From assembly GCA_003171335.1 (NCBI GenBank), contig PMYD01000040.1:1-64000 (forward strand): a stretch of 64,000 nt of DNA, written 5' to 3'. Of this stretch, positions 1 through 64,000 are shown in pieces. The position numbers and the translations under genes were made by a program. The notes under the pieces were generated by a model. The model was not told the DNA's origin and did not search any database. It saw only the letters and a list, made by a program, of their open reading frames with translations. The DNA is from Phycisphaerales bacterium. GTDB taxonomy: Bacteria > Planctomycetota > Phycisphaerae > SM23-33 > FEN-1343. Positions within the stretch are counted from its first letter, which is position 1. Each line of letters starts with the position of its first letter.

Positions 1-45
1 TTGCAATTTGCAATTTGAAATCTCAAGAACCGGAGGCCCCTATAT

Positions 46-807
46 ATGGAGCAGACGCGCCAATTTGTCCTCACCCCTTCCATGGGCAAGCGGCTCATCG
101 GCCGCGGCCTGGCGGCGCATCCGGCCATCGCGGCCGTGCTGAAGAAGGGCACGCTGGCGATCATCGCCGGCACGACCAACGCGTACGTGGCCGAGGAAAT
201 TCTCGCCACCCTTGGCCAGGGCGAGGGCTTCGCCCGCAAGGGCTTCCGCCGCGGCATGACCGTGCCGCCGGGCTTTAACCTGGCGGCCTTGCGCTCGGAA
301 TTCGCCGGCGACGTCATCGTGGTGGATGGCAAATATCGCCCCGGCAAGACCATCTTCGACGTCGCCGATTCGCTCGCCGCCGGCGATATCGTGCTCAAGG
401 GCGCCAATGCGCTGAACGTGGCCCAGCGGGCCGCCGCCGTGTACATCGGCGACCGCAAGGCCGGCACCATCGGCGCGGTCCTGGGGGCGGTGGTCGGCCG
501 GCGCGTGCGGCTGATCGTGCCGGTGGGCCTGGAGAAGCGCGTGATCGAGCCCATCGCCGACCTGGCCGCCTTAATCAACGCCCCCACCACCCAGGGCCCG
601 GGCCTGCTGCCGCTGCCGGGCGAGCCCTTTACCGAGCTGGACGCCATCGCCACGCTCACCGGCGCTACCGGCCGCCTCCTGGCCGCCGGCGGCACCTGCG
701 GCGCCGAAGGGGCCATCTGGCTGGGCGTCAGCGGCTCCGCCGAGCAGCTCGAAAAGGCCGAGGCGATCCTCGGGAACCTGGCCAGCGAGCCGATGTACCA
801 CCAGTAG
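46..807 (+). CDS. conserved hypothetical protein
   Basis: 253-aa ORF with good codon bias and a conserved-looking composition; no family recognised with certainty. Confidence 0.7.
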   Translation: MEQTRQFVLTPSMGKRLIGRGLAAHPAIAAVLKKGTLAIIAGTTNAYVAEEILATLGQGEGFARKGFRRGMTVPPGFNLAALRSEFAGDVIVVDGKYRPGKTIFDVADSLAAGDIVLKGANALNVAQRAAAVYIGDRKAGTIGAVLGAVVGRRVRLIVPVGLEKRVIEPIADLAALINAPTTQGPGLLPLPGEPFTELDAIATLTGATGRLLAAGGTCGAEGAIWLGVSGSAEQLEKAEAILGNLASEPMYHQ

Positions 808-925
808 GAATTGCCAATTGCCAATTGCAAATTGCCGATTGAAAAACGAGGAGGGGCGGCCCGTGCTGCGAAAACCCTCGCCGAAGTTCCCCAATTTGCA
901 ATTTGCAATTTGAAATTGGCAATCC
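808..925. repeat. inverted-repeat element with 7-nt periodic arms (AATTGCC/AATTGCA words)
   Basis: left arm gaattgccaattgccaattgcaaattgccgattgaaa (808-844); right arm ccaatttgcaatttgcaatttgaaattggcaatcc (891-925) is its near reverse complement. Confidence 0.85.
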
Positions 926-983
926 CGTTCAGGATTCGCGCCCGTTGGCAACCGTTAGTCCGTCCGATACACTCGGATTCATC

Positions 984-1056
984 GGGCCCATAGCTCAATT
1001 GGCAGAGCAGCGGACTCATAATCCGTTGGTTGGAGGTTCGAGTCCTCCTGGGCCCA
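984..1056 (+). tRNA. tRNA with anticodon CAT (Met elongator, or Ile2)
   Basis: GGGCCCA/TGGGCCC acceptor stem, D arm GCTC..GAGC, anticodon loop CTCATAA, T arm GGAGG TTCGAGT CCTCC. Confidence 0.93.
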
Positions 1057-1105
1057 GTCGTTTTCCGCCCGCCTGCGTGGGTGGAGAACCCGGGAGCCGT
1101 CATTC

Positions 1106-1393
1106 GTGAACCACATCGAGCGTTTCACGGCGCGCGCGGCCATCGCCACGGTGGATTCCGACGGCAATATTCACGAGACCATTGCGTGGCTCGAGGCCGC
1201 CGGCATCCAGGGCCTGATGCCCATGGAGCAGCGGGCCGGCAACGACCTGGCCCGCATCCGGCGCGAGCATCCGCGCTGGCTCATGGTCGGCGGCTACGAC
1301 AAGACCCTCATGCACCGCGGCGAGCCGGCCATGCGCGCGGAATTCGAGCGCCTCGGGCCCGTGATGCGCCAGGGCGGCTTCATCCCCTCCGTA
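1106..1393 (+). pseudogene. uroporphyrinogen decarboxylase-family fragment (lacks N- and C-terminal parts)
   Basis: peptide ...GIQGLMPMEQRAGNDL...GGYDKTLMHRGEPAMRAEFERLGPVMRQGGFIPSV is UroD-family-like, then switches abruptly to unrelated sequence. Confidence 0.6.
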
Positions 1394-1749
1394 CAAGCTG
1401 GACGGTCATCAGCGGCCCCGGCAGCGTCACTTTCGCCAATGCCGCCTCCGCGCAGACCACGGCAACTTTCGCCACAATTGGAACTTACGTGCTGCGCCTG
1501 ACGGCCAACGATTCGGCCGCCGCCACCTCGGCCGATGTGACCATCACGGTCAATCCCATCCTCGGGGACTTCAACGATGATGGCAAGGTGGATGGTGTGG
1601 ACTTCCTGATCTGGCAGTCGCACTACCCAACCGCCTCCGGCGCCACCCGCGCCCAGGGCGATGCCAACGGCGATGGCAAGGTGGATGGAGTCGATTTCCT
1701 GGCCTGGCAGGCGGCGTACGCAGGCCAGAGTCCGCCCGGCCAGGATTAG
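1390..1749 (+). pseudogene. C-terminal fragment of PKD-like/dockerin type I secreted protein
   Basis: SWTVISGPGSVTFANAASAQTTATF...DFNDDGKVDGVDFLIWQSHYPTASGAT...GDANGDGKVDGVDFLAWQ; very similar to the C-terminus of the 8764-12006 gene; no own start codon. Confidence 0.65.
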
Positions 1750-2034
1750 ACACGAAAAAACGATCTTCCGATGAGTACAAGACATTATAAAGGAAGCAGT
1801 TACAGACACCGTGGGCCCGCTGGTAGACAGGTTGCCTTGGCCGTAGTTTCTTGGCGACCGCCGCAGAACTCCCGGCGGGCGTTTCTTCAGGCTCCCGGCC
1901 ATGTGCAGGCGAATCAGGCACGCCCTGCCGTGGTGCACAGCGTTTTATTGCCTCCAGATGTGAAAGATTCTCGATTTTCTCTATTGTCGATTTGAGCAAC
2001 CTGGGTTATCATAGCCTCGTGTGAGGGTGAGTTT

Positions 2035-2245
2035 TACCCCCTCTGATGTCACGTCGGGCCGTATGTGGTTGCTGGGAACAGCATCCAGGCCTTTGAAAAC
2101 TGATTCAGATCTGGTGAGGGAGCAACCCCCTGGTGCCGGCTGCATGAGCTAGGCAGTCGGATGAGGTTAAGGGACCTCAAGGGGCTGTTTCAACACCGTG
2201 TTCCGATGGGCAGGAGAGCCCTTGCTTGTCGGGTATATCAAGGAG
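2035..2245 (+). promoter_or_regulatory. candidate structured 5' leader of the PEP-CTERM gene
   Basis: successive potential hairpins by eye: AGGG..CCCT, CCGGCTGC-N8-GCAGTCGG, GAGGT-TAAGGG-ACCTC; no known riboswitch class recognised. Confidence 0.3.
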
Positions 2246-2252
2246 AGGGATT

Positions 2253-3038
2253 ATGAGAAAGTTTCTTCTAGTGAGTGTTCTGTTGTTAGCTTCACAGGCG
2301 TTCGGCGATGTGATGGTTGCGTTCAACTACGTCGCGGATGCCAACGTCACGATGCCGGCTGGTTTCACACAGTGGACCAGCAACGTGGACCTTTTGGGCA
2401 CGCAGAATTTGACCATCGGCTCCAACGTCGTGTCCGTGACTCCGTACCTGGACGCCCGCGACCCCAATTCAGGGATTGTCACCCCCCGGATCGCGGAGCG
2501 CAACCGCAGCACCGCCGACGCTGGTTATCCCAGTGTGAACCCCGACCTTCTGTACCAGTTCTGGCGTTCAGAGATTTCAACCACGTACAACAATAGTTCC
2601 AATTCCTGGCCGGCCTTGAAGATCCAGGTGACGGGCCTGCAAGCCAGCACGGCTTATCAGTTGACGATCGGGTCGTTTGACAAGTCCTCCGCCTACCTTG
2701 GCAAGTATCAGGACAGCGGCCTCGTGGCTCACCCGCTGAAGAACATCCTCCAGCCAGATGCTGGCACCACTGGCGCCACGTCGAACTGGACCTTCACCGG
2801 CGTGGCGACTGCGGACGGCCTTGTCAGCCCCGGCGGGGCCGGCACGGATACGGCTGCGGACACATTCACGACGGATGCCAGCGGCGTGTTGACGGTGGAC
2901 TGGATTCTGGACAACACCAACAATAATGCCGGTGCGAACCCCGAGGCCGTGATGAACTTCCTGACGGTCACCCCCGAGCCGGCGACGTTGGCCCTGCTGG
3001 TTCTGGGCGGCCTGGCGGCCCTGCGCCGCCGTCGGTAG
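2253..3038 (+). CDS. PEP-CTERM sorting domain-containing secreted protein
   Basis: signal peptide MRKFLLVSVLLLASQAFG; C-terminal TPEPATLALLVLGGLAALRRRR; upstream AGGAGAGGG. Confidence 0.85.
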   Translation: MRKFLLVSVLLLASQAFGDVMVAFNYVADANVTMPAGFTQWTSNVDLLGTQNLTIGSNVVSVTPYLDARDPNSGIVTPRIAERNRSTADAGYPSVNPDLLYQFWRSEISTTYNNSSNSWPALKIQVTGLQASTAYQLTIGSFDKSSAYLGKYQDSGLVAHPLKNILQPDAGTTGATSNWTFTGVATADGLVSPGGAGTDTAADTFTTDASGVLTVDWILDNTNNNAGANPEAVMNFLTVTPEPATLALLVLGGLAALRRRR

Positions 3039-3104
3039 TAGCTGTAAAAGGCTTTTTTGACATTTAAGACGTGTTCCCTTAACACAGATCTGAAGTCGCG
3101 ACTG

Positions 3105-3140
3105 GCGCCCGCCGGCGAGAACCCGGCGGGCGCTTTATTT
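3105..3140 (+). terminator. intrinsic terminator after PEP-CTERM gene
   Basis: GCGCCCGCCGG-cgagaa-CCCGGCGGGCGC followed by TTTATTTT. Confidence 0.75.
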
Positions 3141-3376
3141 TGGGCGGATCTATGCGGCGGGGAACGGGGGATTGGAACGGGGAATTGCCTGGCCCAAAAA
3201 AAAGTAGCCACGGACCCGCCGATGCAGGCCCGTGGCGGCCTTGCGCCGCACGGGCCGCAAGGCGTCCGCTGCACGGACTTATCCGGTTCTGCGCCGCCGG
3301 CTGGTCCGAATGGCCCAGCCTGACCCCACTTTGGCACCCTTTTACGGCGCGTCCCCTGGTTGCTCGCCGGGAAAGA

Positions 3377-3952
3377 TCAACCGATCAAATTGCTGGCCGA
3401 TTCCACCACATCCAGCACGCCGGCCATCGTGAAGGGCTTGGCGAGGAATCCGTCGAAACCCTCCGCCTGGAGCTTCTGCCCCTGGCGCGTGGTCAACTGC
3501 CCGCTGACCGCCACGACCTTCACCGCGGCCAGGTTCGGGTTCTGCTTGATGTTCTTACACACCTGCCGGCCGTCCACATCGGTCAGCATCAGGTCCAGCA
3601 GGATGACGTGCGGCCGGAATCGCTGGGCGGCCATGCCGGCTTCAAAGCCGTTGCCGGCCGTCTCCACTTCGTATTTAGGATTGGTGGCGAACATATCCTT
3701 CATCAGCTCCAGGGTTTCCGGCTCATCATCCACCAGGAGCACGCGTAAGGTTCCGCCGTCTAAGCCGTTGAGTGGCAAACCGTGGGCCCTCATGAATTTG
3801 ACGAGTTGGTTGACCGGAATCCGCCGGTCGCGGCTGCCGGGGATGCGATAGCCACGCAGCTTGCCGGTGTCGAACCACTTGCTGACGGTCCGCGGCGCCA
3901 CGTTGCAGATCCGGGCTACATCGCCAGTTGTAAGAACCTCTTTGTGTTTCAT
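3377..3952 (-). CDS. response regulator with N-terminal excisionase/MerR-like HTH and C-terminal receiver domain
   Basis: LTTGDVARICNVAPRTVSKWFDTGKLRGYRIPGSRDRRI then VLLVDDEPETLELM...VILLDLMLTDVDG...KPF. Confidence 0.85.
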   Translation of the reverse strand: MKHKEVLTTGDVARICNVAPRTVSKWFDTGKLRGYRIPGSRDRRIPVNQLVKFMRAHGLPLNGLDGGTLRVLLVDDEPETLELMKDMFATNPKYEVETAGNGFEAGMAAQRFRPHVILLDLMLTDVDGRQVCKNIKQNPNLAAVKVVAVSGQLTTRQGQKLQAEGFDGFLAKPFTMAGVLDVVESASNLIG

Positions 3953-4309
3953 AGCCGTTTCACGTCCCCTCGTGCTCTAAGGTCCACCGGCCGGTCGGGC
4001 GCTTGATGATCCCGCGTCGCCAAGCTGCGCCGCCGCCGAACGGATGAGCCGACGCACTGTTCATCGGACGCTAAGGCAAAAGCTTTAACAAGAAGCGGCC
4101 ATTGAACCGGCGGGCGGGCGGCCAAAGCCCCAAAGGCCCACGGCGGACGTCCATAGCTTCATTACATGCAAGAACTTATGGAGTGCTTTGGGGCCGGCGC
4201 CGCCGCCGGATGCTCAGAATTTCTTTTGCGGGTGGGCTGTTTGACCCCGCCATTTTCGCGGGTATAGTGAACCCATGCGCCTGCCGCATGGAACGCGGCA
4301 TGGCCCCTG

Positions 4310-6589
4310 ATGGAGTTGGCCGTGGACCTGCTAAGCGATCTGAACGAGCCGCAGCGCCAAGCGGTGATGCACATGGAAGGCCCGCTGCTGGTGTTGGCGG
4401 GAGCCGGCTCGGGCAAGACGCGGGTCATCACGCGCCGCGTGGCCCATCTCATTTCGCAGGGCGTGGCCCCCTGGCAGGTGCTGGCGATCACCTTCACCAA
4501 CAAGGCCGCGCACGAGATGGTCGACCGCATCGCCAACCTGGGCGCCCGCGGGGTGATGGCCTGCACGTTCCACAGCCTGTGCGCGCGGCTGTTGCGCGAG
4601 TTCGCCGAGGAGGCGGGCGTGTCGCCCAATTACAGCATCTACGACCAGGCCGACCAGCGCCGCGTGGCGCGGCTGGCGCTCGAGCAGGCCAAATTGCCTT
4701 CCGGCTCGCTGACGGCCGCCCAGGTCCTGCACACCATCAGCCGCGCCAAGATGCAGCTCCAGACCGCCGCCGACTTCGAGCAGAACGCCGCCACCTCGCC
4801 GATGCGGCAGATGGCGAAGATCTATTCTGAGTATGAGAAGCTGCTGGGCGCGGCCAACGCCCTGGACTTCGACGACCTGCTGCTGCGCGTGGCCCAGCTC
4901 ATGGGCCGCCGGCCGGACATCCGGCGACTGCTGGGTGAGCGATATCGTTTCGTGCTGATCGACGAGTACCAGGACACCAACCACGCCCAGTATGTCATCG
5001 CGCACGGCATCGCGTTGGAGCACGAGAACATCTGCGCCACGGGCGACCCGGACCAGAGCATCTACTCCTGGCGCGGCGCTCGAATCGACAACATCCTGGA
5101 ATTCGAGCACGACTACACCAACGCCACCGTGGTCCGCCTGGAGGAGAATTACCGCTCCACGCCGCAGATTCTGGCCGCCGCCGACCGGCTGATTTCCTAC
5201 AACCGCCTGCGCAAGGCCAAGGGGCTGTTCACCCAGCGGCCCTCCGGCGCCGACGTGTGGGTGGTCTGTACGCACGATGAGCACGCCGAGGCCGCCGAGG
5301 TGGTCCGCCGGGCCCGCGAGCTGGTGGCCCGGGGCATGCGGCACGACGACATCGCGGTCTTCTACCGCCTCAACAGTCTGTCACGCGTGATGGAGGATGC
5401 CTTCCGCCGCACCGGCGTGCCCTACCGCATCGCCCGCGGCGTGGCGTTCTACAATCGCAAGGAAATCAAGGATGTGCTGGCGTATCTCAAGCTGATGGTC
5501 AACCCGCGTGATGACCTGGCGTGCGAGCGGATCATCAACGTGCCCTCGCGCGGCATCGGGTCCACCACGCTGGCCCGCCTGCGCGACTTTGCCGCCGGCC
5601 GCGGCATCGGCCTGCTGGAGGCCGCCAGCCAGGGGCGAATGATCGGCGAGCTGGGCAAGGCCGCGGCGAATAAGGTGGCCGCCTTTGCCCAATTGGTGAA
5701 GCAGCTTGCCGAGGGGCCTTTAGCGCCGGTGCGCACCGTGCTGGAGAGCGTGCTGGCCGCCACGGGCATGGAGCAGGAGCTGCGGGCCATCGGCGGCGAG
5801 GAGCACGAGGAGCTGGCCAACGTGGCCGAACTGGTCACCGCCGCCGGCGAGTTCGACCGCGAGAACCCCAGCGCCACGCTGCCCGATTTTCTGCACCTGG
5901 TCTCGCTGGTCAGCGATGTGGACCGCTTCGAAGGTTCCACCGGGGCTGTTACGCTGATGACGCTGCACGCGGCCAAGGGGCTGGAGTTTCCCGCCGTGTT
6001 CATCGTGGGCTGCGAGGAGGGCATCCTGCCCTTCCGCCGCATGGGCGAGGAGGAGACTTGCGACCGGGAAGAAGAACGCCGGCTGTGCTTCGTGGGCATG
6101 ACCCGCGCCATGGACCACCTGACGCTCACCCGCGCCCGCTACCGGGGCCTGCGCGGCTCGCGGCAGCGGCAGGCGGCCTCGCCGTTCCTGGCGGAGCTGG
6201 ATGGGCCGCAGGTGCGGCACGTGGAATTGCGGCCGCCGGTGGAGGTGCAGCCGATCCGCCAGGAGTCCGGGGTCGATTCGGAGCTGGGCGAGCTGGTCGA
6301 AGAGACCCCGCCGACCTTCGATGAGGGTTTTTACGACGTCAAGGCCCCCGCCGCCAGCGTGGCCGCCGCCCCTGCCGGCCGCGACAGCGATTCCGCCGAT
6401 GTCGCCCAAAGCGATGGCTCCGTCCCCCACCTGCCGCCCGGCCGCCGCGTCCGCCACCCTATGTTCGGCACCGGCCAGATCGTAAGTACCGGCCGCAGCG
6501 GGGCCTACACGAAGGCCGTGATCGACTTCGATCAGTACGGCCGCAAGACGATTATCCTGCAGTTCACGCGGCTGGAATTGCTGGCGTGA
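4310..6589 (+). CDS. pcrA: UvrD/PcrA/Rep-family ATP-dependent DNA helicase
   Basis: LLVLAGAGSGKTRVITRRVAHL, IDEYQDTNHAQY, GDPDQSIYSWRGA, VTLMTLHAAKGLEFPAVF, CFVGMTRA. Confidence 0.92.
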   Translation: MELAVDLLSDLNEPQRQAVMHMEGPLLVLAGAGSGKTRVITRRVAHLISQGVAPWQVLAITFTNKAAHEMVDRIANLGARGVMACTFHSLCARLLREFAEEAGVSPNYSIYDQADQRRVARLALEQAKLPSGSLTAAQVLHTISRAKMQLQTAADFEQNAATSPMRQMAKIYSEYEKLLGAANALDFDDLLLRVAQLMGRRPDIRRLLGERYRFVLIDEYQDTNHAQYVIAHGIALEHENICATGDPDQSIYSWRGARIDNILEFEHDYTNATVVRLEENYRSTPQILAAADRLISYNRLRKAKGLFTQRPSGADVWVVCTHDEHAEAAEVVRRARELVARGMRHDDIAVFYRLNSLSRVMEDAFRRTGVPYRIARGVAFYNRKEIKDVLAYLKLMVNPRDDLACERIINVPSRGIGSTTLARLRDFAAGRGIGLLEAASQGRMIGELGKAAANKVAAFAQLVKQLAEGPLAPVRTVLESVLAATGMEQELRAIGGEEHEELANVAELVTAAGEFDRENPSATLPDFLHLVSLVSDVDRFEGSTGAVTLMTLHAAKGLEFPAVFIVGCEEGILPFRRMGEEETCDREEERRLCFVGMTRAMDHLTLTRARYRGLRGSRQRQAASPFLAELDGPQVRHVELRPPVEVQPIRQESGVDSELGELVEETPPTFDEGFYDVKAPAASVAAAPAGRDSDSADVAQSDGSVPHLPPGRRVRHPMFGTGQIVSTGRSGAYTKAVIDFDQYGRKTIILQFTRLELLA

Positions 6590-6591
6590 GC

Positions 6592-6623
6592 AATAAGCGT
6601 ATGGTATATCCCATACGCTTATT
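6592..6623. terminator. perfect 13-bp hairpin immediately after the helicase stop codon
   Basis: AATAAGCGTATGG-TATATC-CCATACGCTTATT. Confidence 0.55.
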
Positions 6624-6624
6624 C

Positions 6625-6766
6625 GTGGAACCATGTCAAACGCGACCTCAGGAGCGAAAGTTTCGCTCCTGGTGAGCTTCCAAAACGAGAAAGCCTGTCA
6701 CGTGGTCGAATCGACCACGTGGAACCATGTTGCGTGACCTCAGGGGCGAAAGTTTCGCCCCTGCTA
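6625..6766. repeat. tandem pair of GTGGAACCATGT..CCTCAGG-hairpin repeats with an intervening palindrome
   Basis: AGGAGCGAAAGTTTCGCTCCT (6650-6670), CACGTGGTCGAATCGACCACGTG (6699-6721), AGGGGCGAAAGTTTCGCCCCT (6742-6762); a further copy at 29716-29736. Confidence 0.8.
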
Positions 6767-6818
6767 CATGCCCCCCCCAAGTAAGCAATCCCGGTTAAAC
6801 AACATAACGATTAACCGA

Positions 6819-7574
6819 TCATTCCCTTTGCCGATTCCTGGGATCCGCCAGCCCCATCTGGCGCTTCATCGCCAGTAGTTCCGCCAGTTGTTCGGCCGTC
6901 AGCGGCCGGGGACCGCCCAGGGGGGCGCTGAGGAGCAGCACCTGGCAGTAGCGCTCCAGGGTCTCCAGGCGCCACCAGGCCCGCAGCAAGGTTCGGCCGA
7001 CGGTGACGGCCCCGTGGTTGGACAAGAGCACGGCCCGCGCGCCGGCCTTCACGTGGGCGGCCGCCCCCACAGCCACGGCGTTGGTGCCCGGCGTGCGATA
7101 GGCGGCCAGGCCGATTGGTCCCAGCAGCATCTCCACCTCCGGCTGCACGCCGGCCGGCGGCCGCTTGCGGGCCACGGCAAAGGCCGTGGCGCACGGCGGA
7201 TGGGCGTGCACGACGGCCATCACGGTCGGGCTGGTGCGGAAGATCTGTAAATGCAGCCGAAACTCCGATGTCACGGGCAGCCGGCCGGAAAGCTGCTGGC
7301 CCTGCTCATCCAGCACCGCCAGGTCGGCGGGTTTCATGGCCCCTTTGGAAATCTCCGTGGGCGTGCACAGAACCCGCCCGCTGGCCAGGCGCAGGCTGAT
7401 ATTGCCTTCGCGGCCGCACACGAAACCCCGCTCCCACATCCAGAGGCCCACCCGGCAGATTTCCTCCCGCGCGGCCGATTCGCTTTGGCGCGGCGGGGCT
7501 TTCATGATGATCGGCGCGGCCGGCATTCGACCGAGCCGGGCCATTTTGCCGATGGACTTGTCTTCACGCGGCAT
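6819..7574 (-). CDS. class II aldolase/adducin family protein (fuculose-phosphate aldolase-like)
   Basis: GFVCGREGNISLRL, VVHAHPPCATAFAV, AVLLSNHGAVTVG. Confidence 0.85.
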   Translation of the reverse strand: MPREDKSIGKMARLGRMPAAPIIMKAPPRQSESAAREEICRVGLWMWERGFVCGREGNISLRLASGRVLCTPTEISKGAMKPADLAVLDEQGQQLSGRLPVTSEFRLHLQIFRTSPTVMAVVHAHPPCATAFAVARKRPPAGVQPEVEMLLGPIGLAAYRTPGTNAVAVGAAAHVKAGARAVLLSNHGAVTVGRTLLRAWWRLETLERYCQVLLLSAPLGGPRPLTAEQLAELLAMKRQMGLADPRNRQRE

Positions 7575-7678
7575 GTCGGGCCTTTCATAGAAGAGGCTTG
7601 AGGCGTGAACACATCTTGCGCGTCAGAGCGGCGAATCGCAAGACCCGCTTATGCCGGTGTGCAGCGAAGCTGCACACC

Positions 7679-8509
7679 CTACGGGAGAATCGCCCGCACG
7701 TGATCGGCGTTCTCCCGCACCTGGTTCTTGCGCTTCTGGAAGATGCCCACATTCACCAGGTCGGTAGGCTTGATGAGCGAGAAGGCGCGCTGGAAAGCGG
7801 CGCGGGTATCCGCCTCGGTGCGGCAGTTGCGGCTGGCGGCCATGATCTTGAAGCCGATGCAGGGCTTCTTCACTTGTCGCATCACCGCCGCCATACGCTC
7901 GGGGTCCCCCTCGGGGAAATGGTCGCGCTGGTACGCATCCTGGTCCACCGCCGGGGCGCTCTTATACTGGCGGGCGAGGTTGTAAAAGCAGCACATGTAG
8001 AAGTCCGTCTCCCAGCCGTGCTCCTCCATGTACTCGATCACCTCGGGAATATGGCTGCCCACGCCGGCCGGCAGGCCCTGGTCCTTGATCGCCCGGACGA
8101 GGTCGCGAATACGGTCGATCTTGCCCATATGCCAACTGTTGTCGGTGTGCGTGCCGTGGTGGTAGATGGCGATGGGCTTGTAGCCGGCGATCTCGGCGAT
8201 GTTGGCCTCGATGGAGGCGAATTCCGAGGCCGTCTGGGCGATCCACTGCATTTTCCCGCCGGCCAGGCGGTGTTCCAGGTGCGCCCGCATCTGGTGGCGG
8301 TCGCCGCGGGACTGGAAGGTATTGATGCCTTGCTGCCAGCACTCCCTCAGCAGGGCCTGGATGGCCGGCATGGTGTAGTACTCGATCATCTCCTCATCCA
8401 GCTCGGCCGAGACGTGCGAAAACCCGCTGAGCGGGTTGCCGCCGCAGATCAGCCGGCTGACACGCTGGCCGCAAAACTCCACCTGGGCAAGTGGCTTCAC
8501 CGCCGGTAC
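7679..8509 (-). CDS. conserved protein, aldo/keto reductase-like (start codon uncertain)
   Basis: VEFCGQRVSRLICGGNPLSGFSHVS...AIYHHGTHTDNSWHMGKIDRIRDLVRAIKDQGLPAGVGSH. Confidence 0.65.
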   Translation of the reverse strand, partial: VPAVKPLAQVEFCGQRVSRLICGGNPLSGFSHVSAELDEEMIEYYTMPAIQALLRECWQQGINTFQSRGDRHQMRAHLEHRLAGGKMQWIAQTASEFASIEANIAEIAGYKPIAIYHHGTHTDNSWHMGKIDRIRDLVRAIKDQGLPAGVGSHIPEVIEYMEEHGWETDFYMCCFYNLARQYKSAPAVDQDAYQRDHFPEGDPERMAAVMRQVKKPCIGFKIMAASRNCRTEADTRAAFQRAFSLIKPTDLVNVGIFQKRKNQVRENADHVRAILP

Positions 8510-8763
8510 TCCACGCGCAAGGAAATTGTTCTGTGATGCGCGATGATTATGCCGCACTTTCGCCTGCGGATCATCACTATTTACTCGTTTTGAGAGAGGC
8601 AGGTGCTGCTGATTGGAGCAAACGCGAGAGCTAAAAGCCAGACCATCGCTTCCCATGCAGCGCCGGCCCGCAGATGCATCCGCGGGCGCGGCGCAACGGG
8701 CGCAATTCGTGCATCAGTCTTCACCGGGTCTGCACGCGCTTTGCCTTGAGATCCAGCGCAGAC

Positions 8764-11700
8764 TCACTGCCAGAGGCCATAACCCACTTGCCAGTCCAGG
8801 AAGTCGACGCCATCGACCTTGCCATCGCCGTTGGTATCGCCGGTGGCCTTGGTGGCGCCGGAGGCGGTGGGGTAATGCGACTGCCAGACCAGGAAGTCGA
8901 CACCATCCACGCGGCCGTCGCCGTTGAAGTCGGCCGACAGGTCGCCATCCATGGTGACGGTCACATCGCGGTAGCCGGTCAATTGCCCATCGCTGGCGGA
9001 CAGCCGCAGCACGTACGTGCCGGCGTACTGGAGATTGACCGTGGTGGTCGCGGCCGCCGGATTGGCGAAGACGACCGCGTGGGGACCGGAGACCAGGGTC
9101 CAGGCGCAGGTGATGGAGGGCGGAGTCGGCTTGCCATCATCGCTGACCGAGCCTTGCAGGCTCAGGGTCTTGGTCGGGGCCGTGATGCCGCCGGCGGCGA
9201 TGATGCTCACCACGGGCGCCAGGTTGTTCGGCGGGTTCACCGTAATGGTCACGTTGGAGGTCGCCGAAAGCGCCGAGTCGCTGGCCGTCAGGCACAGCAC
9301 ATACGTGCCGGCCGTGGAGAACGTGGCCGTCGTGCTCACGGAAGAAGCGTTGGCGAAGGTCACCGTGCCGGGCCCGGAGACCTCGCTCCAGGTGGACGTG
9401 CAGAGGCCCGGGGGATTGGGCTTGCCGTCATCGCTCATGGCGCCGCTCAGCGTCGCCGCCGCCGGCAGCGTGATGGTCTGATCCGTCCCCGCGCTGACCG
9501 TAGGCGCCACGTTGTTGGCGGCGGTGTACAGCGCGGTGATCTGGGCGCTGGTCAGCGCCACGCTGTGGATCCGCACATCATCCAGGCCGCCGGCGTACAT
9601 GCGGACGTTGCTCAGGTCATTGCGAGCGCCCAGGAACAGGGCGGAGTTGGGGTCGAAGCTGGCGCCGCCGCGGTTGGGATCGGCGGCAATCTGGTTGGCG
9701 TCCAGGTAGACGATCGAGCCGACGCCCGGCTTGACGGTCAGCGTGTAGAAGTGCCACTGGGAATCCAGGGGCAGGTTCGCATCCAGCGTGTTCGTGTAGG
9801 CGCCGTCGGTGGAATCCAGCAGATACGTGCGGATGTGGTTGGGATAAACCGTCTCGCTGGCATTGGTTTTGAGGATGTTCAGGCTGTTGGCCACATCGAC
9901 GGTACCCTGGCTGAAGAAATACTGGTACGTGCCGCCGGCGTTGTCGGCCTTGAACCAGAAGCTGACGCTGAACTCAGGCCCGTAGGGGAAATCCGGCACC
10001 GTGACGTAATCGGTGGCCCCGGAGAAATGGATCGCCCCGCCCAGGTGGCCGGCGACCCACGTTGGGCTGTTGATCAGTGTGCCGTCGTGGCCGTTGCCCG
10101 TGGTGTCGTGGGCGATGCTGCCGCTGCCCTCATCAAAGGGCAGGTGCAGGAGCAGCGTCGCGTTGGCCGCGTTGGGATCGACAATGCCGATCGTGACCGT
10201 GCCATAAGCCGAGTACTGCGTATCGTTGGCGGTCAGACGCAACGTATAGGTGCCCACGGTCGAGAAGGTGACCGTCGTGGTGGGCGAGCTGGCATTGGCG
10301 AAGGTGACGCTGCCCGGGCCGCTGTCAACCGTCCAGGCCTTGCTGACGGTCGCGCCGGAAGGCAGGCCATCATCGCTGACCGTGCCGGCCAGGGTCGTGG
10401 TCAGCGTCGGCAGGGAAAGCGCCTGATTTGACCCGGCGTTCACCACCGGCGGCTGATTGCCCACCGCTGCCTGGCTCAAGACGATAAACGCGCCGAATTG
10501 TTGGGGCGTGTGCACATACGGCACCGGCGCGTTGCCGGCCGGCTGGGCCGCGGTGGTGGAAGTCATCGGGATATTAATCGTGCCGCCGGCGTACGTGCCC
10601 GAGGCGACCGGCGAGCCGAAGAAATTCTGCACATCCTGCACGACGTATGAAGACCCGACCGTCAGGATGGATGACACATCCACCGCCACGCTGCTGTACA
10701 GCGGCCAGTTGTAGACGGCGATGTTGCCGCGGCCGCTCTCGTAGGGGTTGGCGTGGACGAACACGTGCAAGGCCGTCGGCATGCCCTTGGTGTAGGTGGA
10801 GTGCACGTCGAGGGTGGGGTAGTTGGTGCGCCAATCGGTCCAGCTCATCAGCAGCGAGCTGGGCAGCCGGTAGAACGGCTGCCACTCGTTCCACTGGTCG
10901 GGGACCTCGGTGCAGTAATAGGTGTTGTAGTCCCAGTTCCAAGCCGTGGGATTGACGCCGGAGGTGTTGATTTTGCACATGAAGTTGGTGGCGGCAACCG
11001 TGTTGTTGCGGTACGTGAGCGTCTGCCACTGGTTCATGGAGGAGCCGGCGATGCAGTAGTTGTTCTGGACGTTGGCGTCAACGCTGACATACCCGGCCAC
11101 GTATCCCACTTCCATGCCCGTGCCGCTCAGACTGCGGCGGTAGAAGTTGTTATCGCAGACAATGATGCCGCTGGAGGCGTTGCCGCCGCCGATGATCAGT
11201 TCGTCGCCCGTGCTGTTGTCAGACAGGACTCCGGCCTCGAACCAGATGTCGTGATCGAACGTGAAGTTGTTGGTAAACGTGTTGCCCGTGCCGTAGGCCT
11301 GGGTGCCGTTGTCAAAGTTGGCGAAGATGATGTTGTCGTGGTACCACTTGATGCCGGTGTTGTTCTGGGAGTAGTTGCCGTGGCCGTGGCCGCGGTCGGG
11401 GCCCTGCCAGCCGTTGAAGTAGATCAGGCAGCCGGCGCCCTCGAAGTTGACGCTATTGACCCAGCCGCCGATACCGCCGGCGCAGTCGTGGATGACGATA
11501 TTGATGAGCTTGCAGTAGCTGCCGCCATTGGTCGTCGTCATGCCGCCGGCGATATCAATGTCGGTCGGCCACGAGTACGGGTGCGCGTAATCGGCGCTGA
11601 CGCGGTTGGTGACGGAGGAGGTGATTTCAAAACCCCAGAAGTTGACGTACGTGCAGTACATCAATTGCAGCGTTTCAAGTTGATTCCAGACGGTGTTACC

Positions 11701-12006
11701 CTTCAGTGTGGCGCGCTCGCCCGGATACTGGCGAATGGTGATGGGCTGCGTCGCCGTGCCGGTAAAGTGCGGATAGAAAACATTATTTCCCAGGTACGTG
11801 CCCCCGCGCAGCCAGACGGTGTCGCCGGGCTTCACGGCAGCGGGACCATTGAACGCCGTGGTAATGTCCCACGGGCTGGTGATGGATCCGTTACCGCTGG
11901 AAGAGCCGCTGGGTGAAACATACCAGTTCGAGGCCGGTGCGGCGGCGGTCCCCAAGAGAATCACGCAACTGGAAAGCACGGCAAGATAGCTAAGGCGGCG
12001 GGGCAT
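8764..12006 (-). CDS. large secreted protein: beta-helix/pectate-lyase-like region, LamG-like domain, PKD-like repeats, dockerin type I C-terminus
   Basis: signal peptide; WYVSPSGSSSGNGSITSPW; LLLHLPFDEGSGSIAHDTTGNGHDGTL; SGPGTVTFANASS repeats; DFNGDGRVDGVDFLVWQ...DTNGDGKVDGVDFLDWQ. Confidence 0.85.
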   Translation of the reverse strand: MPRRLSYLAVLSSCVILLGTAAAPASNWYVSPSGSSSGNGSITSPWDITTAFNGPAAVKPGDTVWLRGGTYLGNNVFYPHFTGTATQPITIRQYPGERATLKGNTVWNQLETLQLMYCTYVNFWGFEITSSVTNRVSADYAHPYSWPTDIDIAGGMTTTNGGSYCKLINIVIHDCAGGIGGWVNSVNFEGAGCLIYFNGWQGPDRGHGHGNYSQNNTGIKWYHDNIIFANFDNGTQAYGTGNTFTNNFTFDHDIWFEAGVLSDNSTGDELIIGGGNASSGIIVCDNNFYRRSLSGTGMEVGYVAGYVSVDANVQNNYCIAGSSMNQWQTLTYRNNTVAATNFMCKINTSGVNPTAWNWDYNTYYCTEVPDQWNEWQPFYRLPSSLLMSWTDWRTNYPTLDVHSTYTKGMPTALHVFVHANPYESGRGNIAVYNWPLYSSVAVDVSSILTVGSSYVVQDVQNFFGSPVASGTYAGGTINIPMTSTTAAQPAGNAPVPYVHTPQQFGAFIVLSQAAVGNQPPVVNAGSNQALSLPTLTTTLAGTVSDDGLPSGATVSKAWTVDSGPGSVTFANASSPTTTVTFSTVGTYTLRLTANDTQYSAYGTVTIGIVDPNAANATLLLHLPFDEGSGSIAHDTTGNGHDGTLINSPTWVAGHLGGAIHFSGATDYVTVPDFPYGPEFSVSFWFKADNAGGTYQYFFSQGTVDVANSLNILKTNASETVYPNHIRTYLLDSTDGAYTNTLDANLPLDSQWHFYTLTVKPGVGSIVYLDANQIAADPNRGGASFDPNSALFLGARNDLSNVRMYAGGLDDVRIHSVALTSAQITALYTAANNVAPTVSAGTDQTITLPAAATLSGAMSDDGKPNPPGLCTSTWSEVSGPGTVTFANASSVSTTATFSTAGTYVLCLTASDSALSATSNVTITVNPPNNLAPVVSIIAAGGITAPTKTLSLQGSVSDDGKPTPPSITCAWTLVSGPHAVVFANPAAATTTVNLQYAGTYVLRLSASDGQLTGYRDVTVTMDGDLSADFNGDGRVDGVDFLVWQSHYPTASGATKATGDTNGDGKVDGVDFLDWQVGYGLWQ

Positions 12007-12072
12007 CGTCATCTCCTCCTGTTTTCTCACCCCGGCGAAGAACAGCGCCCGGGGATCAAAGACCTCGCGGGA

Positions 12073-12091
12073 AACATTCTTTCAGAATGTT
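12073..12091. promoter_or_regulatory. palindrome AACATTCT-TTC-AGAATGTT upstream of the large secreted protein
   Basis: 8+3+8 perfect inverted repeat about 65 bp upstream of the start codon. Confidence 0.45.
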
Positions 12092-12465
12092 ATCTCTATA
12101 TCCTAACCGAAAGTGCCAATTTTGCCAAGCGTTGCAAGCCGCGGCACGCCAAGTCATGCTTGCACGTGCAATCATGGGCATTTCAAATACATGAAGAAGC
12201 ACTTTGGCCCCTATCAAGGGCGGTTTTTTAACCGTGAGCAATCGTGCCAATGCTCGGGTCTGCGCTTTGGGTCCCGAGGTCCTCACTTCGGGTGGCCGAA
12301 CGAAGCCGCTTCATGAGTGGAAAGCTTCAGCGGCCGCTCAACCGGGCATCCCCCAGGCTATTGCCGAGGGTTTGCCGTTGGCGCAGCCGGCACTTGAATT
12401 CGCCGTCCGGCGCACTAGCATGGAAGGATTCTGTCCTCACGACAATGCACTAAGGAGTTTCAATC

Positions 12466-13937
<1,472 letters not shown>

Positions 13938-13938
<1 letters not shown>

Positions 13939-14090
13939 ACTGTAGGCTATAGGCTTCAGGCTGTAGGGATACGGTTGGAAGTCTTGTTCGCATCTTCGTG
14001 TTTGACTGTTTGAATGAACCGGAAGGCTGAAGGTTCGACTTACGCTGGGCGTTCCGTGAGGGTGCCTACAGTCTATAGCCTACAGCCTCC
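13938..14090. repeat. inverted-repeat element with 7-nt periodic arms (CTGTAGG/CTATAGG words)
   Basis: actgtaggctataggcttcaggctgtaggg (13939-13968) and cctacagtctatagcctacagcctcc (14064-14089). Confidence 0.85.
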
Positions 14091-14107
14091 CGAGGAGACG
14101 GATTCCC

Positions 14108-14938
14108 ATGAGCGCACACACCAAGAACCTGTTCGACATCACCAACAAGCGCATCGCCATCACCGGCGGCGCGGGCGTGCTGTGCGGGCAGATGTCCGCC
14201 GAGCTGGCCCGCCAGGGCGCCAAGGTGGCGGTGATCGACTTCAACATCCAGGCTGCCCAGGCCCTGGCCGGCCAGATCAAGAAGGATGGCGGAACCGCCG
14301 TGGCCGTGCATGCCAACGTGCTGGAGAAGGAGGCCGTCGAGAAGTCGCTGGCCGCAACGCTGGATGCCTTCGGCGGCGTGGATGTGCTGATCAACGGGGC
14401 CGGCGGCAACCGCAAGGAAGCCACCTGCTCGGCGCCGGCAACGTTCTTCGACCTGCCCGCCGACGCCATCCGCTGGGTCTTCGACCTCAACTGCCTGGGC
14501 ACCATCCTGCCCAGCCAGGTCTTCGGCAAGCATTTGGCCCAGCAAGACGCCGGCAGCATCATCAACATCTCCTCCATGAACGCCTTTCGCCCGCTGACCA
14601 ACATCGCCGCCTACTCGGCGGCCAAGGCGGCGGTGAGCAATTTCACCCAGTGGCTGGCGGTGTACATGGCGCAGCGGCATTCCAAGAATGTCCGCGTCAA
14701 CGCCATCGCCCCCGGCTTCTTCCTCACCGAGCAGAACCGCTTCCTCCTGACGGACGAAAAGACCGGCCAGCCCACCCCCCGCGGCCGCACGATCATCGAG
14801 CACACGCCCATGGGGCGCTACGGCCAGCCGGAAGAACTGGTCGGGACGATCCAATGGTTGATTTCTGACGCGGCGAGATTTGTGACGGGTGTGGTGGTGC
14901 CGGTGGATGGCGGATTCAGCGCGTTTTCCGGGGTTTGA
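14108..14938 (+). CDS. SDR family oxidoreductase (D-mannonate oxidoreductase-like)
   Basis: [65 protein letters not shown]. Confidence 0.88.
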
Positions 14939-14954
14939 CGGGGAGAACAAGGCC

Positions 14955-15908
14955 ATGGCGAACATTTACGAGGACATCACCGAAACGATCGGCCGCACGC
15001 CGCTGGTGCGGATTCGGCGGCTGATCCGCTCGCAGGCGACCGTGCTGGCCAAGCTGGAGTCGCGAAACCCCATGGGCTCGGTCAAGGACCGCATCGGCCT
15101 GTCCATGATCGAGGCGGCCGAGCGCGATGGGAAGATTCGCCCCGACACCACCATCGTCGAGCCCACCAGCGGCAATACGGGTATCGCCCTGGCCTTCGTG
15201 TGCGCCGCCCGCGGCTACCGCTGCGTGCTCACCATGCCCGAGTCGATGAGCGTGGAGCGGCGCAAGGTGCTCCAGGCCCTGGGCGCCGAGGTGATCCTGA
15301 CGCCCGCCGCCGACGGCATGCCGGGTGCCATTCGCAAGGCCGAGCAACTGCTGGCCATGATTCCAGGGGCCTTCATGCCCCAGCAGTTCAACAACCCGGC
15401 CAATCCCCAGGTGCACGAGCAGACCACGGCCCAGGAGATCTGGCAGGATACGGATGGGCGGGTGGATATCGTCATCGCCGGCGTGGGCACCGGCGGCACG
15501 ATCACGGGCATCGCCCGGGCCCTGCGGCCGCGCAAACCCGCGCTGCAGGTGATCGCGATTGAGCCGCTGCAAAGCCCCGTGCTGACGCAGGCCCGCCAGG
15601 GTAAGCCCCTCCAGCCAGGCCCGCACAAGATCCAGGGCATCGGGGCCGGCTTTGTGCCCCAGGTGCTGGACACGAACCTGCTGGATGAAGTGATTGCCAT
15701 CGATCAGAATGAAGCCTTCAAGTGGGCCCGCAGGGCGGCCCGGGAGGAGGCCCTGTTCGTAGGCATTTCCAGCGGTGCGGCTTTGGCGGCCGCCGACCAG
15801 GTGGCCCGCCGCCCGCAGAGCGAGGGAAAAACCATCGTCGTCATCCTGCCCAGCTACGGCGAACGGTACCTCAGTACGCCGCTGTTCGATTTCGATCAGA
15901 AGTTCTAG
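14955..15908 (+). CDS. cysK: cysteine synthase A
   Basis: [65 protein letters not shown]. Confidence 0.95.
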
Positions 15909-15967
15909 CCGAGCCGCCAAAGGCGGCCAGAGAGTAGAGAAGAGAAAGTAGAGAGTAGAAACGACGG

Positions 15968-16849
15968 ATGCGACGGCTGTGTGATCTTCACGCCCATTCG
16001 ACCTGTAGCGACGGCACGTTGCCTCCGGGGGAGGTGGTTCGCCTGGCGGACCGTCGGCAGTTGGCCGGCGTGGCGCTGACCGACCACGACACGATCGACG
16101 GCCTGGCCGAGGCCGCCGCCGCCGCGGGCGAGTTTCCGGAACTCACGTTCGTGAGCGGCGTGGAGCTCTCGGCTGTCGCCCCGCAAGGCACGCTGCACGT
16201 GCTGGGGCTGGGCATCGATCCGGCGGCCACCTCGCTGGTCCACCTGCTGGGCCAGCTCGTCCAGGCCCGCAACGATCGCAACCCCCAGATGATCGCCCGC
16301 CTCCAGTCCCTGGGGCTCAAGATCGACATGGACGAAGTCCGCCGGGCCGCCGAAGGCCCCCTGCCGCCCGCGCCGGGCGCCCCGCCGGCGGTCGTCGGCC
16401 GCGTGCACATGGCCGAGGTGCTGGTGCACAAGGGCTATGTCCGCACGATCGAGGAGGCCTTCGATCGCTTTCTTGCCGAGGGCCGGCCGGCCTATGTCGA
16501 CAAGGAGCGGCTCTCGCCGCGGGCCCTCGCCGACGCCATCCACGCCGCCGGCGGGCTGGCCATCATCGCCCACCCGGTGCAACTGGGCTTCGAAAATTAT
16601 GCCCAGGCCCAGCGGCTCATTCGGCTGCTGGTCGAGCAAGGCCTCGATGGCCTGGAGGTCTATCACAGCGACCACGGCGCCGCCCTGACGCGGTTCTTCC
16701 TGGACCTGGCCAAGCGGTTCAACCTGGCCATCAGCGGCGGCAGCGACTTCCACGGCCGCATCAAGCCGCACGTTCAATTGGGCCGCCCGCGCGTGCCGGT
16801 GGAAGTGCTAAGAGAGCTGCAGCGGCGACTGGCCTGTAAAAATAGTTGA
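15968..16849 (+). CDS. PHP domain metal-dependent phosphoesterase
   Basis: CDLHAHSTCSDGTLPPGEVV, VALTDHDTIDGL, GVELSA, GGSDFHG. Confidence 0.9.
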   Translation: MRRLCDLHAHSTCSDGTLPPGEVVRLADRRQLAGVALTDHDTIDGLAEAAAAAGEFPELTFVSGVELSAVAPQGTLHVLGLGIDPAATSLVHLLGQLVQARNDRNPQMIARLQSLGLKIDMDEVRRAAEGPLPPAPGAPPAVVGRVHMAEVLVHKGYVRTIEEAFDRFLAEGRPAYVDKERLSPRALADAIHAAGGLAIIAHPVQLGFENYAQAQRLIRLLVEQGLDGLEVYHSDHGAALTRFFLDLAKRFNLAISGGSDFHGRIKPHVQLGRPRVPVEVLRELQRRLACKNS

Positions 16850-16857
16850 AATTCCTC

Positions 16858-16885
16858 TTGCGGAAGTCAGCCTTTCGGCTATAAT
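16858..16885 (+). promoter_or_regulatory. candidate sigma70-like promoter
   Basis: TTGCGG-16 nt-TATAAT. Confidence 0.4.
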
Positions 16886-17017
16886 ACTTAGCCATATGCA
16901 ACGAGGGCTTTACAACAATCTGCTTGCCGCTGCGGATTTGTTTATCTTCTCGGCACCATGTTGGCACACTTCTCATGACACGGAAACAGCCGTCGCATGT
17001 GAAAATAGGCAAGTTGA

Positions 17018-17195
17018 GTTGACTCAAACGGGTGAATCAATGACTATTCCTTTAATGACAATGACTTACGGTGACTCAAGCCTTTGACTCAGTGACTATT
17101 CCTTTAATGACAAGGGTTTAGGGTGACTCAAGCGTTTGAATCCGTGACTATTAAGTGACTATTCCTTAAATGACAATAACTTATGGTGACTCAAG
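17018..17195. repeat. degenerate 52-63 bp tandem repeat carrying TGACTCA motifs
   Basis: three TGACTATTCC(TTTAA)TGACA units starting 17041, 17093, 17156; five TGACTCA heptamers at 17020, 17072, 17085, 17124, 17187. Confidence 0.85.
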
Positions 17196-17300
17196 CCCTG
17201 TATCAGGAATTCAGGGTCCTGCAAGCAGAATCGAGCATCTACCGTTCCTTTTAGTTTCTTTCTTTCGCCGCCGCCGGCGTGGGGTATCATAGTCGTCTGC

Positions 17301-18134
17301 ATGGAGGCAGATCGGCAAAACGGATGCATTGGTGTCTTTGACAGTGGCCTGGGCGGCCTGACGGTCGTGCGCCGGCTGATGGCGGAATTGCCCGGTGAGG
17401 ACATTGTCTACCTCGGCGACTGCGCCCGCGTGCCCTACGGCACCAAGAGCCCCGAAACGATCCGCGCGTTCGCCCGGCAGGATGCCGACTTCCTCATGAA
17501 GTTCGATCCCAAGCTCATCGTGGTGGCCTGCAACACGGCTAGCGCGCATGCCCTCGATGCACTGTCGGCGGCGCTGCCGGTCAGCGTGATCGGAATGGTC
17601 GAGCCGGGTGCCCGCCTGGCGGTCACGTTCGCCGGCCCCGGGCCCATCGGCGTCATCGCCACGGAGGCGACCATCAGTTCGCAGGCCTACCCGCGGATGC
17701 TCGAACGCCTCCAGCCCGGCTGCAAGGTGTTGAGCGCCGCCTGCCCGCTGCTGGTGCCCATTGTCGAGGAAGGCCGCGGCGAAGATGACCCGATCGTGCT
17801 GGCGGTGCTGTCGGATTATCTCCGCCAGATGCAGCGCGAGCGGCCGACAACGCTGATCCTGGGCTGCACGCACTACCCGCTGCTTTCGGGCGCCATCGGC
17901 AAGCTGATGGGTCCGGCCACGCGGCTCATCGACAGCGGCTGGGCGGCGGCCCTGGCGGTCAAGCGGCAATTGACACAGAGCCACCTGGCCCGCGCTGCAG
18001 GCGGGGGCGGGACGTTAAAATGCTTCGCCACGGACAACCCGCAGCGGCTCTCGCTGCTGGCCCAGAGAATCATGGGGCGGGCGGTCGAAGTGAACTGGGT
18101 GGGAACGGATGAACTGACATGCGAAAAGGTTTGA
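17301..18134 (+). CDS. murI: glutamate racemase
   Basis: IGVFDSGLGGLTVVRRLMAELPGEDIVYLGDCARVPYGTKSPETI, ACNTASA, LGCTHYPLL. Confidence 0.96.
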   Translation: MEADRQNGCIGVFDSGLGGLTVVRRLMAELPGEDIVYLGDCARVPYGTKSPETIRAFARQDADFLMKFDPKLIVVACNTASAHALDALSAALPVSVIGMVEPGARLAVTFAGPGPIGVIATEATISSQAYPRMLERLQPGCKVLSAACPLLVPIVEEGRGEDDPIVLAVLSDYLRQMQRERPTTLILGCTHYPLLSGAIGKLMGPATRLIDSGWAAALAVKRQLTQSHLARAAGGGGTLKCFATDNPQRLSLLAQRIMGRAVEVNWVGTDELTCEKV

Positions 18135-18880
18135 CCGGTGCGGGATATCCCGCCAGCGTGCTGTCCCTGACCATGGCTTTTGGCGCGCTCATGGCAGCGC
18201 TTCTCCTGGCCGGCTGCGGCTCCAAGCAGCGGCCGCCAACGCCTTCGGAAGAAGGCAAAGCCATCATGGCCCGGATCGGCGATGTCGAGCGGCAGAAGCT
18301 CGTGGCCGAGGCGTTCGACACCAAATCGGCCGACCGCCGGCGGCTGGGCATTCTCCAGTTGTACCAGGAGGACTGGGGTCGCCAGGAGCCCTGCCTCAGC
18401 GCCTACGCCCTGCTGGCGCAGGATAAGGAGCCGATCGTGCGCGCTGCCGCCATCGTGGCGGTCGTCGAGTCGCGCAATCCCGCGTACATCCATGTGCTCC
18501 TCGACGCCCTGGATCGCGACAAGGAGGCGGAATACATCCGGGTCGATGCGGCCGAGGGCCTGCGCAAGGTGGTCGCCCCCACCGCTGTCGAGCCCCTGAT
18601 CCGCCATGCGAAGTCCGACCCGAGCCTCGATGTCCGCCTGCGCTGCATCCGCGCGCTGGTGCACTACCCGCAGAAGAACGTGCTCGATGCCCTGCTGGTG
18701 TGCGTGGGCGATGAGGAATTCGGCATCCGCTTCACGGCCCGGCGCACGCTGACGAGCCTGACCGGCGAGGACGCCGTGTACGACGTGAATCTGTGGTCCC
18801 AAACGCTCTCCTCCAAGAGCGATCCCTTCGTTCATCCGGCCGCGGCCCATTCCGGCCGCTGGAGCCTGTGGGGAACCTGA
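18119..18880 (+). CDS. lipoprotein with HEAT-like repeats
   Basis: lipobox LLLAGCG; alternating helical repeats; overlaps the murI 3' end. Confidence 0.72.
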   Translation: MRKGLTGAGYPASVLSLTMAFGALMAALLLAGCGSKQRPPTPSEEGKAIMARIGDVERQKLVAEAFDTKSADRRRLGILQLYQEDWGRQEPCLSAYALLAQDKEPIVRAAAIVAVVESRNPAYIHVLLDALDRDKEAEYIRVDAAEGLRKVVAPTAVEPLIRHAKSDPSLDVRLRCIRALVHYPQKNVLDALLVCVGDEEFGIRFTARRTLTSLTGEDAVYDVNLWSQTLSSKSDPFVHPAAAHSGRWSLWGT

Positions 18881-19833
18881 TGCGCGCGGTGGAATTCGCC
18901 GACCGGCTCACCTTCCGCCACGACTGGCCTGATCCCAAGGCCACGTCCCAGGAGGCGGTGGTGCGCGTGATTCGCGCGGGCATCTGCCGCACGGACCTGG
19001 AGATTGTCAAAGGCTACATGAACTTCCGCGGCGTGCTGGGGCACGAATTCGTCGGCCGCGTGTGCCAGGGGCCTGCCCGCTGGCTGGACCAGCGCGTGGT
19101 GGCGGAGATCAACTGCATCTGCGGCCATTGCGACATGTGCACCGGCGGCCTGCGCAATCACTGCCGCAAGCGCACCGTGCTGGGCATTGCCGGTCGCGAT
19201 GGCGCCTTCGCCGACAAGGTGCTGGTGCCCGTGCGGAACCTGCACCCGGTGCCCGACGGCGTGAGCGATGATGAGGCGGCGATGGTCGAACCTTTAGCCG
19301 CGGCGTTTCAGCTCGTGCACCAGATCCGCTTCGACAAGATGCAGCGCGTGGTGGTGCTGGGCGATGGCCGCCTCGGCCAGTTGGTGGCGCGCGTGCTGGT
19401 GCGGATCTGTCCCAACGTGCTGCTCGTGGGCCGCCACGCGGAAAAGCTGGCGCTGGCCGACCGCCTGCACATTCAAACGGTTCGGGTGGATGAGTTCACG
19501 CCGCGCCAGGAAGCCGATGTGGTCGTCGAGGCCACCGGCGCGCCGGCGGGTCTGGAGCTGGCCTGCCGCACCGTCCGCCCGCGCGGCACCATCGCCCTGA
19601 AGAGCACCTACGCCGGCCGCCAGCCCATGAGTATTTCCGGCATCGTCGTCGATGAAATCACCGTTGTCGGCTCGCGCTGCGGGCCGTTCTCCGATGCCCT
19701 GGATGCCCTGGCGCGCCACGAGGTCGATCTCTCCAACCTCATCGGCCGTCACCTGCCGTTGGAGAAGGCCCAGGAGGCGTTTGACCTGGCCGCACGCGGT
19801 GATGTGGTGAAGGTGCTCTTCGATGTGTCATGA
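18880..19833 (+). CDS. zinc-dependent alcohol dehydrogenase family protein
   Basis: GICRTDLEIVKGYMNFRGVLGHEFVG, CGHCDMCTGGLRNHC; ATGA overlap with upstream gene. Confidence 0.9.
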   Translation: MRAVEFADRLTFRHDWPDPKATSQEAVVRVIRAGICRTDLEIVKGYMNFRGVLGHEFVGRVCQGPARWLDQRVVAEINCICGHCDMCTGGLRNHCRKRTVLGIAGRDGAFADKVLVPVRNLHPVPDGVSDDEAAMVEPLAAAFQLVHQIRFDKMQRVVVLGDGRLGQLVARVLVRICPNVLLVGRHAEKLALADRLHIQTVRVDEFTPRQEADVVVEATGAPAGLELACRTVRPRGTIALKSTYAGRQPMSISGIVVDEITVVGSRCGPFSDALDALARHEVDLSNLIGRHLPLEKAQEAFDLAARGDVVKVLFDVS

Positions 19834-19900
19834 GCACGATAAGCATATGGGCCATAGAGCAAAATTGATGGCCGAGGCGATGTGGTGAAGGTTTCCTTCG

Positions 19901-20689
19901 ATGTGTCACGAGCACGACAAGCATACAGACCGTAGAGAAAACCTGCAGATAGCCGAGTTGAGCGGCGACTGGACCGTCGGCGCGCTGCCCATGCTCGATG
20001 CGCTGAGCGGCATTCGCCACGCGGTCAGCACGCGCCTGGGACCGGGCGGCGCCAACCTCGCCTGGGATGACCCGCACGGCCCGGCCCGCCGCCAGAGCCT
20101 GGGCCGCGCCATCGGCGCTGTTGAGGTGGCGGCGCTGCGCCAGGTGCATGGCGGCCGCGTGGTGGCGGCCGAAGAGGCCCTGGCCGGCCCCGTCGAGGCC
20201 GACGCCATGTTCACCCGTCGCGAAGGCCTGGCCGTGATGGGCCTGTCGGCCGATTGCCCCATCGTGCTGGCGGCCGATGTCCAGACGGGCGCCGTCGGCA
20301 TGGCGCACGCGAGCTGGCGCAGCACCGTGGCGCGGCTGACCTATAAACTGGTCCGGGCCATGTGCGTCGAGTGCGGCTGCAAGGCGACGGAAATCGTCGC
20401 GGGCATCTGCCCCTCGGCGGGCCCGTGCTGTTACGAAGTCGGCCCCGACACGCTGGCCGCCGCCACCGACGGCCTGGGCGCCAAGGCCGGGCGATTCTTC
20501 CTCCAGCGCGATGGGCACATGGTATTCGACCTGTGGGCGGCCAACGTTCAGCAGATGCTGGAGGCCGGTATCTGCCGACACAACATCCAGGTGGCCGGCG
20601 TGTGCACCATCTGCGATGGACGGTTTTTCAGCGTCCGCCGCGACGGCCCGCGCACCGGCCGGTTCGGCGCCATGATCGCGAGGGCATGA
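19901..20689 (+). CDS. YfiH/laccase-domain (polyphenol oxidase/purine nucleoside phosphorylase) family protein
   Basis: LRQVHGGRV, VMGLSADCPIVLAAD, VGMAHASWRSTV, GICPSAGPCCYEVG. Confidence 0.88.
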   Translation: MCHEHDKHTDRRENLQIAELSGDWTVGALPMLDALSGIRHAVSTRLGPGGANLAWDDPHGPARRQSLGRAIGAVEVAALRQVHGGRVVAAEEALAGPVEADAMFTRREGLAVMGLSADCPIVLAADVQTGAVGMAHASWRSTVARLTYKLVRAMCVECGCKATEIVAGICPSAGPCCYEVGPDTLAAATDGLGAKAGRFFLQRDGHMVFDLWAANVQQMLEAGICRHNIQVAGVCTICDGRFFSVRRDGPRTGRFGAMIARA

Positions 20690-20690
20690 G

Positions 20691-21350
20691 ATGACCAAGA
20701 CAATCTCGGTAGTGCTGACCAGCGGCGGAATCAACTCGGCCGTGGCCGCGGCCCTGGAGGCCCAGGAATGCCGGCTGGCGCTGCTGCACCTGCAGTACGG
20801 CCAGCAGGCCCAGGATCCCGAACGGCGCGCCTTCGAGGCGCTGTGCGACTGGCTGAGCCCCCAGGAGCACCAGATCGCCACGCTGGGCGATTGGCCCCAA
20901 CTGACCGGCTCGGCCCTGGTCGAACCCCAGCACGACATCGAGGATGCCGCCGCGGTCAGCGGCTTTGCGGCGGCCTCCACGTTCGTGCCGATGCTGTCAC
21001 CGATTATGCTGTGCGCCGCCGCCGCCTGGGCCCAGAAGCTGGGCGCCCAGCGCCTGGTGTGGGGCATCTGCGCTGACAACCCCGGCCGCTACCCCGATCA
21101 CAGCGACACGGCGCGGCTCCTGGCCTGGCAGCTCATCGGCCAGTGCCTGGGCGACCGCCTGGCCCGGAAGGTCGAGGCCCCGCTGGCCCAGTACCCCAAG
21201 GCGGCCGTCGTCTCCCTGGCCCGCCAACTCAACGTGCCCCTGGATGCCACCTGGAGCTGCCTGCGCGGCGGCCACGAACCCTGCCGGCGCTGCATCGGCT
21301 GCGTCGCCCGAAAAGCGGCCATGGCACCGGTGGCGGCGAAGAAGAATTGA
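20691..21350 (+). CDS. QueC/ExsB-family PP-loop protein (divergent 7-cyano-7-deazaguanine synthase-like)
   Basis: VVLTSGGINSAVAAALEA; GRYPDHSD; C-terminal Zn-type cluster TWSCLRGGHEPCRRCIGC. Confidence 0.75.
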   Translation: MTKTISVVLTSGGINSAVAAALEAQECRLALLHLQYGQQAQDPERRAFEALCDWLSPQEHQIATLGDWPQLTGSALVEPQHDIEDAAAVSGFAAASTFVPMLSPIMLCAAAAWAQKLGAQRLVWGICADNPGRYPDHSDTARLLAWQLIGQCLGDRLARKVEAPLAQYPKAAVVSLARQLNVPLDATWSCLRGGHEPCRRCIGCVARKAAMAPVAAKKN

Positions 21351-21395
21351 CAGCCTGAATGTGACAGATCAAGAGTGAGTTGCTCTAGGGTCCAC

Positions 21396-21475
21396 GTGAC
21401 AACCGTTGTCACCCGATGGCCGCCGGCAACTTTAAACCGTTTAAAGTACGGTTGGTCTTTGTTAGGCAATGGGCT
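21396..21475. repeat. odd palindrome GTGACAACCGTTGTCAC plus inverted copy of the CTTTAAACGGTTTAAAG unit
   Basis: 21396-21412 perfect 8+1+8; ctttaaaccgtttaaag at 21431-21447 followed by tacggttggtctttgttagg, reverse complement of the 52.3-kb unit. Confidence 0.8.
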
Positions 21476-21535
21476 GCGCTCAATTGACTAACCGTTGTCA
21501 GTTCAAGCTTAGGTAGTAGCTGTGCTTAAGTCTTC

Positions 21536-22531
21536 CTAGGCTTCACAAGTTTCGCTCTTGTACCTCACATCGTTCGTATCCACCCGCGGCACTTCCAGCG
21601 GTCTGGCCGGATCAAGCACGACCTCCACCTTCGTCGTGAACGCCAGCCGGCAGCCGCGGCGGCGAAGGATGGCCAGGGTGTCGGCATTGTAGGAGCCGTA
21701 GGGGTAGGCGAAGACGTCGATCGGCTCGCCCAGCTCGCAGGCAAGCCTCTCATTTCCCTCCGTGATCTCCTTGTCCTGCTCGGCCGCGGAAAGCCGCGCC
21801 AACCAGGGGTGCGTCACGGTGTGGCCGCCGACGACCATGCCGGCCGCGCGAAGCTCGCGCAGGTTGTCCCAGTCGAGATACAGCTCGCGGATGAATTCCG
21901 CCTCGCCGCCGAAATAGCGCGGAAACATCTCGTCCAGCACGGCATCGCGGATGGACCAGGGCATCTCCAGCGTAGTGACGCGTTTGAAATGGCCCATCGC
22001 CGGCTGGTCGAACCGCGCATACGCCGCCGCCAGGTCGGCCCGCGATGGGTCGAATCGCCACGGCGAGGCATCGACGTTGGGAAACAGCCGGCCCAGCGTG
22101 GCGAAGAATTCCTCGTAGATCGTCGGGAAATCGCAGTTGTAGTTGAGAAACCGCAGTTTCTCCACGCTGGGCACGCGGCCGCGCACAAGCGGCTCGGTCA
22201 TCGGAAAGAACGCGCCTTCAAGGCCGAAACGCTTCAGAACCGGCACAACCGTGCGCAGGTGATCCACAAAGCCATCGTCGAAGGTGAGGTAAAAGGCCCC
22301 CGCCGGCAGCTCGCCGCGGCCTTCGAAATACGCCACCAGATCCGCCGCCCGCACCGGCTGGCCGTGCCGGCACAAATGCTCCACCTGGCCGACAAACTCC
22401 GCCACGCGCCGGGCCTTGATGCCGCCGTACCGCGTCTGCTCCACATCGCGCACGAAGTGGTACATGACGACCTGGCAGGAGCGTGATTCTGTTTTCATTT
22501 GGCTATGCCACCGACAAAAGGCAGAACACAA
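21536..22531 (-). CDS. polysaccharide deacetylase family protein
   Basis: FYLTFDDGFVDHLRTVVPVLKRFG, VVGGHTVTHPWLA, FAYPYGSYNADTLAILRRRGCRLAFTT. Confidence 0.88.
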   Translation of the reverse strand: MCSAFCRWHSQMKTESRSCQVVMYHFVRDVEQTRYGGIKARRVAEFVGQVEHLCRHGQPVRAADLVAYFEGRGELPAGAFYLTFDDGFVDHLRTVVPVLKRFGLEGAFFPMTEPLVRGRVPSVEKLRFLNYNCDFPTIYEEFFATLGRLFPNVDASPWRFDPSRADLAAAYARFDQPAMGHFKRVTTLEMPWSIRDAVLDEMFPRYFGGEAEFIRELYLDWDNLRELRAAGMVVGGHTVTHPWLARLSAAEQDKEITEGNERLACELGEPIDVFAYPYGSYNADTLAILRRRGCRLAFTTKVEVVLDPARPLEVPRVDTNDVRYKSETCEA

Positions 22532-22668
22532 AGATCACGAAGACCACGAAGAACACAAAGGGAAGAAGTGTAAAGAAAGAATTACTTTATGTCCCCTTTT
22601 GCCTTTGACCCTCTTCATCTTTGTGCCCTTCGTGATCTTTGTGGTCTTCGTGTTCGCCTTTTTCTGCG
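22512..22668. repeat. inverted-repeat element with 9-nt periodic arms (ACGAAGACC/ACAAAGATC words)
   Basis: gaacacaaagatcacgaagaccacgaagaacacaaaggg versus cttcatctttgtgcccttcgtgatctttgtggtcttcgtgttcg. Confidence 0.85.
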
Positions 22669-22673
22669 AGTTG

Positions 22674-23808
22674 TCAGTTCGGCCTGTCCATATCATCATC
22701 CGACTTGGTCACATAGAAATCCGCCCGCGTCAGCAGCGGCCCGGTTTCCTTGCGCCACACAGCGCCAAGTCCGAAGGCGCCGCGAATCGTGTCCTCGGCG
22801 CCATCCAGCGGCTGAAATCGCGCCGGAATGGCCGGCCGGTCTGGCGCGGGCTCGTGCCGGCGAAAACCCGCATCTTCCAGCGCTGCCGCCGCCGCCGGAC
22901 AGGTGCAGTAGAAATCCGCCAGCGCCGCCCTTGCCCGCCGGCCCGCCGCCAGGACGGCACGCGCCAATGCAACTGCCGCCGGGCCATCCGCGAGAAACTC
23001 GACAATCCGCAGCACTTTGTGCGGCATATCCCGCACCGGCTCGATCCGCCAGATGGCCAGACCCGTCGGCTGGGCCGGGTCGTCGGCGTAGGCAAAGCAT
23101 TTCTCGTAATGAAACCGGGGATGATTCACATAGCGCCAATTGATGTACGCCGCATCGCGGCAGCCGCCGACCAGTCGGGGAGCAAAGCGAGTCTCCCAGC
23201 ACCGGTTCCACTGGCCGCCCAGCTCACCGAAAGCTTCGGCCACTTTGCCGTCCGCATCCTCCGGATCAACGATGCAATACTGGCGCGCCACAGCATCAAC
23301 GGCTTCCGCGCTGGCGGCGGGATTGGCCCGCGCAATTAATTCACACGCCGCCGGCGCATCCAGCACCGCCACCCAGCGCGGGCAGCGCGGCAGCACCTCA
23401 AATCCCATGCGGCCGTACAAACCCTCGACCGCCTGGCCGATGCCGAAGGCGAATCGCGCTTCGCAGCCGAGTTTCCTCGCCGTTTCCATGAGCGTCAGTC
23501 CAGCGCCCGTCACCTCTGGCAGCGCCAGCCAGTTGGCCAGCCAGGCCCCCGCCGCACGGCGGCCGCGAAAGTTGAACTCGAACGGAATCAGCCCCAGCAT
23601 GCCCACGATCTTCCCGCCGCGGCAGGCCAGCAGAACCGAGAGTTCATCGGCGGCCGCGCCCGCCAGGCGAGCCGGGGCGAATTGCCAGCGCAGCAGCGCC
23701 TCATCGCGCGAGAGAATGTGCCCGGATCGCCAGTGGCGGTCGATGAACGACATGAGCGCGGGGGCTTCGGCCAAAGGGCACAGCCTGATTTCCAGTTTCT
23801 CGCTCACG
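22674..23808 (-). CDS. GNAT-type acetyltransferase (start uncertain)
   Basis: LEIRLCPLAEAPALMSFIDRHW...GKIVGMLGLIPFEF...ANWLALPEVTGAGLTLMETA. Confidence 0.65.
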
Positions 23809-23884
23809 GCAGATCCTGAACGTGTTCTCCCTGCTTCCGTTCTTATCCCTGCGCCCCCCCGCATCCGTGCTTACGTCCCCGCGC

Positions 23885-24583
23885 TTACAGCACGATATAC
23901 GCAATGCTCGGATCAAAGGAAAACCGGTTGATCCGATGCTTGGGCAGGTCCAGCATCTCCAGCACGGCCCGCATTTCCCCGGGCCACCAGGGGTTGTTCA
24001 GCTCATCGAAGGCCAGGATGCTGCCGGCCCCCATGCGCGGCAGAAAGTGCTCCAGGGCCACCTTGGTGGGCTCGTACAGGTCGAAATCCATGAACAGCAG
24101 GCTCACCAGCAGGTGCGGGTTGTCGCGGATAAACTGCGGAATCGTTTTGCAGGCGTCCCCCTTTACCAGATGCACCTTGGGGAACTGGTTGAGGAAGCGG
24201 TTGGCGTCGAACTCGGCGATCAGCTCGGTCAGCTCGGCGTACACGTCGTAGCCGGCGGCCAGGCCGCCTTCCTTCAGGGCCGCGTTTTCCTGGCCGCCCT
24301 TGTCCTGCTCGGCGATGGGGGGAAAACCTTCAAACGTGTCAAAGCCGATGATCCGCCGGTCCAGGGCGTAGGGCTCCAGGTCGGCCGACAGTTTCGCCCA
24401 GGCCATCAGGCCCCCGCCGTGGTGCACGCCGGCCTCGATGATGCTGCCCTTGATGGGCGCCTGGAGCTTGAAGATCTCGTACCGGGCCAGGAATCGCGCC
24501 AGGCTCTGGCGGCGGATGTACTTCTCGAAATTGTCCAGCTTCATGCGCATCGGCGCATCGGTGCGGGCGAAGACCTCGCTCAT
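23885..24583 (-). CDS. TylF/MycF-family methyltransferase
   Basis: IIEAGVHHGGGLMAWAKLSADLEP...IIGFDTFEGFP...LLFMDFDLYEPTKVALEHFLPRMGAGSILAFDELN. Confidence 0.85.
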   Translation of the reverse strand: MSEVFARTDAPMRMKLDNFEKYIRRQSLARFLARYEIFKLQAPIKGSIIEAGVHHGGGLMAWAKLSADLEPYALDRRIIGFDTFEGFPPIAEQDKGGQENAALKEGGLAAGYDVYAELTELIAEFDANRFLNQFPKVHLVKGDACKTIPQFIRDNPHLLVSLLFMDFDLYEPTKVALEHFLPRMGAGSILAFDELNNPWWPGEMRAVLEMLDLPKHRINRFSFDPSIAYIVL

Positions 24584-24601
24584 GGCATCTTCCTTAGCCA
24601 G

Positions 24602-24720
24602 TGGCACGGGCATCTTGCCCGTGAGTCGCACGGCCATCTTGGCCGTGTTTCCGGCAGTTTCTTCAGTCTTGCCACGGGCGAGACGCCCGTGGGACTCATG
24701 GGCGAGACGCCCATGCTACG
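24602..24720. repeat. REP cluster, GGCACGGGCATCTTGCCCGTG family
   Basis: four hairpins: CACGGGC-ATCTT-GCCCGTG, CACGGCC-ATCTT-GGCCGTG, CACGGGC-GAGAC-GCCCGTG, CATGGGC-GAGAC-GCCCATG. Confidence 0.85.
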
Positions 24721-25417
24721 TTTGGAACTTCCTTAACACGCAGTGATACCGGCCGATAAAGCCGCCTTTCAGCACATCTGTCTTTTTCACCAAATTGCAC
24801 TCCAGCAGCTCCAGGCGGCTGTCGATGAGCCGCTCGATTTTGGCGAAATTGAAGTACGACTGGATCGTATCCCGCTCGTGCTCGATGCGGACGGTCTGCT
24901 CGCCGGCGAATTCGCGGGCGTGGGCGGAGTCATCGCCGCTGATCAGGTCGCAGTAGAAATAACCGCCAGCCCGCAGCACGCGGCGGACCTCGGCGATGGC
25001 CCTCTGCGCGATGTTAAAGGGCATGCTGTCCAGCACGCCGTGGCTGATGACCACGTCGAAATAGCCATCCTCCCACGGCAGCGTGTCGGCCGACCCCTGG
25101 CGGATCCGCCGCTCGACGTCCCCCACGCCCGCCCGCGCGGCCCACTGGCGGGCCATGGCGACGGCCGAGGCCGAAAGATCCATCCCGTGCACATCCATGC
25201 CCGCCTCATGGCCGTACACCACGTGCCGGCCGATGCCGCAGCCCAAATCCAGCCAGCGCGGCGGCCGGCCGAAGGCGTGGCGGTCCTGGTACTCCTCGAG
25301 CCCCACGCGCTTGCGGAGGTACTTGGCGACGAAGCGGATCAGCTCTTCGCAGGGATAGAAGACGAAGTTCTGGCGGCTCTGATAGGAAGTTTCCCACTGG
25401 CCCTTGCGGTCGTCCAT
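24716..25417 (-). CDS. class I SAM-dependent methyltransferase
   Basis: WLDLGCGIGRHVVYGHEAGMDVHGMDLSASAV, DVVISHGVLDSM. Confidence 0.9.
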   Translation of the reverse strand: MDDRKGQWETSYQSRQNFVFYPCEELIRFVAKYLRKRVGLEEYQDRHAFGRPPRWLDLGCGIGRHVVYGHEAGMDVHGMDLSASAVAMARQWAARAGVGDVERRIRQGSADTLPWEDGYFDVVISHGVLDSMPFNIAQRAIAEVRRVLRAGGYFYCDLISGDDSAHAREFAGEQTVRIEHERDTIQSYFNFAKIERLIDSRLELLECNLVKKTDVLKGGFIGRYHCVLRKFQT

Positions 25418-25457
25418 GACGTCGGCCTCCGTGCCTTTAAGTGCAGCCGGGGAAAGT

Positions 25458-25600
25458 TAACCACAGAGGACACGAAGGGCACAGAGAAAAACAGCGGGAA
25501 ACAAAAAGACGCTTAATCAGACAGTAAATAACGTCCGCTCCATTTCCTCGTTTTCTTTGCCTTCCTCGGTGTCCTCTGTGCCCTCTGTGGTCTATTTCTC
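25458..25600. repeat. inverted-repeat element with 9-nt periodic arms (CACAGAGGA-type words)
   Basis: ttaaccacagaggacacgaagggcacagagaaa versus ttcctcggtgtcctctgtgccctctgtggtcta. Confidence 0.85.
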
Positions 25601-26806
25601 CGGCTTTACTTGCACCCGCAACGTCACCTCCGGCCCATCCATGTCCCACAGGTTCCGCGCCCGGCAGTCCAGCACGTTTTCGCCGGCGTGCAGCGGCAGG
25701 GTGAAGCTGCCCTGCCTGTCCGGCATGGTCTGCCATTTTCCGCCATCGATGCGCACGCGGTATTCCTTGAAGTTGGGCGTGGCGGAGAGGAATCGCAGGG
25801 CCAGCTTGCCGTCCTTGTCGCGACGGGCGCTGAAGAACTTGGGCAGGTTGCACGTCCAGTCGATCTGGTGGCGGTCAGGCTCGAAGACCAGGTCGTTGCC
25901 GTCGTGGTAGCGCGGCCAGCGCGTGCTACGGGTTTCGGGCGTGTCCCAGATGACCAGGCGGGTGGTGTAGTCGTTGTTCAGATACCAGTGCGACTGCGTC
26001 AAAAAGTCCGTCCGCAGCCAGTAGCCCACCCAGTAATAGCTGCCGATGTTGCCGTGCCATTGGCCATCGCCGGTGGGGTCTTTTTTCTCCAGGCCCCAAC
26101 GTTTGACGACGCCCTTGCCGCCATCCTTGCGCAGGGCCTCGTGAATCTCCAGGGCCGATAGCGGCACGCCATCGCGCTCGAAATGGATGTCGTACTTGCA
26201 GTCGATGGCGATCCACTTGCCCAGCTCGTTGCACCACACCTCGTTGATGGCGTGGTGGCCGCCCTTGGGCTTCTGCGTGTAATCCACGTCGATGTACAGC
26301 ATTCGCGAGGGAAAGCCATACGCCGAATACACCGCGTGGGCCACCACTTGCGAGTGGGCGCAGTAGAAGCCGCGGCCGGTCTTCTTGGCCTCTTCCAGGA
26401 TGGCGAACGGGTCATCATACGGGAAGGAGCAGTTGTCATCGACGGGCCAGCGGGTGTACACCCAGTGGCGCAGGCGCAGGATCTTCTCGAACTCGCTCTT
26501 GGCCCCTTCCATGGCGGCGCCGGGGTTGTACTCATCGCGCATCTTCTTCAAGCGCGGGCTGTCGTAGCTCTCAAAGCCGCCCAGCACGCCCGGCAGATAC
26601 GGCGTGGGCCCGGCGATCGTGGCCGAAACGATCGAGCCGTCGGCACCATCAACCTTGACCGGCCGCACGTTGTCCATCGCCGACGGCACGGCCGGCGCGG
26701 CAGCGCTCATTGTGGCGCCACCCGTGCGCGCGCAGCCGGCAACGCCAAGAGCCATCACCAGAAGAACTACCAGCCATATCTCAAGACAGGGTGACATGAC
26801 AAACAT
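25592..26806 (-). CDS. lipoprotein with transglutaminase-like domain
   Basis: lipobox VAGCA; RLRHWVYTRWPVDDN, GRGFYCAHSQVVAHAVYSAYGFPSRML, HAINEVWCNELGKWIAIDCKYD (Cys-His-Asp arrangement). Confidence 0.8.
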   Translation of the reverse strand: MFVMSPCLEIWLVVLLVMALGVAGCARTGGATMSAAAPAVPSAMDNVRPVKVDGADGSIVSATIAGPTPYLPGVLGGFESYDSPRLKKMRDEYNPGAAMEGAKSEFEKILRLRHWVYTRWPVDDNCSFPYDDPFAILEEAKKTGRGFYCAHSQVVAHAVYSAYGFPSRMLYIDVDYTQKPKGGHHAINEVWCNELGKWIAIDCKYDIHFERDGVPLSALEIHEALRKDGGKGVVKRWGLEKKDPTGDGQWHGNIGSYYWVGYWLRTDFLTQSHWYLNNDYTTRLVIWDTPETRSTRWPRYHDGNDLVFEPDRHQIDWTCNLPKFFSARRDKDGKLALRFLSATPNFKEYRVRIDGGKWQTMPDRQGSFTLPLHAGENVLDCRARNLWDMDGPEVTLRVQVKPEK

Positions 26807-26830
26807 GCGAACCAACCTTTCCTTGCCTTC

Positions 26831-27278
26831 GGTGCCACTGCTGCGCTGTTTGCAGCAGTGCGCCGGCCGCAAGATCATTGCCGAAGCTTCAGCGGAACCC
26901 GCAGGACCTCTATCCTTGCCGGCCCGCACAGCGCACGGCTGCAAACAACGCAGCCGTGGCACCGTCAAACCAATCCTTACTTGTCCTGGTGCCACTGCTG
27001 CGCTGTTTGCAGCAGTGCGCCGGACGCAGGATCATCGCCGAAGGTTCAGCGGATGCCGCAGGACCTCTATCCTTGCCGGCCTCGCACAGCGCACGGCTGC
27101 AAACGACGCAGCCGTGGCACCGGCAAACCAATCCTTCCTTGTCCTGGTGCCACTGCTGCGCTGTTTGCAGCAGTGCGCCAGCCGCAAGATCATTGCCGAA
27201 ACTTCAGCGGAACCCGCAGGACCTCTATACTTGCCGGCTCGCACAGCGCACGGCTGCAAACAACGCAGCCGTGGCACC
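26831..27278. repeat. three tandem ~157-158 bp units, each an inverted pair of REP hairpins
   Basis: GGTGCCACTGCTGCGCTGTTTGCAGCAGTGCGCC starting 26831, 26988, 27146, each followed about 100 bp later by GCGCACGGCTGCAAACRACGCAGCCGTGGCACC. Confidence 0.92.
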
Positions 27279-27310
27279 GGGATAAGACGAGCCCAAGGCC
27301 TCGCTCAGAT

Positions 27311-27343
27311 GGTCAATTGTCCATTGTCGATTGTCAATTCTTC
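27311..27343. repeat. single-arm 7-nt periodic repeat (CAATTGT CCATTGT CGATTGT CAATTCT)
   Basis: direct reading of ggtcaattgtccattgtcgattgtcaattctt. Confidence 0.75.
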
Positions 27344-27665
27344 ACTCCCGGAAATACTCCTCCAGCCGCACGAACACATCGTGGGCCGCCTCGTGCCGGC
27401 GGACGGAAAAGACATCCTGGAGCTTGAGCAGTTGGGCGACCATCTGCTCCAGAGGCGTGTCGGCGTGGACCAGCAGCCAGATGTGGCTTTGGCGGCCATC
27501 GCCCACGGGCATGCATAGGATGGCCTCCACATTGAAGGCCCTCCGCGAGAACAGGCCGCACACGTGCGACATGACGCCGGGGTGGTTCGCCACGGTCAGT
27601 TCCAGCACCGCGCGGCCGTCCGTGCGGGCGGCGGGCGGCGGGTTGTCATTTGCAGGCTTCAACAT
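27342..27665 (-). CDS. ilvN: acetolactate synthase small (ACT-domain) subunit
   Basis: LELTVANHPGVMSHVCGLFSRRAFNVEAILCMPV; directly follows ilvB. Confidence 0.88.
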   Translation of the reverse strand: MLKPANDNPPPAARTDGRAVLELTVANHPGVMSHVCGLFSRRAFNVEAILCMPVGDGRQSHIWLLVHADTPLEQMVAQLLKLQDVFSVRRHEAAHDVFVRLEEYFRE

Positions 27666-29337
27666 GGGTCGCACCTCCAATCATGTCCCGATTGGCCGCG
27701 CCGGGCGGCACCATGGGGAAAACCATTTCGTTCACATCGATGGGCGCGTGGATCAGCCGCGGGCCGGGCGCGGCCAGGGCCTCGGCCAGTCTGGCCCGTG
27801 GATCGGCGGCCGTGCCCAGGTCGCAGGCCGGCACGCCAAAACCCTCGGCGATGGCGCAGAAATCCACCTTGAGGCGGTAGTCGCAGGCGAACAGCCGCCC
27901 CTGGTAGAACAGTTCCTGCTGCTGGTGCACCAGGCCCAGCGAGTTGTTGTTCATCACGATCACCTTGACGTTCACGTTCTCCTCGGCGGCCGTGGCCAGC
28001 TCCTGGATGTTCATGAGCAGGCTGCCGTCGCCGCTGAAGCACACGATGGTGCGGTCCGGTGCGGCCAGGGCGGCGCCGATGGCCGCCGGCAGGCCAAAGC
28101 CCATCGTGCCCAGCCCGCCGGAGGTCAGAAGCTGCCGCTGGCGGCGGATCGGGTAGGCCTGGGCCACCCACATCTGGTGCTGGCCCACATCGGTGGCGAT
28201 GATCGCCTCATCATCCAGCAGGGCGGCCGTCTGGACGATCAGGCCGTAGGGCGTGCGCACATCGTCGCAGCCGTCCATCCTCAGCGGGTGGTCACGGCGA
28301 AGCGATTCGAGCCGGCCGCGCCACGCCGGGCGCTCATCCGCCGCCACGTGCGGCAGCAGGGCCGCCAACGCATCGCCAGCGCTGGCCAGGACGGCGGTAG
28401 CGGGCGTCTTGATTTTGCCCAACTCGCTGGCGTCGATATCAATATGCACGATGGCCGCGTGGGGGCAGAATTCCCGCACCTTGCCCGTGGCCCGGTCATC
28501 GAAGCGCACGCCCGCGGCGATGACCAGGTCCGCCTCCTCCAGCAGCAGATTCGTGCAGCGGGCGCCGTGCATGCCCAGCATGCCCAGCGCCAGCGGATGG
28601 CCGGCCGGCAGCGCGCCCAGGCCCAGCAAGGTCATGGCGACGGGGATGGAGGCCCGCTCCGCCAGGCGGCGGACCTGCTCGCCCGCGCTACATGCCACGA
28701 CGCCCCCGCCCACATACAACACCGGCCGACGTGCCGCGGCGAGCCGCTCGGCGATGGCCGCGATGGCCGCCTCATCCACCGCCGGCGGCGCCGCCGGCTG
28801 ACCCGGCGCGGGCCACTCGGTGAACTCGAAGCGCTGGAGCTGAACATCCTTGGGCACATCGATCAGCACCGGTCCGGGGCGGCCGGAGGCGGCGATGGCG
28901 AAGGCCCGCGGGATCACCTCCAGCAGCTCGGCCGCCGAGCGCACCAGGTAGTTGTGCTTGGTGATGGGAATGCTCAGGCCGTACGTGTCGACCTCCTGGA
29001 AGGCATCGGTGCCGATCATCGCCCGGGGCACCTGGCCGGTGATGCAGATGACCGGCACGGAGTCGAGCTTGGCGTCGGCGATGGCCGTCAGCACGTTGGT
29101 GGCGCCGGGGCCGGAGGTGGCCAGGCACACCGCCGGCGCGCCGGTCACGCGGGCCATACCCTGGGCAATGAAACCCGCCCCCTGCTCGTGCCGGGTCAGG
29201 ATGTGGCGGATGCGGCCGCATCGCGCCAGCGCCTCGTACAGCGGCAGGTTACAGCCGCCGGGAATGCCCGCCAGGGTGGTGATGCCCTGTCGCTCCAGCA
29301 GGCCGACGATGATCTCCGCGCCAGTCAAGTTGAACAT
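27646..29337 (-). CDS. ilvB: acetolactate synthase large subunit
   Basis: TGAEIIVGLLERQGITTLAGIPGG, HEQGAGFIAQGMARVTG, GTDAFQEVDTYGLSIPITKHNYLV, GDGSLLMNIQELATA. Confidence 0.95.
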   Translation of the reverse strand: MFNLTGAEIIVGLLERQGITTLAGIPGGCNLPLYEALARCGRIRHILTRHEQGAGFIAQGMARVTGAPAVCLATSGPGATNVLTAIADAKLDSVPVICITGQVPRAMIGTDAFQEVDTYGLSIPITKHNYLVRSAAELLEVIPRAFAIAASGRPGPVLIDVPKDVQLQRFEFTEWPAPGQPAAPPAVDEAAIAAIAERLAAARRPVLYVGGGVVACSAGEQVRRLAERASIPVAMTLLGLGALPAGHPLALGMLGMHGARCTNLLLEEADLVIAAGVRFDDRATGKVREFCPHAAIVHIDIDASELGKIKTPATAVLASAGDALAALLPHVAADERPAWRGRLESLRRDHPLRMDGCDDVRTPYGLIVQTAALLDDEAIIATDVGQHQMWVAQAYPIRRQRQLLTSGGLGTMGFGLPAAIGAALAAPDRTIVCFSGDGSLLMNIQELATAAEENVNVKVIVMNNNSLGLVHQQQELFYQGRLFACDYRLKVDFCAIAEGFGVPACDLGTAADPRARLAEALAAPGPRLIHAPIDVNEMVFPMVPPGAANRDMIGGATHVEACK

Positions 29338-29449
29338 GTCGCTCGCTCCTTTTCGTGTGGCACAGCCACAATGTGGCACAGCCGCCCTCGGCTGTGCGCA
29401 TTTCCGGGGCCACCGGGGCGTCGGGAGGTCGGCAGGAGGCGGGCGTAAA

Positions 29450-29490
29450 AGAACAGCCCCCGCCGACGCCTGGCGCCGGCAGGGGCTTTG
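29450..29490 (-). terminator. GC-rich hairpin, candidate attenuator terminator upstream of ilvB
   Basis: minus strand AGCCCCTGCCGGCG-CCAG-GCGTCGGCGGGGGCT then GTTCTTTT; ~14-bp stem; also T-rich on the plus strand, so could be bidirectional. Confidence 0.65.
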
Positions 29491-29513
29491 GTTTTTCGTG
29501 TCAACCGAACCCG

Positions 29514-29609
29514 CTATGGCGCACAGACATCGCCAAGGCCTACGATCAGGCCTACAGCGACTAGCGCCACTACAGCGACGGCAGCGGGTTGTCCGGTCTT
29601 TTGATTCAT
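29514..29609 (-). CDS. candidate branched-chain amino-acid leader peptide MNQKTGQPAAVAVVALVAVGLIVGLGDVCAP
   Basis: ATG (RC of 29607-29609) to TAG (RC of 29514-29516); 31 codons with a run of Val/Leu/Ile codons, followed by the 29450-29490 hairpin and then ilvB. Confidence 0.55.
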   Translation of the reverse strand: MNQKTGQPAAVAVVALVAVGLIVGLGDVCAP

Positions 29610-29715
29610 CGCTTCACAAGCTCACTTCGCAAACCAGCGGGCACACGGCCCGATATTGAGATTGTCCTATATATTTGTATCGGCGTCAAGGAAGTTCAAC
29701 GTAAGGCGCGGCTGC

Positions 29716-29736
29716 AGGGGCGAAAGTTTCGCCCCT
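29716..29736. repeat. dispersed palindrome AGGGGCGAAAGTTTCGCCCCT
   Basis: identical to 6742-6762. Confidence 0.85.
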
Positions 29737-29777
29737 GTTGCATGGCTGCCGGAACGGCCGTGAGGACTTCGTTCTTT

Positions 29778-29820
29778 AAGTGTTACATTCATCACCTTTA
29801 AGGTGACGAATGTAACACTT
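29778..29820. repeat. 43-nt near-perfect odd palindrome
   Basis: AAGTGTTACATTCATCACCTT-T-AAGGTGACGAATGTAACACTT, 20/21 pairs. Confidence 0.9.
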
Positions 29821-29898
29821 AGACCATCCCATGCAGCAGACCAAGTGTCCACGAAGCGCCGACTGTAACACTTATCGCCTGTGCCGGCAGCCAAACCG

Positions 29899-31659
29899 CT
29901 ATTCCATTCTCTCCAATTCCTCCGCCACCGCCGCCGCCAGGGGCGCGATGGTCTCGGCCGAGAAATCAAACCGCAGGCCGGCGGCGGCAAACAGCTCCGG
30001 CAGAGGTTTCGACCCGCCCAGGGCCAGCGCGGCGCGGTAGCCGGCCAAGGCGACCTCCGGGTCGCTGCGGGCCTTGACCCAAAGCTGAAGCGCCCCGAGC
30101 TGGGCGATTCCGTATTCAATGTAGTAGAACGGCACCTCGAAGATGTGGAGCTGCCGGTGCCACAGGTGGGCCTGCTGCTCCTCCAATCCGCTCCAGTCGA
30201 TCACGCCGCCGTCGAAGCGGCTGAGCGCTGCAAGCCACGCCTCACAGCGCTGGTCGGCCGAGTGGCCGGGATGCTCATAGAGCCAGTGCTGGAAGGAATC
30301 GATCGTCGCCACCCAGGGCAGGATCCACAGCACCTCTTCCAGGTGCTCGCGGCGGCTGCGGCGGAAATCCTCGTCCTGATCGTAAAACACCGTCATGTGG
30401 TCGCCGGCCAATAGCTCCATGCCCATGGAGGCCACCTCGCAGAACTCCATCGGCGCGTGCCGGTACGGCAGCAGCGGCTCGGCCACCGCCGCCAGGGCGT
30501 GGAAGGCGTGGCCGCCCTCGTGCAGCAGCGTGCGGACATCGCGATCCAGGCCCACCGCATTCATGAAGATGAACGGCTTGCGGGCCTCCGCCAGCGAGGT
30601 CTGGTAGCCGCCGGGCGCCTTGCCCTTGCGGCTGGCCAGGTCCAGCAGGCCCATCTGGCCCATGGAGGCGAACTGCTGCCCCAGCTCTGGATCGAGCTGC
30701 GTGAACACCGCCTGCGTGCCGGCGATGAGCCCCTCGGGGCGGTCGAACGGCTTGAGCGGCGGCCGGCCTAAAGGATCGACGCTCGTATCCCACGGCCGCA
30801 GCGTGCGCAATTTCATCCGCCGGCGGCGCTCATCAAGCATGCGCGCCCACAACGGCACGACGTGCCGCTCGACGGCCTGGTGATACTGCACGCAATCCTG
30901 CGGCGTGTAGTAGAAGCGGTGCAGCTCCTTGAAGCGGTAGTCGATGTACCGCTCGAAACCCGCGTTGGCGGCGATGCGCTGCCGCAGGGCGAGCATCTTG
31001 TCGAACAACTCCTCCAGCTTGTCCTTGTCCTTCAGGCGGCGGCGGGCGGTGGCGATCCAGGCCGATTTTCGCAGCGGGCGGTCGGGCTCCTGGAGGAATT
31101 TTCCCATCTGGGCCAGCGTGCGCTCCTCGCCGCGAAACCGCACGGTCATCGCGCCGCAGAGGGTCTGGTATTCCTGCGACAGCAGCGACACATCGCGGTT
31201 GAGTTCCACGTTCTCCTGGCGGAACAGCTCGATATCCGCCCGCAGGGCGCGATCGTGCACGTCGTAGCGGCCCGCCGGCTGGGTGGCCGGCATGCCCAGT
31301 TGATCGCGCGCTGTGATGTACTTGCGGTCCAGCTTGTCCGAAAGCGGCGCCAGGGCCGGCACCACGGTGGTGACGTACTCCTTGTACGCCTTGGCCCGAT
31401 CTTCATCATCCGTCTGGCAGGTCATGCGGACATACAGCACCGCCCCGGCCTGCCCCACCGCCGACTCCAGCTCCGAGCGGTCCAGCACCCAGGCCTCCAG
31501 CTCCTCCACGCTGTGCAGCGGCCGCTCCAGCAGCCGCTGATACAGCGCCACGGTCGTGTCCCTGTCGATGAGATTCACGCCCTCGGGCACGAAGTGCCGC
31601 GGCTGGTAAGGAGGCAGGGAGTCGAAGTTAAGCTGCGTGGCGGCGGTCCTGTCGGTCAT
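29899..31659 (-). CDS. M3 family oligoendopeptidase
   Basis: TLLHEGGHAFHALAA (HEXXH-type), VASMGMELLAGDHMTVFY. Confidence 0.9.
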   Translation of the reverse strand: MTDRTAATQLNFDSLPPYQPRHFVPEGVNLIDRDTTVALYQRLLERPLHSVEELEAWVLDRSELESAVGQAGAVLYVRMTCQTDDEDRAKAYKEYVTTVVPALAPLSDKLDRKYITARDQLGMPATQPAGRYDVHDRALRADIELFRQENVELNRDVSLLSQEYQTLCGAMTVRFRGEERTLAQMGKFLQEPDRPLRKSAWIATARRRLKDKDKLEELFDKMLALRQRIAANAGFERYIDYRFKELHRFYYTPQDCVQYHQAVERHVVPLWARMLDERRRRMKLRTLRPWDTSVDPLGRPPLKPFDRPEGLIAGTQAVFTQLDPELGQQFASMGQMGLLDLASRKGKAPGGYQTSLAEARKPFIFMNAVGLDRDVRTLLHEGGHAFHALAAVAEPLLPYRHAPMEFCEVASMGMELLAGDHMTVFYDQDEDFRRSRREHLEEVLWILPWVATIDSFQHWLYEHPGHSADQRCEAWLAALSRFDGGVIDWSGLEEQQAHLWHRQLHIFEVPFYYIEYGIAQLGALQLWVKARSDPEVALAGYRAALALGGSKPLPELFAAAGLRFDFSAETIAPLAAAVAEELERME

Positions 31660-31679
31660 GTGCAGTCGGTCCTTTAAAG

Positions 31680-31884
31680 CAGGCTTTAGGCTGTAGGCTT
31701 TAGGCTGTAGGAACAGCAAGAACGTAGCACCTTCGGCCGGCAGGAATGACCCCCTGCCATGCCCCTACAGCCTAAAGTCTACAGCCTATAGCCTCTGTAG
31801 GAACAGCAAGAACAGAGCACTTCGGCCGGCAGGAATGACCCCCTGCCATGCCCCTACAGCCTAAAGTCTACAGCCTACAGCCTC
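31680..31884. repeat. 7-nt periodic inverted-repeat element with 90-bp tandem duplication of core plus right arm
   Basis: aacagcaagaac...ccctgccatgcccctacagcctaaagtctacagcctatagcctc repeated at 31712 and 31802. Confidence 0.9.
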
Positions 31885-32798
31885 TTCACCCACGCCGCGC
31901 CCGCATGCAGCCGATAGTGCTCCTGGAAGGCCCTGCCGGCGGCGGGCGCGGCGCCTGAGTCGATCAGCGCCACGCCGGCCGCCCGAACGGCGGCCGCCAG
32001 TGCGGCGGCCATCTGCTCAAATCCTACCGGCCGGCCCAGTAATTCCCCCACCGCGGCCGAAGGCTGGATCGGATGCGAGCGGCCAAGCACGATGCTGCCA
32101 TGCTGAAGCAGGCCCGTGCGCGTTCGCCGCTGGGCGCTGCCGGCCAATTTGCCCGCGCCGGCCATCAAGTCGAACGAGGCGTGGCACGCAAAACACAGGA
32201 ACGGCCCCGTGCGGCCGGCGGCGCGCTCTCGGCCGCCGCGCAAGGCGATTCTCGCTTGTTCACCCGGTCCTTCAACTCCCGGTGCCACGGCTGTCCGCAG
32301 CCGTGCGCTCGGGCCTGCTGGGCGGGGGGAAGGTCCGGCGGAATCCTGCGCGACGTCCGTTTGCTCTTGGGCGCACAGCGCACGGCTGCGGACAGCCGTG
32401 GCACCAAGAGATGGGACCGCCGTGGCGCCCAGAGACGCGATCGCCTCGGCCACGCGGGCGTGCATCCAATGGTAAAGATCCGCCGGGCGCTGCCCCGCCA
32501 GCGGATGATCCAGCGGCAGGATCAGGCTATAGGTCAGCTCGTCGGCATGCACGATCGCCCCGCCGCCAGTGCAGCGGCGCACGACGGGTAGCGCCGAAAG
32601 GCGCTCATCGCCCAGGCGCTGCGGGTCATCAAATTTCTGGAAATACCCCAGCGACAGCGTCGGCGGCGACCAGCGATAAAGCCTCAGAATCCCCTGGTCT
32701 TTCACCTCCTCCAGCAGCGCGCCGTCGATGGCCATGTTGGTGGCCCCGTCGCGGGGAGGATCGAGGAAGAGTTGCAGTCGCCAGGGAGTGCCCGTCAT
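31875..32798 (-). CDS. lplA: lipoate-protein ligase family protein carrying an in-frame REP-pair insertion
   Basis: VVRRCTGGGAIVHADELTYSLILP; PFLCFACHASFDLMAGAGKLAGSAQRRTRTGLLQHGSI; insert encodes LGATAVRSRALCAQ...SARLRTAVAPG. Confidence 0.85.
   Translation of the reverse strand: MTGTPWRLQLFLDPPRDGATNMAIDGALLEEVKDQGILRLYRWSPPTLSLGYFQKFDDPQRLGDERLSALPVVRRCTGGGAIVHADELTYSLILPLDHPLAGQRPADLYHWMHARVAEAIASLGATAVPSLGATAVRSRALCAQEQTDVAQDSAGPSPRPAGPSARLRTAVAPGVEGPGEQARIALRGGRERAAGRTGPFLCFACHASFDLMAGAGKLAGSAQRRTRTGLLQHGSIVLGRSHPIQPSAAVGELLGRPVGFEQMAAALAAAVRAAGVALIDSGAAPAAGRAFQEHYRLHAGAAWVKRL
32281..32405. repeat. REP inverted pair inside the lipoate ligase gene
   Basis: GGTGCCACGGCTGTCCGCAGCCGTGCGC (32281-32308) and GCGCACGGCTGCGGACAGCCGTGGCACC (32378-32405). 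Confidence 0.93.
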
Positions 32799-32827
32799 TG
32801 GAAGGTTCCCCCGTTGAGGCTGGCGCT

Positions 32828-32987
32828 AAAATCCCAAATCCCAAATTTCAAATCCCAAACAAATTCCAAGCACCAAATTCCAAACCCATACCGGGAACAA
32901 CCATCAGTCGGCAGGAGAATGTTTGTTCCCCTTTGGAATTTGGGATTTGGTGCTTGTTTGGAATTTGGGATTTGGAATTTGGAATTT
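32828..32987. repeat. 7-nt periodic inverted-repeat element, AAATCCC/AAATTCC family, copy 1
   Basis: left arm ...caaatcccaaacaaattccaagcaccaaattccaaa; right arm ttggaatttgggatttggtgcttgtttggaatttgggatttgg. Confidence 0.92.
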
Positions 32988-33005
32988 CTTCTACCCACGT
33001 GCAAC

Positions 33006-33368
33006 CTATTGCCCCCGATACACGCACTTCGCCGTTTCGCTCTCGCACACCGCCACGGCGGAAAGCTCCGGCAGCTCCGGCTTGATGCGCTGCCACAGCC
33101 ACTGGGCCAGCAGTTCGCTGGTGGAGTTGGCCAGGCCGGGAATCTGCCCTAGGTCGTGGTGGTCGAGCTGGTCGATCAGCGGCCGCACGATGGACGAGAT
33201 GCGGGCGAAATCCATCACCCAGCCGGCGTGCGGATCGACCGGCCCTTCCACGTGCACATCCACGCGGTAGCTGTGTCCGTGCATGCTGCCGCACTTGTGA
33301 CCCGCCGGCACGTTAGGCAGCGCGTGGGCCGCGTCGAATCGAAATGTTTTTATAAGTTCTGCTTTCAT
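33006..33368 (-). CDS. queD: 6-carboxytetrahydropterin synthase (QueD family)
   Basis: FRFDAAHALPNVPAGHKCGSMHGHSYRVDVHVEG, LDHHDLG, CESETAKCVY. Confidence 0.9.
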   Translation of the reverse strand: MKAELIKTFRFDAAHALPNVPAGHKCGSMHGHSYRVDVHVEGPVDPHAGWVMDFARISSIVRPLIDQLDHHDLGQIPGLANSTSELLAQWLWQRIKPELPELSAVAVCESETAKCVYRGQ

Positions 33369-33374
33369 GTTACC

Positions 33375-33400
33375 GGACACAGGCTAAAAGCCTGTGCCAC
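33375..33400. repeat. REP hairpin GGACACAGGCTAAAAGCCTGTGCC family
   Basis: same sequence at 50923-50952. Confidence 0.8.
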
Positions 33401-33432
33401 CTAAACCTTATCCCTACAGCCTACAGCCTGTC

Positions 33433-34089
33433 TCACCTGCCTCGTTCCTCCGCCGGCCAGATGATCTTATGCAATTGCACGTTCAGCCGCGCGGGCAGAT
33501 GATCGGCGAGCATCCACGCGGCCAGGTCCGCCAGGGGCAGGCGGTCGGCCACCGCGCCCAGGAGCACGGTGCAGCGGCGAGGAAGATCATATCGCGCCAG
33601 CACGTCCTTGGCGAAATCGTAGTCGGCCCGGTCGGCCAGGACGAGCTTCACCTCATCGGTCGGCCGCAGCAGAGGCAGGTTCTCCCAGCGCATGCGCTCA
33701 GTAGCGCCGCTGGAGGGACATTTCACATCGACAATCCGCACCACGCGCGGATCCACGGCGGCGATATCCACGGTGCCGGAGGTCTCCAGCAGCACCTGGT
33801 AGCCCGCATCGCACAGGGCCGTCAGCAGCCCAATTGCCCCCGCCTGCGCCAACGGCTCACCGCCGGTCACCTCCACCAGCGGACACGCCAGCTCCTTCAC
33901 GCGTGCTAACACCTGCGCCAGGTCCATCGCCTGCCCGCCTTGGCGGGCGTACGCGGTGTCGCACCAGCGGCAGCCCACATCGCAGCCCGCCAGCCGCACG
34001 AAGCTACACGGCTGGCCCACGCGGGTGGATTCGCCCTGGAGGCTGAGGAAGATTTCGCTGATGGACAGCGCTGTTGGCACGGGGACCAT
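33433..34089 (-). CDS. queE: 7-carboxy-7-deazaguanine synthase (QueE)
   Basis: SLQGESTRVGQPCSFVRLAGCDVGCRWCDTAYA radical-SAM motif; VTGGEPLAQ. Confidence 0.92.
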   Translation of the reverse strand: MVPVPTALSISEIFLSLQGESTRVGQPCSFVRLAGCDVGCRWCDTAYARQGGQAMDLAQVLARVKELACPLVEVTGGEPLAQAGAIGLLTALCDAGYQVLLETSGTVDIAAVDPRVVRIVDVKCPSSGATERMRWENLPLLRPTDEVKLVLADRADYDFAKDVLARYDLPRRCTVLLGAVADRLPLADLAAWMLADHLPARLNVQLHKIIWPAEERGR

Positions 34090-34098
34090 TCTACAGGG

Positions 34099-34215
34099 GA
34101 ATTTGCGATTTTTGATTTGCGATTTGCGATTAGAAAGGCCGGAACAAGGTGCCGGTCGTAAAGACAGGTCGTCTGGGGATCGGGTCTTCAATCGCAAATC
34201 AAAAATCGCAAATCG
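34099..34215. repeat. 7-nt periodic inverted-repeat element, ATTTGCG family
   Basis: gaatttgcgatttttgatttgcgatttgcgatta (34099-34132) and caatcgcaaatcaaaaatcgcaaatcg (34189-34215). Confidence 0.9.
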
Positions 34216-34257
34216 TCCCGAGCTGGCAGCGCCGACAAGCGACTCACCGTCACCCTG

Positions 34258-35562
34258 TCAGCCCGCCGTCGCCCTGTATTTCACCTGCCCCTCGACGATC
34301 GTGCACACGGCCTTTGCCGTCAGCGGCCAGCCGTTGTAGGGGCAGTTTCGGCTCTTGCTGCGCCAGGAGGCGATGTCCACGGTGTAGCGCATCTCGGGGT
34401 CGATGATGGTCACATCGGCCGTGGCCCCGACCGCCAGGCTGCCCAGCGATTTGCCCAGTGCCGCCGCCGGGCCGCTGGTCATGCGGGCGATGAGCGCGGG
34501 CCAGTTCATCAGGCCCGTCTCGAGGAGCGCCTTGACGTACAGGCCCAGCGCGCACTCCAGGGCGATAATGCCGTTGGGCGCCAGGGCGAATTCCAGTTCC
34601 TTCTCCTCCGCGGCGTGCGGGGCGTGGTCCGTGGCCACCGAGTCGATGGCGCCATCGGCGACGCCCTCGCGGACGGCCTGCACATCTTCCACCGTCCGCA
34701 GCGGCGGGGCCATCTTGTAATTCGGGTCGTAGCTGGAGCAGGCGGCCTCGGTCAGCAGCAAATGGTGCGGCGTGGCCTCGGCGGTGACGGCCAAGCCGCG
34801 GGCCTTGGCGGCGCGAATCATCCGCACCGAGCCGGCGGTCGACACATGCTGCACGTGGTAGCGGCCGCCGGCGTGGGCCAGCAGCGACAAGTCGCGCTGG
34901 AGCATGATTTCTTCGCTGACCGCCGGCACGCCGGCAAGGCCCAGCCGCACGGCCACGGCGCCGGAGTTCATCACGCCCTTGGAGCCCAAATCGGGGTCCT
35001 GGCAATGCTGCATGATGGTGGCCTTGAACATGCCGGCGTACTGCAGCGCCCGCTGCATGACGCTGGAGGAGGCCACGCCGTCGCCATCATCGGTAAAGGC
35101 CACCGCGCCGGCCGAGAGCATGGAGCCCATCTCGGCCAGCTCCTTGCCCTCCCGGCCTTTTGTAATCGCCCCGGCCGGCAGCACGCGCGCCAAACCCGCC
35201 TGCTTGGCCAGGCGAATGACGTATTCGATCGCCGCCTCGTTATCCAGCACCGGGTGCGTGTTGGGCATGGCCACGATGGTGGCAAACCCGCCGGCCACGG
35301 CCGCCGCCGAGGCGGTGGCGATGGTCTCCTCCTCCTCGTGGCCGGGCTGGCGGCAGTGAACGTGCATGTCGATCAGACCGGGGCAGACGATCTTGCCCGC
35401 CGCATCGATCACCTCGGCCCCGTGCACCGCCGGCAGCCGTGAACCGATCTTGGCCACCTTGCCGCCGGAAAGCAGCACGTCGGCCTTCTTGTCCGTCAAG
35501 GAGGCCGGGTCGATCAGGCGGCCGTTTTTGATGAGGATGTCTCGTGTCTCTGGCATAGTCAT
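34258..35562 (-). CDS. pyrC: dihydroorotase
   Basis: VCPGLIDMHVHCRQPGHEEEETI, MPNTHPV, ATPHHLLLTE, SVATDHAPH. Confidence 0.93.
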   Translation of the reverse strand: MTMPETRDILIKNGRLIDPASLTDKKADVLLSGGKVAKIGSRLPAVHGAEVIDAAGKIVCPGLIDMHVHCRQPGHEEEETIATASAAAVAGGFATIVAMPNTHPVLDNEAAIEYVIRLAKQAGLARVLPAGAITKGREGKELAEMGSMLSAGAVAFTDDGDGVASSSVMQRALQYAGMFKATIMQHCQDPDLGSKGVMNSGAVAVRLGLAGVPAVSEEIMLQRDLSLLAHAGGRYHVQHVSTAGSVRMIRAAKARGLAVTAEATPHHLLLTEAACSSYDPNYKMAPPLRTVEDVQAVREGVADGAIDSVATDHAPHAAEEKELEFALAPNGIIALECALGLYVKALLETGLMNWPALIARMTSGPAAALGKSLGSLAVGATADVTIIDPEMRYTVDIASWRSKSRNCPYNGWPLTAKAVCTIVEGQVKYRATAG

Positions 35563-35567
35563 ATTTC

Positions 35568-35765
35568 AGGCCCGAAGGGCCGAAGGACGGTAGCCGGGGG
35601 CGTAAGCCCCCGGATCCCAAGCTGCCGATCAAGAGCCCCGGAGGGGCGACAGAAAACGAGAACAACTCTCTGCGCCGTCTTTCGCCCCTTCGGGGCTCTT
35701 GTCATTTCCGCATTGACTCCGGGGGCTTACGCCCCCGGCTACGGGCCATAGGCCCCTTCGGGGCC
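35568..35765. repeat. REP inverted pair between pyrB and pyrC (GCCGGGGGCGTAAGCCCCCGG / GAGCCCCGGAGGGGCGA family)
   Basis: ggcccgaagggcc...tagccgggggcgtaagcccccgg...agagccccggaggggcgacaga mirrored by tctttcgccccttcggggctctt...ccgggggcttacgcccccggcta...ggccccttcggggcc. Confidence 0.92.
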
Positions 35766-35830
35766 AAAACAATAAACGTTGACCATCGGCGGGCCACGAC
35801 CAGGGCCTGCCGGTCTGGAGTCCGCGATTC

Positions 35831-36832
35831 CTACGCCTGGCTCCCCTGGTTCACCAGGAACAGCACGGCCATGCGAATTGCCAGTCCGTTGGCCACCTGC
35901 TGGAGGATGGCGCTGTTTTTACCATCGGCCACATCGCTGGTCAGTTCGAGCCCGCGGTTGATGGGCCCGGGGTGCATCACCAGCACATCGGGCCGGGCCT
36001 TGGCCAGCCGCTCGGCGTTGAGGCCGTAGAGCCGGGCGTATTCGCGCACGGAGGGGAAGAGGTTCGAGCCGATCCGCTCGAACTGAATCCGCAGCATGTT
36101 GATCACATCCACGTGCGGCAGCACCTCGTCCAGGCTGTGGCAGATCTCCGCCCCGAGCGTCCGCATGGCCCCGGGCACGAGCGTGGGCGGGCCGACGCAG
36201 ACCACCTCGGCCCCGAGCTTGCGCAGGCCGAAGATGTTCGAGCGCGCCACGCGGCTGTGGGCGATGTCGCCCACGATGGCCACGCGCTTGCCGGCGATGG
36301 ACCCCAGCCGCTGGCGGATGGTGAAGATATCGAGCAAGCCCTGCGTGGGATGCTCGTGCTGGCCGTCGCCGGCGTTCACCACGCTGGTCTTGAGGCACTG
36401 GGCCAGCAGGTGCGGCGCGCCGCTTTGGCTGTGGCGGATGACCATGGTATCGACGCCCATGGCCTCGATGTTGCGGGCCGTATCGCGCAACGTCTCCCCC
36501 TTGGCCACGGAGGAGCCCTTGGCGGAAAACTCCAGCACATCGGCTGAGAGGCGGCTGGCCGCCAGGGTAAAGCTCATGCGCGTGCGCGTGGAGTCCTCGA
36601 AGAACAGGTTGGCCACCACCTTGCCGCGCAGGGCGGGCACCTTCTTGATGGAGCGGGTGGAGACCTCGCGGAAGCTCTCGGCGGTGTCCAGGATGGCCAG
36701 GATCTCCTGGCTGCTCAGGTCGTCGAGGCCCAGGAGGTGCCTGCGCGTCCAGACGAAACCCTCCAGGGCTGTCGTGCCAGTGATGTTGACCGGCCGTTGC
36801 TGATTTTTCGCGCTAGCCCGTGGGGTGCTCAT
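35831..36832 (-). CDS. pyrB: aspartate carbamoyltransferase catalytic subunit
   Basis: [56 protein letters not shown]. Confidence 0.95.
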
Positions 36833-37368
36833 GATGAACGTTTGCCCTTGATGAGGAAGACCGCATCCTTACCGTCGGCCTCGGTGAGATTCACCTGGAC
36901 GCGCAGCGCATCGGGCACATCCAGCCGGCGGCCGACGAAATCGGCGGCGATGGGCAGCTCGCGGCCGCCGCGATCGATCAGCACCGCCAGCCGGATGGCG
37001 CGCGGGCGGCCGAAATCCATGATGGCGGCGATGGCGGCGCGCACGCTGCGGCCGGTGTGCAGCACATCATCCACCAGCAGCACCAGCTTGTCGTCCAGGT
37101 CGAAGTCGATTTCCGTGGCCCGCACCAGCGGCGCGCCCTTGCGCCGCGCCAGGTCATCGCGGTAGAAGGTGATATCGAGCACGCCGTGGTCGATCTGCCC
37201 GCCAAACCGCTCGGCCAGCCGTGCGCCCAGCCGCTGGGCGATGATCTCACCCCGGGTGCGAATGCCGATGATGGCCAGCGGCGCCTTGGCCGGCAAATGC
37301 GAGGCCACGGCCTGATACAGGTCGTCCAGGGCCCGTTGGACCTGCTCTTGGTTCAGCAGCTCTTCCAT
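36829..37368 (-). CDS. pyrR: bifunctional pyr operon regulator / uracil phosphoribosyltransferase PyrR
   Basis: [51 protein letters not shown]; 4-bp overlap with pyrB. Confidence 0.94.
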
Positions 37369-37421
37369 GAATTGAGGCAAGCGTACGGCGAGCGGCGGCG
37401 ATTTGCAAGGCGGCGTAGAGG

Positions 37422-37574
37422 CAAATCCCAAATTCCAAATCCCAAATCCCAAACAAATTCCAAGCACCAAATTCCAAAGGGGAGCAAAAGCACGTCCAGA
37501 GCGAGCGGATGTCCCTTCCCGGGGTTTGGAATTTGGGATTTGGTGCTTGTTTGGGATTTGGAATTTGGGATTTC
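37422..37574. repeat. 7-nt periodic inverted-repeat element, AAATCCC/AAATTCC family, copy 2
   Basis: aaatcccaaattccaaatcccaaatcccaaacaaattccaagcaccaaattccaaa and tttggaatttgggatttggtgcttgtttgggatttggaatttgggattt. Confidence 0.93.
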
Positions 37575-37590
37575 GCGCTTCGGTCGCCAG

Positions 37591-38484
37591 CTACGCTCGC
37601 CGCAGCGTGAAGACTGTCACCTCAGGCCGTTTATTGAGCTGCAGCCGCCGCGCATACGAGAGTCCGCGGTTGACGTAGAGATGGCCGCCGTCGACGCCGT
37701 AGTACCCGCCGTGATAGTGCTTCTTCTCGACGGGGAAGACCGCATCGCGCAGGCGGCTGACGCCGGCGGGGTTGCCGTGCGTGTGGCCGCTGAGCACCCA
37801 GTGGGCGCCGAGTGAGATCATGTGGTGCGCGGCATCGGGGTTGTGGGCCAGGGCGACCGTGGGCAGGCCCACGTGCGCCTCGGCGAAGGCGGCCTCGGGG
37901 CTGTAGTCGTCCGACCACATGTCATCGACGCCGACAAACTGGATGGCATCGTCGCCGCGGCGGAAAATGGCGTGCTGGTTGCGCAGCGTGTGCACGCCGG
38001 CGTCAAAGAGCCGCCGCGAAAGGTAGCCGGGAAGCTGCCTCATGAGCCCGTGGCCGCGCGGGTGATAGATGCCGAAGTCGTGGTTGCCCAGACAGGCGAT
38101 GCGGGCATCGGTCACCTGCAATTCGCCGAGCAGCCTGGCCACGCGCTTGGCGTAATGCGTGCCGCCGGTGACGAAATCGCCCGTGATGGCCACAAAGGCC
38201 GGCCGCTCATCGTTCAGGTGGCGGATAATCTGCCGCAGGTAGCCTTCCATGACGATAGGCGAGCAGTGTAAGTCGCTGATGTGAATGAGCTTGGCGCCCT
38301 CCAGGGCGGCACCGAGGTTGGGTAGCGGCATGTCCAGCCGCGCAAAGCGGATCCACGACCGGCTGATTCGGCCCGCGTACAGCCCGCCCAGGGCGCAACT
38401 GCCAGCGATGGTCCAGAACAGCCGGCGTACTCGCGGCAGCCGGCCATCCGTGGCAGCCGCCGAGGTGAAGATAATATCGTTCAT
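37591..38484 (-). CDS. metallophosphoesterase
   Basis: LIHISDLHCSPI, FVAITGDFVTGG, CLGNHDFG, WVLSGHTHGN. Confidence 0.92.
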   Translation of the reverse strand: MNDIIFTSAAATDGRLPRVRRLFWTIAGSCALGGLYAGRISRSWIRFARLDMPLPNLGAALEGAKLIHISDLHCSPIVMEGYLRQIIRHLNDERPAFVAITGDFVTGGTHYAKRVARLLGELQVTDARIACLGNHDFGIYHPRGHGLMRQLPGYLSRRLFDAGVHTLRNQHAIFRRGDDAIQFVGVDDMWSDDYSPEAAFAEAHVGLPTVALAHNPDAAHHMISLGAHWVLSGHTHGNPAGVSRLRDAVFPVEKKHYHGGYYGVDGGHLYVNRGLSYARRLQLNKRPEVTVFTLRRA

Positions 38485-38653
38485 GCTTCTTTTGAGTCGT
38501 CTGGCGCTACGACCGCCGCTCCTGGCCTCTTGGCCCCCTTGGCATCTGGCGCAATACGTAGGCCTGTTGCAAACATCATAACAAAGACAACCGGAAAATT
38601 GCGGGTAAAAGAGGCGAACATCATCGCGAAAAGCGGCTCGTCCGGCTCTGATC

Positions 38654-38746
38654 GTGGCACGGGCGTCTCGCCCGTGAGTCTCACGGCCATCTTGGCCGTG
38701 AATCCGGCCGTTTCTTGCGCCGCCACGGGCGAGACGCCCATGCCAC
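38654..38746. repeat. REP cluster, second copy of the CACGGGC family
   Basis: ggcacgggcgtctcgcccgtgagtctcacggccatcttggccgtg...gccacgggcgagacgcccatgcc. Confidence 0.85.
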
Positions 38747-38762
38747 ATTTTCATGCACATTC

Positions 38763-39854
38763 TTACAGTTTGACGCTCGCAAAAACCTTGCGATTGGCGG
38801 CCGGGAAGGCATAGCGCGAGAACTGGGCCGGCGTGATCCACTTCAATTCCGTGTGCACGTGCGGCCGGCAGCGGCCGGCCGAAACCGTGCAGCGATAGAC
38901 GTGCAGGTCAATGGTCATGTGGCTGTAGGCATGGTAAACGCTGGCCACGTGGGAGCCGACCGCGATGGCCAGACCGACTTCCTCGCGAATCTCGCGCTGG
39001 AGCGCCGCCGCGCGGGTCTCGCCGGCCTCGACCTTGCCGCCGGGCAGCTCCCACAACCCGCCTAGGAGGCCCCCCGCCGGCCGGCGGCCGATGAGGTAGC
39101 GCCCGCGGCGCTCGATGAGGCCGGCGACGATCGCGTAATGCGGCAGCGCCTTGCGGCGCATCCGCACCGGCAGGCGGTCGGCATCGCCCGCGCGGCGGGC
39201 ATCGCACAGCCGGCCGATGGGGCATTCATCGCACGCCGGCTGCCGCGGCCGGCAGATCGTCGCCCCAAGGTCCATCAGCGCCTGGTTGAAATCGCCTGCG
39301 CGCCTGGCGGGCAAAAGCTCCTCGGCGATGCGCCACAGCCGGTCCTGCGCCGCGGCCTGATTCAGCGGCCGGCGAATGCCCAGCAGCCGCGCGTACACGC
39401 GCTTGACGTTGCCATCCACCACCGGCGCGGCTCTCCCGAAAGCCACGCTGGCGATCGCCCCGGCCGTGTAACGCCCCACGCCCGGCAGGGCCATCAACCC
39501 CTCGACCGTATCCGGGAACTTGCCTTCAAGCTCCCCCACCACGACGGCGGCCGCACGCATCAGGTTCCTCGCCCGGCTGTAATAGCCCAGGCCCTCCCAC
39601 AGCTTGAAGACCTCATCTTCGCTGGCCTTCGCCAGGGTTTTCACCGTCGGCAGGGCCTTCAAGAACCGGCGGTAATATGGCAGTACGGTCGCCACCTGCG
39701 TCTGCTGGAGCATGATCTCCGACAGCCAGATGCGGTAGGGGTCCTTCGTCCGCCGCCAGGGTAGGTCGCGGGCGTGGCGGCCGTACCAGGTAAGCAAAGA
39801 CCGCTGGAGATAAGACCGCAGGCGTGATAACTCTGGCGATTTGACGGAAGACAC
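38763..39854 (-). CDS. mutY: A/G-specific adenine glycosylase
   Basis: RDLPWRRTKDPYRIWLSEIMLQQTQVATVLPYY, LPGVGRYTAGAIASVAFG, VDGNVKRVYARL, C-terminal NUDIX-like GGLWELPGGKVEAGE. Confidence 0.95.
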   Translation of the reverse strand: MSSVKSPELSRLRSYLQRSLLTWYGRHARDLPWRRTKDPYRIWLSEIMLQQTQVATVLPYYRRFLKALPTVKTLAKASEDEVFKLWEGLGYYSRARNLMRAAAVVVGELEGKFPDTVEGLMALPGVGRYTAGAIASVAFGRAAPVVDGNVKRVYARLLGIRRPLNQAAAQDRLWRIAEELLPARRAGDFNQALMDLGATICRPRQPACDECPIGRLCDARRAGDADRLPVRMRRKALPHYAIVAGLIERRGRYLIGRRPAGGLLGGLWELPGGKVEAGETRAAALQREIREEVGLAIAVGSHVASVYHAYSHMTIDLHVYRCTVSAGRCRPHVHTELKWITPAQFSRYAFPAANRKVFASVKL

Positions 39855-39900
39855 AAGAATTCTCGTCCAAATGCGGCAGCAACCGGCAGAAACGCTTCAT

Positions 39901-40119
39901 TCACGTGGTCAAGTTGACCGCGTGATCCTGCTCAGGAGGCAACCATACACAATATGTAGTAGGTCCTCGCCCCTGGCTACACAATTCCCTCATTCACTTC
40001 ATGACCGTCATGAAGTGAAACCTTCAACCAGTTCATTCCCGTGATGAACTGAATGCCTCTTACGACGGTACGCTGCCTCAGCACCGATGGCGGCGTCGAC
40101 TGGGGAAATTCCTCAGTCG
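39901..40119. repeat. cluster of four unrelated odd-length palindromes
   Basis: TCACGTGGTCAAGTTGACCGCGTGA (39901-39925); TTCACTTCATGACCGTCATGAAGTGAA (39993-40019); CAGTTCATTCCCGTGATGAACTG (~40030-40052); CGACTGGGGAAATTCCTCAGTCG (40097-40119). Confidence 0.85.
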
Positions 40120-40141
40120 GCCATATCGCCACATTGCCGCT

Positions 40142-41128
40142 TCACGTCTGCTGCATCAGCAGTTCCACATACTGCGCCCGCTCGAAGGCAAAGCGGTCGG
40201 GCACATCCTCCTGACTGAGTTTGCCGCGGAAATCGGCCAGCGTGGCGTAGCCGTGCCGGTCCATCCAGCCGGCCAGTTCCGCGTTGATGTTCGAGAGCTG
40301 GTCCACGCCGTGGAGATACAGCGTCGAGACCACCTGCACGGCCGTGGCCCCCGCCAGCAGTTGCCGCACGACGCCGCCGGCGGCGTGGATGCCGGTCGAG
40401 GCCACCAGGTCGGCCTTGACCCGCCCGTGCAGCAGCGCGATATACCGCAGCGGCAGCCGGGAATCCTCGGGGCGCGAGAGATTCATCGCGTTACGCAACG
40501 TCTGGCTCTCCTCATCGATTTCCGGCTGGACGAAGCGATTGAAAAGCACCAGCCCCCGGGCGCCGCGATGGTCCAACTCGTTGGCCACGTGAATCAGGTT
40601 CGTGTAGAACGGGCTGAGCTTGACGGCCACGGGAATGGACACCTCTTCCACCACCTTCTGCACCGTGTCGTACAGATCTTTCTCGACATCCTGCGGCGCG
40701 CGATCGGGGTCGGTCTGCACGGCGTAGGTGTTCAGTTCCAGGCCATCTACGCCGGTGTCCTGGAGCTGCCTGGCGAATCCCGCCCAGCCGTCGGGGCTGA
40801 CGGCGTTGAGGCTGCCGAACAGCGGCATGCGCACCGCCTTGCGGCTCTTGGCCACCCACATGAGGTGCTCGCGCGGCCCGGCGTGCTCCAGCGGCGGGAA
40901 GTACGTCAGCGACTCGGCGAACCGCTCCGAGCCGACGGCCAACTGCTCCGACAGCCGCAGCGCCTCGACCATGATCTGCTCTTCGAAGAGCGACTTGATC
41001 ACCATCCCCCCCGCCCCGGCCTCTTCCACTTCCTGGATCGTTGACAGCCGCCCCGACAGCGAGCAGGCCCCCACAAGCACCGGGCTGGAAAGCGGAATCC
41101 CCATATAAGTCGTTGCTAAGTCGGCCAT
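40142..41128 (-). CDS. dihydroorotate dehydrogenase-like protein
   Basis: ADLATTYMGIPLSSPVLVGACSLS...GAGGMVIKSLFEEQI...VKLSPFYTNL...ASTGIHAAGGVVRQLLAGATAVQVVSTLY. Confidence 0.88.
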   Translation of the reverse strand: MADLATTYMGIPLSSPVLVGACSLSGRLSTIQEVEEAGAGGMVIKSLFEEQIMVEALRLSEQLAVGSERFAESLTYFPPLEHAGPREHLMWVAKSRKAVRMPLFGSLNAVSPDGWAGFARQLQDTGVDGLELNTYAVQTDPDRAPQDVEKDLYDTVQKVVEEVSIPVAVKLSPFYTNLIHVANELDHRGARGLVLFNRFVQPEIDEESQTLRNAMNLSRPEDSRLPLRYIALLHGRVKADLVASTGIHAAGGVVRQLLAGATAVQVVSTLYLHGVDQLSNINAELAGWMDRHGYATLADFRGKLSQEDVPDRFAFERAQYVELLMQQT

Positions 41129-41298
41129 AGGAACCTCCCACTCATCTCTGTTGGCACGGGCCTTTAGGGCTCGTGTCGCGTTACCAGGCACTTTCAGTAG
41201 TTTCACGCGAACCGTGCCTGAAGGATTATTCGCACGCGACGGGGGCCGAGTCAAATCGAGCGGGTCGGTAAGCGAAGCGGCGGCAAGGAATTCGGGGG

Positions 41299-41394
41299 TT
41301 AGGCTGTAGGTTGTAGGCTGTAGGTACGGCCGGAGAAAACGAGCGGCCTCTTTCCCGCCTTTCCTACAGCCTACAGCCTACAGCCTACAGCCTT
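41299..41394. repeat. 7-nt periodic inverted-repeat element (CTGTAGG family)
   Basis: taggctgtaggttgtaggctgtagg and cctacagcctacagcctacagcctacagcc. Confidence 0.9.
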
Positions 41395-41454
41395 CCGTTT
41401 GACTTGTGCCCCGCAGGCCTCTAGGCTGAATACCATCTGCCGAAAGGAGAACCC

Positions 41455-41982
41455 ATGATCCTGCGTCTGGTCGCGGCGGCCGTTGGCCTGGCGATGCTGG
41501 CCGGCTGCGAGGAAAGCACGCGCTACCGATCGATCTCGCTGGGCAATGTGGAGATGCCCGCCGCCATGATGGCCGCCCGCGATGTGATGGGCCAGTATTA
41601 CGGCATCGCCGAGGTGGATGAGTACGCCCACAAGTTCACCTGCGACCCCAAGGTGATGAGGGGCGCCACGGCCGGCCTGCTTTCCAAGGGCTCCGCACGC
41701 GAGCTGGCCGTGCTGCGCCTGCGCAGCGAGGGAAACGCCGTGTGGGCCGACGTGAGCATCATCGTGCAGCACGGAGAAGCCCCGCAGCGGCGGATGATGG
41801 ATCCCTGGATCAGCGGCTACGATTATCCCAGCCCGCCCCCCTACCAGAAGGACGCCCCCTACACCGCCGAGCAGGAAGAGGCCTGGCAGACCGTCGGCCA
41901 TAATGATGCGACGGAGGCGAGAATTCTCCAAGATCTCTACAATGCGCTGCACCCGGAGACGACCAGCCGGCCGGGGAAGTAG
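41455..41982 (+). CDS. hypothetical lipoprotein
   Basis: lipobox AMLAGCEES; plausible RBS AAAGGAG upstream. Confidence 0.75.
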   Translation: MILRLVAAAVGLAMLAGCEESTRYRSISLGNVEMPAAMMAARDVMGQYYGIAEVDEYAHKFTCDPKVMRGATAGLLSKGSARELAVLRLRSEGNAVWADVSIIVQHGEAPQRRMMDPWISGYDYPSPPPYQKDAPYTAEQEEAWQTVGHNDATEARILQDLYNALHPETTSRPGK

Positions 41983-42034
41983 AGTATGCGCCGGGGAAGC
42001 AGAGTCTGCGAATAGTGAGGATGCCACACCGGCC

Positions 42035-42220
42035 GAAATCCCAAATTCCAAATCCCAAATCCCAAACAAATTCCAAGCACCAAATTCCAATGTTCAGCGG
42101 GAAGTCTCTGCGCAACACAACCTTTTTGTTCCCCTTTGGGATTTGGAGCCCTTCGGCGGTGAGCCGCTCAGGGCGGTCGAACCGCTTGTTTGGGATTTGG
42201 AATTTGGGATTTGGGATTTG
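42035..42220. repeat. 7-nt periodic inverted-repeat element, AAATCCC/AAATTCC family, copy 3, with nested palindrome insertion
   Basis: right arm interrupted by agcccttcggcggtgagccgctcagggcggtcgaacc (~42147-42183) at the conserved atttgg|tgcttgttt position. Confidence 0.88.
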
Positions 42221-42244
42221 CCGGCCCTTCAGGCCGGCTTAGGC

Positions 42245-44062
42245 TTAATGGCTTTGTCGCCGGATGATCATATCGAACGTCTTGACCATCGAGTTGTACA
42301 TCCCCCACACGACCAGGCTGAAGGCGCCGCAGGCGATGAAGGAGTGAACCAGCATCGTCGGCTGGAGCTGCGACCAGTACTCGGGCGACCAGCCCCGGCC
42401 GGCGAATTCGGATGTGGAGACGACCATGTGAATCGTCACGTATGGACTGACCATCGCCACCAGCGGCCCGGCCATCTCGACGTGGCTCATGGACAGGGCG
42501 CAGGCCGAGCCGCCCACGCCCACCACGCCGATGATCGCCACGGTGGCCATGACCGCGCTGATCGTGCGGCGGACCTTGAGCGACATGTTCAGCGCCACGA
42601 TCACCGCCAGCGCGCAGAACGACAGCATCGTCGCCGCCAGCGCCAGCACGCCGGCCGGTGAAACCACCGGCACGCCCGGCAGCGGCCCCGCCGACGGACC
42701 GCCGGAATAATGGTGCGCCGGCCCCAGCAGGTCCTGGATGCAAAACAGGACCGCCGTGCCCACGGGTGCGATCAGCAAAATGGCGGCAAAGCTCATCAGC
42801 CCGCGCAGCTTGCCCCAGAGGTAGTACCGGCTCGTGATCGGCGTGACCAGGAGCAGGTCCAGCGTGCCATCCTCGCGCTCGCGCGTGATGGCGCTGGCCG
42901 AGACGTTGCACAAGGCCAGCAGCACGATGGTCAGCTCCACCCACAGCACCGACTGAAGCAGGGCGCGAATCGTCGTGTTGCTGAACCAGCCCCAGGCGTA
43001 GCCGATCCACAGCAGCACCCCGGCGGTGAGGCCCAGGATGAGGAACAGCCAGCGCAGGATGCCGCGCCCGCCGGCCGAGGCGCTGGTGGCCGCCTCGCGC
43101 CAGGCCACCGGGTTATTCCACACGCTGCGCGGCCGGCGGCGCTCCTGGCCCCCGAGCAGCCAGGAGAGCAGTTTCCTGCGCCAGTCGACGCGGGTGCGCG
43201 ACTGCGACCAGCGGACGAAGATCGTGCCCAACAGCACCATGAGCAGGCTGCCGCCCAGCGTCCAGCACACATAGGCGTAGTGCGGCCAGCACACCCACAG
43301 CCGCGCCAGCCACGAGGCCTTGGGCAGCAGCACCGGATCGGGGGCAGGGGTGATGTTCAGAACGACCATCAGGCTCAGGAACGGGTGCAGTGCGGTAACC
43401 CACGTGGTGGAGTTGGCCGGAATGCCCGCCACCGCCACGGCCGGCACGCGGGCCAGCATCCACACCGAGGCCAGGTACAGCCCGAAGGCCAGGTAGAAGG
43501 CGAAGATCGTTCGCCCCGTGCCCACGCGGATGACCGCGATGGTCACCGCCAGCGCGCCGGTGAAGATGGCCGTGGCCGCGGCGATCATGAAGCTCAGCAG
43601 GATGCTCCGACCCGACACGCCGCCGAAAAGCTGCGTGATCAGGAACACCGGAATGCCGCTGGCCAGCAGCATCAGCACGAAGAAGAGCCGGCTGGCCAGG
43701 GAGCCCAGGACGATCTGCGCGTTGGAGAGCGGCGTGGTCAGCAGCACGCCGTAGGTCTGGTTGTCCTTCTCCTGCGTGATCGCCCCGGCCATGAAGATCG
43801 GGGCCATCAGGCAGGCCATGGCAAGCTGCACAAACGAGATGACCGTGAACATGAACGCCGACCGGCGGGACAAATCGGTGAGCGTGCCCCCCGCCGACAG
43901 GCTGTGCAGCACCAGCACCAGCGCCACGGCTAAGAGCGCCGCCAGGTAGGAAATGCGGATGGCGGCATGCCGGCCGCGCTTGGCCGCGGTCTCGACCACG
44001 CGGACAAAGATCGGATTGCCCGGCAGCAGCCGCCAGAACGGATTGTCCGTCACCCAGGCCAT
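42245..44062 (-). CDS. ABC-2 type transporter permease
   Basis: many TM segments; AGAITQEKDNQTYGVLLTTPLSNAQIVLGS, ITREREDGTLDLLLVTPITSRYYLWGKL. Confidence 0.88.
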   Translation of the reverse strand: MAWVTDNPFWRLLPGNPIFVRVVETAAKRGRHAAIRISYLAALLAVALVLVLHSLSAGGTLTDLSRRSAFMFTVISFVQLAMACLMAPIFMAGAITQEKDNQTYGVLLTTPLSNAQIVLGSLASRLFFVLMLLASGIPVFLITQLFGGVSGRSILLSFMIAAATAIFTGALAVTIAVIRVGTGRTIFAFYLAFGLYLASVWMLARVPAVAVAGIPANSTTWVTALHPFLSLMVVLNITPAPDPVLLPKASWLARLWVCWPHYAYVCWTLGGSLLMVLLGTIFVRWSQSRTRVDWRRKLLSWLLGGQERRRPRSVWNNPVAWREAATSASAGGRGILRWLFLILGLTAGVLLWIGYAWGWFSNTTIRALLQSVLWVELTIVLLALCNVSASAITREREDGTLDLLLVTPITSRYYLWGKLRGLMSFAAILLIAPVGTAVLFCIQDLLGPAHHYSGGPSAGPLPGVPVVSPAGVLALAATMLSFCALAVIVALNMSLKVRRTISAVMATVAIIGVVGVGGSACALSMSHVEMAGPLVAMVSPYVTIHMVVSTSEFAGRGWSPEYWSQLQPTMLVHSFIACGAFSLVVWGMYNSMVKTFDMIIRRQSH

Positions 44063-44271
44063 AGAGAAGCAGGTCCGCTCGCTGCGCTCGCTCTTGGTTA
44101 ATCCGTCAACTGGTTAATCAGGACATGCCGGAGCATCATCGCCGCCTATCGGTCATACGCCTCCCCAACGCCAAAAAAGCCGCAAGACAGCAGGTAGCGT
44201 ATCGCGCGCGGGCGGAAAGTCAATCTTTTTGGGGTGGCATGCTCGCAGGCGCGCGCCAGGAAAGTTCCCCG

Positions 44272-44444
44272 GGTGCCACGGCTGCGTCGTTTGCAGCCGT
44301 GCGCCGTGCTCGCGACATAAGGGAGGCGGTGCCAAGGCAGCGGCTTAAGCTGCTCCCCGGCCAACCCTTGCCCCGCTTCCGTGGCACCGTTGTGCCTTAT
44401 GGCCGCTTCCGGCGCACGGCCGCAGACCACGCGGCCGTGGCACC
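44272..44444. repeat. REP inverted pair with covarying stems
   Basis: ggtgccacggctgcgtcgtttgcagccgtgcgcc and ggcgcacggccgcagaccacgcggccgtggcacc. Confidence 0.9.
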
Positions 44445-44458
44445 ATGCATTCGAATGG

Positions 44459-45067
44459 TCAAACTCGCTGCCGCCGCCTCAGCGCAAGAGCCGCCAGGGC
44501 CAGAAACGCCAGCGTGGCCGGCTCGGGGACAATCACGACCTGGGCCGACAGGCACGTGGCTCCGCCGTTGGCGGTGAAATCATTCACGGAGGCCTTGTTG
44601 TCAGAGGTATTCAGAATCGTCGGCACTCGCCCGGCCGCGTAGGTCCCTGAGGCCAGCAGAACGGGGCAGCCCCAGGTGGTGTCCGGGATGCTTGGCGGAG
44701 CGCCGGGGATTCTGCCAGCCACCTGGCCCACGCCCCAGATCAGGCTATTGGGGTCCGTGGTGTTCTGGCCGCCAAAGTACTCGTAAATGCCGCTGGTAAC
44801 GACGGTCACGCCGTGCTGGGTGAACCCGCGCAAGACCATCGTACTGAAGTCTTCTGCACATGGAGCGTTGATCGTCCCTGTAGCGCAACCCTGCAAGTCG
44901 AGGGCGAAGGCGGAGATGCCGCCATTGTCGTTGGAATCGGTGGCCAAGAGCTGCCAGGTTCCAGCGGCCGGATTGGTGGTCATCCACACGTTGACGGTCG
45001 GGGTCTGCGCGCGGGCCAGACCGGTGGCCACGAAAATGCACAAAAACGCCGAGCAATACCTAAGCAT
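44459..45067 (-). CDS. PEP-CTERM sorting domain-containing protein
   Basis: signal peptide MLRYCSAFLCIFVATGLARA; C-terminal VPEPATLAFLALAALALRRRQRV. Confidence 0.82.
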   Translation of the reverse strand: MLRYCSAFLCIFVATGLARAQTPTVNVWMTTNPAAGTWQLLATDSNDNGGISAFALDLQGCATGTINAPCAEDFSTMVLRGFTQHGVTVVTSGIYEYFGGQNTTDPNSLIWGVGQVAGRIPGAPPSIPDTTWGCPVLLASGTYAAGRVPTILNTSDNKASVNDFTANGGATCLSAQVVIVPEPATLAFLALAALALRRRQRV

Positions 45068-45362
45068 GGTGCTTCTCCCGCAAATGCCAATGTGCCCGCG
45101 CCGGTAAAGCCGCCGCGCGGACGGAGCCTGGGTTATTGGCACTTGGCCGAGACGGCCTGGGGCAAGAGATGCGAAGAGCGAAATCGCTCCTGCCCGTTTC
45201 GTTGGACTACCCGCCGCGCCCACAGAGCGGGGAGAAGCGCGTAGAGTGTACCGCGCTTCGGGAAAAAGTCAAGGCAGAAAATTGACAGCCGAATCACGTC
45301 ATGTCGGCACGAACGTACACGCAGATCTGCACCCCCCTCACATGCGCATAATCCCTCTTTAC

Positions 45363-46115
45363 CGGTCCCGGAGGGACCCTGGGAAGCTAGCCCAGCACTT
45401 TCAGTGCTGGGTTTGCTGGCCCCGAAGGATCCGTCCCGGAGGGACGGATGAATCACCCAAACACGCGCTGGGGATCGTACGGCATGCCATACCGCCTCAG
45501 AAAGGCAACAAACTCCTCCTCGAAACTGGTTCGCCGATGGTGTTCCTCCTGACCCTGGATATATCGGATCGTGCGCCCCACCTGCGATTGGCTGACACTG
45601 AATGCGCCATACCCTTCTTGCCAGGCGAAACAGCCGAGATCGGGAAAGTTCTCATGCACCCACCTCGATGAGGCGCCTTTGATCCGTTGGAGGCTGGAAG
45701 ACAGCGAAAGCGTGGCGCACAGGCCCAAAAGCATGTGCACGTGGTCTTCCCCGCCCCCCACGGCCATGGCATGCAGGCCGTTCTCGCGGGCGATGCCCCC
45801 CAGGTAGGGCCAGAGCCTGCTCTGCAAGTCCGGCGCGATCTGCCGGCGACGATCTTTGGTGCTGAAGATAAGGTGCGTGCGGCACCAGATGTAGGTATGG
45901 GACACGTGGAACTCTCCCGCGGCAGGCTCATCGCGGCGCGAGCCCGCGAACGATTTCAAGCGTCCCTCCGGGACGCATCGCTTGGGGCCGTATTAATCCC
46001 CAGCACTGGAAGTGCTGGGCTACTTTCGCAGCATCCCTCCGGGATGCTCTACAGGACCAATCCTTTCATCAGCCGCATGAATGCTATTTGCGCCGCATCT
46101 ATCCGGGATGCTTCA
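45363..46115 (-). mobile_element. IS200/REPtron-like unit: Y1 transposase bracketed by inverted CCCGGAGGGA and CCAGCACTTYCAGTGCTGGG palindromes
   Basis: left 45363-45451 (ggtcccggagggacc..cccagcactttcagtgctggg..cgtcccggagggacgg), right 45959-46115 (cgtccctccgggacg..cccagcactggaagtgctggg..gcatccctccgggatgc). Confidence 0.75.
45453..45905 (-). CDS. IS200/IS605-like Y1 transposase (TnpA)
   Basis: VSHTYIWCRTHLIFSTKDRR; GGGEDHVHMLLGL (HUH-type HxH); C-terminal YIQGQEEHHRRTSFEEEFVAFLRRYGMPYD. Confidence 0.88.
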   Translation of the reverse strand: MSHTYIWCRTHLIFSTKDRRRQIAPDLQSRLWPYLGGIARENGLHAMAVGGGEDHVHMLLGLCATLSLSSSLQRIKGASSRWVHENFPDLGCFAWQEGYGAFSVSQSQVGRTIRYIQGQEEHHRRTSFEEEFVAFLRRYGMPYDPQRVFG

Positions 46116-47045
46116 TTGCACCAGCCCCTTCGTCAGCCGCATGAATGCCGTCTCGAGGTTCACCGGCTCGGGGCGGATTTCGCGGATGCCGATGTTCGCA
46201 TCCAGGAGCGCGCGGGCGATGGCGGAGATGTCCTCGGCATCGCTTTCCAGGCTCACCTGGATGTGCCCATCCTGCTGCGTGGCTTCTTTGACGCCGCGCA
46301 GCCGGCCCAGGAGCGCCGCCGCCTCGGCGATGCGCGTGGTGACATCCACGTGCAGAATCGTGCCCGTGCGGCTGCGCCGGACGGCCTCGGCGACGGTGCC
46401 GGAGAAGATCAGCTCGCCGCGCTCGATGATGCCGATCTTGTTGCACAGCTCGGCCAGCTCGTGCAGGATGTGCGAGGAGATGAGGATGGTCTTGCCCATC
46501 CGTTTGAGTTCCTTCAATAGCTCGCGAATCTCGATGCGGGCCCGCGGGTCCAGGCCGCTGGCCGGCTCATCCAGGAGCAGCACCTTGGGGTCGTGCAGCA
46601 GCACGCGGGCCAGCGACAGCCGCTGCTGCATGCCGCGCGACAAACCGTTGACCAGGGCATCGCGCTTGAAGGCCAGGTCGGTCAGCTCCAGCACATCGTG
46701 CACCACCTGCTCGCGGGCCTTGCCGGTGATGCCGTAGGCGGCGGCGAAGAATTCCAGGTACTCCTGCACCACCATGTCCTCGTATGCGCCGAAACTGTCG
46801 GGCACGTAGCCGATCATGGGCCGGATCTTGCGGCTCTCGTAGCCGATCACGTGGCCGCAGATCCGCGCTTCGCCCCAGGTGGGCTGAAGCAGCGTGGCCA
46901 GGATGCGGATGGTGGTGGTCTTGCCCGCCCCGTTGGGGCCGATGAAGCCGTAGCAGTCGCCCGGCTCGATGGACAGGTTCAGGTTGCTCACCGCCAGAAG
47001 CTGGCCGTAGCGCTTGGTCAGGTTGATGGTTTCGATGATGGCCAT
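46113..47045 (-). CDS. ABC transporter ATP-binding protein
   Basis: YGFIGPNGAGKTTTIRILATLLQPTWGEA, LSRGMQQRLSLARVLLHDPKVLLLDEPASGLDPRARIE. Confidence 0.95.
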   Translation of the reverse strand: MAIIETINLTKRYGQLLAVSNLNLSIEPGDCYGFIGPNGAGKTTTIRILATLLQPTWGEARICGHVIGYESRKIRPMIGYVPDSFGAYEDMVVQEYLEFFAAAYGITGKAREQVVHDVLELTDLAFKRDALVNGLSRGMQQRLSLARVLLHDPKVLLLDEPASGLDPRARIEIRELLKELKRMGKTILISSHILHELAELCNKIGIIERGELIFSGTVAEAVRRSRTGTILHVDVTTRIAEAAALLGRLRGVKEATQQDGHIQVSLESDAEDISAIARALLDANIGIREIRPEPVNLETAFMRLTKGLVQ

Positions 47046-47159
47046 AGAAGAGGTCCGCTCGCTTCCTGCTTCGCCAAGGCTACGCAGGACTCCGTCGCTC
47101 CGCTCTTGGTTAATCCGTTAATTAGTTAATTGGAAAAGGCAAAAGGCATCGTATCGCCC

Positions 47160-49430
47160 CTAGTCTCCAACCTGGCAATCCAAAATGACACGAACGACGG
47201 TCGAGCCGCTGTGCGGCACGGTCACATGACTTACACGAATCTCGGCGGGCAGGAAATCCCGCGCCTCGGCGATCAGCAGCACCTTGCCGGCGGCAATCTC
47301 GTCGCCGCGGTCGAACTTGAAGAGCGCCCCCCGCCGCACGGAACGCGACTCGTTCATGTAGTTGTTCGCCTGCGCGGCCTCGGGCTGGTCGAACAACGAC
47401 AGCGTCGAAAGCATCAGCGTGCGCTCCAGGAACGGATGGCCGCCGGCCAAGGCGGCCAGGCCCGTGCCGACGGCGCTGCGTTGCCCATCATGCAGGCTCT
47501 GCTGTTTGAGCGCGCGGCCGGAAGGACCGGCGGCGGAGTCGAAAACCAGGCTGGAGCCCTTGGCGATGTCGCCCAGGTCAACCACGCGGCACCATAGGGC
47601 GTCGGTATCCGTCAGCGGGCGCGCCTTTTCCGTCGTTAGGCCCGGGGCGATGAACGGCGGCAGGAACACCAGCCGCGCGTGGGACAGGTCCACGGGCAGG
47701 CTGTTACGGAGGGACCCGGCAATCTGCCATTTCGCTGAATTGGGGTCAAAATACACCTTCAGCGGGCCATCGACGTGCACCGCACCGCCGGCCTCGCCGC
47801 GCCAATCGATGGCAAGCTGCTTGACCGTCCGCCGGACCGGCGGGGCAAGCTGGGTGAGCGAGTCCTGGCGGATGTCGTACTCGCGGACATCCGGGTACGT
47901 CGCCAGGTCGCGCACATCCGGCTCGATCATCGGGATCAGCCTGCCGGCGGGGTCGCCCATCAGCTCCACCAGGCTGGTGCTGTGTGCCGGCTCATAGAGG
48001 CCCAGGTAGCCGCGGCAGACGGCGTAGGAGGAATTGACCGGCAGGTCCAGGACCACCGCGCTGCTCACGGCCACGCCGCGGATCGACACCACCGACAGCA
48101 GCAGGCTGGCCAGCGTGGCGGCGCCCACGACGGCGCCGAAGAACCACCAGCTCAGGTGCCGCTGGTTGCGGTGCTGGGCGTACAGCCACGTGCCCGGCCC
48201 GGCCAGCAGGCCGTAGGCCAGCAACATCAGCACCGCCAGCACGATGAGCCAGTTGGAGCCGCCGCTGGCGAGATAATCGGAGATGCCCGAGGTGAGGGAG
48301 ATCTCGTTGTAGCCGTAACCGCCCTGGCTGTTGTTGCCGCTGCGCGTGATGTTAAAACCCAGCAGGCGTGCCTGGGCGGCGAGCTCGTCGGGGGTGGCCC
48401 GGTCGAAGCCGCCGCCCTCCAGGGATGTGCACATCACGGTGATGCTGCCGGCCCCGCGGTCCGCGCGAAAGAGCAGGGGCGGACCCAGGTCGCTGCGCCC
48501 CTGGTCGGCCGGCGACAGCCACGGCCGCACGCCCGCTCGCGGGTGAACGGCGACCACGGTGGCCGGCTCGGAGAAGTTGTTGCCGTAATACCGCCCCAGC
48601 AGTGCCCGCCCCAGCGGGTGCAGGTTGGCTACGCGCTGCGAGGTCGTCAGCACATCCACCGGCAGCAGGCGGGCCAGTTCGCTGTCGGAGCCCACCAGGC
48701 CCTGGCTCTTGATGCCCAGCCCCACCACGAGTTGGCCGCCGCGCCACACCCACTGCGACAGGGCCCGCTGCTGCTCGATATCGAGCACGCTGGGGTCGGC
48801 GTCGTCCCAGTAGATCACATCGACGCTGTCCAGCGCCTGCCACAGGGCGGGAAACCGCTCCAGGGGCATCGAAATCAGCTTGGCCGGCTCGCCCGTAATG
48901 GCCCCGGTCTGGCCGGCAACAATGGTGCTGAGCCCCGCCAGCGAGTGGCCGATGGAATTGCCGATGATGCCGACGACGCGCCGCTCGCGGTCGATCGGGT
49001 TAGGGAGGCTGCGGAGCATGGCCCGCGAATGCTCATCCAGGCCGACCAGGTCGCATGTGTCGACGGGCTTGGCGGCGCCGCCGGCCACGTCGACCAGGTT
49101 CACCCGCACCGTTTCCAACCCGTCATGCCGCGGGCAGACCAGCACCATTCGCCACTCCTGGCCGCGCGGGCGGATGGCCGCCTCGGCTCGCCAGCGGATG
49201 GAGTCGCCGTCATCATCGCGCTGCGTGGCCTGAAGCTCGCCGCCGAAGGGGGCCTGGAGCGGGTTATTGATGAGCACGAAGATGGGCACCATATGCCCGC
49301 AGCGATACAGGCCGTCAAAGCCGACGACCACCTCCTGCATGTGCACGCCCGGCGGCGGCTCCGCGGCGGCGGCCGGACATGCCGCCACCACAGGCAAAAT
49401 CGCCAATACCAGGCCCGCCCAACGCTTCAT
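47160..49430 (-). CDS. large membrane-anchored hypothetical protein (probable partner of the ABC-2 system)
   Basis: signal peptide, internal TM segments; adjacent to the ABC genes. Confidence 0.75.
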   Translation of the reverse strand: MKRWAGLVLAILPVVAACPAAAAEPPPGVHMQEVVVGFDGLYRCGHMVPIFVLINNPLQAPFGGELQATQRDDDGDSIRWRAEAAIRPRGQEWRMVLVCPRHDGLETVRVNLVDVAGGAAKPVDTCDLVGLDEHSRAMLRSLPNPIDRERRVVGIIGNSIGHSLAGLSTIVAGQTGAITGEPAKLISMPLERFPALWQALDSVDVIYWDDADPSVLDIEQQRALSQWVWRGGQLVVGLGIKSQGLVGSDSELARLLPVDVLTTSQRVANLHPLGRALLGRYYGNNFSEPATVVAVHPRAGVRPWLSPADQGRSDLGPPLLFRADRGAGSITVMCTSLEGGGFDRATPDELAAQARLLGFNITRSGNNSQGGYGYNEISLTSGISDYLASGGSNWLIVLAVLMLLAYGLLAGPGTWLYAQHRNQRHLSWWFFGAVVGAATLASLLLSVVSIRGVAVSSAVVLDLPVNSSYAVCRGYLGLYEPAHSTSLVELMGDPAGRLIPMIEPDVRDLATYPDVREYDIRQDSLTQLAPPVRRTVKQLAIDWRGEAGGAVHVDGPLKVYFDPNSAKWQIAGSLRNSLPVDLSHARLVFLPPFIAPGLTTEKARPLTDTDALWCRVVDLGDIAKGSSLVFDSAAGPSGRALKQQSLHDGQRSAVGTGLAALAGGHPFLERTLMLSTLSLFDQPEAAQANNYMNESRSVRRGALFKFDRGDEIAAGKVLLIAEARDFLPAEIRVSHVTVPHSGSTVVRVILDCQVGD

Positions 49431-49568
49431 GCGCCCCTTCTTTCCATTTGCCCGCGCCCTGCCGCACAGCGCGCAGGATTCTACCGCCCAGGATCATACG
49501 GCCGCGCGGGGGGCGCGTCCAGCTTTGGGAAGGCTCCAGGCCAAAGGGCTACAGCCTGCTTCTTGCCA

Positions 49569-50756
49569 TCACTGCGTGTATTGCTGGATCTTGTCCTTGG
49601 CCTGCTGGGCGTACTTGGTGGTGGGGTACTGGTCGGCGCACTTGCGCAGGGAGTCCAGGCCCTTCTGGAGAATGACGTTGTTGTGGGTGGCGTGGCCCAG
49701 GATGGCCTGGTTGAGGCCGTCGTCGTACAGTTTCTGGGCGGCGGCCTCGGCTACGTTGGGGTCGGGGGCGGCCATGGAGAAGGACGGCTGCATGAACCCT
49801 TCGCCGCCGCGATGCTCCCTGGCGTCCTGCTGCTGCTGTTGAATTTCAAACAGGGCGCAGCTCAGGACGGGCGCCACATCCGGCACCCGCGGGTCGCCGG
49901 CGAACATGAGCCGCCCGCGGGCCCCCAGCACCACCGCCGTGGGCACGGCCATCACCGGAATGGTTTTGGGCGCCGGGCAGGCCGCCGGGTTGTCGGCCAT
50001 ATAGAACTGCACCGCCTGGACTTTCTGGTCGGCGGCGAATTTCTTGGCGGCCGGCGCGGCCGCCGCGTCGTCCAGATTGATGCCGATGACCGTCACGCCG
50101 GCCGGGCCGAACTTGGTCAGCAGGGCGTTCTGACGGGCCAGGTCCTCGGCCGCGGCTTTCTCCCCGGCGGGCGCCAGGGCCCAGAAGTACAGCACGGCCG
50201 CCGATGCACCCATGGTCTCCGTTTTGAAGGTGGCCCCCCCCTCCAGCGGCAGGGCAATCGCCGGCTGGCGGCCGCCGAGTTTCGTCAGCGGCGTGATGTA
50301 GTCCAGCCAGGGTTTATAGCCCGCGTAGGGCGGCTTATTCAGCATGCCCATGTAGATCTCGATGCCGCGGGCCTGCGGCTCGGCCATGCGGGCCACGATT
50401 TCCGCGCGCAGGGCACGCGGGTCAGGCGTGTCCGTATTGCGTTGCACCCAGGCATCGGCGATGCGCATCGCGCCGGTCGGATCGCCGGCCATCAGCGAGG
50501 CCCGGACCGCCGCCTGGGCATACAGGGCGTAGTCGGCATCGGTGAGGCTGGTCAGGTCGATGCCCTTGCTCAGGTCGCTGAGGATCTGCCTGCCGGCGGT
50601 CTGGAGCATGGCGTCGTTGCCCTGGAGCGCATCATCGAGCTCCTTCGAGGCGCCGGCGATGGACTGGCCGGGGTTGGGGCCGGCGGGTTTGCGCGCCTGG
50701 GCGAAGGCGGCGGCGGCGAGGCTGAGCACCAAGGTCAAGGCGATGATCGTGCGCAT
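49569..50756 (-). CDS. secreted thioredoxin-like/TlpA-type protein
   Basis: N-terminal signal peptide; VLYFWALAPAGEKAAAEDLARQNALLTKFGPAGVTVIGINLDD; C-terminal TPR-like YPTTKYAQQAKDKIQQY. Confidence 0.7.
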   Translation of the reverse strand: MRTIIALTLVLSLAAAAFAQARKPAGPNPGQSIAGASKELDDALQGNDAMLQTAGRQILSDLSKGIDLTSLTDADYALYAQAAVRASLMAGDPTGAMRIADAWVQRNTDTPDPRALRAEIVARMAEPQARGIEIYMGMLNKPPYAGYKPWLDYITPLTKLGGRQPAIALPLEGGATFKTETMGASAAVLYFWALAPAGEKAAAEDLARQNALLTKFGPAGVTVIGINLDDAAAAPAAKKFAADQKVQAVQFYMADNPAACPAPKTIPVMAVPTAVVLGARGRLMFAGDPRVPDVAPVLSCALFEIQQQQQDAREHRGGEGFMQPSFSMAAPDPNVAEAAAQKLYDDGLNQAILGHATHNNVILQKGLDSLRKCADQYPTTKYAQQAKDKIQQYTQ

Positions 50757-50887
50757 CGTGTGGGCTCCTCATTCGTGGCGCGGGACGGCGGCCGCCGGCG
50801 CCCATTCCAAAGCCGCCGGAGACAGCACTACGGATTCTATCGCGCTTGACGGGGGGGAGAAAGAGTCATAAAACCTTCTTTTTCCAC

Positions 50888-50952
50888 GTGGCACAGGTTT
50901 TGAGACTGGGCATTGTGGCCAGTGGGACACAGGCTAAAAGCCTGTGCCACCC
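50888..50952. repeat. REP hairpin pair (GGCACAGG / GGGACACAGGCTAAAAGCCTGTGCCACC)
   Basis: shared with 33375-33400. Confidence 0.75.
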
Positions 50953-50967
50953 AAGAGGAGAAGGGCA

Positions 50968-52149
50968 ATGACCAACGAACAGTTGATGACGGGCACGCAG
51001 AAGTACCTCATGGCCAACTACGGCCGGCTGCCGGTGGCGATTGTCAGCGCTGCCGGGGCCACGGTGCGCGATGCGGCCGGCAGGGAGTACATCGACCTGT
51101 TCGCCGGCTTCGGGGCCGCGGCCATGGGGCATTGCCACCCCGCCGTGGTCGAGGCCATCCGCCGCCAGGCGGGCGAGCTGATGTGCGTGGGCAACCTGTT
51201 CACCTGGCCCTCGCAGGTGGAACTGGCCGAGCGGATCATCCGCCACAGCTTCGGCGCGGGGCGCGTCTTCTTCTGCCACAGCGGCGCCGAGGCCAACGAG
51301 GCGGCGCTGAAGCTCGCCCGGCGCGCCGCCGGCAAGGGCCGCTACAAGATGATCAGCTTTACCCACGGCTTCCACGGGCGAACCATGGGCGGGCTGAGCA
51401 TGACCAGCCAGACCAAGTTTCACGAGGGTTTCGAGCCCATGGTGCCCGGCTGCGTGTACGTGCCCTTTAACGATGCCCCCGCCGTGGAGCGGGCCATCGA
51501 CAAGGAAACGGCCGGCATTATCTTTGAGCCCATCCAGGGCGAAGGCGGCATCCACCTGCCCGAGGCGAGCTTCCTGGCCCGCCTGCGCGAGCTGGCTGAC
51601 CGGCATAAGCTGACCCTTATTTGCGATGAGGTGTGGACCGCCCCCGCGCGGACGGGCCAGTGGTTCGGCTACCAGCATTACGGCATCACGCCCGACGTGA
51701 TCACGCTGGGCAAGGCCCTGGGCGGCGGCGTGCCTGTGGCCGCATGCGTGGCCCGCGAAGGCTTCGACCAGGTGCTCACCCCCGGCACCCACGGCTGCAC
51801 CCTGGGCGGCAACCCCGTGTGCGCCGCCGCTGGTGCGGCGGTGATGAAGCTTATCGAAAGCGAAGGACTGGTCGAGCGGGCCAATCAGCTCGAACGGCGG
51901 ATCCGCGAGATGATCGCTGCCGCCAAATTGCCCAACGTTCGCGAGGTGCGCGGCAAGGGACTCATGCTGGGCATCGAGATGGCCAAGCCCGCCAAGGAAG
52001 CCGTCGCCGCCTGCCTGGCCAAGGGTGTAATGATTAACGTGACGGCCGACACCGTGGTCCGCCTGGCCCCGCCGCTGACCATCGAGCAGGGGCAGTTGGA
52101 GGCCGCCCTGAAGATTGTGCTCGACGTGCTGAAGGCCATGCCGGCGTGA
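50968..52149 (+). CDS. argD: class III aminotransferase, acetylornithine aminotransferase-like
   Basis: EYIDLFAGFGAAAMGHCHPAVV, FCHSGAEANEAALKLAR, ICDEVWTAPARTGQWFGYQHYGITPDVITLGKALGGGVP, GTHGCTLGGNPV. Confidence 0.82.
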   Translation: MTNEQLMTGTQKYLMANYGRLPVAIVSAAGATVRDAAGREYIDLFAGFGAAAMGHCHPAVVEAIRRQAGELMCVGNLFTWPSQVELAERIIRHSFGAGRVFFCHSGAEANEAALKLARRAAGKGRYKMISFTHGFHGRTMGGLSMTSQTKFHEGFEPMVPGCVYVPFNDAPAVERAIDKETAGIIFEPIQGEGGIHLPEASFLARLRELADRHKLTLICDEVWTAPARTGQWFGYQHYGITPDVITLGKALGGGVPVAACVAREGFDQVLTPGTHGCTLGGNPVCAAAGAAVMKLIESEGLVERANQLERRIREMIAAAKLPNVREVRGKGLMLGIEMAKPAKEAVAACLAKGVMINVTADTVVRLAPPLTIEQGQLEAALKIVLDVLKAMPA

Positions 52150-52161
52150 GACTGGCCTGAC

Positions 52162-52210
52162 GTAACGGATAATGGACCTGGCAACGGTTGCCATGTCCGT
52201 TATCTGTAAC
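52162..52210. repeat. 49-nt odd palindrome
   Basis: arms GTAACGGATAATGGACCTGGCAAC / GTTGCCATGTCCGTTATCTGTAAC around a central G; 20/24 paired. Confidence 0.8.
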
Positions 52211-52270
52211 GTTCAGACCGAGCATAAGGGAACATGGGCTCTTGGTTGCGATAACCGCCCAATCCGACAA

Positions 52271-52395
52271 CTTTAAACGGTTTAAAGTTGGAGGATTCGG
52301 CCCTAACAAAACCTGACCGTACTTTAAACGGTTTAAAGTTGGAGGAATTCCATAACAGAACCCGACCCACCTTTAAACGGTTTAAAGGTGACCCG
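52271..52395. repeat. three ~50-bp direct repeats each starting with palindrome CTTTAAACGGTTTAAAG
   Basis: 17-mers at 52271-52287, 52322-52338, 52371-52387; shared CCNTAACARAACCYGACC tails. Confidence 0.93.
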
Positions 52396-52422
52396 ATCGC
52401 CCTAACGTGCACCGACCAGCTT

Positions 52423-53592
52423 ATGCGACGTATTTACCTGGACAATTCGGCGACCAGCTTCCCCAAGCCGCCGGCGGTGGCCGAGGCCATGGCCAATTTT
52501 GCGCGGCAGTGCGGCGCTTCGGCCGGGCGCGGGGCGTATGCCGAGGCGCGGGCGTGCGGGGAAATCCTGGCCACCTGCCGCCAGCGCATCGCCCGGCTGA
52601 TCAATGCCGAGTCGCCGCAGACGATCGTCTTTACGCTGAACTGCTCGCACGGCCTGAACATCGTCATTCACGGGCTGCTCAACGCCGCCTCTCCCAAGGC
52701 GCACGCCATCACCACCGCCCTGGACCACAACAGCGTGCTGCGGCCGTTCAACGCCCTGGCGGCCGCGGGATTCATCGAGCCGACGTTCCTCCCCTGCGAC
52801 GGCCGCACGGGACTCGTGGATGTGGATGACCTTCGCCGCGCCATCCGGCCCGACACGCGGCTGATCGCCGTGGCCCACGCCTCCAACGTCACCGGCACGC
52901 TTCAGCCGGTGGCCCAAATCGCCGCCGTGGCGCGGCGGGCGGGCGTGCCGCTGCTGGTCGATGCAGCGCAGTCGGCCGGCCACGTGCCCATCGATGTGCA
53001 GGCCTGGGGCGCGGATTTTGTCGCCTTCCCCGGCCACAAAGGGCTGCTCGGGCCGCTGGGTACGGGCGTGCTGTACATTCGCCCCGGCGCCGATACGGCG
53101 CTGCCCACGATGCACGAAGGCGGCACTGGTACGGTCAGCGAGCTGGCCGTGCAGCCCGAGTCAATGCCCGACAAGTACGAGGTCGGCAGCCATAACGCCA
53201 TCGGCATCGCCGGCCTGTCTGAGGGCGTCGCCTGGCTGCTCGAGCGCGGGGTCGAAAATGTCCGGAATGAAAGCCTCGCCCACTGCCGCCGCTTCCTCTG
53301 CCGGCTGGCCGATGTGCCCGCCTTGACGGTATTTGGACCCAGCGCGGAAGAGTTGGAGTACCGCACCGACGTCTTCAGCATCCGCCTGGCCCACCATGCG
53401 CCGTACGCGCTTGCCAACCTCCTGGAAAGCCGCTTTGGCATCTTGACCCGCCCGGGTCTGCACTGCGCTCCGCTGGCCCATCGCACCATCGGCACCTATC
53501 CCGAGGGCACGACGCGGCTGAGCTTCGGGCCCTTCACCACCGCCGCCGATGTCGATCTTGCCGTCGAGGCGATACAGGCCGTAGGCTCGTAG
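52423..53592 (+). CDS. class V aminotransferase (cysteine desulfurase-like)
   Basis: RIYLDNSATSFPKPPAVAEAM, ALDHNSVLRPFNAL, VDAAQSAGHVPIDVQAWGADFVAFPGHKGLLGPLGTG. Confidence 0.9.
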   Translation: MRRIYLDNSATSFPKPPAVAEAMANFARQCGASAGRGAYAEARACGEILATCRQRIARLINAESPQTIVFTLNCSHGLNIVIHGLLNAASPKAHAITTALDHNSVLRPFNALAAAGFIEPTFLPCDGRTGLVDVDDLRRAIRPDTRLIAVAHASNVTGTLQPVAQIAAVARRAGVPLLVDAAQSAGHVPIDVQAWGADFVAFPGHKGLLGPLGTGVLYIRPGADTALPTMHEGGTGTVSELAVQPESMPDKYEVGSHNAIGIAGLSEGVAWLLERGVENVRNESLAHCRRFLCRLADVPALTVFGPSAEELEYRTDVFSIRLAHHAPYALANLLESRFGILTRPGLHCAPLAHRTIGTYPEGTTRLSFGPFTTAADVDLAVEAIQAVGS

Positions 53593-53645
53593 AGCCTTTT
53601 TTGGGGGTCGCAACTTTCGGAAATTTGTTGTTTTTTCCCGGCCTT

Positions 53646-53685
53646 TGCTACAGCCTACAGCCTATAGCCTAAAGCCCTGCAGCCT
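53646..53685. repeat. single-arm 7-nt periodic repeat (CTACAGC family)
   Basis: tgctacagcctacagcctatagcctaaagccctgcagcc. Confidence 0.8.
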
Positions 53686-53700
53686 GCGAAGGAGCTGTTC

Positions 53701-54447
53701 ATGACTGTGATTGCCGTCGTTCCGGCCCGATATGCGAGCCAACGACTGCCGGGCAAGCCCCTGCTGAAGGAGACGGGCAAGTATCTCATTCAGCATGTCG
53801 TTGAGCAGGTGGGCAAGACCAAGGGGCTGGATGACGTCATCGTCGCCACCGACGACCAGCGCATCATGGATGCATGCAAGTGCTTCGGCGCCCATGCGAT
53901 ACTCACCCGCGCCGATCACCCCACCGGCACCGACCGCATCGCCGAGGTGGCCGAGAAGTTGTGGCTTTCCGACACCGACATCATCATCAACGTGCAGGGC
54001 GATGAGCCGGAGATTCCCCCGCCCTATATCGCCGAACTGGTCAACCTGGCCAAGGATGCGCCCACGGACTTCCCCATGGCCACGCTGGCCACGCCCCTGC
54101 CGGCCGACCGGGCGGATGACCCCAACCGGGTGAAGGTGATCTTCAGCCCCAGCGGGCGGGCGCTGTACTTCTCGCGCGCCCGGATTCCCTTCGACCGCGA
54201 CCGCACCGGCCAGGTGCAATATTTCCTGCACCTGGGGATCTATTCCTATCGCGCCGGCTTCCTGCGCCGCTTCATCGCCCTGCCGCAGGCGCCGGCCGAG
54301 AAGGCAGAAAAACTCGAGCAGCTCCGCGCCCTGGAGCACGGCTACGGCATCCTGGTGGTCACCGTTCCCACCGCCCACGCCGGGATTGACACGCCGGCCG
54401 ACTACGCGGCGTTTGTGCAGCGGTGGAAGATGATTCATACGCCGTAA
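53701..54447 (+). CDS. kdsB: 3-deoxy-manno-octulosonate cytidylyltransferase
   Basis: VIAVVPARYASQRLPGKPLL, IVATDDQRIMDACKCFGA, TGTDRIAEVAEKL, VNVQGDEPEIPP. Confidence 0.95.
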   Translation: MTVIAVVPARYASQRLPGKPLLKETGKYLIQHVVEQVGKTKGLDDVIVATDDQRIMDACKCFGAHAILTRADHPTGTDRIAEVAEKLWLSDTDIIINVQGDEPEIPPPYIAELVNLAKDAPTDFPMATLATPLPADRADDPNRVKVIFSPSGRALYFSRARIPFDRDRTGQVQYFLHLGIYSYRAGFLRRFIALPQAPAEKAEKLEQLRALEHGYGILVVTVPTAHAGIDTPADYAAFVQRWKMIHTP

Positions 54448-54640
54448 GAGGCGGACTGCGGAAGGCCAGTGTATGGCTTTTCCGCAGTGCGCCTGAGTGA
54501 ATCGTCGTCGCTGCCGCCGGCGGCCGGGTGGTTGTTTTTTTGCCCCTCGCCGCGACTTATTTGTAGAGTCAGTTCCTGGCTCTTCTGTTGGCGGGGTTCT
54601 GTCCAAAGCAATAATGCCTGATGTCTGGGGTAGGCGTACG

Positions 54641-55702
54641 ATGACAATTCATAACGACACGGGCACGAGGCGCCCAAGCGACTGGACCAAGAAGCCGCCG
54701 CTGTGGGCGACTATTGGCGTCAGCCTCCTGGCCCTGGCCCTTGTGGGTTACCTGGATTACGCCACCGGCAAGCTGAGCATCCTGCTTTTCTACTTCCTGC
54801 CCATCGGCATAGCCGCATGGTATGGCGGACGGTGGCCGGGGCTGATTTTGTCTTTTCTCGCACTGGGGGTTTGGTTCAGAGCAAGCTACTGGCTGTACGA
54901 ATACTCCGGCCTTGCCAGCGCCGCGTGGGAAACGGGCATTGCCGGCGGAATGTTCATCACCTTCGCCCTTCTCCTGTCCAGCTTGAGGAACGCACGCGCC
55001 AGGGCCCAGGCGGCGATGGAGCAATTGGCGCGGTCCAACCAGGAGCTCCAGGAGTTCGCCTATGTGGCCTCCCACGACCTCCAGGAGCCAATTCGGGTCA
55101 TCACGCTGTTCCTGGAACTGCTGCAACGTCAATACGGCGAAAAGCTCGATGCCCACGCCAACGAATTCATCGGCCATGCCACGGATTCCGCCGAGAGAAT
55201 GATGCAGATGATCCGGGATCTGCTGGCCTATTCCCGCGTGGAATCGGACACGACGCTCCAGGATGTCAATTGCGGCGAGGTGATGTGCCAGGTCCTGGAG
55301 AACCTCCAGCCGGCGATCGCCGAAAGCGGGGCCATGGTGCAGGTGGATGCCCTGCCCACGGTCAAGGGCTCGCCCACGCTGCTGATGCGGCTGTTCCAGA
55401 ATCTGCTGAGCAACGCCATCAAGTTTCGCGGCCCGCGAACCCCGGTTGTCCACATGGCCGCCCGGCAAGCCGGCGGGCAGTGGGGGTTTTCCGTCCAGGA
55501 CAATGGGATCGGCCTGGATCACCGCCAGGCGGACCGGGCGTTCATCATGTTCGAGCGGATTCACGACCGCAGCAAGTATCCCGGAACGGGTATCGGGCTG
55601 GCGACGTGCAAACGCATCGTCGAACGCCACGGGGGCAGGATCTGGGTAGAGTCCACCCCCGGCGAGGGTTCGACGTTCTATTTCACCATTTCAAAGCGGT
55701 AA
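54641..55702 (+). CDS. membrane sensor histidine kinase
   Basis: N-terminal TM helices; EEFAYVASHDLQEPIRVI-type H-box (ELQEFAYVASHDLQEPIRV), NLLSNAIKFRG, DNGIGLD, GTGIGLATCKRIVERHGGRIWVES. Confidence 0.92.
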   Translation: MTIHNDTGTRRPSDWTKKPPLWATIGVSLLALALVGYLDYATGKLSILLFYFLPIGIAAWYGGRWPGLILSFLALGVWFRASYWLYEYSGLASAAWETGIAGGMFITFALLLSSLRNARARAQAAMEQLARSNQELQEFAYVASHDLQEPIRVITLFLELLQRQYGEKLDAHANEFIGHATDSAERMMQMIRDLLAYSRVESDTTLQDVNCGEVMCQVLENLQPAIAESGAMVQVDALPTVKGSPTLLMRLFQNLLSNAIKFRGPRTPVVHMAARQAGGQWGFSVQDNGIGLDHRQADRAFIMFERIHDRSKYPGTGIGLATCKRIVERHGGRIWVESTPGEGSTFYFTISKR

Positions 55703-55748
55703 CGGCTCTTGACTCCGGCGAACGCGACGGCAAGAAAAATCATCTGGT

Positions 55749-56548
55749 GGTGCCACGGCTGCGTTGTCTGCAGCCGTGCGCCGTGCCCTCGCCCACGCGA
55801 CAGTTCCCGTGGAACCAACTGGCGCTGTGCTCTTACGCTCCCACGTCCGGCAAGCTACTCAAGTCCAGCGGAATTTGCCCTTCCTGGCCTGTCTCCCACG
55901 CTCGGTCACTTGACCATGGCCACTCCATTGCCGTAGCCACGAGCTTCCGCCGGACAGGGTTTTGGTGAACGTATTGAATCTTCTCGTAGATCTCTTGGGC
56001 CGTCCGAAGATTCCTGTCATACCCCCCGCCGGCCTGCCAGAAATGATACATCACCCGCCCGTCCGGATGGCGCTGCTCCAGGCGCGACAAAAACGCGGGC
56101 TTGTTCTTCTTTAACCAACTCACAACTCTCGTGCTCATGGGCCGCTTGATGCGATACAGAATATCACTGATTTTGGCGCCTTCGTGCGGAAGGATTACGA
56201 GGTGAACATGCTCAGGCATGATGACGTAAGCCCACAGATCGAACCGAGCCGACCGCCGGGCCGCATGCAGACACTGCAAGAACCACTGGGGTGACTGGCG
56301 ACCCAGAAAGAAAGGCCGCCGCCCAAAGCAGGAAAAAGTCAGATGGTGCGCACGCCAAGGCTCATCGATTCGTCGGCATTGCTTTCGATGGGGTTTGACC
56401 CACATGCGTGCAAGGATATCGCCCGCGAGAACGCCGTCAAGTTCAACACTCTGCGCCTGGGCAGTCGAAAGATCGATCCGGTTCCATCGAACCTCTGGCG
56501 GTATCGAGCGGCACGGCGCACGGCTGCAAACGACGCAGCCGTGGCACC
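55749..56548 (-). mobile_element. RAYT/REPtron: RAYT gene between inverted REP hairpins
   Basis: REP 55749-55782 ggtgccacggctgcgttgtctgcagccgtgcgcc; REP 56515-56548 ggcgcacggctgcaaacgacgcagccgtggcacc. Confidence 0.85.
55833..56405 (-). CDS. REP-associated tyrosine transposase (RAYT, Y1/TnpA_REP family), 190 aa
   Basis: RRIDEPWRAHHLTFSCFGRRPFFLGR, FDLWAYVIMPEHVHLVILPHE (HVH), FWQAGGGYDRNLRTAQEIYEKIQYVHQNPVRRKLV. Confidence 0.92.
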   Translation of the reverse strand: MWVKPHRKQCRRIDEPWRAHHLTFSCFGRRPFFLGRQSPQWFLQCLHAARRSARFDLWAYVIMPEHVHLVILPHEGAKISDILYRIKRPMSTRVVSWLKKNKPAFLSRLEQRHPDGRVMYHFWQAGGGYDRNLRTAQEIYEKIQYVHQNPVRRKLVATAMEWPWSSDRAWETGQEGQIPLDLSSLPDVGA

Positions 56549-56583
56549 ACGCACCAGTGGGCTCTGCTCGCCCATTCTTGTTC

Positions 56584-58182
56584 TTACCCAATCTCCGGCC
56601 CCGCCACGGCGAACTGCCGCACGGGCTGGCCGGGAGAGTCGTTGGTTCCACGGTACATGCGGGTGAAGGAGCGCTGGAGGGTAAAGCCCAGGCCGGTCAG
56701 CCAGTCGGCGAAAGCGGCCGGTGCTGCATCGCTGGCGTCGATGAGAACAGGCCGGCCTGCCAAAGGATGCAGCGCCGCCTTGGCCAGGGCGATCGCGTCT
56801 TCGGCTGTGTCCGCGAGAATAGGTCCGACCTGGAAGAAGTTCGTGCCCGGCCGGCCGAGGCACAGGCCGCGGAACTGGCCGCTGCGCGTGAGCTTGAAGG
56901 CGCAGGCGAGCGAATTGTGGAAGAGCGTCGAGAGGACGGCCGTGCGATCAGCGCCGAAGACCTCGCGGTCCAGCGCGATCGCCGCGGGCAGATCCGCCTC
57001 CTCCAGCGGTGCGACTTGGTCCCCCGCCGCCGGCACGGCGGGCAGCGACGATGTCACCAGCCGGCGCAGGCCATACTCGTCCACGAAGCCCAGGCTGAGG
57101 TACACCTTTCGCCCCTCCGGCGTGGCATCCAGCTTGATCGTCCTGCACTGCGCGTGCGTGTCCATCGCGTGCTTCATCAGCCGCGTGGCGATGCCCAGGC
57201 GGCGAAACGCGGGATCCACCAGCACCATGCCGATCCAGCCGAGCTGGTCGGCGTAGGACACCAGCGTGGCGCTGCCCACCACCCGTCCGTTATGCACGGC
57301 CACAACGCAGCCCTTCGGCGCGGCGGCCAAAAACATCCGCCAGTCGGCCGGTGTCTGGTTCCAGCCGGCGAGCGTTTTCAGGTGCATCACACCCGGCACA
57401 TCCGCTTCAGTCATCGCCCGCACCGCGATGCCGCCGGCGCCGGCGTAGCGCGGCTGCTCGCGCAGGCGGGCGATGCGGTCGCGAACGACGGGCAGCATGC
57501 CTTTCCGTATCGACTCGACAATGGCCCGGCCTTTCTCGGCCGTGGCGCGCGAGGGATAGCCCGTCACGCCGGCCGCACTGAAATGGCCGATCCCGAAGGT
57601 GGTCAAATCGCGCTGCATCAGCGGGACCGGTTCATCCGCCCTGGGCGGTGAGTCCTGGGCCTGCTCCAAGTGCACGAGGTCGGGCGCGATGGCCATCATC
57701 ACGGACGTCTCATCCTCGGCGGCGTGCCCGACCGCGCCGGCGCTGGGGCCGGCCGGTTTCGCGTGGGCGAAGTCCCAGGGATGGACCAGCAGGATCTTCA
57801 GCGGCCGGTCCAGCCGGTTCATGTCGCGGATGACCGGGATGAGGAAGAAGTTGCCGCCGTGCGAGTTGACCACGATGAGGATGCGGAAATTCTGCCGCTC
57901 CACCTCATCGGCCACATCGCGGATCACCTGCATGGCCGTCTCCGGCCGCAGCGACACGGCGCCGCGAAAGCCGGTGTGCTCCAGCGAGGTGGCGAAATGC
58001 ATGGCCGGCAGCAGCGCCGCGTTCAGGTCCTCGGCGAGCATCCTGGCGAAGTACTCCGCATGGATGCAGTCCGTATCCAGCGGCATATGGAACGAATGCT
58101 GCTCAAACGCCCCCACCGGCAGGATGATGATGTCGCCGGGGTGCTTCTGCCAGTCCAAGGTCGTGTTCAGCGGGCCGATCAT
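56584..58182 (-). CDS. creatininase-family hydrolase fused to two GNAT-type acetyltransferase domains
   Basis: N-term DIIILPVGAFEQHSFHMPLDTD...NSHGGN; then IAVRAMTEADVPGVMHL...WIGMVLVDPAFRRLGIATRLM; C-term Acetyltransf_18-like. Confidence 0.82.
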   Translation of the reverse strand: MIGPLNTTLDWQKHPGDIIILPVGAFEQHSFHMPLDTDCIHAEYFARMLAEDLNAALLPAMHFATSLEHTGFRGAVSLRPETAMQVIRDVADEVERQNFRILIVVNSHGGNFFLIPVIRDMNRLDRPLKILLVHPWDFAHAKPAGPSAGAVGHAAEDETSVMMAIAPDLVHLEQAQDSPPRADEPVPLMQRDLTTFGIGHFSAAGVTGYPSRATAEKGRAIVESIRKGMLPVVRDRIARLREQPRYAGAGGIAVRAMTEADVPGVMHLKTLAGWNQTPADWRMFLAAAPKGCVVAVHNGRVVGSATLVSYADQLGWIGMVLVDPAFRRLGIATRLMKHAMDTHAQCRTIKLDATPEGRKVYLSLGFVDEYGLRRLVTSSLPAVPAAGDQVAPLEEADLPAAIALDREVFGADRTAVLSTLFHNSLACAFKLTRSGQFRGLCLGRPGTNFFQVGPILADTAEDAIALAKAALHPLAGRPVLIDASDAAPAAFADWLTGLGFTLQRSFTRMYRGTNDSPGQPVRQFAVAGPEIG

Positions 58183-58207
58183 GAGGGCTCCGAAGAAGGC
58201 TGGAGGC

Positions 58208-58346
58208 GGTGGCATGCCCTCACGGCCGGGGCGAAAGCCCCAGGCGAGTGGGCATGGGCGCAGATGGGGGCGCACACTTTTTCGGGAGGCACATGCCCGC
58301 CCGCCTCGGCCGCTAAAGCGGCCTTCGTCGTGAGGGCATGCCACCG
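58208..58346. repeat. inverted REP pair GGTGGCATGCCCTCAC ... GTGAGGGCATGCCACC
   Basis: exact reverse-complement ends about 120 bp apart, just upstream of the creatininase-GNAT gene. Confidence 0.85.
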
Positions 58347-58378
58347 CATGCCGCAATTTTGGCGCGCACCCACCAGTT

Positions 58379-59461
58379 TCAACCTTTCACGTACTTCTTA
58401 ATCGCCGCCAAGACCTTCTCCTTCGGCTCGCCCTCCGTTACGTGATACACACAGCCTTTAAGGCTGCCCAGGCGGTCGGCCAGGCGGTCGAGGATCTGGA
58501 TGCCCAGCAGCGACGAGAGCCACAGTTTCTTGCCGCCGCCGCGTATGCGGAGGAGCAAATCCAGCCAATCCTTCTTGCGCGGCTCGCCCTCGCCCATGAC
58601 CCACTGAATGCCGTCCAAACGTTCGAGGCTCAGCAGCGAGGGCACGTGGGGCAGTTGGCCGATGCCGTCCAGGTGGTACATCGAATACGTCAGCCGCCGG
58701 CAGGTCGCCTCCAGCTCGGGCCGGACGAACTCATCAAACATTTCCGGGCTGATCATGTAGCAGAAGTCGCACTGGAGCATGTAGTACATCTCGGGGCAGA
58801 ACGTGCCGTCCCAGGCGGAATAGCCGGGATTGACCGGCTGCAGGATGGCGTTCAGTTCCGTGTAGTACCGGTGCCACAGCTCGTGCGCTTCCCACAGGCA
58901 GCGTTTGACATCCTCCGGGTGGTCGATCAGGTCCAGCAGCAGCCGCTCGGCGGGACGGAAGGTCGAAAGCATGTCGAGGTTGCCGCCCAGGTCGGTCATG
59001 CCGATCTGCGCATCGCCCTCGAAACGCTTGACGAACGCCCGCGCCACCTCCTGCACGCGCAGCCACCATGGGTTGTCGGCGTCGTACTCAAAGTGCAGCT
59101 CGGTGATCGGCAGCTCGCGGGGCGGGTGGAACCAGGTGGTCCACTCGGCGGGCGTCACCTTGGCGCCCATGAAGGCCGCCGCGACTCCGGGGCCGAAATT
59201 CAGCCAGGTCATGGGGAAGGCGTCCCCATAAAAACGCTGCTTGCTGACCTCCCAGTGCCAGCGGTCGGCGATGGCGTCGGCCGAGATGGAAAAGTCGTAG
59301 TTGCCCATGAAGAAGTGAAACGGCGTCTTGGGCTCCGGCCGGCCCGGGTCGCCATCTTCGGTGCGGTACACGATCAGCGGCCGCTCCAACTGACCCGCCC
59401 ACCAGGCGCGATGCGTCTCCTTGATCTTTAGCCAACGGTCCTTGCCAAACAGGATGCCCAT
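58379..59461 (-). CDS. uroporphyrinogen decarboxylase-family protein
   Basis: WLKIKETHRAWWAGQLERPLI...TFRPAERLLLDLIDHPEDVKRCLWEAHELW...LDGIGQLPHVPSLLSLERLDGIQWV. Confidence 0.75.
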   Translation of the reverse strand: MGILFGKDRWLKIKETHRAWWAGQLERPLIVYRTEDGDPGRPEPKTPFHFFMGNYDFSISADAIADRWHWEVSKQRFYGDAFPMTWLNFGPGVAAAFMGAKVTPAEWTTWFHPPRELPITELHFEYDADNPWWLRVQEVARAFVKRFEGDAQIGMTDLGGNLDMLSTFRPAERLLLDLIDHPEDVKRCLWEAHELWHRYYTELNAILQPVNPGYSAWDGTFCPEMYYMLQCDFCYMISPEMFDEFVRPELEATCRRLTYSMYHLDGIGQLPHVPSLLSLERLDGIQWVMGEGEPRKKDWLDLLLRIRGGGKKLWLSSLLGIQILDRLADRLGSLKGCVYHVTEGEPKEKVLAAIKKYVKG

Positions 59462-59530
59462 CTCAAATCTCCATAATTGCCCGAGTAAACCAACAGCCTG
59501 TATCAAGCTCTATCGTAATTCTTCCCCCGC

Positions 59531-59647
59531 CAATTTGCGATTTGCGATTTGCGATTTTTGAATACGGATTCCAGGAAGCCGCCATCCTTGCCAAGGATGA
59601 ATTAGTCAGCCTTTCAATCGCAAATCAAAAATCAAAAATCAAAAATA
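59531..59647. repeat. 7-nt periodic inverted-repeat element, ATTTGCG family, copy 2
   Basis: caatttgcgatttgcgatttgcgatttttg and caatcgcaaatcaaaaatcaaaaatcaaaaat. Confidence 0.88.
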
Positions 59648-59692
59648 CGCTTTCCTTGCTTCCCCCCGGTCGGACGGCTAAAGTAAGGCTCC

Positions 59693-61477
59693 ATGAGCGA
59701 TGCCATGGATCTGCTGCGTTCGGTCAAAGACCGGACGGACGAAACGGAGTTCTACACCCCCCTCCCGGACGGCTACACCCTCGGCTCGACGAAATACGTC
59801 GTGGTGTTTGGCACGGTCATAAGCGGGCTGGGTAAGGGGATTTTTTCCTCCTCGCTGGCCAAGCTGCTCAAGGACAAGCATCTTCGCATCTCGCCCATCA
59901 AGCTGGAGGGGTACCTCAACATCGACTCGGGCACGCTGAACCCCTTCCGCCACGGCGAGGTGTTCGTGCTCGATGATGGCATGGAAACCGACATGGACCT
60001 GGGCACCTACGAGCGCATGCTCGACCAGGACCTGACGCGCCAGAACTTCGCCACCAGCGGCCAGATTTACTCCACCGTGCTGGCCAAGGAGCGGGCCGGC
60101 ACGTACCTCGGCCGCGATGTGCAGATGATTCCGCATGTCACCGGCGAGGTGAAGCTGCGCCTGCGCGAGCTGGCCGTGCGCAGCCGCGCGGATGTGGTGT
60201 TCATCGAGGTCGGCGGCACGGTGGGCGACATCGAAAACGCCTTCTACATCGAGGCCATGCGCGAGCTGTCGTACGAGGAAGGCGAGGGCTCGGTCGTCTT
60301 CGTGGCGCTGACGTACGTGCTGACGCCCTCGGCCCTGGGAGAGCAGAAATCCAAGGCCGCCCAGCTTGGCATCAAGCGGCTGATGGAGTTCGGCATTCAC
60401 CCGCATATCCTGGCCTGCCGCGCCGAGCAGCCGGTCTTGGAGAAGGTCCGCCAGAAGCTGGCCGTGTACACCAACGTGCCCATGCGGCGCGTCTTTTCCA
60501 TGCACGACCTGCCCAGCATCTACCTGCTGCCCAGCATCATGCGCGAGGAGGGCCTCGACAGCGAGCTGGTGCAGCTCTTAAACCTCGGCGGCCGGGTCAA
60601 TTCCGCCCACGAGTTGCGGGCCGCCAGCGAGTGGCACCGCTTCAGCTCGCGGATCGGCCACGCCAGCCAGGAAGTGTCCATCGGCATCACCGGCAAGTAC
60701 ACCGCCCTGCGCGACAGCTACGCCAGCATCATCAAGGCGCTGGAGCACGCCGGCGTGGCCAACGATGCCAAGGTGAACGTGGAGTGGATCGACACGACCG
60801 ACATCCACGATGGCAACGTGGTCAAGGCGCTGGAGACCGTCGACGGCATCATCGTGCCCGGCGGTTTTGGCACGCGCGGCAGCGAGGGCAAGATCTCCTG
60901 CATCGGCCACGCCCGGCGGAACAAGCTGCCGTACCTGGGCATCTGCCTGGGCTTCCAGATGGCCGTCGTCGAATACGCCCGCCACATGGCCAACCTGGAA
61001 GGCGCCAACAGCAGCGAGATGGACCCCGACTGCAAGCACCCGGTGATCGATATCCTGCCCGAGCAGAAAAAGATCGAGGGCCTCGGCGGCAACATGCGCC
61101 TGGGCGGCCAGGATGTCACCCTCACGCCCGGCACGCTGGCCGCCGAACTCTTCCCCGGGGCCGACCAGGTGCGCATGCGCTTCCGCCACCGCTACGAGGT
61201 GGACCCGCGCTACCTCGACCCCCTCACGCAGGCGGGCCTGATCTTTTCCGGCTGCCACCCGCACCACCCGATCATGCAGATCCTGGAGCTGCCGCGGGAG
61301 GTGCACCCGTTCTTCATCGGCGTCCAGTTCCACCCCGAGCTGACCAGCCGGCCGCTGCGGCCCAGCCCGCTGTTTGTCGGGCTGGTCAAAGCGGCGCTGG
61401 AACGAAAGAGCAAGGCGGGGAAAGAGGAAGCAGGGATGCAGGGGATGCACGGGATAAAGGCAAAACAGGAAGGGTGA
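59693..61477 (+). CDS. pyrG: CTP synthase (divergent)
   Basis: FGTVISGLGKGIFSSSLAKLLK, HGEVFVLDDGMETDMDLGTYER, VGGTVGDIEN, YLGICLGFQMAVVEYAR, GVQFHPE. Confidence 0.93.
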   Translation: MSDAMDLLRSVKDRTDETEFYTPLPDGYTLGSTKYVVVFGTVISGLGKGIFSSSLAKLLKDKHLRISPIKLEGYLNIDSGTLNPFRHGEVFVLDDGMETDMDLGTYERMLDQDLTRQNFATSGQIYSTVLAKERAGTYLGRDVQMIPHVTGEVKLRLRELAVRSRADVVFIEVGGTVGDIENAFYIEAMRELSYEEGEGSVVFVALTYVLTPSALGEQKSKAAQLGIKRLMEFGIHPHILACRAEQPVLEKVRQKLAVYTNVPMRRVFSMHDLPSIYLLPSIMREEGLDSELVQLLNLGGRVNSAHELRAASEWHRFSSRIGHASQEVSIGITGKYTALRDSYASIIKALEHAGVANDAKVNVEWIDTTDIHDGNVVKALETVDGIIVPGGFGTRGSEGKISCIGHARRNKLPYLGICLGFQMAVVEYARHMANLEGANSSEMDPDCKHPVIDILPEQKKIEGLGGNMRLGGQDVTLTPGTLAAELFPGADQVRMRFRHRYEVDPRYLDPLTQAGLIFSGCHPHHPIMQILELPREVHPFFIGVQFHPELTSRPLRPSPLFVGLVKAALERKSKAGKEEAGMQGMHGIKAKQEG

Positions 61478-61507
61478 TTCATCCCCCGCCGGTGAAAGTT
61501 GCTGCCT

Positions 61508-62329
61508 ATGCCAAACCTTCTCTCAATCGAAGAATCCCAATGCACCCGGTGCGGCCAGTGCGCCGCGGTCTGTCCCATGGGCCTGGTGGTAATGGGCACG
61601 CGTTTCCCCCGCACGCTCCGCACGGCGGCCGAGCGATGCCTCCGCTGCGGACACTGCGTGGCGGCCTGTCCAACGCAGCAGTTGCGGCACGAAGGGCTGG
61701 CGGCCGGCGAATGCCTGCCGCTGGAAGCCCGGTGGGTTGCCGCGGCCCAGGTGGTCGGGCAGCTTATCCGCGGCCGGCGATCCATCCGGCGGTATCGACC
61801 CGAAGCGGTCGAGAAGGGAACACTGCTGGCGGTCCTCGATGCGGCCAGATACGCCCCGACGGCCATGAATTCGCAATCGGTCAAGTGGCTGGTCGTGTAC
61901 GACCCCGCGGAAGTGAAGAAGCTGTCGTTGGCCGTGATCGAGTGGATGCGCGGGCTGATGCAGAAGGATGAGGCGGTGGCAGGCCGCTATAACGCGGCCA
62001 CGCTGATTGCCGCCTGGGATGCCGGCCTTGACCCGGTCCTTCGCGGGGCGCCGCATGTCCTGATCGCCTACGCGCGCCAGGATGACCCGGCGGCCGCCAG
62101 CTCCTGCACCATCGCCATGACGACGGCGGAACTGGCCGCCCAACCCTTCGGCCTAGGCGCCTGCTGGGCGGGTTTCCTGCACCTGGGGGCGCGAAATTCG
62201 CCGGCCGTGCAGGAGGCAATGGGCCTGCCCGCCGAGCACGTGATGCATGGCGGGCTCATGATCGGATACCCGGCCGTTACTTACCACTCCATCCCGCCGC
62301 GAAAGCCGCTGACGGTGGATTGGCGATAA
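61508..62329 (+). CDS. nitroreductase family protein with N-terminal 2x[4Fe-4S] ferredoxin domain
   Basis: CTRCGQCAAVCPMGLV, CLRCGHCVAACPTQQL, IRGRRSIRRYRPEAVEKGTLLAVLDAARYAPTAMNSQSVKWLVV. Confidence 0.9.
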   Translation: MPNLLSIEESQCTRCGQCAAVCPMGLVVMGTRFPRTLRTAAERCLRCGHCVAACPTQQLRHEGLAAGECLPLEARWVAAAQVVGQLIRGRRSIRRYRPEAVEKGTLLAVLDAARYAPTAMNSQSVKWLVVYDPAEVKKLSLAVIEWMRGLMQKDEAVAGRYNAATLIAAWDAGLDPVLRGAPHVLIAYARQDDPAAASSCTIAMTTAELAAQPFGLGACWAGFLHLGARNSPAVQEAMGLPAEHVMHGGLMIGYPAVTYHSIPPRKPLTVDWR

Positions 62330-62343
62330 GAGGGACTAGGAAT

Positions 62344-63127
62344 GGTGCCACGGCTGTCCGCAGCCGTGCGCTGTGCGATCAGCCGTATTAGAGGTCGGAT
62401 GGTATGAGGTTCCAACCCTCAGCCCCCCGATTCCGGCAGGCTCTCCAGATCCAGACGAATCTGACCTTGCTGACCCGTTAGCCAGCACTGGGCGCTCGAC
62501 CAAGTCCACAACTCCGCCGCTGGCACGAGTTTGCGCCTGACAGGGTTGTCATGCACGTAACCGATCTTCTCGTAGATTTCTCGAGCCGACCGAAGGTTAC
62601 GGTCGTACCCTCCACCCGCCTGCCAGAAGTGGTAGGTCGATGTTCCATTGGCGTGACGCCGTGTCATACGGATCAGAAATTCCGGGTTGTGGCCCGTGAC
62701 CCAGTTCAACACCTTGGCCGTCATGGGGCGCTTCATACGGAAAAGAATGTCGCGTATGGCGGCTTCATCGTGAGGCAGGATGACCAGGTGCACGTGTTCG
62801 GGCATGATCACGTAGGCCCACAGATCGAAACCTGCCAGCCGCCGGGCCGTGTCGAGACATTCCAGGAACCAGTCTGGCGATTGCCGCCCGAGGAAGAATG
62901 GCTGCCGCCGAAAACAGGAAAACGTCAGATGGTGGGCCTGCCAGGGCTCGTCAAGTCTTCGGCAGCGCTTTCGGGGAGGGGGTATCCGCATTCGCCTGAA
63001 GATAACCAGTGAGGGCGGAGGGTCAAGTGCATCCTAAAGTCAGATGATCGGGGGGTCTTTCAGATTCCTTCGGACCTCATCTTTTTGGCGCTCTCCACAG
63101 CGCACGGCTGCGGACAGCCGTGGCACC
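62344..63127 (-). mobile_element. second RAYT/REPtron
   Basis: REP 62344-62371 ggtgccacggctgtccgcagccgtgcgc; REP 63100-63127 gcgcacggctgcggacagccgtggcacc; RAYT between. Confidence 0.85.
62419..62991 (-). CDS. REP-associated tyrosine transposase (RAYT), 190 aa, paralogue of 55833-56405
   Basis: RRLDEPWQAHHLTFSCFRRQPFFLGR, FDLWAYVIMPEHVHLVILPHD, FWQAGGGYDRNLRSAREIYEKIGYVHDNPVRRKLV. Confidence 0.93.
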   Translation of the reverse strand: MRIPPPRKRCRRLDEPWQAHHLTFSCFRRQPFFLGRQSPDWFLECLDTARRLAGFDLWAYVIMPEHVHLVILPHDEAAIRDILFRMKRPMTAKVLNWVTGHNPEFLIRMTRRHANGTSTYHFWQAGGGYDRNLRSAREIYEKIGYVHDNPVRRKLVPAAELWTWSSAQCWLTGQQGQIRLDLESLPESGG

Positions 63128-63169
63128 CCCGGAAGTCTTTCCCGTTGCTTCGCTCCTGCCTCGTTGACT

Positions 63170-64000
63170 TTATTTCGCGTTCAGCAAACTCTCCGTTTCC
63201 CGCAGCGCGGGCATGATGAAGCGGGTGACGACCTGCTCCCAGCTCATCTGGTGGGCCAGTTGCCAGCCGGACTCCATGAGTTTGCGGATTTCGCCATCGC
63301 TCCGCGGCAGGCGGGTGACCAGCTCGGCGGCCAGGCGGGCGTTTTCGCGCTGCTCGATCTCGTTGCGCTGGGCCATGCCGATGCTGCGGGCGTAGTCCAG
63401 CGAGACGATCTGGCCCATGTCGGTGTAATCGGCCTCCAGCACGTTGGGCACCGCCGCACCGCCGGTGACGGCCCGCACGAAGCCCATGCAGCCGCAGATG
63501 TTGGTCGGCACGCAGATAGCGCCGAAGCTCAAGGGCTCGAGCTGGCTGATGCCGAAGGGCTCGTAGATGCTCATGCCGAACTCCACATCCGTGCCCTGGC
63601 GGATATCGGGGAAGCTCATGTCCGGCGGCATGCGGCGGCCGCACAGCGCCCGGCCCCAGCCGAACTGGTTCACGAACACCGCGCGGCAGAAGTCGTGGTC
63701 GCGGTTGAAATTCTCGAACTGGTCGAGCTGGCCTTCCTCCCCGCCCGACAGGTCGGGGTAGCCTTCCTCGTGGTGCACCGGCCAGCCGTACACGCGTTCC
63801 ATCTGGAGCACATCCTGCGGCCGCCGCTGGCCTCCAAGCGAGCCCAGCATGAAGTACACCGCCCGCTCGTTGCGTTCCTTCAAGAGCGGCTCCATGGCGT
63901 GCAGCAGGCCCAGGTCGCGCCAGACCGCCTTGGAGAGCACCGGCCGGGCCACGTGCGCCAAAATCCAGTCCGGCCGGTCGCCGAAGAGGTTCTGCGCGTA
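63170..64000 (-). CDS. glycosyltransferase/glycogen-synthase-like protein, truncated by the window edge
   Basis: DVEFGMSIYEPFGISQLEPLSFGAICVPTNICGCMGFV; the frame stays open to the window end (YAQNLFGDRPDWILAHVARP). Confidence 0.7.
   Translation of the reverse strand, partial: YAQNLFGDRPDWILAHVARPVLSKAVWRDLGLLHAMEPLLKERNERAVYFMLGSLGGQRRPQDVLQMERVYGWPVHHEEGYPDLSGGEEGQLDQFENFNRDHDFCRAVFVNQFGWGRALCGRRMPPDMSFPDIRQGTDVEFGMSIYEPFGISQLEPLSFGAICVPTNICGCMGFVRAVTGGAAVPNVLEADYTDMGQIVSLDYARSIGMAQRNEIEQRENARLAAELVTRLPRSDGEIRKLMESGWQLAHQMSWEQVVTRFIMPALRETESLLNAK

Follow-up and report, generated by a model that had tools for sequence, protein, structure and literature searches.

We find that the four palindromes in a 220-bp intergenic region of the window (the whole 64,000-nt stretch of DNA analysed) are members of a dispersed population of sites, and sequence patterns in this genome and in homologs elsewhere make it very probable that these are binding sites for homodimers (or, in hetero-palindromes, heterodimers) of paralogous ParB_N-HTH proteins, which have the ParB/Noc/KorB fold and of which the StrR-like proteins are the best-known members. 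Under this proposal, the recognition helix of each subunit (V-a-X-b-[T/F/M]-V) would read one half-site, the single central base would be the dyad, and several paralogs with different helices would give rise to several palindrome families. The gene for each such protein usually also contains its own operator, a few dozen bases past the helix codons, in a disordered linker, and given this position beside the helix codons, specificity and site would be passed on together. The intergenic arrays of this genome, with their helical phasing, would have arisen by spread of the sites, and the proteins could sit next to each other there on one face of the DNA. The sites, the paralogs, the in-gene copies, the covariation with the helix and the phasing are seen in the sequences themselves; physical binding to the sites is what we infer from these patterns.

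Four palindromes and their dispersed relatives

The four palindromes (Table 1) lie where an earlier note on this DNA had placed them, in the gap from the 3' end of a dihydroorotate-dehydrogenase (DHODH)-like gene to the 5' end of mutY. The note took all four to be odd, which holds for the three with a single centre base, whereas the third in order is a hetero-palindrome joining two half-sites. This type is a recurrent class, represented by 15 copies of CAGTTC[A/G]TTCC-C-GT[A/C/G]A[T/C]GAACTG in the 1.47 Mb sampled, and since its pairing of CATTCC opposite CAT[C/G/T]AC recurs as a heterodimer site would, we propose that it is such a site rather than a failed palindrome. The four were also said to share no sequence with one another; this is true within the 220 bp, but further copies of each are numerous in the rest of the genome, which is why the 261-bp palindrome region returns 44 matches against its own genome, nearly all of them partial. 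The CATGAC family alone has 14 sites with ≤1 mismatch (1.47 Mb sampled). The GGTCAA arm of the first palindrome recurs behind the helix VSHATV in a phage homolog (L315), and the GAGGAA family, to which the fourth belongs, has an in-gene copy in paralog C45, with helix VSNKTV. Within this genome, a search for a cognate paralog of the CATGAC family found none, there is likewise none for the CATTCC/CATCAC hetero site, and there is probably none for GGTCAA. The observation that no single regulator would read four different sequences thus stands, as the different half-site specificities of several paralogous proteins, together with one hetero-palindrome, would account for all four.

Table 1 Positions of palindromic sites and of the genes flanking the four-palindrome region in the window
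Feature	Position	Strand	Remarks
mutY (A/G-specific adenine glycosylase)	38763..39854	-	Palindrome cluster upstream; product name from sequence alone
Odd palindrome TCACGTGGTCAA-G-TTGACCGCGTGA, 12+1+12, one mismatch	39901..39925	.	Family CACGTGGTCAA, inner half-site GGTCAA
Perfect odd palindrome, 13+1+13	39993..40019	.	Family CACTTCATGAC, inner half-site CATGAC
Hetero-palindrome CAGTTCATTCC-C-GTGATGAACTG, 8-bp arms, 7 nt between	40029..40051	.	CATTCC half-site opposite CATCAC half-site
Odd palindrome CGACTGGGGAA-A-TTCCTCAGTCG, 11+1+11, one mismatch	40097..40119	.	Slightly degenerate GAGGAA-family member
DHODH-like gene	40142..41254	-	Palindrome cluster just past stop codon; product name from sequence alone
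Cluster of three odd palindromes (CAGGAGCGAAA, CACGTGGTCGA, CAGGGGCGAAA families)	6649..6763	.	Between convergent genes
TTAAAC-family odd palindrome, 19-bp core ACTTTAAAC-C-GTTTAAAGT	21427..21449	.	
Odd palindrome CAGGGGCGAAA-G-TTTCGCCCCTG	29715..29737	.	
Array of three TTAAAC-family odd palindromes	52268..52390 (52268-52290, 52319-52341, 52368-52390)	.	51 and 49 bp apart

The genome assembly comprises 4.2 Mb in 169 contigs and is 91% complete. Our sample of 1.47 Mb includes a non-blind part that was partly chosen for holding matches, and a blind sample of 371 kb made up of the window and 20 contigs taken blindly. Among palindromes with 11-bp arms and at most one mismatch, the blind sample holds 45 with a 1-nt centre, compared to 22 without a centre, 20 with a 2-nt centre and ~15-26 at most other loop lengths (the 42 counted for 3-nt loops are partly 1-nt-centre sites counted again), and the excess of odd over even palindromes that the earlier note had singled out for testing is therefore present. 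Chance does not account for the palindromes: 10-bp-arm palindromes with a 1-nt centre number 74 in the blind sample vs 34 in third-order Markov shuffles; the similarity-enriched sample gives 271 odd palindromes vs 55-56. Candidate sites in the 1.47 Mb total 402, of which 284 have ≤1 mismatch, and the blind contigs alone give a density of ~55 well-conserved sites per Mb. These sites form ~25 recurrent sequence families, all of them 11-1-11 (example arms are CAACTGCGGAA, CAACTGAGGAA, CGACTCCGACA, CACGTCCGGAA, CAGGGGCGAAA, CACTTCATGAC and CACCTTTAAAC). Approximately 93% lie between genes, often in clusters of as many as 14 sites, and tandem, divergent and convergent gaps are all used.

The earlier note had suggested a comparison with relatives as a guide to gain and loss. 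An exact match to the commonest pattern occurs in none of 39 relatives, and in the parts of relatives sampled no intergenic spread was seen and such palindromes are not enriched. Two relatives (G076 and G008) possess homologs, that of G076 with an in-gene site, and odd palindromes are not visibly in excess in the parts of these genomes that were sampled. Families for which no cognate gene was found, including CCGACA, GCGAAA and CATGAC, account for 142 of the 284 well-conserved sites. As the assembly is 91% complete, their cognate genes may lie on missing contigs; lost genes or other readers may also explain them.

Several other repeats were also noted. A short word around CTACTACATATTGTG / CTACATGTAGTAGG recurs between palindromes in several clusters (39945-39970 of the window; L011 10360-10380; L027 6800-6815), and ATTCCCAAATCCCAAATTCC-type repeats, which read as GIWDLEFGIWNLGF / PNPKSQIPNPK in several ORF frames, are found at 37400-37480 and in the region 41980-42090 of the window. 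Larger odd dyads of ~45-53 bp, with ends TAAGTGTTAC...GTAACACTTA or ACGTAACGGATAATGG..., recur beside operator clusters (29777-29821 and 52160-52212 of the window; L024 ~10800-10900) and make up an element family of their own, which may be MITE-like or another dimer site. A dispersed repeat containing 'attagccacgggcgcgagcccgtgg' lies between operator clusters (L024 9910-10120 and 10440-10700; L027 6340-6640); repeats of this kind are common in planctomycete and verrucomicrobial genomes. By its repeats and overall character the genome is of planctomycete type.

The ParB_N-HTH paralogs and known systems

This genome encodes ten full or near-full ParB_N-HTH paralogs. Because the family has only ten members, an all-against-all BLASTP of sampled genes for a large paralogous regulator family showed none that stood out. 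PF02195 (ParB_N) matches paralog C45 above cut-off and most others below threshold, and Pfam HTH matches are weak (residues 120-149, below curated cut-offs), with helices at 124-131 and 135-146 predicted at high pLDDT. In the AlphaFold model the N-terminal domain and HTH are confident, and the palindrome-encoded linker (residues 148-154) has pLDDT <50. A sequence-only PDB search with a paralog gave marginal matches only, and a fold search gave Noc, ParB, KorB and Spo0J as best matches (E 4e-7 to 1e-4). Noc and ParB are CTP-binding clamps that spread from their sites, and where ParB has GERR a DGFHR motif stands here. Two C-terminal-only fragments are also encoded (G000 C132:5574-5897 and C139:46957-47289), and may be what is left of paralogs that were lost, with their operators surviving as orphan families.

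Among the fold matches, KorB of plasmid RK2 (8qa8, 8qa9) is a repressor of the ParB family. The KorB operator is an odd palindrome; unlike the system described here, KorB has one operator sequence and a role in plasmid regulation. StrR-like activators (StrR, CmlR, NovG, Bbr, Tei15*, Dbv4) also combine ParB_N with an HTH and have an odd 29-bp palindromic operator. That of StrR is GTTCGACTG-N11-CAGTCGAAC (PMC8306873, PMC8406272), which is present letter for letter in genes of three Nocardia homolog records (L129, L165, L175); in this genome only the core CGACTG-N11-CAGTCG occurs, in some families, matching those of CGACTGCGGAA and CGACTGAGGAA. The paralogs differ from StrR-like activators in their short linker and in the C-terminal part, which bears a CPxCxGxGCxxC motif; their operator families are many, and there is no known antibiotic cluster. 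Furthermore, their HTH directly follows ParB_N, whereas the annotated HTH of StrR is residues 197-230 (PMC10886168). In ParB/parS and Noc/NBS, as here, a ParB fold with an HTH is paired with palindromic sites, and specificity of ParB and Noc is set by a few residues of the HTH region (PMC7383237). However, parS and NBS are 16-bp sites (PMC8494293, PMC8429893), in contrast to the odd 23-bp sites here, which belong to ~25 families within a single genome, form phased heterotypic arrays and include an operator located in the gene itself.

A potential alternative, compatible with our preferred explanation, is that ParB_N-HTH sites serve mainly for partition or nucleoid organisation, in the manner of parS or NBS, and not for gene regulation, to which we assign slightly less than an even chance. 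Noc binds sites scattered around the chromosome (PMC4331003), and the fold matches to Noc and ParB are in keeping with such a role, as is one low-GC element of the viral collection in which the protein lies beside ParA, with sites at both. In addition, convergent gaps hold 14 of 75 scored clusters vs 71 of 504 gaps >150 bp, so that promoter-bearing gaps are not clearly preferred; this fits poorly with plain transcription operators and slightly favours Noc-like nucleoid platforms over StrR-like local regulation. Against this, a ParA-type Walker motif was found within ~1.5 kb of only 4 of 101 homolog loci and within 1.5 kb of none of the ten paralogs here, which makes ordinary partition unlikely, and the StrR-like relatives are transcription activators (PMC10886168). 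We infer that the intergenic arrays may act as regional regulatory or nucleoid-organising platforms (Noc/ParB-like nucleation), and not as classical promoter operators.

Among viral-collection sequences, a partition locus has the sibling palindrome ACTGAGGAAnTTCCTCAGT within a parB-like gene, again upstream of parA, and in the ParA/ParB-like locus at L231 1-1640 (IMGVR_UViG_2537562115_000003) an operator-bearing parB-like segment is duplicated and inverted upstream of parA.

Signs of protein sites on duplex DNA

Centre-to-centre spacings between sites peak at 21, 32-33, 42, 53 and 63 bp. With each family pair and distance used once, and with a null in which distances were smeared over one helical turn (5000 trials), the resultant at 10.5 bp is R=0.39 (n=217 unique pairs), a value that none of the 5000 smeared nulls reached; excluding the 21 and 42 bp classes it is 0.29 (n=179), again unmatched by any null. 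Of 198 sites whose ten outer pairs are exact, 171 also retain the innermost base pair, which counts against a hairpin, since a hairpin cannot pair across one base. Mismatches likewise show no G-T bias (81 G-T vs 92 A-C). Intergenic, clustered sites with a helical spacing of ~10.5 bp suggest dimeric protein sites on duplex DNA, neither terminators nor REP elements.

REP-like mobile hairpins, that is, palindromes mobilised by RAYT/IS200 transposases, are also small, dispersed, intergenic, clustered and lineage-specific, the genome has 13 Y1_Tnp (PF01797) matches, and spacers shared by some arrays indicate that segment copying has occurred. Nevertheless, no family palindrome lies within 1.5 kb of any of the 13 Y1_Tnp loci, the GTAG/CGTC tag tetranucleotides of such elements are lacking, and helical phasing, retention of the innermost pair and copies behind HTH codons would all be left unexplained, making this origin very unlikely. 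We regard transcription terminators or other RNA hairpins as extremely improbable: some single odd palindromes among matches in Firmicutes do resemble bidirectional terminators flanked by A- and T-runs, but the clusters shown here lack T-runs past the palindromes, contain up to 14 sites, occupy gaps of every orientation alike and are phased, and their mismatches are unbiased. The rejection of terminators in the earlier note is consequently upheld, whereas its suggestion of cruciform-dependent integration or recombination sites is not supported: phasing, innermost-pair conservation, the palindromes that follow HTH codons within genes and the covariation of sites and recognition helices all point to duplex-DNA sites of several paralogous ParB_N-HTH proteins. 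An Rfam search returned a sub-threshold SECIS_1 match only (E 0.16), over the palindromes themselves.

In-gene palindromes and a proposed recognition-helix code

In nine of the ten paralogs, palindromes of the dispersed families lie in frame within the post-HTH linker, and these include GAGGAA, GCGGAA, GGTGAA, CCGGAA alternating with GAGGAA-type, TTAAAC and CAGGCT; in the tenth (C25) there is just a short GGAGAA dyad with 7-bp arms, lying further downstream. Paralog C44 carries eight in-gene sites, with CCGGAA and GAGGAA types alternating every 42 bp, and C159 carries three TTAAAC sites 51 bp apart. The TTAAAC array of the window (Table 1) is 80.6% identical to that of C159 over 129 bp, spacers included. 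Within predicted genes of the sample, all sites with ≤1 mismatch are in ParB_N-HTH paralog genes. StrR itself has a site inside strR. The simplest reading of the in-gene copy is autoregulation or a nucleation site, and its lasting effect would be that helix and site become exchangeable together.

A scan of public genomes with one family gave repeated matches in ParB-like genes, where the palindrome encodes T-A-E-I-P-Q just past the HTH and before a G-x-D-G motif. The sequence ACTGCGGAAnTTCCGCAGT has 64 cross-genome matches; those in Acidobacteria and Pelotomaculum were considered as the same dispersed repeat, which we rejected, as many proved to be in ParB-like genes and some are terminator-like. 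This sequence matched 36 viral stretches vs 3 for the control palindrome ACTGGCGAAnTTCGCCAGT, and a search of viral stretches with the family ACTCCGACA matched none. We then rely on 125 distinct homologs from viral contigs and relatives, picked by protein similarity alone, with the qualification that one collecting profile (A3, 21 loci) had the EIPQ peptide among its seed patterns, which makes those few loci less than fully independent of the motif; for the remaining 80 viral loci and for the relatives, the collecting patterns lay in the ParB/HTH part. Counted per 10-codon bin past the HTH (bins of ~123), odd palindromes occur in 46 at codons 10-19 and in 12 at codons 0-9, with 0-5 elsewhere, and even palindromes in the same two bins number 4 and 2, respectively.

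It is scarcely credible that the in-gene palindromes merely reflect a conserved ParB-like peptide, T[A/E/G]EIPQ, with the intergenic ones unrelated, for although TAEIPQ[L/S] recurs across phyla, the encoded peptide varies (TEEIPQL, TAEIPQL, TGEIHQL) and is wholly different in some homologs (TLNGLKL, RPEIPDV, QAKPELV) while the DNA is still an odd palindrome, the linker is predicted to be disordered, palindrome sequence tracks helix residues, and intergenic and in-gene TTAAAC arrays share spacers.

Across the homolog set, the helix follows the pattern G-V-a-X-b-[T/F/M]-V, and the bases of the palindrome follow its residues. Residue X varies with the fifth base from the centre (D/E with C, H with G, N/Q with A, P/R/V with T), and the residue before the last V varies with the base next to the centre (T with A in 22 of 23, F with C in 3 of 4). 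Mutual information between X and base 5 ranges from 1.47 to 1.69 bits across three identity cut-offs (0.70, 0.55 and 0.45), with permutation p <1/5000 at the first two and p=0.006 at 0.45 (n=11). Below 55% identity (n=28; 1.47 bits), X predicts base 5 in 28/28 cases, including D/E-C 16/16, H-G 5/5, N-A 2/2 and P/R-T 3/3. The predicted site is CAACTGCGGAAnTTCCGCAGTTG for C113 and CAACTGAGGAAnTTCCTCAGTTG for C45.

Because the gene usually carries its own site behind the helix codons, a protein-to-DNA recognition code should be readable straight from genome sequences. ParB-family proteins with palindromic sites, StrR-like operators and chromosome-scattered sites are known; a limited search of the open literature turned up no description of cognate operators placed beside recognition-helix codons in different phyla, none of the code that follows from this, and none of a genome in which ~25 operator families of this kind form phased arrays. 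On balance we favour the broader view that 'self-addressed' ParB_N-HTH proteins, with an operator behind the helix codons that yields a readable residue-to-base code, are widespread in phages and bacteria, and that their expansion in this genome has produced a genome-wide system of these families, whose arrays, helically phased and in part heterodimeric, serve to organise the chromosome or to regulate it. If so, the specificity of very many uncharacterised ParB-like proteins of phages and bacteria could be read from sequence and their operators and regulons predicted, which would also be relevant to the StrR-like activators of antibiotic genes, whose DNA-binding mode is said to need further study (PMC10886168). 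A single recombination event would change specificity and site together, providing an evolutionary route to new pairs, and many orthogonal operators in phased arrays could offer useful parts for synthetic regulation or DNA labelling.

Operator clusters are not confined to this genome, as seen from trios of odd palindromes (CTTAGGAA, CTGCGGAA and a GGGGAA/GGAGAA type, 24-35 bp apart) in a Candidatus Solibacter MAG (L156 1785-1870) and a viral contig (L224 3655-3740), which sit between genes resembling phage portal and head-protease genes. In a Gordonia MAG (L157 2920-3130), the tandem unit gtgcggcccgtgcgggtgagggcgggat occurs four times near a serine-recombinase-like gene, with a different perfect palindrome between its copies (CGACTGCGGAA, CGACTGGGGAA, TGTCACCAATTGGTGACA).
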